Source: Synergistetes bacterium ADurb.Bin155
GTDB lineage: Bacteria; Synergistota; Synergistia; Synergistales; Thermovirgaceae
Direction: 5' to 3'
DNA: 64,000 nt
Assembly: GCA_002070395.1 (NCBI GenBank)
Contig: MWDE01000003.1
Span: 1-64,000, forward strand
Shown here in pieces: positions 1 through 64,000 of this stretch. The stretch's first letter is position 1. Each line of letters starts with the position of its first letter. A program made the translations under genes and the position numbers. The notes below the pieces were generated by a model. It did not search any database. It was given only the letters and a program-made list of their open reading frames with translations, and was not told the DNA's origin.

Positions 1-155
1 AGCGATCTGCCATCCACGGCTCCTGTCCGATGCCGTTCGAGCCTGTATCTCAAGGTGCTTTCGTCCACGCAAAAGGTGGACGCTATATCCCTGATGCTTT
101 TGTGGTTTGCTAGTTCTTCCGCGCACATGATGTGATGCTCCTTTAGCTTAGCCAC
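1..155 (-). pseudogene. Transposase N-terminus, cut by window edge
   Basis: Reading leftward from a GTG near 155, about 51 codons encode a helix-turn-helix N-terminus (residues around KLKEHHIMCAEELANH, then SIRDIA and ESTLRYRLERHR). This is the usual start of an IS-element transposase that binds its own ends. It lies just inside a conserved element end at 102-288. The remainder is outside the window, so I cannot say whether this copy is intact. IS21-like is my best guess for the family; the evidence is only the HTH and its distance from the end. Confidence 0.5.
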
Positions 156-288
156 GGCCGGCACCCCCGTCCAGGTTCTTCCTGAACAAAGAATGCCATA
201 TCCGTTTACAAGACTTCACCTCAAAATTGTATCCATGTGCGGGAATCTGGATGTAAATTTAGATCCATCATATGAGTGTTGGTGACAG
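102..288 (-). repeat. IS end, copy 1 (direct repeat of 674-860)
   Basis: This 187-bp stretch recurs at 674-860 in the same orientation with no indels and only scattered mismatches. On the minus strand it begins CTGTCACCAACAC, runs through a non-coding leader and enters a transposase reading frame. It is therefore most simply the left end of an insertion sequence. Confidence 0.7.
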
Positions 289-673
289 TCCCCCCCGACT
301 TCGCTGAATACGTGGAGTTCTACAAAACGGGGATACCCTTCGTTTACAGGATACTTTTCATTAAAATCGGTGATAGCCTTTTCAACCTGTGATCTTGAGG
401 AGGGCAGGCACCCCATATTCGCCTTTTATCTTGATAGACCCGGGATGACTCCAACCAGGGGGCAAAGACCGGCGCCTTTTTGTCCAAACCATCGAAAAAA
501 GGCGATCCAGAATTTTACCCTCTTTATAGAATAGGAATAGGCCGTGGGTAAAAACTCTAAGAAAAACACCTGGTCCTTTAGGAACTGGATGTAAATTGAT
601 AACAGCGCTTGTCCATTGACATGTTTTTTGCAAGTCGAAATTCTCCACTTTTGCAAAACTTTTTCCCCAGTGC
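289..673. other. Unassigned spacer between two IS ends
   Basis: Between the two copies of the element end lies about 385 bp with no gene I recognise. A minus-strand reading frame (216-416, 66 codons) crosses into the repeat and could be the end of an older gene interrupted by the element. It resembles nothing I know. I see no promoter or structured RNA here. Confidence 0.4.
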
Positions 674-860
674 GTGGTTCGCAAGTTCTTCCGCACACAT
701 GATGTGATGCTCCTTTAGCTTTGTCGCGGCCGGCACCCCCGTCCAGGTTGGTCCTGAACAAAGAATGCCACGTCCGTTAACAAGACTTCACCTCAGGATA
801 ATATCCACGTGCGGGAATCTGAATGTAAATTTAGAATCATCATATGGGTGTTGGTGACAG
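674..860 (-). repeat. IS end, copy 2, with truncated transposase start
   Basis: This is the second copy of the 187-bp element end. Its transposase frame again starts with the KLKEHHIMCAEELANH segment, but after about 20 codons the similarity stops and the frame ends at an unrelated stop. It is a remnant left by partial deletion or by insertion of one element beside another. Confidence 0.65.
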
Positions 861-967
861 GGCGAGCAGCCCAGGCGAAGAGAGCAAGCTTTTAAAGGAA
901 CCCTATCTCATAAACATCATGTCATACCAGCGCTTTAACTCATATACATTTTCTTGCAAGCCAAAAT

Positions 968-993
968 AGTCCCCCAGGTTACCCTGGGGGACT
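968..993 (-). terminator. Hairpin terminating the TRAP operon
   Basis: A perfect 11-bp stem (AGTCCCCCAGG with CCTGGGGGACT, 4-nt loop) sits a few bases beyond the stop of the TRAP large permease on the minus strand, followed by ATTTT. The position suggests an intrinsic terminator; the T-tract is short. Confidence 0.6.
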
Positions 994-1004
994 TCCGACT
1001 ATTC

Positions 1005-2303
1005 CTAAAAATTTAGCAAGGTGGCTAAACTTGGAAACAAAATCAATACGATGACAGAGAAAAGGAAAGAAAGCCAATAGGGTAAACATCCTCTGGCAAT
1101 TTCTTTAATGCTGTCTCCCGAAATGGATTGTACAGCAAACAAAGTAACTCCAACGGGAGGTGTGATATTCCCAAATTGCACACTCAACATTAAAAATATT
1201 CCGAACCAAACTGGATGGAAACCCAATTTTACAGCGAAGGGCAACAAAATGGGAGTCATGACCATTATAATGCCCGCGCTATCCATAAACATCCCCAAAA
1301 TAAAGAGGAACAAGAATATTATGTGCATTTGAATCACAGGCGGTCCTGGCAAAACCTCCAAAGCGCTCAAAAGGAAATCACGCAATCCCAGAGCCGTTAG
1401 GGCAAAACCATAAGTCGAAGCCATCGCAATTATCAAAAGCAAACCTCCGCTTACCTTGCAAGTCAACAGGAGAGATTTGCTTAACATTTCCCAGGTAAGC
1501 TTCCTATTTGCAACACTAAGGACAATAGCCCCTACTACACCAAAACATCCAGCCTCAGTTGGTGTGCCAAAACCGAAATAAATCACACCTAGAATTATTG
1601 CAATTAAAAGAATCAGCGCCCATAGATTTTTGAAGGCAAAGAAAAAATCTTCCGTTATAGCTTTTTCCTTTTCTGACTTAGGCGGAACAACACTAGGATC
1701 TAATATAACCCAAAAGTAACTGACTAAAATGAAGAAAGCTGCCAAAATCAACCCCGGTACAATGCCAGCTATGAATAAACTGCCTAATGATACTGTTGTG
1801 ATTGAGCAAAAAAGAATCATTCCTACCGAGGGAGGGATCAAAGCGGACAAACATCCTCCCGATGCTAATGAACCGTAAGAAATGCTTTTTTTATAACCCC
1901 GTTTGGATAATTCAGGGATTGCAACGGTAGACATGGCACTCGTAGCTGCAATTGTTGAACCACAGCAGGCACCAAGAATAACGTTTGCCACTATATTGGA
2001 ATAAATTAATCCTCCGGTTAATCGTTCCATCAGTGGCGTAATACCATTGTACAGTTTATCGGTTGACCCTCCATAAATTAGCAAATATCCCATTAATACG
2101 AAAATCGGCAATGCTAACAAGTTGTAGTTAAACATCGCATTGTATGTAAGTATCGCGAAGTTTCCCCACAAACTTCCCCCCGAGAACAAGTACGCTACTA
2201 CTGCTGCGGTACCCATGGAAAAAGCGATGGGCCAGCCAATAAAAAGTAAAACGAGGAAGAAAACTACGAAAATAAGGAACAAAATCAATGGCGACAATGC
2301 CAT
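1005..2303 (-). CDS. dctM: TRAP transporter large permease (DctM)
   Basis: This 432-residue protein is hydrophobic throughout, with about a dozen membrane segments. It starts ALSPLILFLIFVVFFLVLLFIGWPIAFSM and has the family's typical blocks, such as ACCGSTIAATSAMSTVAIPEL, SGGCLSALIPPS and GNITPPVGVTLF near the C-terminus. DctM is the channel subunit of sodium-driven tripartite (TRAP) uptake systems for organic acids and amino-acid-like solutes. It lies 18 bp downstream of the small permease. The matching binding protein is further upstream at 4257-5414, separated by a decayed insertion sequence. Family assignment is secure; the substrate is unknown. Confidence 0.95.
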   Translation of the reverse strand: MALSPLILFLIFVVFFLVLLFIGWPIAFSMGTAAVVAYLFSGGSLWGNFAILTYNAMFNYNLLALPIFVLMGYLLIYGGSTDKLYNGITPLMERLTGGLIYSNIVANVILGACCGSTIAATSAMSTVAIPELSKRGYKKSISYGSLASGGCLSALIPPSVGMILFCSITTVSLGSLFIAGIVPGLILAAFFILVSYFWVILDPSVVPPKSEKEKAITEDFFFAFKNLWALILLIAIILGVIYFGFGTPTEAGCFGVVGAIVLSVANRKLTWEMLSKSLLLTCKVSGGLLLIIAMASTYGFALTALGLRDFLLSALEVLPGPPVIQMHIIFLFLFILGMFMDSAGIIMVMTPILLPFAVKLGFHPVWFGIFLMLSVQFGNITPPVGVTLFAVQSISGDSIKEIARGCLPYWLSFLFSVIVLILFPSLATLLNF

Positions 2304-2321
2304 GTCTCTTCACCCCTTTTG

Positions 2322-2825
2322 TTAATTCGGGTAAATTTCTCTGTTTGTCACCACGCCTGAAATAAACTTTTCCGACGCGGTCAATACAAGCATGCCCCAG
2401 CTGATCAAGGCAAGAAGATGAAAAGGCCACTCCAGAATTCCTGTCATTCTGTACGCCTTGCCCAATTTGAAAGACGAGAAAAAAAGAAACCTATACCAGA
2501 TATAGAAGCAAAAGGTCGCAAATATAATTGTCAAGAGGTGGTTTAGTATTTTCGTTTTTTCCCGGACATTTTCAGGCAACATGTTTACTACAAAATCACA
2601 GGATAGATGAGCATCGATTTCGTAAAGATAACTTATGCTCAAAACAACAAACAAATACATACCCATTCCGCCATATTCGTTCACCGTAAAAAGAGAAACC
2701 CCAATAAATTTTCTTACTATACTTTCAATAAACAACATCGCAATTAATATAACCATCGCAGCTATGGATATTTCCCTAAGTATTTGCCTCATTCTCTTTA
2801 GTGATTTAGAAAACGAATTCACCAT
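2322..2825 (-). CDS. dctQ: TRAP transporter small permease (DctQ)
   Basis: About 167 residues with four predicted membrane segments, typical of DctQ, which joins DctM to form the membrane complex. The start is placed at MVNSFSKSLKRMRQ because AAAGGAGTG lies just upstream; an upstream in-frame ATG at 2861 would add 12 residues without a good ribosome binding site. Conserved features include the ESIVRKFIGVS segment after the first helix, the acidic region around HLSCDFVV and a final EKFISG tail. It precedes dctM in an operon. Its own upstream region has been altered by the IS5-type remnant, so its present promoter is uncertain. Confidence 0.92.
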   Translation of the reverse strand: MVNSFSKSLKRMRQILREISIAAMVILIAMLFIESIVRKFIGVSLFTVNEYGGMGMYLFVVLSISYLYEIDAHLSCDFVVNMLPENVREKTKILNHLLTIIFATFCFYIWYRFLFFSSFKLGKAYRMTGILEWPFHLLALISWGMLVLTASEKFISGVVTNREIYPN

Positions 2826-3049
2826 GATCACTCCTTTCACTAACTTCTCAGAAAAAGTCAAAACCTTCGGAAATCACGCTATTCCTTGTTAATTTCCTCT
2901 TCAATCTCACAAAAATCCTTTTTTAAGTAACTTCTGAAAAAGGCCTCTTGAAACGGACCTGGGTCTAGTAAAATATGGTTGTGACAGCCTTGGTTTGTCC
3001 ATTCCAGTCTTTTGTTCGGACATACCATTCTCCGGGGAGCTGATCCTGC

Positions 3050-3805
3050 TTGAAGGGTCAGAAAAGACTTGCCAACGCCATGACCTTCGAGAAGTACAAA
3101 AAGCCCATAAGGCGGGAGCAGTTTCTGGCCGAGATGGAACAGGTCGGCCCCTGGAAGGAACTCTGCGCCCTCGTAGAACCCTACTATCTCAAGTCGGGAA
3201 GGGGCAGATCTCCCCTAGGGCTGGAACGGATGCTTCGGATCCATTTCCTGCAGAGTTCACTTCAACTTCAGCGACCCCGGAGCCGAAGAAGCGTCCTACG
3301 ACATGGGGTCCATAGGACGGTTTGTTGGGATAGACCTCGGCAAAGAGGTGAGTTCCGGACGAAAGGGCGATCTGCAAGTTCCGCTACCTTCTCAAGGCCC
3401 ATGACCTTGGCGGGAGAATCTTCAGGGAGGTCAACGCCCACCTTGAATCCAGCGGTATGAGACTCTCCGAGGGTAGCATCGTTGACGCCACCGCCATCAA
3501 TACCCCGGCTTCGACGAAGAACGCGGATAACACGAACAGAAGGCCCACCAGAAACAGGAAGCTCACGGAAGATGAGAAAGAAAGGAACAGCATGTTTTCC
3601 AAGACCTGCGTCAGGGTGGAGCACGTCTTCGGTGTGGCAAGAACATATCCCGATACAGGAAGGTTCGCTACAAGGGTCTTGCGAAGAACACCAACGGCAT
3701 CCATGTTCTTTTTGCATTGTCGAACCTTTACATGTTCAGGAGGGTGCTACTCTTGCTCCTTGAGGGGCATAGCATCCCAGAATATAGGGGAAAAAACCGA
3801 AGATA
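3050..3805 (+). pseudogene. Decayed IS5-family transposase
   Basis: A transposase of the IS5 type can be read in pieces. The N-terminal part (FEKYKKPIRREQF, then GPWKELCALVEPYYLKSGRG and LGLERMLRIHFLQ) begins at 3080. A frameshift near 3260 continues it as FNFSDPGAEEASYDM. A further jump gives the KFRYLLKAHDLGGRIF and SEGSIVDATAINTPAS segments, and the C-terminal part around the 3650-3800 region again needs a frame change (RYKGLAKNTNGIHVLFALSNLYM). The central catalytic section is shortened. With at least three frame changes it cannot make an active enzyme. It lies on the plus strand inside the minus-strand TRAP operon, between dctP and dctQ. Confidence 0.88.
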
Positions 3806-4154
3806 AGGCAACGGGACGAAACTGCTTTCCGAAGTCCTTGTTACAATCGTCAAAAGGCCATAAAAGCCTGATTTATCCACAGGAAACAGATACGACTGTC
3901 AAGGTCCTGATATTGTTACTATCAAGTACTATCGTCCGAAGTTTACTTAAATTTACGAATCCTGCTCACATTTAATGGCATAAAAAACATTTCAAGATCT
4001 TGATTGACAGAGTGAATTATATTAGAAGCAATAACATTAAAAACTCTTTTAAGATAATATTATTGTTCCTTCATAAGTAAATCTTGAACTTTTCTAAATT
4101 CTGCTGTTCCCCTTTGTATATTTCTGTTCATGCAATTGATGATAATTAAGAAAG
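3806..4154. other. AT-rich spacer downstream of dctP
   Basis: About 350 bp of AT-rich sequence between the transposase remnant and the terminator hairpin of dctP. I find no reading frame with protein-like composition and no recognisable RNA. It may contain the far end of the IS5-type element, but I could not identify matching inverted repeats. Confidence 0.4.
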
Positions 4155-4203
4155 GCCACGGCAACAAAGTATGGTCATGCGAGTATGTCCATGTTGCCGT
4201 GGC
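4155..4203 (-). terminator. Long stem-loop after dctP
   Basis: A perfect 12-bp stem (GCCACGGCAACA with TGTTGCCGTGGC) with a 25-nt loop lies about 55 bp beyond the dctP stop, followed on the minus strand by CTTTCTTAATT. Such stem-loops between dctP and dctQM commonly end or stabilise the abundant binding-protein message. Confidence 0.6.
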
Positions 4204-4256
4204 TCTCAAATCAAAACAGGTTTCTTTTTTTCCCCTTATTTCTATTCCAGGAGTAA

Positions 4257-5414
4257 TTATTTATCCTCAATAACCCATTCATCCAGAGACATGAACGCAG
4301 GTTGATTCAACCCCGGATAGTCCTGTTTTGCTTTCAGCAGGGTTTCCAGCATCAAATTGGCCTTTTCGGCGTTATACCCGTCAAGGCTATCTATCCACTT
4401 CTTAAGTCCTATCATGTTCTGATCCTGGATCTTTTTCATGAGGAGGGGAACCCGGACAATTACATTTCCCTTACTCTGGAAAAACTTTATGCAATCTTTT
4501 GCCGATAAGATCCCACCAGGTCCGGGGCAGAAATCGGACTGATTCAGCCATACTTCTTCCTCAAGGAACCTTTTATGCTCTTGACTTGCCCTAATTAAAC
4601 CCGCCTGGACATCTTCCGGCAAAGCGTCGAAAGCTTTTTGGCTGCAGAGTAATCCCCACCAACTGCCAATGATGGGTTCAAATGCATAGAAATATTTGGC
4701 TATTTCATAGTAATTGTTGGTGTAGCCAGCTTGCTCACTCTGGATAGCGCCATCCACGAGTCCTGTCTGCAAACCCTGATAGGTCTCAGGACCAGGCAAA
4801 AACATTGTGGCAAATCCCAATTCATCAAAAACGTAGCGCCTAGCCAGGTCGAAAAAGATCCTTATTTTTGTGCCCTTAAAATCGCTCCACTTTTTAATTT
4901 CCTTGTTCATCCAAATTCCTTCAAATCCGACCTTGGGACCACAAGGGAAAAAGGCCAGCGGAACCACACCGCCGAACTCCTTTATTTCTTGTTCCATGAT
5001 CGGGTTAGCCACTTTGTCGACAGCTAGAAGTTGTTCCCAATTATCAAACAAAGCGTAAAAGTCGTTAAAACTCCACCACTCTCTTCCAGTTTCCACTTTA
5101 TTCAAAGCGGCGGAAAACTCGGCGGATTCCAGAAGCCCGTCACGCAGGGCAGCCATTATTTCGTCGCCCCTATAACCCAGGGTACCATTATAATAAATAT
5201 TGATTTTCAATTGCCCATTAGTTTCTTCCCACACCCTGTCCGCCCAGGCCTGTACATGGCTACCGCCGTTGAAATAGCTTTTGTCATAGGCGGTATGGTA
5301 ATTCCAAGTTATAACCTTTTTGGCAGCCAAAGCAGATTGTGCAAACAGGCCAACCAAAAGAGACAAGGCTATTAGCGCGACGAAAACACCCTTACTCCTT
5401 TTCCACTGAAACAT
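4257..5414 (-). CDS. dctP: TRAP transporter substrate-binding protein (DctP)
   Basis: A 385-residue periplasmic solute receptor. It has a signal peptide (positive start MFQWKRSK, hydrophobic core, cleavage after QSALA near residue 30). The mature part has DctP-family blocks: the NGTLGYRGDEIMAALRDG region, GTKIRIFFDLARR around residues 190-200 with the arginine that usually binds the carboxylate of the ligand, and PETYQGLQTGLVDGAI shortly after. In transcription order it follows the M19-like gene and precedes dctQ and dctM, with an IS5-family remnant now in between. The operon partner suggests a peptide- or amino-acid-derived carboxylate, but this is inference. Confidence 0.93.
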   Translation of the reverse strand: MFQWKRSKGVFVALIALSLLVGLFAQSALAAKKVITWNYHTAYDKSYFNGGSHVQAWADRVWEETNGQLKINIYYNGTLGYRGDEIMAALRDGLLESAEFSAALNKVETGREWWSFNDFYALFDNWEQLLAVDKVANPIMEQEIKEFGGVVPLAFFPCGPKVGFEGIWMNKEIKKWSDFKGTKIRIFFDLARRYVFDELGFATMFLPGPETYQGLQTGLVDGAIQSEQAGYTNNYYEIAKYFYAFEPIIGSWWGLLCSQKAFDALPEDVQAGLIRASQEHKRFLEEEVWLNQSDFCPGPGGILSAKDCIKFFQSKGNVIVRVPLLMKKIQDQNMIGLKKWIDSLDGYNAEKANLMLETLLKAKQDYPGLNQPAFMSLDEWVIEDK

Positions 5415-5558
5415 TCACATTCCCTCCCTTTTCTCACCAGGTCTTTAATTACGTGATAAAGGACAAAGAGAGAAACCTGTTACCAAAAAGCCTTCATGAG
5501 TCCCCTTTCTGAATAAAATTTTTTTAAAGGATTATTCGATTTGCTGCTAGTAAAAAAA

Positions 5559-6578
5559 TTATCCTAATACATCCTGTAGAACCCTCATAAAATTAAGGCC
5601 TAAAATCTTTTTGATATCCTGTTCTGAATAACCGCGATCAAGCAATAGCTCGGTAATAGTAAACACCTGATCATATTCGACAATGCCATCATCATTTACG
5701 AAAATATTTCTCCAGGTCCAGCCATCCTGGGGGCCAGCCGGTTTCAGGTTCGGGTTACCGACAAGCCAAGCGTCATATTCCTCTTTGGTCCAAAGGGAAA
5801 AGTCCGATCCAATGGCCACGTGGTCAACGCCTACGAGGTTCACTACATAATCGATGCAATTGACAAATTCATCCCAAGTCGGCCTGGTGTCTTTCGTAAG
5901 AAGAGGCATGTAAGAACAAATGCCCATTACTCCTCCTTTTGCAGCCATTGCCTTTATCTGTTCATCGGTTTTGTTCCTGGCATGGTCGCATAAAGCTCTC
6001 GGATTTGTATGGGTAAACACCACTGGCGCCTTCGAATACTTGATGGCATCCATGGTGACCTGGTAGGCACAGTGAGAAAGATCAATTAGCATCCCCTGAT
6101 TGTTCATTTCCTCGATTACTTTTATACCGAAAGAGCTAAGGCCTCCGTCGGTCCTCTCCCCACATCCCTCGCCAATGAGGTTCTGCCATGTATAAGTGGG
6201 TTGGAAAATGGTCATCCCTAATTTCTTGTAAATTCCAAGAAAGTTGACATCATCCCCGATAATGGTTCCATCTTGGGTTCCCATCATTATTCCGACTTTC
6301 TTTTCCCTTTTTGCTCTTTCGATATCTTTTACGTTTCTGACCAAAAGCATTTTGTCATTGCGTTTTTCTATCATCTTGTTCCATTCTTCCACTTTCACTA
6401 AACCGACAGCTGGTGTGTCATTAGAACCCACAACCGTCATATTAACCGCTGCCACACCAACAGAAATCATACTGTCAACAAAATTTTCAAAATAATATGA
6501 TCTCTGAGAATAACCCAGTCCATCAACAATTATCGATTCCTGGTGAATTTTCCTTGCTTTTTCCTTAGACACTGTCAT
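5559..6578 (-). CDS. Membrane-dipeptidase (M19)-like protein, atypical metal site
   Basis: 339 residues with the overall sequence of renal/membrane dipeptidases (peptidase family M19, a TIM-barrel amidohydrolase). Recognisable parts are LIDLSHCAYQ and PVVFTHTNPRALCDHARN, which contribute two histidine ligands, and HVAIGSDFSLW near the C-terminus. The N-terminal HxD zinc motif is replaced by VDGLGYS, and the bridging glutamate of the usual EG(G/A) motif is replaced by glutamine in GTQDG. The enzyme may use one metal or none, or act on a different substrate such as a cyclic amide or lactone. It is the first gene before dctP, about 145 bp upstream, and is likely co-transcribed with it. Confidence 0.82.
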   Translation of the reverse strand: MTVSKEKARKIHQESIIVDGLGYSQRSYYFENFVDSMISVGVAAVNMTVVGSNDTPAVGLVKVEEWNKMIEKRNDKMLLVRNVKDIERAKREKKVGIMMGTQDGTIIGDDVNFLGIYKKLGMTIFQPTYTWQNLIGEGCGERTDGGLSSFGIKVIEEMNNQGMLIDLSHCAYQVTMDAIKYSKAPVVFTHTNPRALCDHARNKTDEQIKAMAAKGGVMGICSYMPLLTKDTRPTWDEFVNCIDYVVNLVGVDHVAIGSDFSLWTKEEYDAWLVGNPNLKPAGPQDGWTWRNIFVNDDGIVEYDQVFTITELLLDRGYSEQDIKKILGLNFMRVLQDVLG

Positions 6579-7278
6579 CCGCTCCCTTTCCTTTAAATTT
6601 GTCGAGCTGGAACCGTAACGTATTTACCTTTCACTTGCCCCCTTTGAATAGGATTTCTTTCCACTAGGTAATTTAGCCCTAAATGATAATCAAAAATTAA
6701 AACTTAGGGATCTTTCAAAATAAATCCTAATTGGGATTTTTCCATATTTTGTGGAGCGAGGGAATTCACACTTTTCCGTTGTTTGTTTTCTCGGAAAGAA
6801 TGAGGGGGCAACTAGAATCTCACTAAAATTTCCCAGAGATGGGTTGTTTTTGCGGAGTAATTGACAACATGAATTTCGGCCCGGATCGGATGTTCTCTCA
6901 AAATTTTTCATTTTTCGCCTCAGAAAAAGAATATTGAAATTCAGTAAATCAAGGATGTCCAATACCCTTTATGTTAGCCAACAGAGAACACATTTCTCCT
7001 CTATAGAACATCAAACAACATTTTTTCCTACTGGATCGCTTTTGTCAAGTTCAAGTTTGAAATTCATGGGGAGAGGAAATGCCCTAAGAAGCGAAGAAAT
7101 CGCGAAATATTGGCTTTCGACATACTTCTTCGATTTTCTCCCCGAATTCTTCTCCTGAGATCGCCCATAGAGTATGCAGGTTTTTTGATATGATACTTCC
7201 TAATAATCGAATGTGCTCCGGCGAAAACCGTATCTCGCCACATATGAATGGATTTGCCAAATAAAAGGAGGTTGCTTG
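6579..7278. other. 700-bp AT-rich divergent intergenic region
   Basis: This gap separates the minus-strand M19-like gene from the plus-strand aldehyde oxidoreductase gene and must carry both promoters. A TATGAT at 7189-7194 could be a -10 element for the oxidoreductase, without a convincing -35 partner. Short open frames on both strands look like chance. I recognise no regulator, RNA or repeat here. The length would accommodate a decayed gene. Confidence 0.35.
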
Positions 7279-9144
7279 ATGTCTTTCTGGAAGGGCAAGA
7301 GGATTTGGGTAGATCTAACCAGAGGGGAGACTACCTCGGAAACGCTTTCAGAATCGTACGCCCGTAAATGGGGCGGCATGAGAGGGCTCGCACTTCCTGT
7401 CATGCTCGAAAAAATCAATCGGGACACAGACCCTCTCGGCCCTGAGAATGTAATGATTGTGGCCTCTGGCCTCTTAAACGGACTCGGATTTCCCGGAGTA
7501 TGCCGTTACGGAGTGTATGCAAAGAGCCCTCTTACAGGAGGGTTCGGCGGGAGTGATGCCGGTGGATACTTCGGTCCCGGAATCAGGAAACAGGGAGTTG
7601 AAGCTATAGTCACAACTGGCTCTTCAGATAAACCTGTCTACCTCTGGATCGAAAACGGCAGAGTGGCAATCTATGACGCCTCGAACATCTGGAATCTCGA
7701 GACTGGACCAACCCTCGAAAAACTTAAAGAAAAACATGGAAATATCACAGCTATTTTGATTGGCCCTGCTGGTGAAAACCTCGTGAGGTATGCCTGTATT
7801 CTCAACGACCTTCATCATGCAAACGGCAGAACAGGCATGGGAGCCGTAATGGGATCCAAGAAAATTAAGGCCTTTGTTACGCCTTATCCCAAAGCTATTG
7901 ATGCCACCGAAACCGAACTTCTCCGTGAGATGCAGAAAGCTTTTTCTGGATGGAAGGACGAACCCCTTTCCTGGAACCTCCATCTTTTTGGAACCTCCGT
8001 CGGTGTAGAAGCAAACAACAAGGATGGATTACTACCCACACGGAATTTTAAAAGGTCCTCCTTCGAAGGCGCTTCCAGAATCGGTGGCAAAACCATGACA
8101 GAGACAATGCTTCAAGGCCAATTTGGATGTTTCGCTTGTCCTATACGATGCAAAAGAATTGTCGGAGGAGGAAAATATGATACTGATCCCGCCTATGGCG
8201 GACCAGAATACGAGACTCTTGGGGCTTTGGGATCGGTCTGCTGCATTGATGACCTCCACGCGATCACCAAGGGCCACGAAATCTGTAACCGTCACGGGAT
8301 AGACACCATTTCCGCTGGGATGACCATAGCCTGGCTCATGGAATGTGTCGAAGAGGGTGTAATCACCAAGGAAGAGTCCGGCATCAATGGTTTTGGCGAT
8401 GCGGAAGGAATGTTGGATTTACTTGACAAGATCGCAAGTCGCCAAGGTATTGGAGACCTTCTAGCCGAAGGATCCGTCAGAGCTGCCCAAAAATTGGGAA
8501 AAGGAAGCAATAACTTTACCCTTGCCGTTAAAGGCCAAGAACTTCCTATGCATGATCCAAGGGGGAAAAAGGGGGTTGCTTTAGGATATGCTTTTTCCCC
8601 GACTGGAGCCGACCATATGCAATTTGCCCACGATCCGCTTTTTGTTTACCCTGAAGGCCTACCCATGCAAAATCTCAAATCTTTAGGAGTCCTAGATCCG
8701 ATGAACCCCTTAAGCCTGAATGCAGACAAGGTAAGAGCAGTAATTTATTTATGGTTTTCATGGGCGGTTTTAAATCATCTTGGGGGCTGTTACTTTGTTT
8801 TTGGACCAAGGAGCTATTTCCCCGTATTCAAGATGCATTATTTGGTAAAGTCCGCATTGGGCTGGGAAACAAGCCTTTGGGAACTCATGAAAATGGGTGA
8901 GCGCGGCTTGAATGCTGCTCGCCTTTTCAACCTTAAAATGGGGCTTGAAGCGACTGATGACGTTCTACCGAAGAGATTGTCTGAGCCACTCTCGGAGGGT
9001 GCTTTCAAAGGTAGTTCCATCAGCGAGAATGAATTTTCAATTGTCAAATCTCTCCATTACGGGATGATGGGATGGGACCAAACTGGAATTCCTCGCAAGG
9101 AGAAACTTATGGAGCTAGGTATTAGCGAATTAAAAAATTTGTGA
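7279..9144 (+). CDS. Tungsten/molybdenum aldehyde:ferredoxin oxidoreductase
   Basis: 621 residues. The start at MSFWKGKRIWVDLT is set by AAAAGGAGG 8 bp upstream; an in-frame ATG at 7213 lacks such a site. The N-terminal domain contains the pterin-cofactor region (GFPGVCRYGVYAKSPLTGG, then FGPGIRKQGVEAIV). The [4Fe-4S] cysteines are CFACPIRC near residue 290, with a distant fourth cysteine, probably in LGGCYF. This family oxidises aldehydes to acids, or reduces acids, using ferredoxin. In amino-acid fermenters it handles aldehydes derived from 2-oxo acids. The substrate cannot be read from sequence. It is monocistronic and in the AT-rich segment. Confidence 0.93.
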   Translation: MSFWKGKRIWVDLTRGETTSETLSESYARKWGGMRGLALPVMLEKINRDTDPLGPENVMIVASGLLNGLGFPGVCRYGVYAKSPLTGGFGGSDAGGYFGPGIRKQGVEAIVTTGSSDKPVYLWIENGRVAIYDASNIWNLETGPTLEKLKEKHGNITAILIGPAGENLVRYACILNDLHHANGRTGMGAVMGSKKIKAFVTPYPKAIDATETELLREMQKAFSGWKDEPLSWNLHLFGTSVGVEANNKDGLLPTRNFKRSSFEGASRIGGKTMTETMLQGQFGCFACPIRCKRIVGGGKYDTDPAYGGPEYETLGALGSVCCIDDLHAITKGHEICNRHGIDTISAGMTIAWLMECVEEGVITKEESGINGFGDAEGMLDLLDKIASRQGIGDLLAEGSVRAAQKLGKGSNNFTLAVKGQELPMHDPRGKKGVALGYAFSPTGADHMQFAHDPLFVYPEGLPMQNLKSLGVLDPMNPLSLNADKVRAVIYLWFSWAVLNHLGGCYFVFGPRSYFPVFKMHYLVKSALGWETSLWELMKMGERGLNAARLFNLKMGLEATDDVLPKRLSEPLSEGAFKGSSISENEFSIVKSLHYGMMGWDQTGIPRKEKLMELGISELKNL

Positions 9145-9420
9145 TAACGTAAAAAAATAAATTCGAGCCAGGTAATGTAAACAAATTTAAAAAAATGCCT
9201 CTTTATATTATTAAAATATAAAATACAATCGCGACTGCCGCTTTAGGTTTCAAGGTCCCGTTGGATAAATGCATAACGATAAGGTTGGTCCTATGGACTC
9301 AGGAACCAATCTGCAAGAGGAAAAAGGAAAGAAGTCTTACTTCTATCCACCCAACGGGTGGAAGATTATCTTTGCAGCTTCCTTAAATTATCTCAATTCA
9401 AGCATTCCTTAAAAATCGAC
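9145..9420. other. Convergent intergenic spacer
   Basis: 276 bp between convergent genes. It contains a short hairpin (CCACCC-AAC-GGGTGG, 9348-9362) and an imperfect one around 9282-9312 that could act as terminators. No gene or known RNA is seen. Confidence 0.35.
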
Positions 9421-10515
9421 TCAAATCTTTTTATTTTTAAAAACTTTACAATAATTCCCACTGTCAGTCTTGCACTGGTTACAAGAAAGACATTTTGACT
9501 TTGAATAATCTCCGGACCGCCATCTTGCAATTAATTTAGGTTCCGCAAGGAATGGCCTTGACATGGCGAAACAGTCTATTTTTGTATCATTTAACAACCG
9601 TTGCATTACATTCAGTGAACGCAATCCACCCACGAGAATAACTGGAATATCAAGTTCTTCCGCTATTGCTGTTGCTTCCTTAGCGAAATAGGCTTCTTCT
9701 GCTTCCGAAGCAACGAAACGCACGGGGGAGTAGGGATTCCCTGCCAATTTTACTCCTCCACTTAATTCTATGGCATCTATCCCCATCTTGACCAATTCCC
9801 TACAGGTGTACAAACAATCCTGGAGCGTGGATCCTTCAGATATACAATCACTTGAATTGATCTTAATCAGAACCGGAAAGGAAAAACCCACTCTAGATCT
9901 AATTTCGGAATATACGTCGAGAATAAGGCGCGCGCGGTTAGAAATGGTACCGCCATATTGATCAAGGCGCCGGTTATGATAAGGGCTTAAAAATTGTCCT
10001 AAAAGGTATCCATGGGCACCATGAACTTGAACTCCATCGAACCCGGCTTTTTTGACCCTGCCTGCTGCATCTCCAAATGCCTGTATCAGGGTGGTAATGT
10101 CTTCCAAGGACATTTCCTTTGCAACAACCCCAGTATTCAATTCTGGTATTTCTGAAGGACCCCAAATAATTCTTTTTTCGGTTTGAAAATGGGTCCTTGT
10201 CCCCCCATAACCGATCTGCATTGCTATTTGGCCGCCCAGTTCGTGAACTCTCTCGGTCAGCCTTTTGTATGTCCCATGGAAACGATCATTATAAATGCCC
10301 ATCATACCGGGATGCGGCTGTTCTCCTTCAATAATTGAAGAGAGTCCCGTTATTATTAAACCGATATCCCCTATCGCAAGATCCTCGTAAACCCTAAAAA
10401 GATCTCCTTTTGGTTCTCCCTTCTCATTGGCGAGTCTTTCCCATGTAGCACTCCTAACAAAACGGTTTTTTAGTACTATTTCCCCTATTTGAGTTTCATC
10501 AAAAAGATTTTTCAT
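9421..10515 (-). CDS. Old Yellow Enzyme-like NADH:flavin oxidoreductase
   Basis: 364 residues with an FMN-binding TIM barrel: NRFVRSATWERLANEKG at the start, GFDGVQVHGAHGYLLGQFLSP with the usual HxxH-like catalytic pair, NRRLDQYGG, PVLIKINSSD, and a phosphate-binding GG in VILVGGLRS. The last 25 residues (CLSCNQCKTDSGNYC) form a small cysteine cluster, although the fused C-terminal flavoprotein domain of 2,4-dienoyl-CoA-reductase-type members is absent. Such enzymes reduce activated C=C bonds. It lies 122 bp downstream of the isocitrate-lyase-like gene on the same strand and may be co-transcribed with it. Confidence 0.9.
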   Translation of the reverse strand: MKNLFDETQIGEIVLKNRFVRSATWERLANEKGEPKGDLFRVYEDLAIGDIGLIITGLSSIIEGEQPHPGMMGIYNDRFHGTYKRLTERVHELGGQIAMQIGYGGTRTHFQTEKRIIWGPSEIPELNTGVVAKEMSLEDITTLIQAFGDAAGRVKKAGFDGVQVHGAHGYLLGQFLSPYHNRRLDQYGGTISNRARLILDVYSEIRSRVGFSFPVLIKINSSDCISEGSTLQDCLYTCRELVKMGIDAIELSGGVKLAGNPYSPVRFVASEAEEAYFAKEATAIAEELDIPVILVGGLRSLNVMQRLLNDTKIDCFAMSRPFLAEPKLIARWRSGDYSKSKCLSCNQCKTDSGNYCKVFKNKKI

Positions 10516-10637
10516 TTATGCCCTCCCAAAAAGAAATGGTAGATTTAAACCAAAGAATTGATAAAAATTGTGGAGAATTCACTTATATTTTTCTTATCTC
10601 TAAAATAAGAGAAGGCACGTTCCTTTTTAGAGACAGC

Positions 10638-11519
10638 TTAAAAGGAACGTCCGGTAAAATATTTTCTTTCTTGGATTCGAATTTCAGGCAGACCGATTAA
10701 TTTATTAAAATCCTCGAAGGTAATCATATCTTTTACGCATCCTGCGGTAGTCCCTTCATTTTTCAATGTTTTCATTAGTTCATGAATAGATTTAGCTGCA
10801 ACAAAAGTCGAAGAAACACAAAAAATAACCAGATCATATCCAATTTTTTCAAGTGCTGGAGCATCCATAAGCGGAGTTCTTCCATGCTCAATCATATTAG
10901 CCAATACTGGAACATCAAAAGATGAAGTAATTTTTTTCATTTCATGGATACTTTCGGGTGACTCAATAAAAATAATATCGGCCCCAGCTTCTTCGTAAGC
11001 CTTCCCTCTTTCAATCGCGTAGTCAATACCATATTGTGTTCTGGCATCAGTTCGGGCCATTATCATAAAATCTGTATTATTCCTGGCATCTACCGCAGCG
11101 TGGATTTTGCCTATCATTTCTTGCGGTGGAATAATCTCACGTCCTAACATATGGCCACATTTTTTGGGGGAAACTTGATCTTCAATTTGAAGGCAGGCCA
11201 CACCTGCTCTTTCATACAACCTAACCGTTCGTTGGACATTAATGGCATTACCAAAGCCATCATCACCATCGGCAATTACTGGTATTTTAACGGATTCAAC
11301 AATATTGAGAGCTCGTTGTACCATTTCTGTTTGAGTGAGCAATCCTACATCAGGTTGTCCAATTATGCTCGCCGAAGTACCATACCCTGTCATATAAACA
11401 GCATCAAATCCTGTTAATTCAATAATTCGCGCAGTAAGCACATCATGGGCACCCGGGGCAATCAAAATTTCCTGTTTCTTTAGTCGATTCTTTAATCTCA
11501 AGCCTGCATTTGATTCCAT
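10638..11519 (-). CDS. Isocitrate lyase / PEP mutase superfamily enzyme
   Basis: 293 residues of the PEP-mutase/isocitrate-lyase superfamily. Visible features are GAHDVLTARIIELTGFDAVYMTGYGTSAS at the N-terminus, the metal-binding aspartates in VIADGDDGFGNAINV, and EDQVSPKKCGHMLGREI with the K-K/R-CGH catalytic loop characteristic of C-C-bond lyases. Closest functional groups are 2-methylisocitrate lyase and dimethylmalate/oxaloacetate-type lyases. Sequence alone does not separate them. No methylcitrate-cycle neighbours are present, so propionate catabolism is not supported by context. Confidence 0.88.
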   Translation of the reverse strand: MESNAGLRLKNRLKKQEILIAPGAHDVLTARIIELTGFDAVYMTGYGTSASIIGQPDVGLLTQTEMVQRALNIVESVKIPVIADGDDGFGNAINVQRTVRLYERAGVACLQIEDQVSPKKCGHMLGREIIPPQEMIGKIHAAVDARNNTDFMIMARTDARTQYGIDYAIERGKAYEEAGADIIFIESPESIHEMKKITSSFDVPVLANMIEHGRTPLMDAPALEKIGYDLVIFCVSSTFVAAKSIHELMKTLKNEGTTAGCVKDMITFEDFNKLIGLPEIRIQERKYFTGRSF

Positions 11520-11706
11520 AATGCTTCCTCCCTTTCTTTTTTAAAGAATTTAAAAATCTATTGAGGTGGATTTTATTCATACAGCCAAGTGATATATTAG
11601 TCATATCAACTTGAAATGCTCTCCATCACAGTAATAACCCGCATCTACGCATGAAATTTTTTGATAACAAGCGGAATAGAACACCAATATTAGAGGTTAC
11701 GGACTT

Positions 11707-11734
11707 ATGCAGTCAAACTATAGTTTGACTGCAT
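11707..11734. repeat. Perfect 28-bp palindrome
   Basis: Two 14-base halves, ATGCAGTCAAACTA and TAGTTTGACTGCAT, are exact reverse complements with no spacer. The site lies about 190 bp upstream of the minus-strand lyase gene and 120 bp before the riboswitch promoter, where base composition changes from AT-rich to GC-rich. No T-tract follows on either strand, so a terminator is unlikely. It could be an operator for a dimeric regulator or a recombination/insertion scar. Confidence 0.6.
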
Positions 11735-11834
11735 GTTGCAAAACAGGTAAGGGATCACTTTCCCGGCGGAAAAGGTAATGTAAGCACTTTTGAGGACCAA
11801 GCCCCTGTCCGATCCAGTAAAATAAGGAAACCGT

Positions 11835-11862
11835 TGGTTTCCAACTGACTTATGGTATGATT
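11835..11862 (+). promoter_or_regulatory. Promoter for the SAM riboswitch transcript
   Basis: TTGGTT (11835-11840) and TATGAT (11857-11862) are separated by 16 bp and lie about 25 bp before the aptamer. The -10 box is good and the -35 box weak. Position relative to the riboswitch is the main support. Confidence 0.5.
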
Positions 11863-11885
11863 TATTCGAACCTTAACAACTGAAA

Positions 11886-11997
11886 CTCTTATCCAGAGCG
11901 GCTGAGGGACTGGCCCGATGAAGCCCGGCAACCTGCAGTTTTACGCAAGGTGCCAATACCAGAAAACCCTAAAAAAGGGTTGGGATGATAAGGGGAG
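11886..11997 (+). promoter_or_regulatory. SAM-I (S-box) riboswitch aptamer
   Basis: The sequence carries the S-box core: CTTATCCAGAG, then GACTGGCCCGATGAAGCCC, GGCAACC, AAGGTGCCAAT and the closing GATAAG, which pairs with CTTATC as stem P1. P4 is formed by AACCCT/AGGGTT. S-box RNAs bind S-adenosylmethionine and normally switch methionine or SAM genes off. The P1 3' strand AAGGGGAG (about 11990-11997) can alternatively pair with CTCCCTT of the terminator at about 12049-12055, giving mutually exclusive antiterminator and terminator folds. High SAM should therefore stop transcription. Confidence 0.95.
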
Positions 11998-12043
11998 AAG
12001 GTATTCCGGAGGTTCATATCCGGAGTCCGGGCTTGTGTGTTTT

Positions 12044-12071
12044 GGCCTCTCCCTTGGAGAGGCCTTTTTTT
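12044..12071 (+). terminator. Riboswitch-controlled intrinsic terminator
   Basis: GGCCTCTCC and GGAGAGGCC form a 9-bp stem with a 3-nt loop followed by seven T. It lies about 46 bp after the SAM aptamer. Its 5' arm is complementary to the aptamer's closing strand, as expected for the switch's expression platform. Confidence 0.9.
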
Positions 12072-12165
12072 ATCCTCCAAGGTGAGCGAGGTGAGGCCGA
12101 CAAAAACAGAAAGATCCTTGAGTTTAGGTACCTAGGGAGCTTACCAGGAAAAAGGAGGTGCCGAC

Positions 12166-12321
12166 ATGAACGAGCCAGAAGTGACCTGGAAAAGGAAAAA
12201 ATTCTCTATCGAACCTGCCCCGCCCGACCACCCGATCTACACCCGGGGTTACATGGTCGGTTTCAGGCGCGCGAGGAAACCCGCCGACCCGGAGAAGGAA
12301 CAAGAGCCGGAGAAACCTTAA
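12166..12321 (+). CDS. 51-residue protein of unknown function under SAM riboswitch
   Basis: An ATG 8 bp after AAAAAGGAGGTG opens a 51-codon frame just past the riboswitch terminator. The product begins MNEPEVTWKRKKFSIEPAPP, continues DHPIYTRGYMVGFRRARKP and ends in an acidic, proline-containing tail. It has no cysteine, no membrane segment and a strongly basic middle. I do not recognise it. It is the only plus-strand gene between the riboswitch and the next, oppositely oriented, gene, so it is the apparent target of SAM control. Alternatively a methionine-related gene was lost and this frame is what remains. Confidence 0.6.
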   Translation: MNEPEVTWKRKKFSIEPAPPDHPIYTRGYMVGFRRARKPADPEKEQEPEKP

Positions 12322-12382
12322 CATCCTCTCGCTCGTACCTGGATATTCGAGGGCACCTGAGCATTTCAACCTGTAAGATCGG

Positions 12383-12408
12383 GGGGAGCGGAGCATTCTC
12401 CGCTCCCC
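12383..12408. terminator. Strong hairpin between convergent genes
   Basis: GGGGAGCGGAG and CTCCGCTCCCC form a perfect 11-bp stem with a CATT loop. It lies between the small SAM-controlled gene and the convergent secreted-protein gene. There is no clear T-tract on either strand, so it may act as a 3' stabiliser or a weak bidirectional terminator. Confidence 0.5.
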
Positions 12409-12439
12409 TCAATACGAACACGGCGGAAGGTCCCAGGTC

Positions 12440-13348
12440 TTACCGGTGGTACTCCTTGTTAACGAGCCAGAAAGCCACAGACCCGTCTTTTTCCCTATAA
12501 AGGAAGGCTTTGTACCGATCTCTCTCCCACAAACTATTTACATTCGGCGAATAGGTATCGACCGGGCCGAGAAAGCTCTCAAAAAATGCTTTCAGCCCCT
12601 CAAAGGCCTCCCTGTCCTTGTACAGGGCCGTACCTCTCAGCATGGAGAAGGTGGAGTTTATGAAACCGTACAGGAAAGCGCCCTTCTTCATGGGGATCCC
12701 GCCCAATTCTGAAACTTCGAGGTCCCTTTGTCCAAGGTAGTAACTTATATTCAGGTCGTGATCCCGAGAGATGAACTGGATATTGACCGTTCCGTAGGAC
12801 TTGGCCCCCCACTTGAGGCCCTTGAACCCATTTTCGAAGGGATCCTCCGGGGCCAGCGGGCATGACTCCCCGCCATCCAGCCCCTCCAGGTACGCCCCGG
12901 CGGAGACCAGGTTGCTCTCGTCGTCAGGGTTGTGGACTATCTCCACCCAATGGCGGTCACTTTCCCATCTCACGTAGTTCAACTCGTCCGAGCCTCGAGA
13001 CGGGGTCCCCAGCTCCCTCTCCAGGACTTCGCACCAGGTCTCCCATTCAGCCCGCCCGGGGCGTCCCTCGGCCAGGAAACCCTCAAACCTGAGCTGCCTG
13101 AAGAGAAAAAGGGGGCTTTCAATGAATTTGAGGCCCTTCCAGGTCCTGGCGACACTGTCGGCGCGGGCCGAGGTCAGTTGCCCCTCTTCCTCGTCACTCC
13201 CCTCGTGGTCCGACAGGTCCTGGAACTCCGAAAAGGGCTGACCCCACCGGTAATCGTCGTAACCCTCCGGTTCATTGAAGGAAAAAGCCGGCGAGGCCGC
13301 CAACAATGTCAACAGGGTGAAAAATACCAGGGCCTTTTTCAAAACCAT
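12440..13348 (-). CDS. Secreted protein of unknown function
   Basis: About 302 residues with a clear signal peptide (VLKKALVFFTLLTLLAASPAFS). The mature protein looks like two similar halves, each beginning with a short segment in which GYDDYRWGQ or GFKGLKWGA is followed by acidic and aromatic residues and a LFLFRQLRFEGFLA- or FLYGFINSTF-like strand. It resembles the unnamed secreted repeat proteins common in anaerobes, and I assign no function. AGGGAGG overlaps the ATG, so translation may begin at the TTG two codons later. It is a single gene facing the SAM-regulated small gene. Confidence 0.8.
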   Translation of the reverse strand: MVLKKALVFFTLLTLLAASPAFSFNEPEGYDDYRWGQPFSEFQDLSDHEGSDEEEGQLTSARADSVARTWKGLKFIESPLFLFRQLRFEGFLAEGRPGRAEWETWCEVLERELGTPSRGSDELNYVRWESDRHWVEIVHNPDDESNLVSAGAYLEGLDGGESCPLAPEDPFENGFKGLKWGAKSYGTVNIQFISRDHDLNISYYLGQRDLEVSELGGIPMKKGAFLYGFINSTFSMLRGTALYKDREAFEGLKAFFESFLGPVDTYSPNVNSLWERDRYKAFLYREKDGSVAFWLVNKEYHR

Positions 13349-13594
13349 CCCTCCCTTGCCCAGGTTATGGGGCGCTCTGGAACTCCTCTTTGAACAGCAC
13401 TATTAAAAGCGGGGTCAGGGACCCTGTCAAGCGGACCCAAGGCTTCATGAAGGGCTTTGAGTCAGATGAATGGGGCCGGTTCCGCCTTGAGACCGATCCC
13501 GTCCGTTCCACGCCGCCCAAGCATGCCCGGGGTCGGCCGGCGGTGAGAATAGCCCTCGGATAGGTCATTCCGCCCGATGAAGATCATCGCCCTG

Positions 13595-14266
13595 TCACGG
13601 TTCGTGAGGGGCTTGGCGGGCAACTTGAACAGGGGGCACGGACCGGATCAGCGTGACCACCAGGTCGCAGGGCTGGTCCTGTTCGTTGGAGAGGCGGTAA
13701 CGGCTATCCATGAGGCCGTGGTCGATCGCCAGGACATCGCCCTGGTCGAGGCGCTCCTCGGTTTCGCCGTACCGGAAGGTGAGCCTGCCCGCGGCGCAGT
13801 AGATTATTTCCAGTTCCAACCCGGCCCCGTAGTTGCCCTTGCGGGGGTATAGGACGCTGCCCCTTGCCAGGGTCATGGCCGTGATTTCCCCGCGGCAGGT
13901 TTTCCTGTCCATGATGCAGTTGAAGTCGCGGACCTTCCCCCGGCTCCTGGTCTCGGCCCCGCCGTCGAAAAGGTGGGGCTCGAACTTTTTCAGGGTGACC
14001 TCTTCGCCGCCGTCATGGGACAGGGCGAGGTCATTGTCGATGGTCATGATGATCCGGTCGAAGCCCTCGAAGGGGGTGAAGGTCGATCTCTCGACATCCA
14101 CCGAGGCCGTGGAGACCCGGAAGGTGAAGTCCCTTTTCCCCAGGTCGGCGTCCCCGGGGAGAATGAAGAGTTGACTGGTGGTCCCGCCGGGCCAGGAGGT
14201 CTTTTTGACCTCTCCTTTCCTGGTGACTCTGTAGGGCCTGTCGCCTGGAAAAGCCCTCATTTCCAT
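13595..14266 (-). CDS. HutD/Ves family protein
   Basis: 223 residues of the cupin-like HutD (Ves) family: WPGGTTSQLFILP near the start, FTFRVSTASVDVERSTFTPFEGFDRIIM, and GGAETRSRGKVRDFNCIMDR in the middle. HutD is a bicupin found with histidine-utilisation genes in other bacteria and has a proposed, not proven, regulatory role. No hut genes are nearby. The gene is divergent from the transglycosylase gene. Confidence 0.85.
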   Translation of the reverse strand: MEMRAFPGDRPYRVTRKGEVKKTSWPGGTTSQLFILPGDADLGKRDFTFRVSTASVDVERSTFTPFEGFDRIIMTIDNDLALSHDGGEEVTLKKFEPHLFDGGAETRSRGKVRDFNCIMDRKTCRGEITAMTLARGSVLYPRKGNYGAGLELEIIYCAAGRLTFRYGETEERLDQGDVLAIDHGLMDSRYRLSNEQDQPCDLVVTLIRSVPPVQVARQAPHEP

Positions 14267-14318
14267 GGTTTTCGCCTCCCCGTTCGACCCCGGTAATTGA
14301 AATGATTGTATACTATTC

Positions 14319-14346
14319 TTGCCTTTCGCGGATTTGTGTCTATAAT
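14319..14346 (+). promoter_or_regulatory. Sigma70-type promoter for the transglycosylase
   Basis: TTGCCT (14319-14324) and a perfect TATAAT (14341-14346) are spaced by 16 bp, 68 bp before the coding start at 14414. Confidence 0.7.
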
Positions 14347-14413
14347 ACCCGCGTCAGTATAAAAGCACCCCGAAAGCTCATAGGGGTGACCCTATTTTGA
14401 AGGGGGCGGGTTT

Positions 14414-15151
14414 TTGACCCGAAGACTCCTGAGGGATATTGTCCCGGCGGTCGCCATGGTGTGCGCAGCTTTAGCCCTGGTCCACACCTTCCAAGGAGAG
14501 CGCCCGGAGAATTCCCCGGTGGATGCCGTCTCCGAATGGAGCCGGGAGCGTGCCGTAGCCGACCGTGTTTCTCAGCTCGACGGCACCGTCACCTCAACGC
14601 TAGAGGAAATGAACCTTAAACCCGAAGATCTTGTTCAATGGCAAATGGAAAACCCCGAGTCGGTCCTTCGCAGGCTCTGGCGCATGGACCCTGCCAACCA
14701 GAAAAACGCCTCCGTCATCGCCCTTTACATCCTTCACCAGAACCGTAACATCCAGCCCCTTACCGCCTGGCGGGAAGCGGTCTCCTTCGTGCACTACAGC
14801 CACAAGTACGACGTCCCCCTCACGCTCGCCGTGGCCGTGGGCAACGCCGAGAGCCACTTTGACCCCAAGGCGAGGAGCTCCTACGGCGCCGCCGGGGTCA
14901 TGCAGGTGGTATGGAGGGTCCATTCATACCTCCTCATGGCTCACGCCGGGCTCGAGGCCGAAGAGGACCTCTGTCACCCGGAGAAGGGCGTGTCCGCCGG
15001 CATCCTGCTGCTTTCAAGGTACATGAAGACTTACGGCAGCACGAAGAAGGCCCTGGGGAGATACTGCGGCGGCGGCATCGAGCGGTACTGGTCCAGGGTC
15101 TCCAGGGGCATGAAGCAGGTCGCCAGTTACGGCCTGGACCCCGAGATCTGA
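14414..15151 (+). CDS. SLT-type lytic transglycosylase
   Basis: 245 residues, starting with TTG after GAAGGGGGCGGG. An N-terminal hydrophobic segment (VPAVAMVCAALALV) acts as signal or anchor. The C-terminal catalytic domain has the SLT signature: VAVGNAESHFDPKARSSYGAAGVMQV, with the catalytic glutamate in NAES, followed by a later NGVRRLxxL-equivalent block around AGILLLSRYMK and an RYCGGG substrate loop. These enzymes cleave the glycan strands of peptidoglycan in the periplasm, leaving 1,6-anhydromuramic ends. Confidence 0.9.
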   Translation: MTRRLLRDIVPAVAMVCAALALVHTFQGERPENSPVDAVSEWSRERAVADRVSQLDGTVTSTLEEMNLKPEDLVQWQMENPESVLRRLWRMDPANQKNASVIALYILHQNRNIQPLTAWREAVSFVHYSHKYDVPLTLAVAVGNAESHFDPKARSSYGAAGVMQVVWRVHSYLLMAHAGLEAEEDLCHPEKGVSAGILLLSRYMKTYGSTKKALGRYCGGGIERYWSRVSRGMKQVASYGLDPEI

Positions 15152-15257
15152 TCTCTCTTTGTCCACAAGATCTTCCCCACCCTGTGGATGCCCGCCGGTG
15201 AGGCGCGGCGTTCCGAGGGCCTGTGCGCTGTGCAGGCCATGGAAGGCCTTCGAGTCC

Positions 15258-16043
15258 CTACAGCCTGAATTCGGCGACGACCACGGTGTGGTCCGAGGGC
15301 CTTTCCCAGGCTCGGGGTTCCCTGTCGGCGTAACTGTCGACGGAACGCTCGGCCAGCGGGGCCGTGGCAAGAATGTGGTCGATCCTCCAGCCGATGTTCC
15401 TCTCGAGGGAGTTAGGGACCCTGTAATCCCAGAAAGAGTACTCCCCCTCTCCGGGGCGGTGCTTCCTGAAGACGTCCACCAGGCCCAGGGAGCAGAGGCT
15501 CCAGAAGGCCTTCCTGACGTCCTCGTGGTAGCAGACATGGTTCTTCTTGTTCTCAGGGTGGGTCACGTCGATCTCCGTGGGCGCCACGTTGAGGTCGCCT
15601 ACCAGGGCAACCTGCTCCCCCGGGACTCCCTTGGAACGAAGCAGTTCCTCGAGCCTCCTGAAGAACCTAAGTTTCATGGGGTAGTCGGGGTTGTCTATGG
15701 TTTTACCCTGGGGGACGTAGGCGTTGACCACCCGGAGTTCGCCGAAGCGGCACCAGGCGATCCGGGTCTTGCCCGAAGGCTCCTCGCCGTCACCAAGGCC
15801 GAAGCCGTGCTCGTCGGGGGGGACCGTCGACGCGATGGCCACGCCGTTGTAGGACTTCTCGCCGCTGAAGCAAAGGTGGAAGCCCAGGTCCTCGAAGAAG
15901 GAGGCCGGGAACGAACCGTCCTCCACCTTCGTCTCCTGGAGGCAGAGGCAGTCCACCCTGTTACCGGCTAGCCACCTTTCGAGGATGGGCAGCCGGCTCC
16001 TGACGGAATTCACGTTGAACGTGGCGATCTTGAAATTGCCCAT
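15258..16043 (-). CDS. xth: Exodeoxyribonuclease III / AP endonuclease
   Basis: 261 residues matching the Xth family of Mg-dependent DNA repair nucleases, which cut DNA 5' of abasic sites and degrade 3' ends. Catalytic motifs are present in order: FNVNSVRSR at residues 8-16, LQETKVED with the metal-binding glutamate, YNGVAI, VGDLNVAP with the Asp-Asn pair, and WRIDHILAT and RPSDHTVVVAEF at the end, the last supplying the catalytic Asp-His. Length is normal for the family. It is convergent with the transglycosylase gene and 61 bp from the SIMPL gene. Confidence 0.95.
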   Translation of the reverse strand: MGNFKIATFNVNSVRSRLPILERWLAGNRVDCLCLQETKVEDGSFPASFFEDLGFHLCFSGEKSYNGVAIASTVPPDEHGFGLGDGEEPSGKTRIAWCRFGELRVVNAYVPQGKTIDNPDYPMKLRFFRRLEELLRSKGVPGEQVALVGDLNVAPTEIDVTHPENKKNHVCYHEDVRKAFWSLCSLGLVDVFRKHRPGEGEYSFWDYRVPNSLERNIGWRIDHILATAPLAERSVDSYADREPRAWERPSDHTVVVAEFRL

Positions 16044-16104
16044 GCTTCAACCCCCTTCCCCTTCATGATGACCGTTCACGACCTGGGGACCCGCGCCTCA
16101 TTCT

Positions 16105-16857
16105 TCACAGGCTTATGGAGTACTGGATCGTGACGACAGCCTTCACGGCTTTTTCTATCGTCGACGTGTCGTACCTCCCCCAGTCCTCCACGTCGGTGGA
16201 GAAAAGAGGAGTGATCTGGAATACCCCCTGGCTCGCCGCCCTCAGGGGCCCCACCTTCCCCCCGCTGTTGACGGCCAGCTGCTCCGCCCTCTGGCGGGCG
16301 TTCTTCGTCGCCTCACCCAGCAGCTGGATCTTTATATCCTCGATCCCCGAGTAGTAGTACTCCGGCGAGAAGGAGAAGAACTCCACCCCTTCCCTTATCA
16401 GGGTGGTGGACTCCCTCGAGAGGGACGCCACCAGGTCGACTTCCTTTGACCTCACCGTGACGGTCTGGTCCAGTACGTACTGCTCGATCTCGTTCGTGTC
16501 GTATCCCTGGGAGGTCTTGCGGTACTGGATCATGGTGGTGACGGCCGAGACTTCGATCTCCTCCCTGGGGATGCCACTCCGGCCCAGGAAACCCAGCACT
16601 TTCTCCAGGTCCGACTCGAGCTTGGAGTAGGCCTTGACCAGGTCCGCGTCCCTGGCGGTGAAGCGCCCCGCCCAAAGGGCTATGTCCGACCGGACGTCCA
16701 CCTGGGCGGTTCCCTTGACGGCGATCGTCTGGTTGGCCAGTTTTACGCTCTTAACCGTGTCCGACACGAGCCACGACGAAAGGACCATTCCCACTGCAAG
16801 GGCGACGCCCAGAACGACGAGTCCCCCGTTGATGGACCTCTTCCCGCTCTCCTCCAT
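16105..16857 (-). CDS. SIMPL-domain (DUF541) periplasmic protein
   Basis: 250 residues: one N-terminal membrane segment (LVVLGVALAVGMVLSSWLV), then the SIMPL domain beginning QTIAVKGTAQVDVRSDIALWAG and containing the GIPREEIEVSAVTTMIQY block. SIMPL proteins are exported and form oligomeric rings; some are linked to oxidative stress or calcium, but no general activity is known. It lies 5 bp after the DciA-like gene and probably shares its transcript. Confidence 0.88.
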   Translation of the reverse strand: MEESGKRSINGGLVVLGVALAVGMVLSSWLVSDTVKSVKLANQTIAVKGTAQVDVRSDIALWAGRFTARDADLVKAYSKLESDLEKVLGFLGRSGIPREEIEVSAVTTMIQYRKTSQGYDTNEIEQYVLDQTVTVRSKEVDLVASLSRESTTLIREGVEFFSFSPEYYYSGIEDIKIQLLGEATKNARQRAEQLAVNSGGKVGPLRAASQGVFQITPLFSTDVEDWGRYDTSTIEKAVKAVVTIQYSISL

Positions 16858-16862
16858 GGCGA

Positions 16863-17390
16863 TCAGCCTTCCTTTCCCGTTTTGTGGCGGGGCAGTCCGC
16901 CTTCGGAACCGAACTTCTTCCTGTAAAGCGCCATGAGCCTCGCCAGGTCCGCCGCGACGTCGTCCCTGCCCACCGCGGGACGGACCTCCTCCAGGCAGGC
17001 GGCGACCTCACCGGCGACGGGCCTCAGGGGTTTGGGTTCTCCCCTTCTTTTCTCAGAGGATCTCCTGCCGCGGGGTCTTCCTACCCTGGGGAGGACCCCC
17101 GAGACCTCGAGGCCCCATTTTTCCTTCACCCTGAAGGCGATGTCCCCGCCTCTCATGGCTATCTCCTGGCACAGGAGGGGATCGGAGGCCACGACGACAA
17201 GGGTGCCGTCGATCAGGTGCCCCGGGGAACTCCTCCCGGCGAGCTTCGGCCCCACCACCTCGCACCACCGGGAGCAGAGGTCGGCGAAGAGGAGCATCGA
17301 AGCCTGCTCCCGGGAGAGGGAGGCCATGAGGAGCGATCCGACCTTCGAAAGACCCTGCCGGCTACACCTCGCCCTTTTCCTGGCCGCCAT
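16863..17390 (-). CDS. DUF721 / DciA-like protein
   Basis: 175 residues with a DUF721 domain (residues about 35-100): WCEVVGPKLAGRSSPGHLIDGTLVVVASDPLLCQEIAMRG. The family includes DciA, which loads the replicative helicase in bacteria without DnaC. The C-terminal part is basic and low in complexity. It overlaps the end of mnmG by 29 bp. Location downstream of dnaA-dnaN-recF-mnmG supports a replication role, but that is inference. A later start (MASLSREQ) would avoid most of the overlap. Confidence 0.8.
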   Translation of the reverse strand: MAARKRARCSRQGLSKVGSLLMASLSREQASMLLFADLCSRWCEVVGPKLAGRSSPGHLIDGTLVVVASDPLLCQEIAMRGGDIAFRVKEKWGLEVSGVLPRVGRPRGRRSSEKRRGEPKPLRPVAGEVAACLEEVRPAVGRDDVAADLARLMALYRKKFGSEGGLPRHKTGKEG

Positions 17391-19266
17391 TGCCCCTCCC
17401 CCTCCGGAGACGTTCGATGAAGACCTCCAGCAACATTATATCCGCTGGCGTCACCCCCGATATCCTCCCCGCCTGCCCAAGGTTCCTGGGGCGGATCGCC
17501 TCCAGTTTCTGCCTGCTCTCGTCGAGGAGGCCTGTGACGGAAGAGTAGTCCAGCCCCTCGGGTACGCGCACCAGTTCCATCCTCTTCATCCTCTCCACCT
17601 GGGAGAGCTGCCGTGCCACGTACCCCTCGTACTTTATCTCCACCTGGGCCCGTTCCGTGATCTCCCGGCCAAGGGGCTCCGGCGGCGGCGCGGCCCTGGC
17701 CACCATCTCCCAGGTCACACCGGGCCTCTTCAGCAATTCCGCGGCGGTGACGCCTGGCTGGGAAGAACCGCTGTCGTGCCCGCCCAGGACCGTCTCCACC
17801 AGCCCCGCGTCGCGGATCCTGGTATTTTTCAGCCTATCGATCTCCCCGTCGAGGGCGGCCCACCGGGCCTTTAGGACCTTCCAGCGGCCGTCGTCCAGCA
17901 GGCCGAGCCTCCTCGCGACAGGGGCCAACCGCCTGTCGGCGTTGTCGTGCCTCAGGAGGAGCCTGTACTCGCAGCGGCTGGTGAGCATCCTGTAGGGTTC
18001 GTCGGTCCCCCGGGTGACGAGGTCATCCACGAGCACTCCCAGGTACCCCCGGGACCTCTCTATCACCAGCGGCTCCTCCCCCCGGATCGAAAGGGCGGCG
18101 TTGATGCCGGCCAGGATCCCTTGGGCGGCGGCTTCCTCGTAGCCCGAGGTGCCGTTCACCTGCCCCGCGCAGAAGAGACCCCTGATGGCCTTCACTTCCA
18201 GCCAGGGCTCCAGCTGGGTGGGGGGGATGAAGTCGTACTCGATACCGTAGCCGGGCCTCATTATCCTGGCCTTCCCGCATCCGGGGAGGGACCGGACCAT
18301 CTTCAACTGGGCGTCGAGGGGGAGGCCGGTGGTGAAGTTCTGCATGTAGATCTCGACGCTCTCCCTGCCGACGGGTTCGAGGAAGACCGGGTGGCTTTCC
18401 TTCTCGGGGAAACGGGCGACCCTTTCCTCGATGGAGGTGCAGTACCTGGGCCCCTTGACCTCGCCCATCTCGAGGGTGCCGGGCGACCTTTCCAGGCAGT
18501 CCCTGATGATCCGGTGGGTCTCCTCGCCGGTCCTGGTCGAGTAGCAGGCGTGGCCGCTGTAGACCCTCGGGGTCCCCCAGTGGCTGAAGCAGTGGGGTTC
18601 GGCGTCGCTCTCCTGCCTGGTTAGGGAGCCCCAGTCGACGCTGCCGGCGTGGATCCTGGGGGTAGTCCCTGTCCTCAGCCTCCCGACCTGGAGGCCCGCC
18701 TCGCGGAGATTCGCGCCCAGGGCTTCGGCGGAGACCTGTCCCAGCGGCCCCGACGGGAAGGAGACCTGCCCGATATGGACCCTCCCGCCCAGGAAAGTCC
18801 CCGTGGCGATGACGACCGCCCGGGCTTCGTAGAGGGTGCCAACCCTGGTCCTCAGGCCCCTGACCCTACCCCCGTCGACCCAAAGACCGGTTACCTCGTC
18901 CTGCATGACCTCGAGCCCGGCCTGGCCGTCGCAGGCTCTTCTATACCAGCGGTGGTAGTCGCCCAGGTCGCACTGGGCCCTCAGGGCCCTGACGGCGGCG
19001 CCCTTGGAGGTGTTGAGCATCCTGATGTGAAGGGTGGAGGCGTCGGCGGCGGCGCCCTGTTCACCGCCGAGGGCGTCCACCTCCCGGGTGAGGTGCCCCT
19101 TGGCAGGCCCCCCGATGGAGGGGTTGCAGGGCATCATGGCCACGTTGTCCAGCAGGAGGTTGAGCAGGAGGGTCCTCGCCCCCATCCTGGCCGAGGCCAG
19201 GGCGGCCTCGCACCCGGCGTGGCCTCCGCCCACCACTATGACATCGAAGGGACCGTCAAGCCGCAT
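17362..19266 (-). CDS. mnmG: tRNA uridine-5-carboxymethylaminomethyl enzyme MnmG (GidA)
   Basis: 634 residues. It starts at MRLDGPFDVIVVGGGHAG, where the FAD-binding GxGxxG motif begins. Other landmarks are CNPSIGGPAKGHLTREVDALGG, ATGTFLGGRVHIG, the cysteine-containing GPRYCTSIEER and a C-terminal helical domain. With MnmE it modifies U34 of certain tRNAs. The longer frame to 19419 is rejected because the extra N-terminus overlaps recF and lacks similarity. The start overlaps the recF stop by 11 bp, so the genes are translationally coupled. Location beside recF and dnaN is common near bacterial origins. Confidence 0.97.
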   Translation of the reverse strand: MRLDGPFDVIVVGGGHAGCEAALASARMGARTLLLNLLLDNVAMMPCNPSIGGPAKGHLTREVDALGGEQGAAADASTLHIRMLNTSKGAAVRALRAQCDLGDYHRWYRRACDGQAGLEVMQDEVTGLWVDGGRVRGLRTRVGTLYEARAVVIATGTFLGGRVHIGQVSFPSGPLGQVSAEALGANLREAGLQVGRLRTGTTPRIHAGSVDWGSLTRQESDAEPHCFSHWGTPRVYSGHACYSTRTGEETHRIIRDCLERSPGTLEMGEVKGPRYCTSIEERVARFPEKESHPVFLEPVGRESVEIYMQNFTTGLPLDAQLKMVRSLPGCGKARIMRPGYGIEYDFIPPTQLEPWLEVKAIRGLFCAGQVNGTSGYEEAAAQGILAGINAALSIRGEEPLVIERSRGYLGVLVDDLVTRGTDEPYRMLTSRCEYRLLLRHDNADRRLAPVARRLGLLDDGRWKVLKARWAALDGEIDRLKNTRIRDAGLVETVLGGHDSGSSQPGVTAAELLKRPGVTWEMVARAAPPPEPLGREITERAQVEIKYEGYVARQLSQVERMKRMELVRVPEGLDYSSVTGLLDESRQKLEAIRPRNLGQAGRISGVTPADIMLLEVFIERLRRGRGNGGQEKGEV

Positions 19267-20311
19267 CGACCCGCCCCCCTTCCACGGACCAGATCTTTCC
19301 AGGCCATTCGGGGGTGCAGGCCTCCGCCGTGGCGGCGAAGACCTGCCACCCCGTGCTGAGAAGGACCTCGATGAGCCGCTCTCTCCCCTCGAGGTCCAGT
19401 TCGGCCATGACCTCGTCAAGGAGGAGGATGGGCTTCCTCCTCATCTTCCTCTCCACGGCCCAGCCCGAGGAGATCAAGAGGGCTATGGCGACCCTCCTCC
19501 TGTAGCCGCGGCTGAAACACCGGGCCACCTCCTTTTGGCCGTAGCGGATGAGGAGGTCGTCCCTGTGGGGCCCGACGGGACAGGCCCCCATACCTCTCTC
19601 CTGACCCTGGCAGGCCTCGAGGGACTCCCAGAAGTCAAGGTGAAGGTCCTCGAGCCCCTTGCTTCCCCTCTTGAGCTCCACCGTGACGCCCCGGGGAAGC
19701 AGCATACCGGCGCTCTCGAGGCCGTTTCGGAGCAGGTCCGTGGCGGTGAGCCGGCAGGCCCATACCCAGGCAGCGAGGGGGGCCATGACCCGGGCGGTGG
19801 CGGCCAAGTTCCTGCCCTGCCGGAGGGCGGCGTTCCTCTGCCTCAGGGCCTTACCGTACTCGTGAAGCCTCAGGGCGTAAACAGGGAAAAGGAGGGCGCA
19901 AAGACGGTCCACGAGCCGCCTTCTCGTCGCCGGAGAACCCTCCACCAGGGAGAGGTCGTTGGGAAGGAAGATCAGCGAGGGGACCAAGGGCCTGAGCTGG
20001 GAGGACCGTATGGAAGAGCCCCCCTTCTTCGCGACGATGCGGGCGCCGATGCCAACCCTCACGTCCAGGGCCTCTTCCCCCTCGAAGCCGGCCGAAAGAA
20101 AAGTCCCCCTCCCGGGGTCGGACCAGCTGCGAAGGTCGGAGGTCCTTTCCCCCTTGAGGGACCCCCACCCTGTCAGCACGTGGAGCGCCTCGAGAATATT
20201 GGTCTTTCCCGAACCGTTCGGACCCAGAAGCAGGTGAAGCCCCTCCGCCCATTGCAGGCGCCGGGGCTTCAGGTTTCTGAATCCTTCCCACTGGGTGACC
20301 GAGATTTTCAT
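19256..20311 (-). CDS. recF: DNA repair/replication ATPase RecF
   Basis: 351 residues. The Walker A motif is LLLGPNGSGKTNILEAL near residues 27-43. SLVEGSPATRRRLVDRLC follows at about 115-135, and the ABC signature/Walker B region LLLDEVMAELDLEGRERL is near the C-terminus. RecF binds gapped DNA and helps load RecA. The start overlaps the dnaN stop by 4 bp (ATGA), and the end overlaps mnmG. Confidence 0.97.
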   Translation of the reverse strand: MKISVTQWEGFRNLKPRRLQWAEGLHLLLGPNGSGKTNILEALHVLTGWGSLKGERTSDLRSWSDPGRGTFLSAGFEGEEALDVRVGIGARIVAKKGGSSIRSSQLRPLVPSLIFLPNDLSLVEGSPATRRRLVDRLCALLFPVYALRLHEYGKALRQRNAALRQGRNLAATARVMAPLAAWVWACRLTATDLLRNGLESAGMLLPRGVTVELKRGSKGLEDLHLDFWESLEACQGQERGMGACPVGPHRDDLLIRYGQKEVARCFSRGYRRRVAIALLISSGWAVERKMRRKPILLLDEVMAELDLEGRERLIEVLLSTGWQVFAATAEACTPEWPGKIWSVEGGRVDAA

Positions 20312-21450
20312 GCCGTTTCTTGCCCGCTCTCCTCCTCGGGAAGGGTTATGGGCATCAGAACGTAGAGGAAGCTGTCCTCCCTCGGCCTGGAGAGGGTCAT
20401 CTGTCCGTTGGGGCCGTTGAAGGACAGGTGCGCCACGGTGCCGTGGAGGGCCTTCAGCCCCTCAAGCAGGTACTTCACGTTGAAGGCTATCCTGATGGGC
20501 TCCCCGTCGCAGTCGCCGGGAATCTCCTCGAAGGCCTCGCCCACTTCCGGGGCCTTGGCCCGCATCTTGAGGTTGCCGGCGGGGGTGAGCTCGAGGACGA
20601 CCATCCGGCTGAAATCGCGCACCACCACCTCGGCCCTCTCCAGGGCTTCGATGAAAAGATCCCGGTCTATGGTCAACCAGGATGTCCTGTCCGTGGAAAG
20701 GACCTTCTCGTAGGGAGGGAACCTCGATTCCACCCTCCTCACGGAAAACTCGATGCTCTTCGTCTTGAAATAGACCTGGGCGTCGTCTTTCAGGACGGCG
20801 ACTTCCTCATCACCCTCGACGGTTGAAAGGGCTCTCTGGAGTTCCCTCAGCCCGGCGAGGGGAAGCAGTACCTGGTCCGGTTCACCTTCCACGGTGACGA
20901 CTCCCTGGGAGAGGGAAAGCCTCCTGCCGTCGGTGGATACCACCCTCACCTTGTCCTCTGCGGTCTGAACCAGGCCGGCGCTAAGGTACTGGGGAAACTC
21001 CTCCCCCGGTGATCCGGAGAAGGATCCCTCCTCGATGAGCCTCTTCAGGTCTACGCACTCCACCCGGAAAAAAGGCTGGGCCTTGTCCGAGGTCGGCAAC
21101 TTCGGGAATTCGGTGACAGGATAGGTGGCGAAGGAATAAACACTGGCGCCGGAGACGACCGTAGCCTTCCCCTTGTCCACCTCGACGGTGAAATTCTCCC
21201 CGGGGGCTTTCTTGAAGAACTCGCCGATGTTCTTGACGGGAAAAATGGCCCCCCCCTCCAGGAGTACCTCCACCCCGTCGGCGGCGCAGCTTATCGAGGT
21301 CTTGAGGTCCGTCGCCTTCAGGAACACCCCTTCGGCCGAAGCCTCGCACTTGACGCCGGTCAGGACCGAGATGGTGCTCCTCTGGCCTGCGCTCCTTTCC
21401 GCCAGGTTCCAGCTTTTCAGGAACTTCGCCTTGTCCACGAGGAGCTTCAA
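20308..21450 (-). CDS. dnaN: DNA polymerase III beta sliding clamp
   Basis: 380 residues with the three repeated clamp domains. The N-terminus is MKLLVDKAKFLKSWNLAERS and the C-terminus ends with an MPITLPEE segment, the conserved MP(I/M)x(L/R) motif. The start codon is TTG, preceded by GAAGGGAG at slightly long spacing. It lies 222 bp downstream of dnaA and is coupled to recF by a 4-bp overlap. Confidence 0.97.
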   Translation of the reverse strand: MKLLVDKAKFLKSWNLAERSAGQRSTISVLTGVKCEASAEGVFLKATDLKTSISCAADGVEVLLEGGAIFPVKNIGEFFKKAPGENFTVEVDKGKATVVSGASVYSFATYPVTEFPKLPTSDKAQPFFRVECVDLKRLIEEGSFSGSPGEEFPQYLSAGLVQTAEDKVRVVSTDGRRLSLSQGVVTVEGEPDQVLLPLAGLRELQRALSTVEGDEEVAVLKDDAQVYFKTKSIEFSVRRVESRFPPYEKVLSTDRTSWLTIDRDLFIEALERAEVVVRDFSRMVVLELTPAGNLKMRAKAPEVGEAFEEIPGDCDGEPIRIAFNVKYLLEGLKALHGTVAHLSFNGPNGQMTLSRPREDSFLYVLMPITLPEEESGQETA

Positions 21451-21672
21451 GGTGGCATCACTCCCTTCTTCTTATCTCTTATATATGAAATAAATAAGTA
21501 GGTCTAGTAGTAAGGGTGTGATTCATGGGGATAACCCCCAAAACCCGTGGGGCTCCCGGCTTTTCCTTGTGGGTATCATCGCCTGGGATTGTGGAGGCCC
21601 TTCCACAAGGCCGCTTATTTCCGGGTCTGAGGAAAAGGTCCTGTGGAGTACTTCTCCAGGAACACACCAGGT
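21451..21672 (-). promoter_or_regulatory. dnaA-dnaN intergenic region
   Basis: 222 bp with several DnaA-box-like half motifs (CTGTGGAGTAC near 21638, TGTGGAGG and TCCACAAGG near 21596-21612) and an AT-rich block TTATATATGAAATAAATAAG at 21478-21497 that could hold the dnaN promoter. I see no perfect DnaA box here. Origin function for this interval is possible but weaker than for 23.05 kb. Confidence 0.4.
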
Positions 21673-22992
21673 TCACAACTTTTCCCTAAGGTTGTCCACC
21701 ATGCCCTTCATGTTCGGGTCTTTCCTGATGGACTCCTCTATCTTCCGGCAGGCGTGGATCACGGTGGTATGGTCCTTCCTGTTGAAGGCGTAGCCTATCT
21801 GCTGGAGAGTGGTACCCGTCAGGTCCCTGCTGAGGTACATGGCCACCTGCCGGGCCAGGGCTATCTCGGAGGTCCTCTTGTTGCCCGAAAGGGAGGAGAC
21901 GGGTATGCCGAAGGACTCCGCCGTCACCTGCTGGATGAGGTCAATGGTCACCTGGCCCCGGGAGGACCGACGGATGAGGTCCTTGAGCCATCGGGAGGCG
22001 TTCTCCACGGTCACCGATTCGTTGTTTAATTCGGCAAAGAACATAACGCTGTTCAGGGAACCCTCCAGCTCACGGATGTTGCTGGGTATATTCTGGGCCA
22101 GGAAGTCGATCACGTCGTCGGGGATGAAGTAGTTCTTCAGTGCCGCCTTCTTTTTGAGGATGGCGATCCTGGTCTCCAGGTCGGGGGGCTGTATGTCGGT
22201 GACCAGGCCCCACTCGAAACGGCTCACCAGCCGCTCCTCGATGTTGTGTATGTCCTTGGGGGGTTTGTCGGAGGTGAGGACGATCTGCTTCTTGGCGTCG
22301 TGGAGGCTGTTGAAGGTGTGGAAGAACTCCTCCTGGGTGCTCTCCTTGTTGGCGAGGAAGTGAATGTCGTCGATGAGAAGGACATCCACGCCACGGTACT
22401 TCTGCTTGAATTCGTGGGTCTTGTTGTTCTGGATGGAAAGGATGAACTCGTTGATGAACTTCTCGGAACTGATATAGGCGATCTTTATCCCCTCGTTGTG
22501 CCGGGCGACGAAGTTGCCTATGGCGTGAAGGAGGTGGGTCTTACCGAGGCCGACGCCCCCCCAGAAAAAAAGGGGGTTGTAAGCGACTCCGGGGGATTCG
22601 GCCACGGCGAGGCTTGCGGCGTGGGCGAGTCGGTTGGACTTGCCCACCACGAAGGAGTCGAACTGGTAATCGGGGTTGAGGCCGTTCCTGGGCCTCTCCG
22701 CTTCCCGGGAGATCCGCTCGGCCCGCTTGATCTCGTCCTTCTTGGCGCCCCCCACTTCCAGGACGATCTTGTCGGCCAGCCCCCTCTGGGAGGAGAGGGC
22801 GGTGAGTTTTTCGATGAACCTCGACTGGATCTGCTCTCTCACGAAGACGTTAGGGACGTCCAGCGTGAGGACCTTGCCCTCCAGGGATACGGGGAGGCAC
22901 GTCTTGAGCCAGATGTCCGCGGCACCCTTGGGCAGACTCTCCTCGGCTATCCCGAGGATCTCTCTCCAGACCTGATCGGTTTTTTCCTGCAA
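21673..22992 (-). CDS. dnaA: Chromosomal replication initiator DnaA
   Basis: 439 residues, beginning with TTG after AGGTGAG. Domain I is at residues 1-80, followed by a short linker. The AAA+ domain has Walker A FFWGGVGLGKTHLLHA near residue 145 and Walker B VLLIDDIHFLANKE near 210, with the arginine-finger region at ERLVSRFEWGLV. The C-terminal DNA-binding domain has the DnaA signature around DHTTVIHACRKIEE. DnaA binds TTATCCACA boxes and opens the origin. A cluster of such boxes starts 58 bp upstream of the start codon, which suggests both autoregulation and origin function. Confidence 0.98.
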   Translation of the reverse strand: MQEKTDQVWREILGIAEESLPKGAADIWLKTCLPVSLEGKVLTLDVPNVFVREQIQSRFIEKLTALSSQRGLADKIVLEVGGAKKDEIKRAERISREAERPRNGLNPDYQFDSFVVGKSNRLAHAASLAVAESPGVAYNPLFFWGGVGLGKTHLLHAIGNFVARHNEGIKIAYISSEKFINEFILSIQNNKTHEFKQKYRGVDVLLIDDIHFLANKESTQEEFFHTFNSLHDAKKQIVLTSDKPPKDIHNIEERLVSRFEWGLVTDIQPPDLETRIAILKKKAALKNYFIPDDVIDFLAQNIPSNIRELEGSLNSVMFFAELNNESVTVENASRWLKDLIRRSSRGQVTIDLIQQVTAESFGIPVSSLSGNKRTSEIALARQVAMYLSRDLTGTTLQQIGYAFNRKDHTTVIHACRKIEESIRKDPNMKGMVDNLREKL

Positions 22993-23049
22993 GGGGGCTC
23001 ACCTCACGACCTTTTTGGACCGATGGCGAAGTCAATATTACCATATTTG

Positions 23050-23079
23050 AATCCACAAGTTTTATCCACATATCCACAT
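23050..23079 (-). promoter_or_regulatory. DnaA-box cluster A, putative oriC
   Basis: Three TGTGGA cores lie within 30 bp on the minus strand, including a perfect TTATCCACA box at 23062-23070. Flanking sequence (23030-23100) is AT-rich compared with the surroundings. The site lies between dnaA and the divergent DHH gene. The same three-box arrangement, in opposite orientation, recurs at 30226-30254. Confidence 0.75.
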
Positions 23080-23312
23080 TTAGTTCATAATGAAGAGATA
23101 AGAGGGAAAACCCGTCGGTTGATGGGTGTTTTCAAAGTGGTCGTAAAAAAGTACTATTTGACCAACCGTAACGAAACCGCTCCTTTCGGGCAAAAAAAGT
23201 TGTTCGCATTCCTGTTCACATGGGGTGTGGATTTCTGGCCTATACTATAATACCGGTAGCCCAACGCAGCCCCTTGGGGCGTCAACCCCGGGGCTTGGAA
23301 GGAGACACCTCG

Positions 23313-24323
23313 ATGAGCTGTGCCGGCCTTCACGTGATAAGTCATACCGACCTCGACGGCGTGACGTCGGCCCTCGTGGCGTGGACTTACGCCCGCCCCA
23401 GGATGAGTCCCGTCAGGGTCTCCCTGGCAGGTTACGGCGAGGTGGACCTCCTGGTGATGGATTCCCTCTCCAGGGGCGAGCCCTTCGTTGTGCTGGATCT
23501 CTTCTGCCAGAGGCCCCAGACGGTGGACGAGATCGACCGTGCCTTCGTTCAGGGGGATCCTCCCCTGTTTTTCGATCACCACCAGAGCACGCTGGAACGG
23601 TACGGGAACAGGCCCTGGGTCCAGGTTGACGTGAAAAGCTGCGCGGCCCTGGTCTATTACCGGTGGCTCATGGAGAAGGCCACCGAGGAGGACCGGCGGC
23701 GGCTGGCCCGACTGGAGGGGATCGTGGAGACCGCCAACGACCGCGACCTCTGGCTTAACCGGATCCCCGAGAGCAGGCTGTGGCAGGCCCTGGTCACCCT
23801 CTGCGGCCCGTGGGCCGTCCTGGCCCGCCTGATCGAGGACCCCTCTCCGGGGCTTGAGCCCGACGAGAGGGCCTTCACCGAGGACTTCGTCCGGGAGCAG
23901 GAAGCGCGATTCGGCCTCGCCCTCGAAAAGGCGCTGCGATCCGGTGAGGACCTGCTCTTCGTCGGACCGGGTTCCCTCGAGTTCGGCGACGTCTCGGACT
24001 TCTGCGGCCTCGTCCTGGACCGGATGGCGTCGCCCCCCAGGCTCGTGGCGGTCCTCAGCCGGCGCCCCGCAGGCGACTGGAGCGTCTCCCTCAGGAGCAG
24101 GGAGGGCTTCGCGGGAAGGGTGACGGGGCTGCTCCGGGACGGCAAAAAGGTCCGGGGGGGCGGTCACGACGACTCGGCGGGGCTTTACTTCCCGCCCCAG
24201 TACAGACCCGAGGAGATCCGCGATTCGCTCTTATCGGCGGTGAGGTCCGCCCTGGAGTCCGACGCGCCCTCAGGTCTGACGCTGGGCGACCTGCTTAAAC
24301 AGGCCATGAAGGAAAAGGAGTGA
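23313..24323 (+). CDS. DHH-family phosphoesterase
   Basis: 336 residues, starting at MSCAGLHVISHTDLDGVTSA after TTGGAAGGAG. The N-terminal DHH domain has the metal-binding DLDG motif and FFDHHQST (the DHH motif) around residue 90; the C-terminal DHHA1 motif is KVRGGGHDDSAGLYF. Family members hydrolyse nano-RNA, cyclic dinucleotides or related phosphodiesters. This member is short and does not match RecJ or a GdpP/DisA-linked form, so its substrate is open. It is followed 21 bp downstream by the glycosyltransferase gene. Confidence 0.88.
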   Translation: MSCAGLHVISHTDLDGVTSALVAWTYARPRMSPVRVSLAGYGEVDLLVMDSLSRGEPFVVLDLFCQRPQTVDEIDRAFVQGDPPLFFDHHQSTLERYGNRPWVQVDVKSCAALVYYRWLMEKATEEDRRRLARLEGIVETANDRDLWLNRIPESRLWQALVTLCGPWAVLARLIEDPSPGLEPDERAFTEDFVREQEARFGLALEKALRSGEDLLFVGPGSLEFGDVSDFCGLVLDRMASPPRLVAVLSRRPAGDWSVSLRSREGFAGRVTGLLRDGKKVRGGGHDDSAGLYFPPQYRPEEIRDSLLSAVRSALESDAPSGLTLGDLLKQAMKEKE

Positions 24324-24344
24324 GATCCGGGGAGGGTGAGGCCC

Positions 24345-25457
24345 TTGTCATTTCGAGCGGCTCTTCTGTACGCCTCGGTCGGGACCGGCCACAGGAGTGC
24401 GGCCCTGGCCCTGGAGAAATGGTTCGGCCGGGAGGTGCCCGACTCGCGGGTCCTCTGCCTGGACACACTCTCCTTCGCCCTGCCTATAGTGAGGGGCGTC
24501 TACACCAGATCCTACCTCGAGATGGTGAGGCACATGCCCCACCTCTGGGGTTACTTTTACGAGACCACCGACGACCTCCAGACGAGGAACGGCGTTATAG
24601 CCACCCTGGGGGAACTGACGGAAAAACTGAACCTCCAGGGGCTCAAAAAGGCCCTCTCCACCTTTTCACCTGATGTCATCATCTTCACTCACTTCTTCGG
24701 GGCCGCCGCCATAGCCGAATCCTTCGCCCCGAGTGTACCCGTCTGCTACGTCAATACCGACTTCCTGAGCCACGTCTTCCACCGGAACCCCTCTTTTTCG
24801 GCCTGGTTTGTCTCCAGCGACGAGACCCTTCGCCAGTACCTGGCCGACGGCCTTCCCCCCGACAGGGTCTTCCCGACGGGTATCCCCGTGGACCCCGTCT
24901 ACACCGAGCCCCCGGGGAAAGAAGAGTCCCGCCGGCGCCTTGGCCTGGCCGCCGACGACAGGGTCGCCCTGGTAATGGGAGGGGGGATAGGGGTAGGCCC
25001 CATCGAGGAAGTGGTGGCCTCCCTCGTGGGGGGCGGCTTCGCCACGGAGGTCATCTGCGGGATAAACGAGAAGGTCCGGGAGACCATCCTGGAAAGGTTC
25101 GCCAAACGGCCGGGTCTGCGGGTCCATGGTTTCGTGGATGACATGCCCTACCGCTACGCGTCGGCGGACATCATCTTCATGAAACCGGGCGGGCTCTCCA
25201 CCTCGGAAGCCCTCTGTGTGGGTACACCCATAGTGATCACCGACCCCATACCGGGGCAGGAGCAGCGCAACAGCGATTTCCTGCTCGATCGAGGGGCAGC
25301 GAGGACCCTCTTCGACTACCGGCTTGCCGCCGGGAAGGCCGAGAGCCTCCTTTCGGCCACGGACGAGAGGGACCGCCTCCGGCAGGCGGCGGCAGGGATC
25401 GCCCGGCCGCTGGCGGGGAGGGACATCATCAGGGAGGTGCTGAAGCTCGAAGGTTAG
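24345..25457 (+). CDS. MGDG-synthase-like glycosyltransferase
   Basis: 370 residues of GT28 type. The N-terminus has LLYASVGTGHRSAALALEKWF, the signature of monogalactosyl/diglucosyl-diacylglycerol synthases, and the C-terminus has the nucleotide-sugar-binding segment IIFMKPGGLSTSEALCVGTPIVI. It probably transfers a sugar to diacylglycerol or a related lipid at the membrane. The start is placed at TTG 24345 because GGGGAGG lies at proper distance; GTG at 24336 overlaps the binding site. Confidence 0.87.
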   Translation: MSFRAALLYASVGTGHRSAALALEKWFGREVPDSRVLCLDTLSFALPIVRGVYTRSYLEMVRHMPHLWGYFYETTDDLQTRNGVIATLGELTEKLNLQGLKKALSTFSPDVIIFTHFFGAAAIAESFAPSVPVCYVNTDFLSHVFHRNPSFSAWFVSSDETLRQYLADGLPPDRVFPTGIPVDPVYTEPPGKEESRRRLGLAADDRVALVMGGGIGVGPIEEVVASLVGGGFATEVICGINEKVRETILERFAKRPGLRVHGFVDDMPYRYASADIIFMKPGGLSTSEALCVGTPIVITDPIPGQEQRNSDFLLDRGAARTLFDYRLAAGKAESLLSATDERDRLRQAAAGIARPLAGRDIIREVLKLEG

Positions 25458-25576
25458 TGAAGGTCAAAGGTTCCATCCTCTTATTTTTCCTTTTCATCGC
25501 CCTCCCGCACTGCCGGAACCCCTCCCTCACCGCGGCAGGCCGCCGGGGCGCCGCGACGGATCCGACTCGCGCCTGA
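25457..25576 (+). CDS. Possible 39-residue secreted peptide
   Basis: A GTG overlapping the previous stop opens a 39-codon frame whose product begins with two lysines, a 12-residue hydrophobic stretch (ILLFFLFIALP) and a cysteine, as in a lipoprotein signal. The remainder is short and arginine-rich. There is no good ribosome binding site, and I have no homologue in mind. It may be chance. Confidence 0.25.
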   Translation: MKVKGSILLFFLFIALPHCRNPSLTAAGRRGAATDPTRA

Positions 25577-25635
25577 AGGGGAAGTCCCTTTTCGTGTATC
25601 ATCGGTCCAGATAAGTCTTTTAGGAGGTGTTGATC

Positions 25636-26613
25636 GTGAAGATAGATCCCGGGATAACCGACGTCCTTCTGGCCTCCCGCTTCCTCCAGGGGAGAGTCCG
25701 CCACACCCCGACGGAGCGGTCGGAGCCCTTGAGCAGGCTCACGGGGGGCGAGGTTTTCCTGAAATGGGAGAACCAGCAACTCTGCGGTTCCTTCAAGATC
25801 CGGGGGGCGCTGAACAGGATGTACAGCCTCACCGCCGAGGAGAGGGCCCGGGGGGTTGTGACGGCCTCCAGCGGGAACCACGCCCAGGGCGTCGCCCTGG
25901 CAGCCAGGGCACTTTCGACCAGGGCGGTGATATGCGTGCCCGGTGTCTGTCCCGAGACGAAGAGGGAAGCCATCAGGAGGCTGGGCGGCGACATGGTGGA
26001 ACTCAAGGTCACGGGCCATTTCTATGACGACGCCGAGGAGGCGGCCCACCGCCTCCAGGAAGAGGAAGGCATGACCTACATATCATCCTATGCCGACCCC
26101 TTCATTATCAGCGGTGCCGGGACCCTGGGGTTGGAGATGATCATGGACGAGCCGGAACTGGACATGGTCATCGTGCCGGCCGGTGGCGGCGGGCTGATAA
26201 ACGGTGTAGCTATCGCCGTAAAGGCCCTCAGCCCCGAAACCCGGGTATGGGGGGTCCAGTCGGTGGCATCCAACCCCTTCGTGGTTTCCTGGCCCGGCGG
26301 CAAGGTCCTCGAGGTGGAATACCAGGACTCCCTGGCCGACGGCCTCACGGGGCTGATACCCCAGAGCCTCCTGGACCTGGCGAAAAAAAGGGTGACGGGC
26401 TTCGTGGATGTCGAGGAGAGGGACGTCGCGAGGGCCATAGCTTTCCTCCATTCCAGCCATCACCAGGTGGTCGAAGGTTCGGGGGCCGTGGGTGTGGCGG
26501 CCATGGCGAGCGGCAGGGTTGCTGTAAAGGGTTTGCGGGTAGGCGTGGTCATCTCCGGCGGCAATATCGATCATCCCCGCCTCATGAAGATCCTGGAAGA
26601 ATACTCCCGTTGA
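25636..26613 (+). CDS. Threonine/serine ammonia-lyase family PLP enzyme
   Basis: 325 residues from GTG 25636, 8 bp after AGGAGG. Fold-type II PLP enzyme: the cofactor lysine is in CGSFKIRGAL (Lys54), the phosphate-binding region is VTASSGNHAQGVALAA, and a glycine-rich loop VPAGGGGLING follows. It lacks the C-terminal ACT regulatory domain of the biosynthetic IlvA, so it is a short, catabolic-type threonine or serine dehydratase that makes 2-oxobutanoate or pyruvate plus ammonia. This suits an amino-acid fermenter. A parS site and terminator follow immediately. Confidence 0.9.
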   Translation: MKIDPGITDVLLASRFLQGRVRHTPTERSEPLSRLTGGEVFLKWENQQLCGSFKIRGALNRMYSLTAEERARGVVTASSGNHAQGVALAARALSTRAVICVPGVCPETKREAIRRLGGDMVELKVTGHFYDDAEEAAHRLQEEEGMTYISSYADPFIISGAGTLGLEMIMDEPELDMVIVPAGGGGLINGVAIAVKALSPETRVWGVQSVASNPFVVSWPGGKVLEVEYQDSLADGLTGLIPQSLLDLAKKRVTGFVDVEERDVARAIAFLHSSHHQVVEGSGAVGVAAMASGRVAVKGLRVGVVISGGNIDHPRLMKILEEYSR

Positions 26614-26622
26614 AGGGACCGA

Positions 26623-26638
26623 TGTTTCACGTGAAACA
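26623..26638. promoter_or_regulatory. parS: parS centromere site 1
   Basis: TGTTTCACGTGAAACA is a perfect 16-bp palindrome matching the conserved bacterial parS consensus bound by ParB. parB lies 6.4 kb away, and an identical second site is at 34518-34533. Its last five bases are part of the terminator palindrome that follows. Confidence 0.95.
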
Positions 26639-26666
26639 GGGGCGGCCCGGGCCGCCCCTGTTTTTT
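26634..26666. terminator. Bidirectional terminator overlapping parS
   Basis: AAACAGGGGCGGCCC and GGGCCGCCCCTGTTT are exact complements with no loop spacer, followed by more T. The hairpin ends the dehydratase transcript and may also serve the convergent AsmA-like gene, whose stop codon lies in the T-run. Confidence 0.85.
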
Positions 26667-35067: not shown

Positions 35068-35677
35068 GTTCTTTGAGCCGGCCACCTTCGCCGAGGTTGA
35101 GACGAGGCACAAGCGCTCCCTTTTCACCGGTAGGGTCTTTCGCGCAGACTCCGAAGAGGAAGCCCGGGAGCGCGTCAGAGAGGTATCCAGGCGATACGCT
35201 GACGCGACTCATCACTGTTGGGCCTACAGGGTGGGCTTCCCCCAGACGACGGAGTACTACTCCGATGCCGGCGAGCCTTCGGGCACGGCGGGCAGGCCCA
35301 TCCTGGGGGCCATCCACCGGGCCGGCGTTGTAAACACGGTGGTGGTGGTCACCCGGTACTACGGGGGGACGAAGCTAGGCGTGAGAGGGCTCATCGAGGC
35401 CTACGGGGAGTGCGCATCGCTGGCCCTGGCGGCGGCGGGGCGAAGGGGGCGCGTAAGGTCCAGGGAGGCCTCCCTGGAGTGCCCCTACGAGCACGCCCGG
35501 CTTATCCTGAAGCAGCTGGCGGACCTCGGCCTGCCCGAGGGTGCCGTGGAGGCGGAGTGGGGTTCCGCGGTGACCCTCTCCGCATCGGTGCCCTTGTCCC
35601 TCGCCGACGATGCTGCTTCCCTCTTCGAAAATTACAAAGAAAGAGGTTTCATCACCCGTTGGGGATGGAAAAAATAG
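35051..35677 (+). CDS. YigZ/IMPACT family protein
   Basis: 208 residues: an N-terminal UPF0029 domain with SRRYADATHHCWAYRVG, YSDAGEPSGTAGRPILGAI and TRYYGGTKLGVRGLIEAYG, then a C-terminal ferredoxin-like EF-G-type domain. The family is related to eukaryotic IMPACT (a regulator of translation-linked kinase GCN2); the bacterial function is not settled. Confidence 0.9.
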   Translation: MTDGDEFFEPATFAEVETRHKRSLFTGRVFRADSEEEARERVREVSRRYADATHHCWAYRVGFPQTTEYYSDAGEPSGTAGRPILGAIHRAGVVNTVVVVTRYYGGTKLGVRGLIEAYGECASLALAAAGRRGRVRSREASLECPYEHARLILKQLADLGLPEGAVEAEWGSAVTLSASVPLSLADDAASLFENYKERGFITRWGWKK

Positions 35678-35695
35678 GACTGGAGGCGATCGTCA

Positions 35696-37201
35696 GTGCA
35701 GCATACCGATGACCGTTCATCTTTCAGCGAGAGGCTGGCCCGCCCCGTGAGCCGGAGCCTCCTCAGGGATGTCACCGAGGATGAGCTCAGGGCCATGGCG
35801 GCCCACGAGGCCGTGCCCAACGACCAGGGAGCCTCCCTCTATGTGACCAGGATCCGCTCCAGGAGCGCTGCCTTCACCGATATCGTCTACGAGGCCGACG
35901 AACCACTGGTGGCCCTGCTGGAACAGGTGTGGGGTTACCTCCGCTGGCAGCAGATGATCCGCGTAACGGCCAGGATAGGCTCCCCGGACCGCCGGCCCAT
36001 GCTGGCGAACTTCTACGTGACCCGCAGATACGCCAGGCTGGCCCAGATGTTCGCCATGAACTTCTCCACGGAACTTGACCAGGACTACTCCGACATAGTC
36101 ACCGTGGCCGTCCCCGAGTGGCACCAGCGGAAGATCATCGTCCTCCCCAGGCAGCGAGTCACCTACATCCTGGGTAGCGACTACTACGGAGAGGCCAAGA
36201 TGGCCACCCTGAGGATGGTCATGCACCTGGGGCGCGAGACGATGGACGCCCTCGGCCTTCACGCCGGCAGCAAGATCATCAGGGTGAACACTCCCAGGGG
36301 GTTGGAGGAGAAGGGAGTGCTCATCTTCGGGCTTTCCGGCACCGGCAAGACCACTATAACAACGGCCGACCATGACCTGGAAGCGCCCGAGGGTGTGGAG
36401 GTGCTCCAGGACGATATAAATATCCTCCTCTCCAACGGCAGCGCTCTTGGTTCGGAGGCCAACTTCTACATAAAGACCGACAATGTGACGAAGCAGCCGG
36501 CCCTGCTCTGGGCCGCCCGGGACAGGAAGGCCCTCATCGAGAACTGCTGGGTGGATGACGACGACCATATCAACTTTGATGACCACGCCCTGACCACCAA
36601 CGGCAGGGCCGTCGTCCCCCGGGAGGCGATACCCAACACATCGGACCGGATAGACCTGGACAAGGTCGACTGCCTGCTTTTCAACATGAGGAGATACGAC
36701 ACTCCGCCCATCGGACGCCTCGTCTCGCCGGAGCAGGCGGCGGCCTACTTCATGCTGGGGGAATCGACCATCACCAGCGCAGACGACCCCTCCAGGGTAG
36801 GCCAGGCCAAGAGGGTGGTGGGCTTCGACCCCTTTGTCATCGACAACCCCCACATCAACGGCAACAGGCTGCTCAGGATCCTGCGGGACAACCCCGGCAT
36901 CCGGTGCTACCTTCTCAACACAGGGAGGGTCGGCGGCAAGGATGGGGCCAACATCACCGTCGAGGCCACCACCACGGCCGTCAGGGAAGCCATGAGAGAG
37001 ACGCTGGAGTGGCGCTACGACGATATCCTGGGTTACGAGATACCCTCGTCGCTGCCGGTGCCCCAGGGTGAGGACCTCGACCCCTACCGGTGGTACTCCC
37101 GGGAGGAGTACGCCTCCATGATCGGCGACCTTCGCAGGGAAAGAAGGGAGTACCTGCAGCAGTTCAAGGGCCTGGCCCCGGAGATCGTCGACGGGGTCTG
37201 A
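35696..37201 (+). CDS. Divergent ATP-type PEP carboxykinase
   Basis: 501 residues from GTG 35696. The central nucleotide-binding motif is LIFGLSGTGKTTIT near residue 220, with NTPRGLEEKGVLIFG preceding it. The kinase motif 2, usually containing GDDEH, reads VLQDDINILLSNG. The following EANFYIKT block resembles but does not equal the usual FEGGCYAK. It may reversibly convert oxaloacetate and ATP to PEP and CO2, but the divergence leaves a related kinase-like role open. The preceding genes are on the same strand; the serine operon converges on it with 6 bp between stops. Confidence 0.75.
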   Translation: MQHTDDRSSFSERLARPVSRSLLRDVTEDELRAMAAHEAVPNDQGASLYVTRIRSRSAAFTDIVYEADEPLVALLEQVWGYLRWQQMIRVTARIGSPDRRPMLANFYVTRRYARLAQMFAMNFSTELDQDYSDIVTVAVPEWHQRKIIVLPRQRVTYILGSDYYGEAKMATLRMVMHLGRETMDALGLHAGSKIIRVNTPRGLEEKGVLIFGLSGTGKTTITTADHDLEAPEGVEVLQDDINILLSNGSALGSEANFYIKTDNVTKQPALLWAARDRKALIENCWVDDDDHINFDDHALTTNGRAVVPREAIPNTSDRIDLDKVDCLLFNMRRYDTPPIGRLVSPEQAAAYFMLGESTITSADDPSRVGQAKRVVGFDPFVIDNPHINGNRLLRILRDNPGIRCYLLNTGRVGGKDGANITVEATTTAVREAMRETLEWRYDDILGYEIPSSLPVPQGEDLDPYRWYSREEYASMIGDLRRERREYLQQFKGLAPEIVDGV

Positions 37202-37207
37202 CCGGCG

Positions 37208-37843
37208 CTAGAGCCCTTCCTGGACGACCCTCTCCCAGGCGCTTCCGAGGTGGCAGGCCTCGCCAAGGACGAGGACCTCCAGCCCCCGGGGCGTCTCTTC
37301 GAGGAGGGTGATGCTGCCGTTCCCGAGGCGGAACCTCCAGAAGCTGCCCAAGGGCGCGTCAAAGACCCGGCAGAGGAGGACCTTGAGGACCGCGTCGTGG
37401 GAGAAGAGGGCCAGGGTGTCTCCCGGGCCCGCCAGGATCTCCCTGAAGGCCCCCCAGGCCCGACGGGAGACCTCATGGAGGTTCTCCCCCCCCGGCATGG
37501 TCACCTCCTCCGGCCTGGAGCGCCAGAGAGTGAGCATCCCCGGCCACAGGCTTTCCACTTCCCCGGCGGTGTGCCCCTCCCAGAGACCATGGTCTATCTC
37601 GATCAAGCCTGGATGGGTCTCAAGACCTAACCCAAGGAGGGAGGCCGTGGCCTCCGCCGTCCCGGCGGCGCGGGAAAGGGGGCTCGACACCACCCTGTCC
37701 ACGGAAGAGCGCAGGAGCGCCCCAGCGGCGGAGCGGGCCTGCCTCCGGCCCCAGTTGTTCAAGGGGGTGTCCCTCCTGCCCTGGAAGCGCCCTTCCCGGT
37801 TCCAGTCCGTCTCGCCGTGCCTTACCAGGAAGATCCGCCTCAT
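37208..37843 (-). CDS. Histidine-phosphatase, probable phosphoserine phosphatase
   Basis: 211 residues of the phosphoglycerate-mutase-like superfamily. The catalytic histidine is in LVRHGETDWN at residues 6-15, followed by GRRDTPLNNWG; the acid is in IEIDHGLWEG and the second histidine in LFSHDAVLKVLLC. Some dPGM-like proteins are genuine phosphoserine phosphatases (PspA of Hydrogenobacter). Here the gene directly follows serA with no intergenic base and is the last gene of a serine-leader-controlled operon, so phosphoserine phosphatase is the best-supported reading. CobC- or GpmB-like activity is the alternative. Confidence 0.82.
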   Translation of the reverse strand: MRRIFLVRHGETDWNREGRFQGRRDTPLNNWGRRQARSAAGALLRSSVDRVVSSPLSRAAGTAEATASLLGLGLETHPGLIEIDHGLWEGHTAGEVESLWPGMLTLWRSRPEEVTMPGGENLHEVSRRAWGAFREILAGPGDTLALFSHDAVLKVLLCRVFDAPLGSFWRFRLGNGSITLLEETPRGLEVLVLGEACHLGSAWERVVQEGL

Positions 37844-39490
37844 CTAGAGATCCTCCGTGAAGCGGACTTTCACCGCCCAGAGCAGGTCCACATCCTTTTT
37901 CAGTTCCTCCAGGACGGGCATGGGAACGTCGTCGTCGATCTGCAGCGCCCCCACGGCCAGCCCGCTCCCGTTCCTGCGCCCCAGGGCGAAGTTGGCGATG
38001 TTCGTCCCGGCCCTCCCCAGAAGGGTCCCCACCTTCCCGATCACGCCGGGGCGGTCGTGGTTGCTGAAGAGGAGCACCGTTCCCTCGGGGATGAACTCTA
38101 TCCAGTAGCCTCCTATATTGACCACCCTCTGGCGCCCCTCTTCGGTGATCGTCCCCGACACGGAGATGCCCTCCCGGGAACCGGGCGAGAAGAGTTCCAG
38201 TTCGACCTGGTTGCGCCAGGTCCCGGGGCCTGTACGGCTCTCCTCGATCCTGATGCCCTTGTCCTCTGCCAGCATCGGTGCCGACATGTAGTTCACCTCG
38301 GGGCCGTGGGAGTACTCCAGGTAGCCCTTGAGCCCCGCTACGGTGAAGGGGGAGAAATGGTAAGGGATCTCGAAGCATACCGGCTCTTCGGCGGGCGAAA
38401 ATAGAGGGCCCCGCAGGCTGACCTTCAGTTGTGTCGCCGGCTCCCGCGATAGGTGCGCCGCCAGGTAGCCGAGCTTGCGGGCCAGCGAGAGGAAGGCCCT
38501 GGTGCCCTCCGGGAGGGACTGCTCCACGAAGGGGAGGTTGACGGCATTCTCGCAGGGCTTTCCCTTGAGGGAGGCCAGGAGGTTCGAGCAGGCTATGACG
38601 GCCACCGCTGACTGGGCCTCCTCGGTGTTGGCCCCGATGTGGGGCGTCAGGATCACCTTCTCACGGATATCATCGGCAAGCAGGGGGTTGTCGGGCCGCG
38701 GTGGTTCGCCGTCGTAGACGTCGATGGCGGCCCCGGCCAGGTGCCCTGAGCGCAGGGCCTCCGCGCAGGCAGCCTCATCCACGAGCCCGCCCCTGGCGCA
38801 GTTGACCAGGTAGGCCCCCGGCCTGCAGGCTTTTATAGCCTCCCCGTCGATGATACCCCGTGTCTCGGCCGTCAGGGGGACATGCAGGGTGACCACGTCG
38901 GCCAGGGAAAGGGCGCCCTTGAGGTCTTCCATCAGGCGGACGCCGGCCCTGTCGGCCTTGGCCTGGGAGACGTAGGGGTCGTAGGCGGAAACCTCCATGC
39001 CGAAAGCCCTGCACCGGGCCGCCACTTGGGTCCCTATCCTGCCCAGCCCGACGACGAGGAGCCTTTTGCCCGAGAGCTGCCTGCCCAGGAAGCGGCTCCT
39101 TTTCCACTCGCCCGAGGCCAGCGATTGAAAGGCCTGGGGTACCTTCCTTACCATGGAGAGCATCATGGCCATGGTATGCTCCGTCGCCGCCAGGGTGTTC
39201 CCCGTGGGTGCATTTATAACCACGACGCCTTTACGGCTCGCTTCGGCTAGGTCTATGTTGTCCAGTCCCACGCCGGCCCGCGCCGCCGCCCGCAACCTTT
39301 TCGCGGCGTCCAGTACTTCAGGGTCGAGGGGGGTCCCGCTCCGGGTTATCATTCCGTCCACGTCCCTCACTTCCGCCAGGAGTTCCTCCCGGGAAAGGCC
39401 CGTTTTGACGAACAACTGCACCTCCGGGTCCTGCCGGAGCACGTCCAGCCCCGCCTCGGAGATCTTTTCCGTTACCAGAACCTTCAGCAT
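37844..39490 (-). CDS. serA: D-3-phosphoglycerate dehydrogenase
   Basis: 548 residues, starting at MLKVLVTEKISEAGLDVLRQ; a longer frame to 39613 overlaps the aminotransferase and is rejected. NAD-binding GLGRIGTQVAARCRAFG is near residue 150, the catalytic Arg in VNCARGGLVDE, the Glu-His pair toward LTPHIGANTEEA. The long C-terminal part contains the allosteric-substrate-binding and ACT domains (PGVIGKVGTLLGRAGTNIANFALGR), so feedback inhibition by serine is expected. It catalyses the first step of serine synthesis. It overlaps the aminotransferase stop by 7 bp. Confidence 0.95.
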   Translation of the reverse strand: MLKVLVTEKISEAGLDVLRQDPEVQLFVKTGLSREELLAEVRDVDGMITRSGTPLDPEVLDAAKRLRAAARAGVGLDNIDLAEASRKGVVVINAPTGNTLAATEHTMAMMLSMVRKVPQAFQSLASGEWKRSRFLGRQLSGKRLLVVGLGRIGTQVAARCRAFGMEVSAYDPYVSQAKADRAGVRLMEDLKGALSLADVVTLHVPLTAETRGIIDGEAIKACRPGAYLVNCARGGLVDEAACAEALRSGHLAGAAIDVYDGEPPRPDNPLLADDIREKVILTPHIGANTEEAQSAVAVIACSNLLASLKGKPCENAVNLPFVEQSLPEGTRAFLSLARKLGYLAAHLSREPATQLKVSLRGPLFSPAEEPVCFEIPYHFSPFTVAGLKGYLEYSHGPEVNYMSAPMLAEDKGIRIEESRTGPGTWRNQVELELFSPGSREGISVSGTITEEGRQRVVNIGGYWIEFIPEGTVLLFSNHDRPGVIGKVGTLLGRAGTNIANFALGRRNGSGLAVGALQIDDDVPMPVLEELKKDVDLLWAVKVRFTEDL

Positions 39491-40635
39491 GACCGATCCC
39501 CTTCCCTTTCCCACGTCTTGAAGGCTTCGTCCAGAAAACCGTCCCCCACGTCGATGCCGCATTCCCTGGCGGCACCGAAGAGTCCGCCGGCCAGCAGGCA
39601 TACCTCCGGCCATCCCCCGGGGTTGTAGTGGGCAATGCGCAGGGTCCCGCCGTGCCTTCCCTGGCCCTCGGCGACGGTGATGCCCATATCCTCCAGGGCC
39701 TTCTTCATGGGCCGCTCTTTCCCCGGGGGCACCTCAAGGGCGGTCATGACGGGCGAGCGGAACTCCTTTTCCCTCACGAAAAGTTCGAAACCCATCGCCT
39801 CACAGGCGGCTTCGAAGGAGCGTGCCTTCCTGCGCGTCCGGCGGGCCCAGGCGTCCCATCCGAAGCCCTCGAGAAGGCGGAGCGACTCGGCCAGTCCGTA
39901 GAAGACGCTCACGGGAGGGGTGAAGGGGTTCTGAGGTCTCCCCTTTTTCAGGAATCTCCTGTGGAGGGCCAGGTCGAAGAAGTAGGAGGGGCAGAACCCC
40001 TTGGCGGCCCTTTCCCAACCCCGTTCCGAGAGGTGGACCAGGGCAAGGCCCGGGGGGGCGAGAAGTCCCTTCTGGGAGCAGGAGGCGAGACCGTCGATCC
40101 CCCAATGCGACGGGCGGCAGGGCATGGCGCCCAGGGAGCTCACGGCGTCGACCAGCACCAGCGGCCCGTCGGCGGGGATCTCCGAGAGGAGTTCCTCCAG
40201 GGGGTTGACCACGCCCGTAGAGGTCTCGTGGTGGGTGAAAAGGAGGGCATCGGCCCCGGGATGCTTTTCCAGGGCTTCCCTGATGTGCCCCCTTCTGAAA
40301 CCTTCGCCCCGGGGCGCGTCAAGGGCGATCACTTTCGCACCTCTCCTGGAGACGATCTCCCGGAAACGGTCTCCGAAGGTCCCGCAGGAGAAGGAGATCA
40401 CCTCGTCTCCGGGCGCCAGCAGGTTGGCGGCCAGGGCCTCCAGGGCCCCCGTGCCGGAACCCGGCAGGAGGACCACAGGTTCCTCCACGTCCAGGAGCCT
40501 TCCGAGGCGTCCCTTCACTTCCTCCAGCAGGTCGGACCATTCCTCGCCCCGGTGGCTGATCATCGGCCCGGCCGCCGCCATCCTGACGGAAAAGGGCACA
40601 TCCACCGGCCCCGGTGTGTACAGGTGTCGCGTCAT
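39484..40635 (-). CDS. Class V aminotransferase, probable phosphoserine aminotransferase
   Basis: 383 residues, starting MTRHLYTPGPVDVPFSVRMA after GAGGAGGAG. The sequence is of the alanine-glyoxylate/serine-pyruvate type: GSGTGALEALAANLLAPGDEV at the cofactor phosphate site, VDAVSSLGAMPC with the PLP-ring Asp, and SQKGLLAPPGLALV with the Schiff-base lysine. Enzymes of this type replace SerC in several anaerobes and archaea. With serA and the phosphatase downstream, the expected reaction is phosphohydroxypyruvate plus glutamate to phosphoserine. Confidence 0.88.
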   Translation of the reverse strand: MTRHLYTPGPVDVPFSVRMAAAGPMISHRGEEWSDLLEEVKGRLGRLLDVEEPVVLLPGSGTGALEALAANLLAPGDEVISFSCGTFGDRFREIVSRRGAKVIALDAPRGEGFRRGHIREALEKHPGADALLFTHHETSTGVVNPLEELLSEIPADGPLVLVDAVSSLGAMPCRPSHWGIDGLASCSQKGLLAPPGLALVHLSERGWERAAKGFCPSYFFDLALHRRFLKKGRPQNPFTPPVSVFYGLAESLRLLEGFGWDAWARRTRRKARSFEAACEAMGFELFVREKEFRSPVMTALEVPPGKERPMKKALEDMGITVAEGQGRHGGTLRIAHYNPGGWPEVCLLAGGLFGAARECGIDVGDGFLDEAFKTWEREGDRSC

Positions 40636-40655
40636 GGGATCTCCTCCTCGTGGAT

Positions 40656-40687
40656 AAAAAAAGGCCGGGAGAGCGCTTCTCCCGGCC
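40656..40687 (-). terminator. Intrinsic terminator (attenuator) before the serine operon
   Basis: GGCCGGGAGA and TCTCCCGGCC form a perfect 10-bp stem with a 5-nt loop, followed on the minus strand by seven T, only 20 bp upstream of the aminotransferase start. It lies inside the operon leader, between the promoter and first gene, and so should stop transcription unless an antiterminator forms. Confidence 0.9.
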
Positions 40688-40735
40688 TGTATTCCCCAAA
40701 AACCCTGTCCTTTTTCCCCCGGTGCGGCCCCGGGT

Positions 40736-40852
40736 CTACAGCGGTCCTCCCCCTGCCGGCAAAGGGAGGCCTCCCCTTCCGGACCACCCGGAAGAGGAGC
40801 TGGAAGAAGAGGAGCCGCTGGCCCTGCCGACAAAAAGGGACATCTGTATCAA
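40736..40852 (-). CDS. Serine-rich leader peptide
   Basis: A 35- to 38-codon frame on the minus strand, ending 49 bp before the terminator hairpin. From ATG 40843 it reads MSLFVGRASG, then eight consecutive serine codons (40790-40813: TCC TCT TCT TCC AGC TCC TCT TCC), then GWSGRGGLPLPAGGGPL. Eleven of 35 residues are Ser. TTG 40852 in the same frame is 8-9 bp from GGGGGGAG and is the more likely start. It precedes three serine-biosynthesis genes, as his, trp or leu leader peptides precede their operons. Starved ribosomes would stall in the Ser run. Confidence 0.8.
   Translation of the reverse strand: MIQMSLFVGRASGSSSSSSSSGWSGRGGLPLPAGGGPL
40771..40799 (-). promoter_or_regulatory. 12-bp leader hairpin overlapping the Ser codons
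   Basis: On the minus strand CTCCTCTTCCGG and CCGGAAGGGGAG pair over 12 bp (one G-U) with a 5-nt loop. The 5' arm consists of the last four serine codons plus part of the next, so a ribosome stalled there would prevent the stem. This is the expected geometry of a pause/protector hairpin. Confidence 0.7.
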
Positions 40853-40886
40853 GGGAAACCACTCCCCCCGTGGAAACAATGAACGA

Positions 40887-40915
40887 TTTATACCACGAGG
40901 GCGCTCAAAGGTAAA
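40887..40915 (-). promoter_or_regulatory. Promoter of the serine operon
   Basis: On the minus strand TTTACC (40915-40910) and TATAAA (40892-40887) are separated by exactly 17 bp. The start point would be near 40880, giving a leader of about 245 nt that contains the leader peptide and both hairpins. Confidence 0.65.
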
Positions 40916-41054
40916 TAGCCGCCCCAGCCTCGGGACGGGGCCTCTTGTTTGACGGATGCCCCGGCAGCCTCTACCATGATGCCCCAAATAGGCCTTTCGG
41001 AGGTCTCAGTTGCCCCGGTCCTTTACGGGAAAAAAGCGAAGCGGGGGGTAGGAA

Positions 41055-42617
41055 ATGAGGATCGCCTGTGTCCAGATGGAAGCACCGGAATTGGCCGGTT
41101 TTGAAAGAACTTTCAGCAGGATCCAATGCCTCCTGGGTGAGGCCCTCCAGCCCGGGGTCGACCTGGTGGTGTTCCCGGAATGCGCCTGGCCGGCCTACTT
41201 CATCGACCCCGGCGAAAGGCGTCTCCTCAGGGAGGCCCTATCGCTCAACGAGCGGTTGATCGATCATATCCGCAGGAAAGCCCGGGAACATGCTTCCTAC
41301 GTGGCCTTCGGGCTTGTGGAGGAAAAGGGCGGGAAGCTCGGCAACAACGCCATCCTCGTGGACCCTTCGGGGGAAATGGTCCTGAGGGTGTCGAAGATGA
41401 ACCTTTGGCATTTCGACAGGGACCTCTACGAGCCGGGCCGAAGTTTTGACGTGGTCGATTCACCCTTCGGGCGGATCGGCCTTTTGATATGCGCCGACGC
41501 AAGGCTGCCGGAAATCGCCCGGGTGCTCTCAGTGATGGGAGCCGATCTCATCATCGACCCGGCGAATCTCACGGGCTATTCCTTCTCCCCCAAGGGCCTG
41601 ACCAACCCGCAGCTGGATTTCATGCTGCCTGCCAGGGCTTTCGAGAACGGGGTATGGTGGGTCCTCTCCAACAAGTGCGGGATCGAGTCGGCGGCGGTCC
41701 CCTACGTGGGCGGCAGCAGGGTAATATCCCCGGAGGGGGTCTCCGTCGCCTCGGCAAGCCCCGACAGGGAAGAGATCCTCTTCGTCGATATCGGCCTGCC
41801 GGAGAGAAGGCCCGCGTCCCTCCCGGAAAGGTCACCGGCGGCGTATGGGGTGCTCGCCGAGCCCACCGAGAGCCTCCCGGTGACGGGGATCACTTCTCAA
41901 CCCGCCATCCCCTCCTGCAGCAGCTTTTTCCTGGGTGCCGCCCAGTTCGGAGCGGAGGACGCCGAAGAGTACATCCTCAAAGCGGGGAAGCACCTGGCCA
42001 CCCTGGGACGGCTGCATGCGTCCGTCGCGGCCCTCCCCCCGGCGGACTTTCTTCCCGCCCCCGGCATCCACGAGTTGGCCGATGCAATAAGGGAAAAGCA
42101 CGGGGCGGTGATGGGGGGGATGATCGTCGCCCTCGCCGGTGGTGGGAGAGGCGGTGAACCTCTCGGTGTGATCTTCGACGCGGGAAAGATCCTGGCGTCC
42201 TCCAGGGGGACCCCCCCCCTGTCGGCATCAGATATAGTCGGGACCCGCCACGGCAATTTCGCCTTCGTCCACGGCGAGGGGATCCTCCTCCCCGAATACG
42301 CCAGGAGCCTGACTCTCCTGGGCGCGGATTTGATGTTTTCCCTGACGGACTCCCTGTCGGGGCCTTCCCTTGAGATAGCCAGGACGAGGGCCTACGAGAA
42401 CAAGGTCTTCCTGGTGCGCTCCGCCTCCCCCGGCGAAGCCAGGAGGTCTTTCATCTGTGATCCCTACGGCAGGATCCTCTCCAGCGCCTTCATCGATGGG
42501 GAACAGGTCTTCGGCTGCCAGGTCGAGCTCCTGTCGGCGAGGTGCAAGGAGGTCGTTCCGGGCACGGACGTGATAAGGGGCAGGAGACCTTGCGATTACC
42601 GGTTGCTCTGCCGGTAA
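41055..42617 (+). CDS. Tandem nitrilase-superfamily protein (second domain degenerate)
   Basis: 520 residues, about twice a normal carbon-nitrogen hydrolase. Domain 1 (residues 1-270) has the full catalytic triad: Glu42 in VVFPECAW, Lys114 in VSKMNLWHFD and Cys146 in LLICADARLPE. Domain 2 (about 290-515) has the same fold pattern (FFLGAAQFGAEDAEEY, then GADLMFSLTDSLSG, ARTRAYENKVFLVRSASPG) but no recognisable catalytic cysteine. Domain 1 probably hydrolyses an amide or nitrile. It opens the catabolic cluster and has its own start shortly after the serine-operon promoter region, divergent from it. Confidence 0.85.
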   Translation: MRIACVQMEAPELAGFERTFSRIQCLLGEALQPGVDLVVFPECAWPAYFIDPGERRLLREALSLNERLIDHIRRKAREHASYVAFGLVEEKGGKLGNNAILVDPSGEMVLRVSKMNLWHFDRDLYEPGRSFDVVDSPFGRIGLLICADARLPEIARVLSVMGADLIIDPANLTGYSFSPKGLTNPQLDFMLPARAFENGVWWVLSNKCGIESAAVPYVGGSRVISPEGVSVASASPDREEILFVDIGLPERRPASLPERSPAAYGVLAEPTESLPVTGITSQPAIPSCSSFFLGAAQFGAEDAEEYILKAGKHLATLGRLHASVAALPPADFLPAPGIHELADAIREKHGAVMGGMIVALAGGGRGGEPLGVIFDAGKILASSRGTPPLSASDIVGTRHGNFAFVHGEGILLPEYARSLTLLGADLMFSLTDSLSGPSLEIARTRAYENKVFLVRSASPGEARRSFICDPYGRILSSAFIDGEQVFGCQVELLSARCKEVVPGTDVIRGRRPCDYRLLCR

Positions 42618-42692
42618 GCCGGCCTTTGGAGGCCCCGGGCAGCTGGTCTTTCCCAATTTACCAGGGTGACCTTCTATAAGTGCATTGCCGTC

Positions 42693-42726
42693 TTGACAAG
42701 ATTTATATAGTCTATATTCTATAGAA
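42693..42726 (+). promoter_or_regulatory. Promoter with palindromic operator before rid gene
   Basis: A perfect TTGACA (42693-42698) and TATTCT (42715-42720) are spaced by 16 bp. The palindrome TTCTATAGAA (42717-42726) overlaps the -10 element and is flanked by similar half-sites (TCTATATTCTATAGAACATAG). This could be the operator of the GntR regulator encoded at 46977. The promoter would drive rid-dctPQM-DUF1989-gntR. Confidence 0.7.
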
Positions 42727-42772
42727 CATAGGAACTGGACCTCGCCACCCATTATTCTCAGGAGGTGCTTGT

Positions 42773-43171
42773 ATGGAGAAAAAGGTCATACCGTTCGGCA
42801 GCGCCATGGGAATGAAGGTAGCCTTCAGTACCGCTGTAAGCGTGGATGTCAGGTCCGTCGATAAGATCATCTGGGTCTCCGGCCAGGTCTCTTTCGACGA
42901 AAAAGGGAACATCCTGGGTAAGGACGACATGTACGTCCAGACGGAACACGTCATCCTAAATATTCAAAGCGCCCTGGCAGAGTTCGGGGCCGGCCTGGAT
43001 GATGTGGTCGAGGTCAATGTGTTTGTAAGGGATATGAGCCGTCTCAAGGAGATCCACGAAGCGAGGCTCAAATACTTCAAGGAACCTTTCCCCACCAGCA
43101 CCCTGGTTGAAGTCAACAAATTCGTGCATCCTGACGCCCTGATAGAGATCAATGCCGTGGCAGTGATCTAG
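42773..43171 (+). CDS. Rid-family protein without the catalytic arginine
   Basis: 132 residues, start after CAGGAGGTG. Rid/YjgF fold: KIIWVSGQVSFDEKGNI, QSALAEFGAGLDDVVEVNVFVRD, and the C-terminal LIEINAVAVI. RidA enzymes hydrolyse reactive 2-aminoacrylate and other imines using an Arg in PARxxVEV; here the equivalent reads PTSTLVEV, so Arg is replaced by Ser. It likely belongs to a Rid subgroup with another function, possibly in the pathway served by the TRAP transporter next to it. Confidence 0.88.
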   Translation: MEKKVIPFGSAMGMKVAFSTAVSVDVRSVDKIIWVSGQVSFDEKGNILGKDDMYVQTEHVILNIQSALAEFGAGLDDVVEVNVFVRDMSRLKEIHEARLKYFKEPFPTSTLVEVNKFVHPDALIEINAVAVI

Positions 43172-43221
43172 AAACCGGTCCGGGAAACGCAGGATATCTG
43201 ACATCGTAAGGGGGAGAAAAG

Positions 43222-44274
43222 ATGAAAAGGAAGAGCTTGATAGCGGTTCTGCTGGTCGTACTGGTGATGAGCCTGGCCTCGGCCGCCACCGCCGAGGAGA
43301 AGTTCCACTGGAGACTGCAGTCCAGTTGGGCGACGGGGCTGGAGATCCAGAGGCAGGTCGAGAGATTTGCCGAACTCGTGACGAAAATGAGTGGGGGGCG
43401 GTTGACCATTACTGCCCTTCCGGCAGGCGCGGTGGTGGGGGGGCTCGAGGTTTTCGACGCCGTGAGCCAGGGTGTCATTGACGCGATGAACAGCCTTTCC
43501 GCGTACTGGATCGGGAAAGAGCCTGCGGCGCCCATGTTCTCGGCGATCCCGCTCGGGATGGACGTCATGCAGTACTACGCCTGGTATTACTACGGTGACG
43601 GCCTCGACCTCATGCAGGAGATGTACGCCAAGCACAACATAGGGTACGCGGCTTTCTGCGCGATCAACCCGGCCGAGGACTTCCTCTGGGCCCACAAGCC
43701 GATCACAAAGCTCAGCGATTTCAAGGGCCTGAAGATCCGTACCGTCGGTTACTGGGGCGAGATAGCGACCAAGCTCGGTGCCCGCGTCGTCACTCTTCCG
43801 GGTGGTGAACTCTACGGCGCTCTTGAAAAACGCATAATCGACGCGGCCGAGTTCTGCAACCCCGAGTCGGATTTCAAGTCCGGCCTGCATGAAGTGGCGA
43901 AGTACGTCCACGTCCCCGGTGTCCACCAGCCCGTGTCTTTCCTCGAGCTCCTCATCAACAAGCAGTCCTGGGAAAAGCTGCCCGAAGACCTCCAGGAGAT
44001 CGTGAAGTCGGCGGCCAAGGCTTCCGTCCTGGAAGGGTATGTCACCTGCCTCATGGCTGACGGCGAGGCCCTGAGGGAATTCGAGAAGAACAAGAACGTC
44101 ATAGTGAAGCTCCCCCCGGAGATGATCGCCGAACTGAAGAAACTCGCTTGGGAGCTCTACGACGAGAAGGCGGCGAAAGACCCGTTCTTCAAAAAGGTAT
44201 GGGATTCCCAGCGCAAGATCATAGCTGAGTACGATCACTGGGCATCCTACATGGTCCCGCCGAGGCTGGACTAA
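43222..44274 (+). CDS. dctP: TRAP substrate-binding protein (DctP), TakP-like
   Basis: 350 residues with a signal peptide (KRKSLIAVLLVVLVMSLASAATA). Ligand-site blocks include FKGLKIRTVGYWGEIATKLGARVVTLPGGELYGALEKRIIDAAEF, with the conserved ligand-binding Arg in KIRT. The AEFCNPESD and EVAKYVHVPGVHQP segments resemble the 2-oxo-acid-binding TakP branch, which would suit a 2-oxo or amino-acid-derived carboxylate. It is followed by a stem-loop and then dctQ. Confidence 0.92.
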   Translation: MKRKSLIAVLLVVLVMSLASAATAEEKFHWRLQSSWATGLEIQRQVERFAELVTKMSGGRLTITALPAGAVVGGLEVFDAVSQGVIDAMNSLSAYWIGKEPAAPMFSAIPLGMDVMQYYAWYYYGDGLDLMQEMYAKHNIGYAAFCAINPAEDFLWAHKPITKLSDFKGLKIRTVGYWGEIATKLGARVVTLPGGELYGALEKRIIDAAEFCNPESDFKSGLHEVAKYVHVPGVHQPVSFLELLINKQSWEKLPEDLQEIVKSAAKASVLEGYVTCLMADGEALREFEKNKNVIVKLPPEMIAELKKLAWELYDEKAAKDPFFKKVWDSQRKIIAEYDHWASYMVPPRLD

Positions 44275-44317
44275 GGTCCGCACGTCCAACCCCCCGGACG
44301 ATCGGGCTTGTGGGGGG

Positions 44318-44348
44318 CAGGGCCACGGATCGATCTTCCGTGGCCCTG
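44318..44348 (+). terminator. Stem-loop between dctP and dctQ
   Basis: CAGGGCCACGGA and TCCGTGGCCCTG form a perfect 12-bp stem with a 7-nt loop, followed by ATCTTATT. It probably allows partial termination or protects the dctP message, so that the receptor is made in excess over the permeases. Confidence 0.7.
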
Positions 44349-44388
44349 ATCTTATTGACCCAGGAGACGTTCTGAGAGGAGAAATTCC

Positions 44389-44913
44389 ATGGTCCGTAAA
44401 TTCGTGAATTTCATCGACGCCCTCAACCTTTTTGTCGGACGGTCCGCCAAGTGGCTCGTGCTCATCCTGACGGGCTGTTTTACCTATGAAGTGATAATGC
44501 GTTACGGGTTCAACAACCCCACGGTCTGGATATTCGACGTAAGTTACATGCTCGGGGGGAGCTTCTTCGTCCTGGGGATGGGCTACACCCTTTTGAAGAA
44601 CAACCATGTCAGGGTCGATGTTTTTTCCTCAAAATTCAATGTCAAGGTGAAGGCCTTCATCGAGATCGTGCTCACCCTTTTCCTCTTCTACCCGGCGTGG
44701 GGCATCCTGATATACCGGGCTATACCTTACGTCTACCGTTCCTGGATCACGAAGGAAAAGGCCCTGGAGAGCTTCTGGCAGCCCCCGATCTACCCCTTCA
44801 AGACGATCTTCCTCATAGGCGTGATCCTGCTTCTTCTCCAGGTGACGGCGGAATTGTACCGTTCCTTCGAGGTATTTTTCAGCAAGGGAGGTGCCGGTGA
44901 TGCCAACTCTTAG
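44389..44913 (+). CDS. dctQ: TRAP transporter small permease (DctQ)
   Basis: 174 residues with four membrane helices and the conserved features TYEVIMRYGFNNPTVWIFDVSYMLGG after helix 1, NNHVRVDVF and the QPPIYPFKTIFLIGVILLLLQ last helix. It is a companion of the dctP and dctM genes on either side and overlaps dctM by 14 bp. Confidence 0.94.
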   Translation: MVRKFVNFIDALNLFVGRSAKWLVLILTGCFTYEVIMRYGFNNPTVWIFDVSYMLGGSFFVLGMGYTLLKNNHVRVDVFSSKFNVKVKAFIEIVLTLFLFYPAWGILIYRAIPYVYRSWITKEKALESFWQPPIYPFKTIFLIGVILLLLQVTAELYRSFEVFFSKGGAGDANS

Positions 44914-46249
44914 CCCCGAAATGAACACCCTTCTTATGTTCGGCTCTCTTCTCGTCCTCCTGTTCCTCGGTTTCCCGCTGGCCTTCGTGTTGACCGGCAT
45001 CGGCCTTCTGTTCGGCGTCTCCCTCTTCGGGCTTAATTACGCCGGGGCCTTCATTCTCGCCTTCCTGTCGACGATGAAGAACTACATCCTGCTGGCGATC
45101 CCCCTTTTCGTATTCATGGGGGCGATAATGCAATACTCCGACGTCAGCGACAGACTGTTCGGCACAGTGTACGTGCTGTTCGGGAAGTTGCGGGGAGGCC
45201 TGGCGATAACCAGTAACATACTGTCAACCATTTTTGCCGCCTGCACGGGGGTCGTGGGGGCGTCGGTTGTGACCGTGGGGCTGCTCTCCATGCCCCCGAT
45301 GCTGAAAAGGAACTACGACAAGAAACTCATCGCCGGGATAATCTGCGCCGGCGGCTGTCTGGGGGTCCTGATCCCGCCGAGCATCATGGTGATAGTCTAC
45401 GGTCCCGCGGCGGGTGTCTCGGTGGGCAAACTCTTCATGGGACTTATCGGGCCGGGGCTTTTGCTCTCAGCCCTGTACACACTCTATATCGTCGCCCTGA
45501 CGACCATCTTCCCTGAAGCGGGTCCCCCGATCTCAAAGGAAGACCTCGCCGATTTCCCCTGGGCGAAGACCAGAAGAGGCGTGGCCCTCAGGGTCCTCTC
45601 CTCACTCGTTGCTCCCCTCGTGATCATCCTGGCGGTCCTCGGCACCATATTTTTCGGCGTGGCTTCCCCGACGGAAGCGGCCGGTGTGGGCGCCGCGGCA
45701 GCGATAGCCCTCGCCTTCGCCTATAAAAAACTGAACGTGAAGATGCTCGTCGACGCCTCGGACTCGGCCCTCAAAACGACCTGCATGATCCTGACCATGA
45801 CGGTGGGGGCCGTCCTGTTCGTGTCAACCTTCATGTCCATGGGCGGCGGGGACGTCGTGGAGCGTTTCATCATGGGGCTCCCCTTCGGGAAATGGGGGAT
45901 CTTCTTCCTCATGTTCGCCGTCGTCACGATACTGGGCATGTTCCTGGACTGGATAGGCATCGTCCTCCTGATCGTTCCCCTTTTCACGCCCATCGCCGCC
46001 AACCTGGGCTTCGATCCGGTCTGGTTCTCCATAATGATGATCCTCTTCCTGCAGCTGTCCTACCTGACGCCGCCCTTCGCGCTGGCGATATTCTATTTCA
46101 AGGGCATCTGCCCGCCGGAGATCACGACGATGGACATCTACAAGGGGGTCGTTCCCTTCATCGCGATCCAGGTCTTCGCCTTCACTCTCTGCATCCTGTT
46201 CCCGGGGATCATCCTGTGGCTCCCTTCCGTGTCGGTCACGGGATGGTAG
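44900..46249 (+). CDS. dctM: TRAP transporter large permease (DctM)
   Basis: 449 residues, starting at ATG 44900 after GGGAGGTG. It is highly hydrophobic with family blocks LAIPLFVFMGAIMQYS, AACTGVVGASVVTVGLLSMP, GGCLGVLIPPSIMVIVYG, GVASPTEAAGVGA and LQLSYLTPPFALAIFYFKG. The last two resemble the group of DctM proteins that transport 2-oxo acids or haloacids. It is sodium-driven. Confidence 0.95.
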   Translation: MPTLSPEMNTLLMFGSLLVLLFLGFPLAFVLTGIGLLFGVSLFGLNYAGAFILAFLSTMKNYILLAIPLFVFMGAIMQYSDVSDRLFGTVYVLFGKLRGGLAITSNILSTIFAACTGVVGASVVTVGLLSMPPMLKRNYDKKLIAGIICAGGCLGVLIPPSIMVIVYGPAAGVSVGKLFMGLIGPGLLLSALYTLYIVALTTIFPEAGPPISKEDLADFPWAKTRRGVALRVLSSLVAPLVIILAVLGTIFFGVASPTEAAGVGAAAAIALAFAYKKLNVKMLVDASDSALKTTCMILTMTVGAVLFVSTFMSMGGGDVVERFIMGLPFGKWGIFFLMFAVVTILGMFLDWIGIVLLIVPLFTPIAANLGFDPVWFSIMMILFLQLSYLTPPFALAIFYFKGICPPEITTMDIYKGVVPFIAIQVFAFTLCILFPGIILWLPSVSVTGW

Positions 46250-46294
46250 CAATGTAGTCGAGGGTTTTATAACAAATTCAAGGAGGGTTCGCTC

Positions 46295-46882
46295 GTGAAA
46301 GAGATCCTGGTCAAGGGCGGCACCGCGGAGGCTTTTGAGGTCCGAAAGGGCGGTAAGTTCAAACTCACCGACGTCGAAGGCGGCCAGGTCGCCGATTTCG
46401 TGGCCTTCAACAGGAACGACCTGAAGGAAAAGTCTTCGCCCGGCCATACCCGCATCTCCAACCGTTCCCTCAGGCTGAAGACCGGCGACAGCATCCGTTC
46501 GAACCTGAGGCATGAAATGATCCGTCTGCTGGAAGAGACCGCTGGCCACCACGACATCCTGATCGTCGCCTGCGATGAGCAGCGGTACCTTGTGGACTAC
46601 GGTGTTACCGATCATCGGAGCTGCGTGAACAATTTTGAGCAGGTGCTCGGGCGATACGGGATCGACCGGTGGGTCCTCCCTGACCCCGTCAACTTTTTCC
46701 AGCACACCCGTATCGGGGACGACGGGGAGATAATCCAGTTGCCGTCGATCAACCCGGGCGGTTCCTTCGTAATGATGGAGGCCCTGATGGACCTGGTCTG
46801 CGCGGTCTCGGCATGTCCCATGGACCTCAACCCCATCGGTGGGAGCAATATAACCGATATTCTCGTTACCCTTTTTGATTAG
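46295..46882 (+). CDS. DUF1989 (urea carboxylase-associated) protein
   Basis: 195 residues from GTG 46295, after AAGGAGGG. DUF1989 features include GGKFKLTDVEGGQVADFVAF, SPGHTRISNRSLRLKTGD, the cysteine in DHRSCVNNF and NFFQHTRI. The family occurs with urea carboxylase and with amidohydrolase or transporter genes, and some members act on amides or aminomethyl compounds. Here it follows a TRAP transporter rather than urea genes, so the substrate is unknown but probably nitrogen-containing. Confidence 0.87.
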   Translation: MKEILVKGGTAEAFEVRKGGKFKLTDVEGGQVADFVAFNRNDLKEKSSPGHTRISNRSLRLKTGDSIRSNLRHEMIRLLEETAGHHDILIVACDEQRYLVDYGVTDHRSCVNNFEQVLGRYGIDRWVLPDPVNFFQHTRIGDDGEIIQLPSINPGGSFVMMEALMDLVCAVSACPMDLNPIGGSNITDILVTLFD

Positions 46883-46976
46883 CAGGCTGGGGTAGGAGGC
46901 GGCGGGGACCCTTTTGGAGCCCTTTGCGCAGCCACCCGATACTGCCGCAAAGGACAAAAAAGAGGTGTGGCCGGAA

Positions 46977-47690
46977 ATGACAGCTAGGAAAACGGAAAAG
47001 GGTTACCTGACGAAAAGCCGATATGCCTACATGACCCTTAGGGAAGGGATCATCACCCGTCGTTACCGTCCCGGGTCCCCGATGATAATCACGAACCTCA
47101 GCAAAAGCCTAGGCGTGAGCGAGACGCCCGTCAGGGATGCCATAAAGATGCTCATTTCGGAAGGGTTCGTGGTCTCCAACGATCACGTGGGAGCGAAGGT
47201 GGCCAGCCCCTCCCTGGAGGATCTGAAGAACATGTTCGAGATGCTCCTGAGCCTCCAGGGCATAGCCACGAGGATGGCGGTGTACCAGGACCCGGCGGGC
47301 CTCCTTGAGGAACTGGAAGAGATCCTGGAGAAGACGAAGCTCTATATTCACGAGCAGCGCCACGAGGAATACGGGATCCTGAATGACCGGTTTCATGATT
47401 CTATCGAGAGCCGGTGCCGAAACCTTGAACTGGTCTCGACCATCAACTCCTACAGGGAAAAGACCGGGTGGGTGCGCTCCCTCTTCGTGTTGAACCCGAA
47501 ACGCCTCGAGGAATCCTTTGATGAGCACGTTGAGATTTTCGGCGCCCTCAAGGAGCGAAAAGCCAGGGCGGCGGAAAAGATCCTGAAAAAACACCTGCTC
47601 ATATCCTTCAACGGCTACCTTGATTTCCTGAAAAAAGAGAAAGGGTACGAGGGGAAGGAGTATGAGATAGACGGGAGCCGCTGGATCTGA
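46977..47690 (+). CDS. GntR-family regulator (FCD type)
   Basis: 237 residues, starting at MTARKTEKGYLTK after GAGGTG; an earlier TTG at 46914 lacks a near binding site. The winged HTH is at residues 15-80 (ITNLSKSLGVSETPVRDAIKMLISEG), followed by an all-helical FCD effector domain with metal-type residues NDRFHDSIES and a later DEHVEIFGAL (H). It is the last gene of the transporter unit, so it likely controls it in response to the imported compound or its product. Confidence 0.92.
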   Translation: MTARKTEKGYLTKSRYAYMTLREGIITRRYRPGSPMIITNLSKSLGVSETPVRDAIKMLISEGFVVSNDHVGAKVASPSLEDLKNMFEMLLSLQGIATRMAVYQDPAGLLEELEEILEKTKLYIHEQRHEEYGILNDRFHDSIESRCRNLELVSTINSYREKTGWVRSLFVLNPKRLEESFDEHVEIFGALKERKARAAEKILKKHLLISFNGYLDFLKKEKGYEGKEYEIDGSRWI

Positions 47691-47698
47691 ACCGGCAG

Positions 47699-47748
47699 GG
47701 CCCTTTCGGGCCCCTAAAAGGACTCCCCGCCCTTGTGGCGGCGGGGAG
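47699..47748. terminator. Two terminator hairpins between convergent genes
   Basis: GGGCCC-TTTC-GGGCCC (47699-47714) is followed by CCTAAAAGG, and CTCCCCGCC...GGCGGGGAG (47723-47748) gives a second stem. They separate the gntR gene from the convergent rid gene. Confidence 0.6.
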
Positions 47749-47771
47749 CCCCGAGACGTCCGACGGTTCCG

Positions 47772-48179
47772 TTACAGGGCGGCGATAGTCTGGACCTCGA
47801 CGAGGAAGGGTTCCTGGACGAGCCTGTCGACCATCAGAAGGGTGTTAGGCGGGTAGACCCCGTCGGGGAAGAGGCGCGGGAACTCCCGTTTCCGGAATTC
47901 CATGAACTTCGGGATATCCTGCGAGTGGACCAGGTAGGTCGTGAACTGCACGATCTGGCCCCAGCCGGCACCCGCCGAGGCGAGGGCTTCACCGATGTTC
48001 TTGAAGACCTGGGTGCACTGGGCGTCGAAGTCGTCTTTTCCGACCACGTTACCGGCCCCATCGGCCGAGAGCATGCCGGAGATGAAGAGCAGCTCGCCGG
48101 CCTTGACCCGGGCGATGTGTGAATACTGTCCCAGGGGTTTCCCCAGGGTTTCAGCGTTGTAGATCTTGATCTGGGCCAT
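47772..48179 (-). CDS. Rid-family protein, second paralogue
   Basis: 135 residues with the Rid trimer fold: GELLFISGMLSADGAGNVVG, FKNIGEALASAGAGWGQIVQFTTYLV and a final FLVEVQTIAAL. At the catalytic position PAR is replaced by YPPNTLLMV, so it also lacks the imine-hydrolysing Arg. It is transcribed opposite to the surrounding genes and divergently from the dehydrogenase gene. Confidence 0.86.
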   Translation of the reverse strand: MAQIKIYNAETLGKPLGQYSHIARVKAGELLFISGMLSADGAGNVVGKDDFDAQCTQVFKNIGEALASAGAGWGQIVQFTTYLVHSQDIPKFMEFRKREFPRLFPDGVYPPNTLLMVDRLVQEPFLVEVQTIAAL

Positions 48180-48403
48180 TGGTTCATCCTCCCCCTATCG
48201 TTTATTGGGCTTCGGGTCCCGCGGACCCTTGGAGCCCGCGGCCGAAGCGCCCGTTATCGACTCTGTCGGGCAGTACTTTTCAAGTATATAACATAAGGTG
48301 CGCCCCGAGGCAAGATAGTATACAGCAATGGGCCGCCCATAAAGTGACAGGACAGGCCGATCAAGAAAAACAAGAAAAAGAAAAGGAGAGGAGAGTTTTC
48401 AAG
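48180..48403. promoter_or_regulatory. Divergent promoter region rid / alcohol dehydrogenase
   Basis: 224 bp. An AT-rich stretch (TTTTCAAGTATATAACATAAGG, 48274 onward, and GATAGTATAC near 48315) may hold the dehydrogenase promoter. No matched -35/-10 pair is clear. No gene is seen. Confidence 0.4.
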
Positions 48404-49588
48404 ATGTGGAAGGACATTAAATTCGTGACCCCCGATATCGTTTTCGGCATGGACGCCGTAAACGCTGTCGGGGACAGGATCAAGGCCCTCAAGGGGAAAA
48501 GGGCCCTGGTGGTCACCGGCCCCTCGGTGAAGGCTTCGGGAGCGCTGGACAAGGTGTTGCAATCCGCCAGGGACGCCGGCGTGGACCTCGACGTCAACGT
48601 CCAGCAGCGGTCTACACCCGAGCCCACCACCGAACTCGCCGAGGAAGTGGCGAAGTACATCGTTGACGGCAAATTCGATGTAGTAGTGGGGCTTGGCGGC
48701 GGCAGCATTCTCGACGTGGCGAAGATGTCCTCGGCGCTCACCACGAACCCCGGCAAGACGAGAGACTATTTCGGTCCCGGGAAGGTCAAGAACAAGGGTC
48801 TCCCCACCATCATGATCCCCACCACTGCTGGGACCGGTTCAGAGGTCACCAAGCACGCCATCTTCCTGGACCAGGAGAACAACGTGAAAAAGGCCGTCGC
48901 TTCTTCGGCCCTGCTCCCCGACGTGGCCATCGTCGACCCGATGTTGACCGTGTCATCGCCGCGCCACGTGACCAGCGCTTCGGGGTTCGATGCCTGGCTT
49001 CACGCCGCGGAACCCTTCGTATCGAAGAACACGAACCCCATCACCGACGCCCTGGCACTGCAGTCGGTGAGCATTATCTCGAAGCACCTGGGCGTGGCCT
49101 GGTCCGACCCCAACGACCTGGACGCCCGGTACCACGTATCCCTCGGTTCCCTGATGTCCGGCATGGTCCTCAACAATGCGGGGACCAGCCTGGTGCATGC
49201 CCTGGCTTACCCTATAGGAGGCGAGTACCATGCGACCCACGGTATCTCCCTCAGCGTTCTCCTCATCGCCTGCTTCAAGGCGATAGCTGCCTCCAAGGGG
49301 GAGCGCCTGGTCCAGATAGCCAAGGCCATGGGCGAGAACGTGGAGGGCCTCTCCACCCGGGAGGGTGTGGAGGTCGCCCTCGACGCCATGGCAGCTTTCA
49401 TGAAGAGCGTGGAACTGCCCATCAGCCTCGAAGAGATAGGGATAACGGACCGGTCCGGTGTCGAGCGGTGGGCCGTGGAGGGGTGGAATGAAAGGCGCCT
49501 CCTGGGCCGCTGTGCCCGCGACCTGACCGTCGAGGATATAGCCGCCATTTACAGGGATGCCTTTGAGGCTAGGAACTTTTGCTGGTAA
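48404..49588 (+). CDS. Iron-containing alcohol dehydrogenase
   Basis: 394 residues, starting MWKDIKFVTPDIVFGMDAVNAVG after AGGAGAGGAG. Type III ADH: NAD(P)-binding GLGGGSILDVAKM near residue 100, PTTAGTGSEVTKHAIF, and the metal ligands Asp and His in the SGFDAWLHAAEPF helix and LVHALAYPIGGEYHATHG, which contains three of the four iron ligands. It oxidises a primary alcohol or hydroxyacid or reduces the aldehyde. It precedes the HMGL-type synthase gene by 170 bp on the same strand. Confidence 0.93.
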   Translation: MWKDIKFVTPDIVFGMDAVNAVGDRIKALKGKRALVVTGPSVKASGALDKVLQSARDAGVDLDVNVQQRSTPEPTTELAEEVAKYIVDGKFDVVVGLGGGSILDVAKMSSALTTNPGKTRDYFGPGKVKNKGLPTIMIPTTAGTGSEVTKHAIFLDQENNVKKAVASSALLPDVAIVDPMLTVSSPRHVTSASGFDAWLHAAEPFVSKNTNPITDALALQSVSIISKHLGVAWSDPNDLDARYHVSLGSLMSGMVLNNAGTSLVHALAYPIGGEYHATHGISLSVLLIACFKAIAASKGERLVQIAKAMGENVEGLSTREGVEVALDAMAAFMKSVELPISLEEIGITDRSGVERWAVEGWNERRLLGRCARDLTVEDIAAIYRDAFEARNFCW

Positions 49589-49758
49589 CGAATGGCGTTT
49601 TTTGTGAGAAAAGGGCGTGAGGGGCGTCGGCGGGTTTGCCCTTGGGCTGCCCTGTCGAAGCCCCTCGCCCGCGATGGATGAACTGGTCACCCACGTCGGC
49701 CCTCCCGGGCGCTTTGCGTTAACCCGTCCTGGAGGGCCTTGCAGAGGAGGAATGAAAA

Positions 49759-51009
49759 TTGGCAACGATCCACAACAAGAGCGCGACACCCTGGAAGACT
49801 GACAAGTGGTACACGAGCCCCTGGAACTTCATCCCCGAGGTCCGGGAAGGGATGAAATTTTCCCCGAACATCCAGTTCCATGACGTGTCCCTCCGTGACG
49901 GCGAGCAGCAGGCGGGTCTCCTTTTCAACAAGGACCAGAAGATAGCCATTGCGGAAAAACTGGCGGAACTGGGCATCCAGCGGATCGAGGCCGGCATGCC
50001 CGTGGTCTCGGAGCAGGATGCCGAGGCCATCAGGGAGATCGTCAAGAGGGACCTCGGCCCGAAGATCTTCTCCTTCGCCAGGTGCATGAAGGAGGACGTG
50101 AAGAGGTCCGTCGATATCGGCGTGAAGAACATAGTCATGGAGGTCCCCGCCAGCGACCATATACTGAAGTACGCCTACCGCTGGGAGTTCGAGAAGGCCA
50201 TCGAAGTGTCGATCGAGGCCACCCTCTACGCGAAGGAGAACGGCCTTTACGTCTCCTTCTTCACCATCGACGGCACCAGGGCCGACATCGACGACTATCT
50301 GAAGATCGTCGACCGGGTCGCCTCGGAGGGGCACATGGACGAACTCACCGTGGTGGACACCTTCGGCGGGCTGAACCCTCACTCGGTCCCCTACCTCATC
50401 AAGAAGGTCAAGGAGCATATACCCGACAAGCCCATCGGTGTCCATTTCCACGACGACTTCGGCCTGGGAGCGGCCACGACGATCATGGGGCTCGCCTCGG
50501 GAGCGGACATAGCCCACACCTCCATATCGGGCATCGGCGAGAGGGCCGGCAACGCGCCCTACGAAGATGTGGCCATGGCCCTTCTGACGATGTACGGCGT
50601 CGACACGGGTCTCCGCTACGAGAAGATCTATCCTCTCTCGAAATACCTCCGGGAGATCACGGGGCTTACGGTGCGGCAGAACAGGGGCATCGTAGGGGAT
50701 TACGTGGCCGATATCGAGTCGGGGATCGTAGCGGCCTGGTACAAGAACGTGGAGGGTATAGCGCCCCTTGAACTTTCCCCCTTCCTCTACGACCTGGTGG
50801 GCCACCCCGACACGAAGGTGGTCATCGGGAAGCTTAGCGGGCTCCCCACGGTGGATATCTACCTGGACAAGCTGGGCATCGAGACCGATGACAAGGACGC
50901 CAAGGCGGAGATCCTGAAGAGGATCAAGGACACGGCGCTGGAGAAGAGGCGCCTGCTGACCATCGAGGAGTTCGGAGAGATAGCGACGTCGGTCCTGGAT
51001 AAGTCCTAA
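49759..51009 (+). CDS. Homocitrate/isopropylmalate-synthase-like enzyme
   Basis: 416 residues from TTG 49759 (RBS GAGGAGG). DRE-TIM metallolyase: the metal/DRE motif is HDVSLRDGEQQAG at about residue 41, with Glu79-type residues in RIEAGMPVVSEQD and HFHDDFGLGAATT as the HxH metal motif. The C-terminal part is shorter than in LeuA and has no LeuA allosteric domain. It condenses an acyl-CoA with a 2-oxo acid or performs the reverse cleavage. No leucine or lysine genes are nearby, so a catabolic or specialised role is likely. Confidence 0.88.
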   Translation: MATIHNKSATPWKTDKWYTSPWNFIPEVREGMKFSPNIQFHDVSLRDGEQQAGLLFNKDQKIAIAEKLAELGIQRIEAGMPVVSEQDAEAIREIVKRDLGPKIFSFARCMKEDVKRSVDIGVKNIVMEVPASDHILKYAYRWEFEKAIEVSIEATLYAKENGLYVSFFTIDGTRADIDDYLKIVDRVASEGHMDELTVVDTFGGLNPHSVPYLIKKVKEHIPDKPIGVHFHDDFGLGAATTIMGLASGADIAHTSISGIGERAGNAPYEDVAMALLTMYGVDTGLRYEKIYPLSKYLREITGLTVRQNRGIVGDYVADIESGIVAAWYKNVEGIAPLELSPFLYDLVGHPDTKVVIGKLSGLPTVDIYLDKLGIETDDKDAKAEILKRIKDTALEKRRLLTIEEFGEIATSVLDKS

Positions 51010-51357
51010 GGAGGTTCTGTTATTCTCCTGACCCCGTCTCCTGAGGGTGATTGCCCTAGGCACCTGGATTTTGTAGGTTTGGGGGCGTTGCCCCCGGATG
51101 CAGTTTTTGAAATGACCCAACGAGGCGCTATCGAAGATGTTGTGGCAGCGTCGGTCAACATGACCGTCGGGGTCGCCAGGGAAAGGGCCTCTATTATCGT
51201 AGTAACAGGAGAGAGCAACCAGGGATACATCGAAAAGTTGGGTCTGACCGATGCCCCCGATTTCTCTACGGCAATGGGATTGGCAGAAAAGAAATCGGGA
51301 GGCATCGAAAGCATAGGGATCATCACCCACGGTGGAGATTTCGCACCCAAGTTTTAA
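51010..51357 (+). pseudogene. C-terminal fragment of a LarA-like (DUF2088) protein
   Basis: Directly after the synthase stop, a frame without a standard start codon encodes about 115 residues that look like the C-terminal domain of nickel-type lactate racemase homologues: GGSVILLTPSPEGDCPRHL, then GAIEDVVAASVNMTVG, a Rossmann-like ASIIVVTGES and ending GIITHGGDFAPKF. AAGGAGG stands 6 bp before an ATT codon. The N-terminal nucleotide/metal-binding half is missing. It may be the remains of a deleted gene or a short subunit using a rare start. Confidence 0.6.
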
Positions 51358-51403
51358 CAAAAGTGAAATTATGCAAAGATCCTATGGGGTTGAGGTGGTC
51401 ATC

Positions 51404-51913
51404 GTGGAACGTGAACCGATACTTGACAGGGTCGAATCCCTGGGTATTGAGTATGAAAGAAAGTACGGAGGATGCTCCCAGTGCGTTATAGGGGCCATCC
51501 GGGATACTTTCGGCGGGATCGACGACAGCGTGTTCAAGGCTGCTACTGGTCTGGCCGGCGGAGTTGGGCTGACTGGGGCTACCTGCGGGGCTTTGACTGG
51601 TGCGGCAATGGCGATCGGTGCCTTCCTGGGAAGGGAGTATGATCAGTTCGCCGATCCCGAAAGGATCAGGTTCACGACCTTTGAACTGGTTCGTCGCATG
51701 GTGGCCCGCTTTGAAGAAGAATACGGGAGCACCCTGTGCCGGCATATCCAGGAAAAGATCATGGGCCGCTCCTACAGGCTCTATGACGAAGGTGAGCACA
51801 AGGACTTTATTGAGGCTGGAGGCCACGATGACAAATGTCCTGTTGTCGTCGGTAAGGCCGCCCGATGGCTGGCCGAGATCCTGCTTGAGGAGGACCTTGT
51901 GCAAGGTCATTAA
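51404..51913 (+). CDS. C-GCAxxG-C-C family redox protein
   Basis: About 170 residues from GTG 51404, preceded by GAGGTG; an ATG at 51371 is possible. The pattern is GGCSQCVIGAI, then TGATCGALTGAAMAIG, a later CRH and DDKCPVVVGKAARW, matching the cysteine-spaced C_GCAxxG_C_C family, which is thought to bind a metal or cluster and act in redox reactions. Some members have been linked to selenium or mercury in other species. It follows the LarA-like fragment and precedes a rid gene. Confidence 0.85.
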   Translation: MEREPILDRVESLGIEYERKYGGCSQCVIGAIRDTFGGIDDSVFKAATGLAGGVGLTGATCGALTGAAMAIGAFLGREYDQFADPERIRFTTFELVRRMVARFEEEYGSTLCRHIQEKIMGRSYRLYDEGEHKDFIEAGGHDDKCPVVVGKAARWLAEILLEEDLVQGH

Positions 51914-51946
51914 GCGTTTAAGATCTCAACCTGGGAGGTCAACTCA

Positions 51947-52315
51947 ATGAAAAGCGAGATCCGCACCGACCGGTCGCCCGACCCGATCGGGCCCTATTCC
52001 CAGGGCCTGGTGGTGGGCGGCAGGATCTACGTCTCGGGGCAGGGGCCGCTGGACCCCGCCACCGGCAAGACCCCCGGGACCATCGAGGAGCAGACACGAC
52101 AGGTCCTGACTAACATCAGGAATATCCTCGAAGCCGGCGGGGCCACCATGGAACAGGTGGTCAAGACCACCGTCCACCTCGCCGATCTCAAGGATTTCCA
52201 GGCCTTCAACGACGTTTACAAGGAATTTTTTAACCCCCCTTACCCGGTGAGGACCACCGTGGGGAGCGCGCTGTTGGGCATCCTTGTGGAGATCGACGTC
52301 ATCGCGGAGCTGTAA
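51947..52315 (+). CDS. ridA: RidA-type imine/enamine deaminase
   Basis: 122 residues: DPIGPYSQGLVVGGRIYVSGQGPLD at the N-terminus, then QTRQVLTNIRNILEAGGATMEQVVKTTVHLADL, and PVRTTVGSALLGILVEIDVIAEL. In this copy the Arg of the PxRxxV motif is retained and the terminal Glu of the VEI segment is present, so it is the one copy of three likely to hydrolyse 2-aminoacrylate-type imines made by PLP lyases such as the dehydratase at 25.6 kb. It starts after CCTGGGAGG. Confidence 0.93.
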   Translation: MKSEIRTDRSPDPIGPYSQGLVVGGRIYVSGQGPLDPATGKTPGTIEEQTRQVLTNIRNILEAGGATMEQVVKTTVHLADLKDFQAFNDVYKEFFNPPYPVRTTVGSALLGILVEIDVIAEL

Positions 52316-52440
52316 AAGGCTGCTTTTTCGCAAGTAAAGGAATGTAAAGGCTCCTTTTACAAGGGGTTACCCTTCTTGACGGCCCTTAAGACCTCCATGG
52401 GGTAGTATGGGTGAGGACCTTGCCGATCGGGGGGAAAGCC

Positions 52441-53148
52441 GTGGAGAGGATACTGCTCGCCGATGACGATGCCGGCCTTTGCGAATTGCTCACCGAGTTC
52501 CTTGAGTCGGAAGGTTTCAAGGTCGAGTCCGTCCACGATGGGAGCAAGGTCGTCGCCAGGGTCCTGGCGGAACGGTTCTCGCTGCTGATACTGGACGTAA
52601 TGCTCCCCGGGCTCTCGGGCATGGAGGTCCTCAAGGAGATCCGGCGGCAGTCGGCCATCCCCGTGTTGATGCTCACCGCCCGGGGCGACGACGTGGACCG
52701 CATCGTGGGCCTCGAACTGGGGGCCGACGATTACCTGCCCAAGCCCTTCAACCCCAGGGAACTGGTGGCCAGGATCCGGGCGGTGCTGCGCCGGGGGCGC
52801 CTCGATGGTTCCCGGGCCCCCCAGGCGGAGGTCTACCGCGTAGGCGACATGGTCATTGACCCCGCCGCGAGGCATGTGAGCTCCGGCGGCACCCGCATAG
52901 AACTGACCACGGTGGAGTTCGACCTGCTGGAGACCCTCGCCCAGTCGTCGGGGGTCGCCCTGTCGAGGGAGGCCCTGGTGAAAAGCGTCCTGAAAAGGTC
53001 CTTCTCCCCCTTCGACAGGAGCCTCGATGTCCATATCAGCAACCTCCGCCGGAAGATCGGCACCTACCCCGACGGGTCCGAGCGCATCAAAACCATTCGG
53101 GGCCTGGGCTACATCCTCGCTCTGCCGCCCGAGGACTTCAAGCCGTGA
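52441..53148 (+). CDS. OmpR/CpxR-type response regulator
   Basis: 235 residues from GTG 52441 after GGGGGGAAA. Receiver domain: DDD at residues 8-10, phosphorylated Asp52 in LLILDVMLPG and Lys near 102 in DYLPKPF. Winged-helix output: IELTTVEFDLLETLAQSSGVALSRE and DRSLDVHISNLRRKIG. It overlaps the sensor kinase gene by 4 bp. The pair resembles CpxRA-like envelope-stress systems. Confidence 0.95.
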   Translation: MERILLADDDAGLCELLTEFLESEGFKVESVHDGSKVVARVLAERFSLLILDVMLPGLSGMEVLKEIRRQSAIPVLMLTARGDDVDRIVGLELGADDYLPKPFNPRELVARIRAVLRRGRLDGSRAPQAEVYRVGDMVIDPAARHVSSGGTRIELTTVEFDLLETLAQSSGVALSREALVKSVLKRSFSPFDRSLDVHISNLRRKIGTYPDGSERIKTIRGLGYILALPPEDFKP

Positions 53149-54563
53149 GGGAGCGGAAGCTTTTCCTGAGGATATTCCTATGGTTTCTGGGGGCCATGCT
53201 CTTGATGGCCCTCGTGAGCGTCCTCCTGACGGTCTTCATGACCCAGCAGGGCATCATCCTCACCGGGCAGCAGGAAGCCCTCTCGAACGCCCTGGACAGG
53301 AACGGGAAAAGGCTTCTGGAGCTCCATGAGACGGAGACCCCCTCCCGCCTGAGTGAAGAGATCGAAAGGATCAGGAATGAAACGGGCCTCGCCATATTCA
53401 TCTTCGACGGGCGGGGGACGCCGGTGCCCATCGAAGGCGGCCCCTCGGGGGAATTCCTGGTGAGGCTCGGCAAGGACGCCCTGAACCTCCTCGACCAGGG
53501 GACCACTTTCCAGACCAGGGGGCAGTTCTCCTCGGTCTTCAGGCGGCTGGTTTCCCCCTCCGGCAAGGACTACATCCTGGTCGGGTCCTTCCGGAGGTCG
53601 CCCTACATCGCAAGGGTCCTTACGGGAAACCCCAAGGCGTTGGCGATCCACCTCCTGGGGCTCCTTGTCACGGCCCTCGTGTTTTGCTTCCTCCTCGCCC
53701 GGTACCTCGCGGATCCCCTGGTCCGGCTGAGCAGGACCGCCCGGTCCGTCTCGGGGGGGCGCCTGGATACCCCGGTGGACGACGGGGTGAAGAAACGTTC
53801 CGATGAGATAGGGGAACTGGCCCGCAGCTTCGAGGCCATGACCAGGCATCTGACGACCCTGCTCGAAGCCCAGCGGCGGCTCATCCAGGACATCTCCCAT
53901 GAACTGCGCACCCCCCTCGCCCGGCTTGGTGTGGCCCTTGAACTGGCGCGGAAAAAGTCCGGGGCCGTGGCGAAGGAGTCCCTGGACAGGATAGGACGTG
54001 AATCGGAGGTACTGAACGTCATGATAGGGGACCTGCTCTCCCTGTCGAGGCTCGAGGCGGAGATGGAGCACATGGACTATGAGAAGGCCGATCTCGGGTC
54101 TATCCTCGAATCCGTCGTCGAGGACGCCAACTTCGAGGCGAGGGCTATGAAACGCAAGGTGGAGCTCGTCTACCCCGATGACCTGGGGCTGGTGAGGCTT
54201 TACAGCGAACTGGTCCGAAGGGCCGTAGAGAACATCGTTCGCAACGGTCTCCGGTACGCCCCCGAAGGGACCTCCGTCATAGTCAGGGCGGAACTTCTGG
54301 ACAGGGATGGCCGCCCGGGGGTCTCCATCTCGGTCCGCGACCGGGGGCCCGGGGTTCCTGAAGCGGAACTGGAGGAGATCTTCAAACCCTTCTACAGGAC
54401 CGAGTCATCCCGCTCCCGTGATACGGGCGGTACCGGCCTCGGCCTCGCCATCGCACGGAAGGCGGCCCTCGCCCACGGGGGCGATATCCGTGCCGTGCTG
54501 CCCCCGGGAGGCGGTCTTCTGGTGGAGATGTGGCTCCCTATCCACCCGCAGGGCCGGGTATGA
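53145..54563 (+). CDS. Sensor histidine kinase (CpxA-like)
   Basis: 472 residues from GTG 53145. Two membrane segments (residues 8-28 and 164-185) enclose a periplasmic sensor of about 135 residues. A HAMP domain follows (LADPLVRLSRTARSVSGGRLD), then the phosphoacceptor His252 in DISHELRTPL and the ATP-binding boxes VENIVRNGLRYAP, VRDRGPGVPE and GTGLGLAIARKAALAHGG. It phosphorylates the regulator encoded just upstream. Confidence 0.95.
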   Translation: MRERKLFLRIFLWFLGAMLLMALVSVLLTVFMTQQGIILTGQQEALSNALDRNGKRLLELHETETPSRLSEEIERIRNETGLAIFIFDGRGTPVPIEGGPSGEFLVRLGKDALNLLDQGTTFQTRGQFSSVFRRLVSPSGKDYILVGSFRRSPYIARVLTGNPKALAIHLLGLLVTALVFCFLLARYLADPLVRLSRTARSVSGGRLDTPVDDGVKKRSDEIGELARSFEAMTRHLTTLLEAQRRLIQDISHELRTPLARLGVALELARKKSGAVAKESLDRIGRESEVLNVMIGDLLSLSRLEAEMEHMDYEKADLGSILESVVEDANFEARAMKRKVELVYPDDLGLVRLYSELVRRAVENIVRNGLRYAPEGTSVIVRAELLDRDGRPGVSISVRDRGPGVPEAELEEIFKPFYRTESSRSRDTGGTGLGLAIARKAALAHGGDIRAVLPPGGGLLVEMWLPIHPQGRV

Positions 54564-54648
54564 TCGCCGCCCCTTTAGCAATGATCTCTTCAGTGTGTAT
54601 AATCGAAAGCGCTGAGGCAGTCCAAGTTCACAAAAGGTGAGATGACCC

Positions 54649-55566
54649 TTGAAGGACGATCGCATGACGCCCCCGGTCCTGGCCGCCCTGGTAGCGGTTT
54701 ATTTTTTTTGGGGGACCACGTACCTGGGGATGAAATTCGCCATCGAGACGCTCCCCCCCTTCATCATGCTCGGCCTCCGGTTCACCGTGGCGGGGGCGAT
54801 CATGTTCGCCTGGGAATGGGTGCGGCTCAGGCCCAGGATAACCTTGGGCCAGTGGAGGGGCATGGGGATGGTCGGCGCCCTCATGCTCCTGGGCGGGACC
54901 GGTGGCGTCGCCTGGTCGGAACAGGTGGTGCCTTCCAACATCGCCGCTGTCGTGGTGGCCACGGTGCCGCTCTGGATAGCCGTTATCCGCTGGGTCTTCC
55001 TCCGCCACGACCGCCCCGAGAGGGTGACCATCGTGGGGCTGCTGACGGGTTTCGCCGGGATAATCATGCTGGTGGTCTATACCAGCGGCCCCTCCGCGGC
55101 CGAGGGTTACGGTTTGGGGCTCGTCGTCCTCGGTTTTTCGACCTTCCTGTGGTCGGCGGGTTCACTCTATTCGAGGGCGGCCGATCAGCCCGACTCCCCG
55201 GCCCTGGGCATCTCGATGCAGATGCTCGTCGGGGGCCTTCTTAACCTCATCGTGGGGATCCTGTGCAACGGCGGTTCCATGGTGCCCCTGGCAGAGGTGT
55301 CTATGAGGTCCGCCGTGGCACTGGCCTACCTGGTCGTGTTCGGGTCGATCGTGGGTTTCAGTTCCTATATCTGGCTCCTGAAGAAGACCGACCCGGCCCT
55401 GGCCTCCAGCTACGCCTACGTGAACCCCGTGGTGGCGATAATCCTCGGGTGGCTCCTGGCCGGCGAGAGGCTCAACATGGGGAGCCTTTCCGCGACGGCG
55501 GTCATCCTGTTCGGCGTGATCCTTATCGTGAGGGGGACCGTGAGGCCGGCCGCCCGGTCGTCCTGA
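54649..55566 (+). CDS. EamA/DMT-family transporter
   Basis: 305 residues from TTG 54649, or 300 from ATG 54664 (MTPPVLAALVAVYFFWGTTY). Ten predicted membrane helices in two EamA repeats: FFWGTTYLGMKFAIETLPPF, LGLRFTVAGAIMFAWE in the first, YSFIWLLK-like FSSYIWLLKKTDPALASSYAYVNPVVAIILGWLL in the second. These proteins export amino acids or other metabolites. It is preceded by its own short leader after the kinase gene. Confidence 0.92.
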   Translation: MKDDRMTPPVLAALVAVYFFWGTTYLGMKFAIETLPPFIMLGLRFTVAGAIMFAWEWVRLRPRITLGQWRGMGMVGALMLLGGTGGVAWSEQVVPSNIAAVVVATVPLWIAVIRWVFLRHDRPERVTIVGLLTGFAGIIMLVVYTSGPSAAEGYGLGLVVLGFSTFLWSAGSLYSRAADQPDSPALGISMQMLVGGLLNLIVGILCNGGSMVPLAEVSMRSAVALAYLVVFGSIVGFSSYIWLLKKTDPALASSYAYVNPVVAIILGWLLAGERLNMGSLSATAVILFGVILIVRGTVRPAARSS

Positions 55567-55594
55567 CACCCTGGGCCCCGCCGGGAAGTGACAA

Positions 55595-55634
55595 AAAAGG
55601 GAGGGTTCACCCCCAAGGGTGAGCCCTCCCTTTT
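55595..55634. terminator. Bidirectional terminator
   Basis: AAAAGGGAGGGTTCACCC pairs with GGGTGAGCCCTCCCTTTT across a 4-nt loop, with one G-U/A-C irregularity. It lies between convergent genes, and A and T tracts flank the stem so that it can terminate both directions. Confidence 0.85.
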
Positions 55635-55650
55635 GTTACTGGTGGGGAAC

Positions 55651-57033
55651 CTATTTTCCGTCCTTCACCGGTTTCTTCACGACCGGTGGAAGCGGTTTTT
55701 TCTGTCCCGGGGCGGGCCCGGGGTTCTTCGTCAGTACAGGCGGCGCCGGCTTGTTCGGTATCTTCGGCGGTGCCGGTTTTTCCTGGAACTTCGGCGGCGC
55801 CGGTTTGTTCGGTACCTTTGGCGGTGCTGGTTTTTCCTGGAACTTCGGCGGTGCCGGTTTTTCCTGGAACTTTGGCGGTGCCGGCCTGTCCTGGAACCTT
55901 GGCGGCGTCGGTTTTTCCTGGAACTTTGGCGGTACCGGTTTTTCCTGGAACTTTGGCGGTACCGGTTTTTCCTGGAACTTTGGCGGTGCCGGTTTTTCCT
56001 GGAACTTTGGCGGTGCCGGTTTTTCCTGGAACTTTGGCGGCGTCGGCCTGTCCTGGAACTTCGGCGGCGCCGGCTTTTCCTGGAACTTGGGCGGTGCCGG
56101 TTTTTCCTGGAACTTGGGTGGCGTCGGCCTTTCGCGGTCCCTCTCCCGGATCAGGGAATCGAAGGTTTTCCGCTGTCCGTCGTCGAGTATCGACCGGAAC
56201 CTGTCCCTCGAGTCGCGGGGCGGTGTCAGGCTTTCCTGGCGCCTTTGGAGGAGGTCCCGCCTGTACCGGTCGATATCGCGGAAGGAATCGCGGTCCCAGT
56301 TCCTCTTCAGGTAATCCTTCTCGAGGTCCCTGTAGCGCCTCTCCCTCTCCCACCGGCGGTTGTAGAGGTCGTCGTAGTAGCGCTCCATGTCTCTTCTCTG
56401 TTTTTCGCTCAGGTGGAGCCTCCGGTCCCAATCCCTCATCGCTTCCCGGTAATAGCGGTAGTGGTAATCTCTGAAGCGGTCGGGCCTGTAGTAGTAGTCG
56501 TCGTACCAGCGATCGAAGTAGATCTTGAAGGTATAGCGCTGGTTCATGTCCAGGATCCTGAAGAACAGGTAGAGAAAATCGTCGATCCTGACCCATCGGC
56601 CCGGCCCGTAACCGTAGTCATAGCCGTAGCCGGGGTCGTAATACCGGTCGGTATCCTGGGACTGGCTGAGCAGGAGGCCGAAGGCGAGGAGGGCCAGGAA
56701 AGTCCGAAGGTTATCGTTCTCCCGTTCGATTACGACCCTGGGGCCGCCGGGCCTTATCATTCCGCCGAGGCCGAAGAGAGCATCCAGTTGTCCGGAATAG
56801 CGCTGGTCTGGCCGGTAACCCCAGTCCCTGCCTCGGAGTTCCTGGAAGGAACCCCTCTGGCTGGGCGTAAGAGCGAGGGCCCTCATCAGTTCCGGGGAAA
56901 AGAGGCTGTCCACCTCCTCCTCGGCCCAGTAAACCACCCCGTCGAGGTCGGGCCCGGCGGCCGAAGCCGCCACGGAGAGGCCCGTGCCGAGGAACAGGCT
57001 TCCCAAAACGAGCAGGGCTGTTATCTTTTTCAT
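55651..57033 (-). CDS. Secreted Arg/Tyr-rich protein with PPKFQ repeats
   Basis: 460 residues, starting MKKITALLVLGSLFLGTGLSV (signal peptide; longer frame to 57117 rejected). Residues 35-110 contain a short alpha-helical segment (LTPSQRGSFQELRG). The middle (about 140-300) is rich in Arg, Asp and Tyr, with many YY, RYR and DR pairs, probably long helices. The C-terminal 135 residues are fifteen 9-residue repeats of type KPAPPKFQE, ending with a basic tail. It resembles no enzyme. The proline repeats may span the wall or envelope; the Arg/Tyr part may bind nucleic acid or polysaccharide. Confidence 0.78.
   Translation of the reverse strand: MKKITALLVLGSLFLGTGLSVAASAAGPDLDGVVYWAEEEVDSLFSPELMRALALTPSQRGSFQELRGRDWGYRPDQRYSGQLDALFGLGGMIRPGGPRVVIERENDNLRTFLALLAFGLLLSQSQDTDRYYDPGYGYDYGYGPGRWVRIDDFLYLFFRILDMNQRYTFKIYFDRWYDDYYYRPDRFRDYHYRYYREAMRDWDRRLHLSEKQRRDMERYYDDLYNRRWERERRYRDLEKDYLKRNWDRDSFRDIDRYRRDLLQRRQESLTPPRDSRDRFRSILDDGQRKTFDSLIRERDRERPTPPKFQEKPAPPKFQEKPAPPKFQDRPTPPKFQEKPAPPKFQEKPAPPKFQEKPVPPKFQEKPVPPKFQEKPTPPRFQDRPAPPKFQEKPAPPKFQEKPAPPKVPNKPAPPKFQEKPAPPKIPNKPAPPVLTKNPGPAPGQKKPLPPVVKKPVKDGK
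55726..56130 (-). repeat. Fifteen in-frame 27-bp tandem repeats
   Basis: Exactly 405 bp, i.e. fifteen uninterrupted 27-bp units coding for [KR]P[ATV]PP[KR]FQ[ED]. Twelve units have the FQ(E/D) end, while three near the C-terminus vary (VPN, IPN, LTK). Unit DNA is very similar (CCGGTTTTTCCTGGAACTTT type on the plus strand), so copy number can change by slippage without breaking the frame. Confidence 0.9.
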
Positions 57034-57206
57034 GGGGCGTACCTCCGTTTCTCGAGAAAGGTATTCCTTTCGTGATCTCATCGCGGGTCCATTACCGATC
57101 CTCATTCTAGGGCCCATCTCATTAAGGTGCCCTTTGAATATGTAAAGAATTGTATAGACCGCGAATACGAAGGGTACGCCCCAGGGTCCACCCCCCTCCA
57201 GGGGCT

Positions 57207-58034
57207 TTATTCGATCTCCTGCATGGCCTGGGCTCTCGCTTCGGCCGAAAGGGCTCGGGCCCTCGCGGAAGCCGCGCTGATGGCCTTCATGAAGGCCGTC
57301 CGTATGCGGCTTTCCTCCAGTTCGTAGATCCCGTCGATAGTCACCCCTCCCGGGGTAAGCACCATGTCCCTCAACTCGGCGGGGTGTTTACCCGTCTCCA
57401 GTAGGAGGCACGACGCTCCTATGGCCGTGTGGGCCGCCGCCATCAAGGCGAGGTTCCTGGGGAGCCCCTCCCTGAGCGCGCCGTATATCATCGATTCGAT
57501 CACGGTGAAGATGTAGGCCGGCCCCGAACCCGACATGGCGGTAAGGACGTCCAGGTACTGCTCATCCACCTGCTGGATCTCACCCAGTTCCATCAGTATC
57601 CTCTCGAGCAGGGAAAGTCTCTCCGCGGGGAAGTCCGGCTCGGGGTAGAAGAGGGTGAATCCCTTGTGGATCCGGACGGCGATATTCGTCATAGCCCTGA
57701 CGAAGTGGGCCTTCGGCGCCGCCAGCCTCAGTATGTCCGTCGAAATGGCTGCTGCAAAGGAGACGACGGTCTTGCCGCTGACGGTCTCGGCGATCTCCTT
57801 GAGGACCGGGACGACCTGGGCCGGCTTGACGGACAGGATCACCAGGTCGGCGTCCTCGGCGGCCGCCCTGTTATCGGAGGTTACCCTTACGCCCTTTTCG
57901 CTGAGCCCGTTGAGCTTGTCGAAGCTCCGGCGCGTCGCCGTCACCGGGTATCGCGGCACAAGCGCCTCCGAGATGGCTCCCCCGACGATGCCGGCGCCGA
58001 TCACGCATATCCTTGTTTTGTCCTTCTCTTCCAT
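57207..58034 (-). CDS. proC: Pyrroline-5-carboxylate reductase
   Basis: 275 residues: the Rossmann motif CVIGAGIVGGAISEAL at the N-terminus, ILSVKPAQVVPVLKEIA, VRAMTNIAVRIHKGF and the family signature around TAIGASCLLLETGKHPAELRDMVLTPGGVTIDGI. It makes proline from pyrroline-5-carboxylate. It starts after AGGGGGG. The upstream leader holds a promoter, a short ORF with Pro codons and a hairpin, which suggests attenuation. Confidence 0.95.
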   Translation of the reverse strand: MEEKDKTRICVIGAGIVGGAISEALVPRYPVTATRRSFDKLNGLSEKGVRVTSDNRAAAEDADLVILSVKPAQVVPVLKEIAETVSGKTVVSFAAAISTDILRLAAPKAHFVRAMTNIAVRIHKGFTLFYPEPDFPAERLSLLERILMELGEIQQVDEQYLDVLTAMSGSGPAYIFTVIESMIYGALREGLPRNLALMAAAHTAIGASCLLLETGKHPAELRDMVLTPGGVTIDGIYELEESRIRTAFMKAISAASARARALSAEARAQAMQEIE

Positions 58035-58049
58035 GATGATCCCCCCTGG

Positions 58050-58083
58050 ATAATAAAATGCCGCCGACCCGGAGGTCGGCGGC
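58050..58083 (-). terminator. Leader hairpin before proC
   Basis: GCCGCCGACC and GGTCGGCGGC form a perfect 10-bp stem with a 4-nt loop (58060-58083), followed on the minus strand by ATTTTATTAT, about 25 bp before the proC start. The T-tract is interrupted but the position fits an attenuator. Confidence 0.65.
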
Positions 58084-58117
58084 CCTGGATGCCTTTTGCG
58101 TCGAACAGGTCACTGGG

Positions 58118-58213
58118 TCAGGACAAGACCGTACCTTCCCGGGAGAGGCTCTTTCGGGACCTTGGCGGGATGCACGGGTTAGGTCGGGTCGTCCTTCTGA
58201 CAGAAACCTGCAT
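58118..58213 (-). CDS. Possible proC leader peptide
   Basis: A 31-codon frame with ATG 58213 and a good GAGGAG 7 bp upstream, ending 34 bp before the hairpin. The product starts MQVSVRRTTRPNPCIPPRSR and contains four prolines within seven residues (codons CCT, CCG, CCG, CCA) and six arginines. Position between promoter and attenuator-like hairpin suggests a proline- or arginine-sensing leader. The enrichment is modest, so this could be chance. Confidence 0.5.
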   Translation of the reverse strand: MQVSVRRTTRPNPCIPPRSRKSLSREGTVLS

Positions 58214-58256
58214 GACAACGCTCCTCGCTTGAAGTCACCTGGATCGGTTGAGGAAA

Positions 58257-58285
58257 AAGATACCCCCAGATCCCGCTTTCGTCAA
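58257..58285 (-). promoter_or_regulatory. Promoter of proC leader transcript
   Basis: On the minus strand TTGACG (58285-58280) and TATCTT (58262-58257) are spaced by exactly 17 bp. The start point would be near 58250, giving a leader of about 215 nt before proC. Confidence 0.7.
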
Positions 58286-58354
58286 TACCCGGCATCGACC
58301 TTGCTTGAAAAGTGGAGGATCTTGAGGTTAACCTTTACTCGGGAGGGGTCCGTA

Positions 58355-58564
58355 ATGGCAAGATGGCTCATGGTCGTCGGCGTGGTCCTGTTGCTCTTGG
58401 GGGCGGTCCTTCACTTCGCCCCCTGGCTCCTGTCATGGTTCGGCAGGCTCCCCGGGGATATCCGCTACGAGACGGGGCGGACCAGGGTTTTCATACCCAT
58501 CACTTCGATGGTCGTCGTCAGCCTGGTCCTTACGCTGGTGATGAACCTGCTCTCCAGGAGGTAA
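58355..58564 (+). CDS. DUF2905 small membrane protein
   Basis: 69 residues starting MARWLMVVGVVLLLLGAVLH after GGGAGGGG. Two membrane helices flank the conserved WFGRLPGDIRYETGRTRVFIPI loop that defines DUF2905. Function unknown in all hosts. Only the last 70 codons of a longer plus-strand frame are coding. Confidence 0.88.
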   Translation: MARWLMVVGVVLLLLGAVLHFAPWLLSWFGRLPGDIRYETGRTRVFIPITSMVVVSLVLTLVMNLLSRR

Positions 58565-58582
58565 CGGGTACTCCGGCAGGCC

Positions 58583-59608
58583 TTACCCTTTCGCTCCTCG
58601 GCTGTCGATGGCCGTCACGGCGTGGTAGAGCAGTTCGACGCCCTTTTGAAGGTCCTCGTAGTCGGTCCATTCCTCCGGGCAGTGGCTCCTGCCCCCCTTG
58701 CTCGGGACGAAGATCATCCCCGTGGGAAAAAAGGGGGCCGTTATCATGGCGTCGTGTCCCGCCCCGCTGCTCATGGCCCGCCAGGAAAAGCCCAATCCGT
58801 CGGCCTGGTCCTGGAGCACCCGGCGTATCCCCTCGTCCAGTTCCACCGGTCCGACTTCAAGGAGTTGCTCCGCCCGGTAGGCCGTCCTGAGGGCGTCGCG
58901 CCTCATGTCCATGGGGGTCGTCCCGGCATGGTCGGGCCTCCCTTCGACGGTCACCCGGGTGAGGTCGGTGCCCACGATGCTCGTGACGATGCCCAGTTCG
59001 AAGCCCTCCCTTTCCAGCACGGGGCCCTGCTCGATGTGCATTTCCAGGAAGGTCCGCACTTCCCCTGGTTTTCTCCTCGCCTCGGCGACCCTCGCGGGGT
59101 CGAACCCGAAGCGGGTCAGGGCCTCGGCCAGGGTGACCCCGTCCTCGTCCTTGCGCTGTTCCAGTTCCTCCCGGGTGACCCCCCGGGTCATGGCGCGACT
59201 TGAGAAGAAGCCGGCCCCGAAGCGCCCCCCTTCCTCCTCGATCATGGCTATCATCTCGACGGGGTGGGCCGTACGCACGCCCCTCTCCTCCAGGCAGCGG
59301 AGTACTTCCAGAGCCGCCACCACCCCGGCCTGCCCGTCGAAGTTGCCTCCGTGCCGCACGGAATCGATGTGGGAGCCCATCATGATGGGCGGGAGGGAAG
59401 GGTCGCCGCCCTCTCTCCTCCCAAAAAGGTTCGCGGCGGCGTCTTCGTAGACATGGACCCCAAGTTCTCTAAGGCGCCCTGACAGGTAGTCCCGGGCCCC
59501 GCGGTCCTCGGGCGTCAGGGAAAAGCGGGTGAGACCCTTACCCGGGGTCGCGTTGAAGAGGGCAAGGTTTTCCAGGTCCTTCCGGATCCTGTCGAGGTCC
59601 GTCTTCAC
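58583..59608 (-). CDS. M20-type amidohydrolase with shortened lid domain
   Basis: 341 residues of the allantoate/N-carbamoyl-amino-acid amidohydrolase type, whose members are normally about 410. All metal ligands of the catalytic domain are visible: GSHIDSV, NFDGQAG, IEEEGGRFG, EMHIEQGP and GGRSHCPEEW. The dimerisation/lid domain begins (RVTVEGRPDHAGTTPMDMRRDAL) but then jumps to a segment normally about 70 residues later, so the NVIPG and DxR substrate-binding motifs are missing. It is the second gene after alaE, overlapping it by 4 bp. Activity is doubtful or altered. Confidence 0.85.
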   Translation of the reverse strand: MKTDLDRIRKDLENLALFNATPGKGLTRFSLTPEDRGARDYLSGRLRELGVHVYEDAAANLFGRREGGDPSLPPIMMGSHIDSVRHGGNFDGQAGVVAALEVLRCLEERGVRTAHPVEMIAMIEEEGGRFGAGFFSSRAMTRGVTREELEQRKDEDGVTLAEALTRFGFDPARVAEARRKPGEVRTFLEMHIEQGPVLEREGFELGIVTSIVGTDLTRVTVEGRPDHAGTTPMDMRRDALRTAYRAEQLLEVGPVELDEGIRRVLQDQADGLGFSWRAMSSGAGHDAMITAPFFPTGMIFVPSKGGRSHCPEEWTDYEDLQKGVELLYHAVTAIDSRGAKG

Positions 59609-60126
59609 GGGGTCTCCTCCTCTCCCGTCTCGGGCAGCAACTCACCGCTGACGGTATCCCTATCCCATAGGGATACCAGGACACGGCGGGCGAGGTTCCT
59701 GCAAAGATCCAGGAAGATGCCGTAGGGGCGGCCGGCAAGGGAAAAAATCAGCGACATGAAGGCCGAGGAAAGGGCTATCTGCTTCCAGGTCGCCCCCGCG
59801 AAGAGGAGGACGATGACATAAAGGGGCACCTGGAATATGACGAAGGCCAGGGTATCGCCCCCGATCATCTTCAGGGGCATTGTCCGGTCGATCCCCAGGA
59901 AGGTGAAAAGCCTGTCCCTGAACCAGCCGTAAGGCCTCCCGGTGATCAGGTTAACCGGTATGGCGGCGATCCTCGCCTGGACGGACTGGAAAAAGGTTAG
60001 CCTGGCGATGAAGATCTCGATCATCATGCACAAGGCCGTGGAGAAGATCATCATGGCCGTGATATCGGCGGCGGCCATGACGAGCCTGTCGCGTCTTTCA
60101 CTCCGCCTGACGGTCCCATCCGCCAA
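59605..60126 (-). CDS. alaE: L-alanine exporter AlaE
   Basis: 173 residues with four membrane segments and the AlaE family blocks ADITAMMIFSTALCMMIEIFIARLTFFQS, ARIAAIPVNLITGRPYGWFRD, FVIFQVPLYVIVLLFAGAT and RPYGIFLDLCRNLAR. AlaE expels L-alanine to avoid toxic accumulation. In an amino-acid fermenter it may release alanine as an electron-sink product. It forms a two-gene unit with the M20 hydrolase. Confidence 0.88.
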   Translation of the reverse strand: MADGTVRRSERRDRLVMAAADITAMMIFSTALCMMIEIFIARLTFFQSVQARIAAIPVNLITGRPYGWFRDRLFTFLGIDRTMPLKMIGGDTLAFVIFQVPLYVIVLLFAGATWKQIALSSAFMSLIFSLAGRPYGIFLDLCRNLARRVLVSLWDRDTVSGELLPETGEEETP

Positions 60127-60344
60127 GGCACCCCTCCTCCTTCTCGCCCGTCGGTGGGCCGGCTCCTCAAGACGCGCCGGCCGGCCGACCCCTAATATCT
60201 AAATACTATATGAAACCCCCGCGAAGGGCCAGCTTCCCGGTGTCGCGGCGGCAGGGCGCCGGGGTTCTGTATCGCGTAGGCGAGCCTGGTGCTATGATAT
60301 CAGGGTAAATATCCCCGATAGGGACAGGAAAGGAGCTGGAGGAG

Positions 60345-60812
60345 TTGGCGAAGAGGTTGTTTTCCTCCTGGACCATCCTTTTTTTACTTCTCGTCTCCTT
60401 CAATGCCGCCCAGGCCCAGGATCTTTCCGGTTACTGGGATGTCAAGGTGCAAGGCGCTGATCATTTCACCGACAGGGAGCCCTCCCAGGTATCCATCGCT
60501 GAGACGGAGACCTTCATGCAGATCGACCGCTACGACGGGAAGGTGGTGATCACCTTCGGCGGTTTCGGGGGGGTCCACTCAGCCACCCTCTTCAAGGGGG
60601 CGGCGGGGGAGGACAACTTCGTGGCGACCTGGTGGTACGAGGCCTACCCCTATGAGACCAAGGTGCTCACGGGGCTGTACGAACCTTCCAGCGGCAAGAT
60701 AAGGGGGAGGATGCTCTACCCCAGGGTCTCCGAAAGGCCGGGGATTGTGCCGGGCTGGGTGGATGTCGAATATGTGGCTACCAGGAGGATCGACATGGCG
60801 CCCGGCCGTTGA
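60345..60812 (+). CDS. Secreted protein of unknown function
   Basis: 155 residues from TTG 60345 after AAAGGAGCTGGAGGAG. It has a signal peptide (AKRLFSSWTILFLLLVSFNAAQA), then a compact beta-rich domain (DLSGYWDVKVQGADHF, VVITFGGFGGVHSATLF, KIRGRMLYPR) that could be a lipocalin-like or DUF-type barrel. I recognise no family. It converges on the aldo/keto reductase gene. Confidence 0.75.
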   Translation: MAKRLFSSWTILFLLLVSFNAAQAQDLSGYWDVKVQGADHFTDREPSQVSIAETETFMQIDRYDGKVVITFGGFGGVHSATLFKGAAGEDNFVATWWYEAYPYETKVLTGLYEPSSGKIRGRMLYPRVSERPGIVPGWVDVEYVATRRIDMAPGR

Positions 60813-60831
60813 GAGCGGTCATCTCCGCCGT

Positions 60832-62034
60832 TCAAATGATAATGTTCCTCCTGCGTGCCATTTCGAGGACCCTCTCCTCGAGGTCGGGCCCTTCCAGTTC
60901 GGCAGCGACATCCTTCAGAATAAGGGGGATATTGAGGCCCTGGGGGCATTTTCCCAGGCATTTCCCGCACTCGACGCACTGGGAGGCGAAACCGCTCCCG
61001 CTCCTTTGCAAAACGCCACTCATCCTCATCACGTAAGAGTCCTTGGATCCCTCAAGGTCGCCGAAAAGGTGGACCTTGTTGAAAACCTCGAAGCAAGCGG
61101 GGATGTTCACCCCCGCCGGGCAGGGCATACAGTACCCGCATCCGGAACAGCCGACCTTCATCAACTCCCTGTACCGGGCGGCCGCCCGTTTGACGAGGGC
61201 CCTCTCCCCGGGGGTCAACGAATTGGGGAGGGCCTCGCCGGCTGTTCCCAGGTTCTCATCTATGTGAGCTTCATCGTTCATGCCCGAGAGGACCACGACG
61301 ACTTCAGGATGATCCCAGACCCAACGCAGGGCCCATCCTGCGGGGGTTCTCCTGACGGGGGCCTCGTCCCATAGGGCGGCGACAGAAGGCGGCGCCTCGG
61401 GGAAACCCAGGTTCCCGCCTCGGAGGGGTTCCATGACGAAGACCCCCAGGCCCTTCGATGCGGCGTACTCGAGCCCCCTGGTGCCGGCCTGGTTTTCCTC
61501 GTCCAGGTAGTTGTACTGGATGAGGCAGCATTCCCAGGGGTAGGCGTCGACGATGGGGGCGAAATCCGCCCCGAGGCCGTGGAAGGAGAACCCCGCGTTC
61601 ACGATCCTGCCGTCGGCCTTGGCCCTGTCGAGGAAATCCCTCGCACCCAAGGCGTCGAGGCGTTCCCACTGAGGTCCGGTGAGGGTGTGCATGAGGTAGT
61701 AGTCGATGTGGTCCGTCTGGAGTTTCTCCAGTTGGGTCTCCAGGAAGCGGTCCATGTCACCCGGGGACTTCACCAGGAAGGAGGGCAACTTCGTGGCCAG
61801 TCTCACTCTCTCCCTGTAGCCGTCCCGGAGGGCCCTCCCGAGGAAGCTCTCGCTCTCTCCCCCGTGATAGGTCCAGGCGGTGTCGATATAATTGACGCCT
61901 CTGTCAATGGCGTACCGGACCTGGGCGGCGGCCCGTTCCTCGTCGATATGGCCTTCCTTCGTCGGGAGGCGCATACATCCGAATCCCAGTATAGAGAGTT
62001 CATCGCCCGTTTTCGGCACTTTACGGTAGAGCAT
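60832..62034 (-). CDS. Aldo/keto reductase with two 4Fe-4S clusters
   Basis: 400 residues, starting MLYRKVPKTGDELSILGFGCM at 62034 (binding site AAAGGGTGA). The N-terminal 280 residues are the aldo/keto reductase barrel: Asp and Tyr of NYIDTAWTYHGGESE and the Lys/His partners ATKLPS and DYYLMHTL. The C-terminal ferredoxin domain has CSGCGYCMPCPAGVNIP and CVECGKCLGKCPQGLNIP. Electrons probably come from ferredoxin instead of, or together with, NAD(P)H. This type is common in strict anaerobes. Confidence 0.94.
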   Translation of the reverse strand: MLYRKVPKTGDELSILGFGCMRLPTKEGHIDEERAAAQVRYAIDRGVNYIDTAWTYHGGESESFLGRALRDGYRERVRLATKLPSFLVKSPGDMDRFLETQLEKLQTDHIDYYLMHTLTGPQWERLDALGARDFLDRAKADGRIVNAGFSFHGLGADFAPIVDAYPWECCLIQYNYLDEENQAGTRGLEYAASKGLGVFVMEPLRGGNLGFPEAPPSVAALWDEAPVRRTPAGWALRWVWDHPEVVVVLSGMNDEAHIDENLGTAGEALPNSLTPGERALVKRAAARYRELMKVGCSGCGYCMPCPAGVNIPACFEVFNKVHLFGDLEGSKDSYVMRMSGVLQRSGSGFASQCVECGKCLGKCPQGLNIPLILKDVAAELEGPDLEERVLEMARRRNIII

Positions 62035-62111
62035 CGCAAGGATCACCCTTTCATGGAGGGTAGTGGAAGCCGCTCCCCCTGTGTCTCGATCTCCCTGGTC
62101 AGAGGTTTCGA

Positions 62112-62831
62112 TCAGTCTTGGGGGTCCAGTTCGCCTGGTGCAGGTGCCTTTCCCTTTTCCAGTATTTTCCAGAGGCTGTCCATAATATGCGTCTGCAGTA
62201 GGTCCCTTGCGCCCTTTGGATCCTTGTTCTTTATTCTGTCCAGGATCTCAGCATGTTCAAGTGAAAATTTACGACGATCCTCAATAGGCCACTCCTTGAA
62301 TTTTTTCCTCTGGATCGAGATCTCCGCCCGGATCGAGTTGTAAAGCTGGATGAGGAGTTTGTTGCCAGATAGTTTCACTATAGTGTCATGAAACTTCGCG
62401 TGAAGATCAACATCGGGTTCAGGCAGGCGCTTGTCCTCCTTGAGGATCGCCTCCAGTTCAGCGATCGTTTCTTTTGTCGCTCGCTCAGAAGCCCAGTAGG
62501 CCGCCTGGGCTTCAATAAGAAGACGGACCTCCATAAGTTCAATAAGTGAGGAACGTCCCGAAATTAGCTTGACAAGCTCCGTGTTGTGGATATTCCTCAA
62601 AGCATTGGGGGAGAGAAAAGTGCCGTTCCCCGGACGGGGTTCGACTATCCCGAAGAAGGCAAGGGATTTCATTACTTCCCTGATCGAGTTGCGGCTCACC
62701 TGGAACTCTGAAGCCAATGCACTCTCTCCAGGCATGCGGCTGCCTGGTTCCCAGTAACCTCTTTCAATGGCGGACAACATCTGGGTCAGGACCGATTCGT
62801 AAAGGGTTGAACGCACTACCGGTTTGATCAT
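62112..62831 (-). CDS. GntR-family regulator (FCD type)
   Basis: 239 residues: an N-terminal winged HTH (YESVLTQMLSAIERGYWEPGSRMPGESALASEFQVSRNSIREVMKSLAFFGIV), then a FCD domain with the metal-binding pattern DLHAKFHDTIVK and, later, EHAEILDRI. It is divergent from the TRAP genes at the right edge, so it likely controls them. A symmetric site lies in the promoter region. Confidence 0.93.
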   Translation of the reverse strand: MIKPVVRSTLYESVLTQMLSAIERGYWEPGSRMPGESALASEFQVSRNSIREVMKSLAFFGIVEPRPGNGTFLSPNALRNIHNTELVKLISGRSSLIELMEVRLLIEAQAAYWASERATKETIAELEAILKEDKRLPEPDVDLHAKFHDTIVKLSGNKLLIQLYNSIRAEISIQRKKFKEWPIEDRRKFSLEHAEILDRIKNKDPKGARDLLQTHIMDSLWKILEKGKAPAPGELDPQD

Positions 62832-63012
62832 TTCCTATCCTCTTTCTCTTGTTTTGTTATTATCTCCCGAGAAGGGGGGGATCCCCAAAAGGTGATCCAT
62901 TCTTTTTTTCAAAATTATATATGAGAGTCCGTCGATGCTCCAATTTTAATAAAGAGATCCTCCCACCCCCTCGGTCTTTTTTATCTGATATCCCCTCTCA
63001 CGTAGGATTATA
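62832..63012. other. AT-rich region upstream of GntR gene
   Basis: About 180 bp of AT-rich sequence that must contain the gntR promoter. I see no gene or structured RNA; a GGATTATATTG half-site near 63004 resembles the operator described at 63057. Confidence 0.35.
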
Positions 63013-63077
63013 TTGACAGCAGTATGCCCATTTGTTACTCTATTTGAGTACTGTGAATTATCCTACAATAGGATAAT
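63013..63077 (+). promoter_or_regulatory. TRAP operon promoter and inverted-repeat operator
   Basis: TTGACA (63013-63018) and TACTCT (63036-63041), spaced by 17 bp, form the promoter. Downstream, ATTATCCTA and TAGGATAAT (63057-63077, CAA in between) form a perfect 9-bp inverted repeat. Its position between the promoter and the TRAP genes fits repression by the divergent GntR protein. Confidence 0.65.
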
Positions 63078-63140
63078 ATTATCAAGGTAAGGAGAATATT
63101 TCGTCGCTTCGCTCAAGCTTAACCAAGGGGGAGGGAAATC

Positions 63141-63662
63141 ATGTCTGCGAAAGATGTTGCTAAAAGATTCTGGTCTATGCTCTACAGAATTCAGGGATTT
63201 GTATTGTTCATACTGATGCTTGGAGTAACGGTCCTCGTCTTTGTGCAGGTGATCATGCGGTATGTTCTTCATGCTCCTCTCATGGGAATAGAAGAACTGT
63301 TGCTTTTCCCGGCGATATGGCTCTACCTCCTGGGAGGAGCAAGCGCTTCAATGGAAAGGACCCATATAGAGTGCAATGTGATCAATGTTTACGTAAAGCG
63401 TCCCCTCGCGCTCAAATTACTGGAGATCCTGAAATCGTCCATTTCCCTGGGCGTATGCCTGTGGCTCACCTATTGGGCTTTTGAATACCTGCAGTATTCG
63501 TTGAGGGTCTGGAAACTCAGTAACCTCCTCTACATTCCTCTCTTCTTCGGAGAAAGCGCTATATTCGTCTGCCTGTCCTTAATGGCGATCTACACCGCGG
63601 TGGAGCTTGGAGACGGCTTCCTCGGCCTCAGGACTGCTTTGCAAAGCAAGGAGGCGGAATAA
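63141..63662 (+). CDS. dctQ: TRAP transporter small permease (DctQ)
   Basis: 173 residues with four membrane segments. It has QVIMRYVLHAPLMGIEELLLFPAIWLYLLGG after helix 1, RTHIECNVINVYV and a final helix ending in ELGDGFLGL. It starts with ATG after GGGGGAGGG. It is followed 2 bp later by the large permease gene; no binding-protein gene precedes it, so dctP probably lies beyond the right edge. Confidence 0.93.
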   Translation: MSAKDVAKRFWSMLYRIQGFVLFILMLGVTVLVFVQVIMRYVLHAPLMGIEELLLFPAIWLYLLGGASASMERTHIECNVINVYVKRPLALKLLEILKSSISLGVCLWLTYWAFEYLQYSLRVWKLSNLLYIPLFFGESAIFVCLSLMAIYTAVELGDGFLGLRTALQSKEAE

Positions 63663-63664
63663 CC

Positions 63665-64000
63665 ATGAGTCTCACGACAGTAATTCTTCTCGATGTTATG
63701 ATCCTTGTCCTTCTTTTGATCTTGAGTGTTCCGCTGCCCTTCTGTTTTGGGGGCGCCCTGCTTTTTCTGACTTTGTTCGGGAACGTATCCATGGCCAGCA
63801 TGATGATGTGGGGATTCAACCAGATGATCGCCATGGTCCTCTTGGCAAGTCCCCTTTTCATTTTCGCGGGGCTCCTGATGGCGAACAGCGGGATAGCTGA
63901 CACTCTTCTAGATTTCGTGGATCTGTTTGTTGGAAGAATCAAGGGTGGGTTGGGTGTCGTCAGTACTGTAACCTGCGCCATAATCGGAGCCATTTCGGGC
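63665..64000 (+). CDS. dctM: TRAP transporter large permease (DctM), partial
   Basis: The first 112 residues of a DctM protein, cut by the window end. It begins MSLTTVILLDVMILVLLLIL after AAGGAGG and continues with VPLPFCFGGALLF, LASPLFIFAGLLM and GGLGVVSTVTCAIIGAISG, the usual N-terminal helices and the TRAP-conserved G-rich loop. Confidence 0.93.
   Translation, partial: MSLTTVILLDVMILVLLLILSVPLPFCFGGALLFLTLFGNVSMASMMMWGFNQMIAMVLLASPLFIFAGLLMANSGIADTLLDFVDLFVGRIKGGLGVVSTVTCAIIGAISG

Follow-up and report, generated by a model that had tools for sequence, protein, structure and literature searches.

Known attenuators and related leaders

Leader-peptide attenuators have been established for many amino acids, and those of the ilv operons respond to Leu, Val and Ile. 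The attenuators of the trp, his, leu, thr and ilv operons consist of a short ORF with codons for the end product, a pause-type hairpin, an antiterminator and an intrinsic terminator, and the leaders described here appear to be organised likewise. Unlike these systems, they have Ser control codons (together with Cys and Gly) and hosts that belong to Synergistota, and in the clade of the analysed sequence the distal control codons themselves may form the antiterminator strand.

Other described leaders share single properties with this locus. The cysS uORFC-8-2 motif of Rhodobacterales and the cys leaders of Actinobacteria also carry leader ORFs with Cys codons and a proposed attenuation, but it is by these Cys codons that they have been described, and what they regulate is cysteinyl-tRNA synthetase or cysteine genes rather than the synthesis of serine (PMC8632094, PMC1262725). 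The serC RNA motif (RF00517) is likewise the leader of a serC-serA operon, but it is alpha-proteobacterial, its proposed action is translational, and no leader peptide has been described for it (PMC1273637). The T-box riboswitch (RF00230), which is present in the genomes studied here, is also a sensor of uncharged tRNA that controls a terminator; it differs in that it binds the tRNA directly and has no translated ORF. The SinR UCN-codon serine sensor of B. subtilis likewise reads serine starvation via slow Ser codons; however, it acts on the translation of a coding gene, and its authors contrast SinR sensing with leader-peptide attenuation (PMC3862929).

The sequence-only reading of this DNA was aware of no described leader of this kind for serine, and no report of a serine leader peptide was found in the papers searched. 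A serine attenuator is not mentioned in the main texts of an actinobacterial survey (PMC1262725) and of a survey of premature terminators (PMC2965389). The main text of a survey that includes Thermovirga lienii (PMC6429828) highlights one riboswitch candidate, and its supplementary table might already list the leader. What looks new is the amino acid that is sensed, together with the phylum, and not the mechanism, which is classical.

Leader region and operon

The window, that is, the whole analysed stretch of 64,000 nucleotides from Synergistetes bacterium ADurb.Bin155, contains the following features of the putative attenuator and the operon behind it.

40887..40915, minus strand: sigma-70-type promoter, -35 TTTACC (40915-40910), 17-bp spacer, -10 TATAAA (40892-40887); from the sequence
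40736..40852, minus strand: leader peptide ORF, 38 codons from TTG 40852, peptide MIQMSLFVGRASGSSSSSSSSGWSGRGGLPLPAGGGPL up to the stop codon, or 35 codons from ATG 40843
40790..40813, minus strand: eight consecutive Ser control codons, TCC TCT TCT TCC AGC TCC TCT TCC; from the sequence, shuffles and a pattern search
40771..40799, minus strand: hairpin A, pause-type, CTCCTCTTCCGG-GTGGT-CCGGAAGGGGAG; from the sequence and MFE fold, conserved in the window clade
40746..40769, minus strand: hairpin B, 10 bp, CCTCCCTTTG-CCGG-CAGGGGGAGG, containing the candidate antiterminator strand TTTGCCGGC; from the fold
40662..40688, minus strand: intrinsic terminator hairpin, AGGCCGGGAGA-AGCGC-TCTCCCGGCCT, 11 bp; stem kept, sequence changed across genera
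40656..40662, minus strand: terminator T run, seven T; from the sequence
39484..40635, minus strand: class-V aminotransferase (PF00266), first structural gene, 383 aa; assigned at family level
37844..39490, minus strand: serA, D-3-phosphoglycerate dehydrogenase, 548 aa; TIGR01327 above cut-off
37208..37843, minus strand: histidine-phosphatase-superfamily protein, PspA/CobC-like, candidate phosphoserine phosphatase; assigned at family level only

The promoter proposed by the sequence-only reading (TTTACC-17-TATAAA) is present on the minus strand with its coordinates right, and transcription is expected to start near 40880. In 50 of 54 homologous leaders, the Ser codons are preceded by a promoter-like pair with a score of at least 9/12. 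The claimed ORF of 35-38 codons with eight consecutive Ser codons at 40790-40813 was also confirmed in the sequence; it ends at the stop codon TAG (40738-40736, minus strand) and has additional Ser codons at 40819-40817 and 40783-40781 on the same strand. As the start codon aligns with the TTG/GTG starts of relatives, the 38-codon reading from TTG 40852 is favoured. With this start codon, the purine-rich GGGGGGAG upstream of it, the promoter on the 5' side and the operon on the 3' side, the ORF is predicted to be translatable.

The window leader contains 10 Ser in 15 codons, whereas its dinucleotide shuffles average 3.3 (p = 0.005, which is the floor for 200 shuffles). When the upstream regions of 49 genes in the window were compared, none scored higher for Ser and the runner-up reached 7, and the matching TCN pattern occurs five times in the 1.9-Mb genome. 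The Ser run of the window leader exceeds chance.

The leader is highly structured (fold z = -2.84), and both strong hairpins, A and B, are located inside the leader ORF. Hairpin A corresponds to the 12-bp hairpin with a 5' arm made of Ser codons that had been noticed earlier: it has 12 bp including one G-U, formed between the distal Ser codons CTCCTCTTCCGG and CCGGAAGGGGAG. The purine-rich sequence antisense to the Ser run, which had been regarded as a possible product of chance, is partly hairpin A and probably not accidental. Hairpin B is an additional element that the first list did not include. As for the terminator, described at first as a 10-bp stem with seven T 20 bp before the first gene, the T run and the 20-bp distance to the aminotransferase ATG (40635) hold, while the stem measures 11 bp. 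The intrinsic terminator thus lies between the leader ORF and the first gene.

The serA gene and the gene for the histidine-phosphatase-superfamily protein follow the aminotransferase gene without gaps. In the earlier designation of a complete serine operon, the assignment of serA is firm, whereas those of the other two genes are at family level only: the PspA match of the phosphatase reaches 131 bits against a cut-off of 350, and the aminotransferase is closest to the aspartate-glyoxylate and phosphonate aminotransferase families but stays below every curated NCBIfam cut-off. The enzyme adjoining serA is no canonical SerC, and its top NCBIfam matches, all of them sub-cut-off, are of the BhcA and PhnW types. 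It may be a different phosphoserine aminotransferase, a role that, because of the sub-cut-off matches, is suggested only through its adjacency to serA.

Conservation of the leader in Synergistota

A search of 188 genomes of the phylum Synergistota recovered aminotransferase homologues in 71, and 68 loci had assessable upstream sequence. Three of these, from the distant family f11, have no leader, leaving 65 loci of the order. A Ser-rich short ORF on the sense strand, followed by a terminator, precedes the aminotransferase gene in 59 of the 65 loci, with genome G024 as a doubtful sixtieth, and 34 loci are individually significant (p <= 0.01 for Ser-richness against shuffles). The mean maximum of Ser per 15 codons is 6.6 on the sense strand, 3.2 on the antisense strand and 3.5 in the shuffles. 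The next gene after the aminotransferase is serA in 64 of 67 loci, and the other three are at contig ends. Together with the serA match above the curated cut-off, this indicates that the genes behind the leader make the amino acid of its control codons, and these codons for the pathway end product are conserved in relatives.

Upstream regions of serA were examined in 15 genomes that have this gene but no strong match to the aminotransferase. In 11 of them (families f3, f5, f8 and f10), the leader and terminator are found directly before serA, as exemplified by the leader peptide MNSVCLFWNLGTGSSSSSSSGWSGRAGLPVPAGKRPQPETE. Since the leader is found before serA where the aminotransferase is missing, it is tied to serine synthesis and not to one gene.

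Comparison of related genomes had been proposed as the test of the Ser run and of the terminator, and both passed it: the Ser run is found in a short ORF at the same place in most families of the order, and the terminator is conserved while its sequence changes. The flanks, the peptide and the terminator sequence vary among relatives, and the Ser codons, the frame and the terminator stem remain constant. Terminator stems with changed sequence across genera include GGCCGGGAGA/TCTCCCGGCC, GGCCGGAAGGG/CCCTTCCGGCC, AGACGGGCC/GGCCCGTCT and GGGGAGCCG/CGGCTCCCC.

A few members of the order have no Ser leader (G013, G030, G059, G079, G090, G092, G159, G168 and G185), which counts against the attenuator reading. 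At locus L091 of G168, the promoter and terminator upstream of the aminotransferase gene are kept and a Ser-rich ORF is absent, so this leader is possibly a decayed attenuator in an AT-rich genome. At loci L031 and L089 of G079, tandem repeats resembling CTCTTATTTAACTTTAGGC occupy the leader position upstream of the aminotransferase gene.

Antiterminator

No clear antiterminator had been recognised by eye in the window. Cross-lineage comparison reveals one, although it is weak in the window itself. In most lineages, a segment extending from about 15-30 nt past the last Ser codon to near the stop codon complements the 5' arm of the terminator and the bases just before it. In genus g24, for instance, GCCGGTCCCGAAACGTGTA is complementary to a segment ending GCGTTTCAGGGACCGGA; g32 and g33 show GTCTCAAAGCG with CGTTTTGAGAC, and G078 has GGGTCGGTCTCTC opposite GAGAAGAGGCCGACC. 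In 22 of 25 genera, the antiterminator pairs more strongly with its own terminator than with those of other genera (mean -20.7 vs -17.0 kcal/mol). Matched pairs are also stronger than composition-matched shuffles in 23 of 25 genera (genus-level Wilcoxon p = 4e-7), and permutation of the terminators among genera gave p = 0.0002 in each of ten draws of representatives; as the genera are partly dependent on one another, these p values make the evidence look somewhat stronger than it is. When the terminator 5' arm was instead paired with everything from the first Ser codon onwards, there was little signal (mean rank 0.32 vs mismatched pairs), because purine-rich arms pair with any Ser run, whereas the post-Ser segment gave a clear signal.

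The location of the antiterminator suits the classical logic, since a ribosome at the stop codon would disturb this strand and a ribosome in the Ser run would leave it free. In folds of the nascent RNA, upstream pairing of the terminator 5' arm was 79% with the ribosome stalled at the first core Ser codon, 70% at the last Ser codon and 31% at the stop codon, a contrast partly due to the longer free RNA in the stalled state. In full-length folds of the stalled RNA, the terminator was still favoured at equilibrium in most leaders; therefore, the decision would have to be kinetic. Across genera, the pairing and the terminator are mutually exclusive, and the antiterminator is so placed that the ribosome would decide between them; in the window the pairing is weak.

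The post-Ser antiterminator is at its weakest in the clade of the window (z = -1.5 in g1, -0.2 in g3, -0.9 in g27 and +0.5 in g30), and pairing of the post-Ser segment in the window itself has a p value of about 0.10. Pairing of the distal Ser codons and GGCTGG with the terminator arm gave p = 0.01-0.03 in loci L004-L007 and 0.21 in the window. In this clade, the distal Ser codons may act as the 5' strand of the antiterminator with a ribosome held at the beginning of the run. The TTTGCCGGC of hairpin B is a second candidate strand, and TTGCCGGC persists in G026 (L010) although it is read there in a different frame. Hairpins A and B compete with both candidate pairings in the window.

Proposed mechanism

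Taken together, the comparative evidence makes it very probable that the leader is a ribosome-mediated transcription attenuator, which senses the charging of tRNA-Ser and controls the serine-synthesis operon. It also speaks for the earlier proposal that a low level of charged tRNA-Ser would let the operon be transcribed by leader-peptide attenuation. With ample seryl-tRNA, the ribosome would reach the leader stop codon and, towards the 3' end of the ORF, disturb the antiterminator strand; the terminator would form, and transcription would stop about 20 nt before the aminotransferase gene. With scarce seryl-tRNA, the ribosome is predicted to stall in the Ser run. The downstream segment (15-30 nt past the last Ser codon in most lineages) would then pair with the terminator 5' arm, a part that in the window clade may be played by the distal Ser codons TCCTCTTCCGG and/or TTTGCCGGC. 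With the terminator blocked, RNA polymerase would presumably read into the aminotransferase-serA-phosphatase genes. The co-variation of antiterminator and terminator and the conservation of the parts are observed, and the serine signal, like stalling and readthrough, we infer from them.

About 70 genomes with conserved control codons and diverged flanks form a natural data set on attenuator logic under base change, and the cultured members of the order make the prediction of attenuation directly testable.

Amino acids probably sensed and alternative explanations

In frame 0, 41% of the codons in the 20-codon cores are for Ser, as against 6-7% in either of the other frames; picking the cores by Ser content biases this comparison in part, and the antisense and shuffle controls given above are free of that bias. 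By codon content, serine would be the clear signal. UCN codons are favoured over AGY, which make up 12% of Ser codons in the leaders vs 23% in the aminotransferase genes. This preference agrees with the report from B. subtilis that UCN codons respond more sensitively when serine is scarce (PMC3862929).

The enrichment of codons for other amino acids raises the question of what else the leader reads. Cys makes up 6.6% of core codons vs 1.7% in the aminotransferase genes (3.9-fold) and occurs in 25 of 29 genera; by frame, it makes up 6.7% in frame 0 vs 1.5% in frame 1 and 0.9% in frame 2. Gly is slightly enriched (14% of core codons vs 9.6%), whereas Ala, Thr, Pro and Tyr, whose codons are also one step away from those for Ser, are depleted in the cores. 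Cys and Gly are synthesised from Ser, and as the leaders are Cys-rich, the signal is possibly broader than Ser. The leader would then sense several pathway products (Ser and Cys, perhaps Gly), much like the ilv leaders, and starvation for any of them would stall the ribosome and induce the operon. On the other side, Cys codons are absent from the leader of the window and sparse in its clade, while Gly codons lie in GC-rich stems and may serve RNA pairing. Sensing of several products is thus a serious possibility, albeit not the favoured one. A more elaborate form of the attenuator is put forward only tentatively and is rather unlikely: present through most of the order, it would read the whole Ser-Cys-Gly branch, the distal Ser codons of some lineages would double as the antiterminator strand, and only a stall early in the run would allow readthrough.

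Alternatively, the poly-Ser frame could simply follow from a pyrimidine-rich strand that the hairpins require, with the operon only constitutively attenuated. Hairpin A does contain the distal Ser codons of the window clade in paired form, and their nucleotides are conserved there. However, both TCN and AGY codons are used in the leaders (TCA, TCG, AGC and AGT besides TCC and TCT) with a free third position, the Ser runs of the window clade differ in length by multiples of three, and Ser is retained although the sequences of the terminator and the flanking hairpins differ from family to family. On codon-level comparison, the leader Ser run is best read as a coding feature, and the by-product explanation is very improbable.

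Least probable of all, and scarcely credible, is a metabolite riboswitch, T-box or protein-binding leader with an incidental Ser-rich ORF, for although T-boxes are present in these genomes, the leader is highly folded and the alpha-proteobacterial serC motif sets a precedent for another serC-serA leader (PMC1273637), Rfam searches at the gathering threshold and at E up to 5 gave nothing credible at the leader, the covariance models of the T-box (RF00230) and serC motif (RF00517) gave no match there, and no conserved aptamer is seen, since outside the clade sequence and structure vary while the Ser codons, frame and terminator persist.

Other regulatory and sequence features

Several T-box-like leaders were observed beside the leader-peptide attenuator in the Synergistota genomes G000-G019. 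As both occur in the same genomes, two sensors of tRNA charging coexist in the phylum and can be compared within one lineage. In the window, the only Rfam match at gathering level is a SAM (S-box) riboswitch at 11886-11994 on the plus strand. A protein with many tandem repeats of the FQEKPAPPK type is encoded at 55651-57117 on the minus strand.
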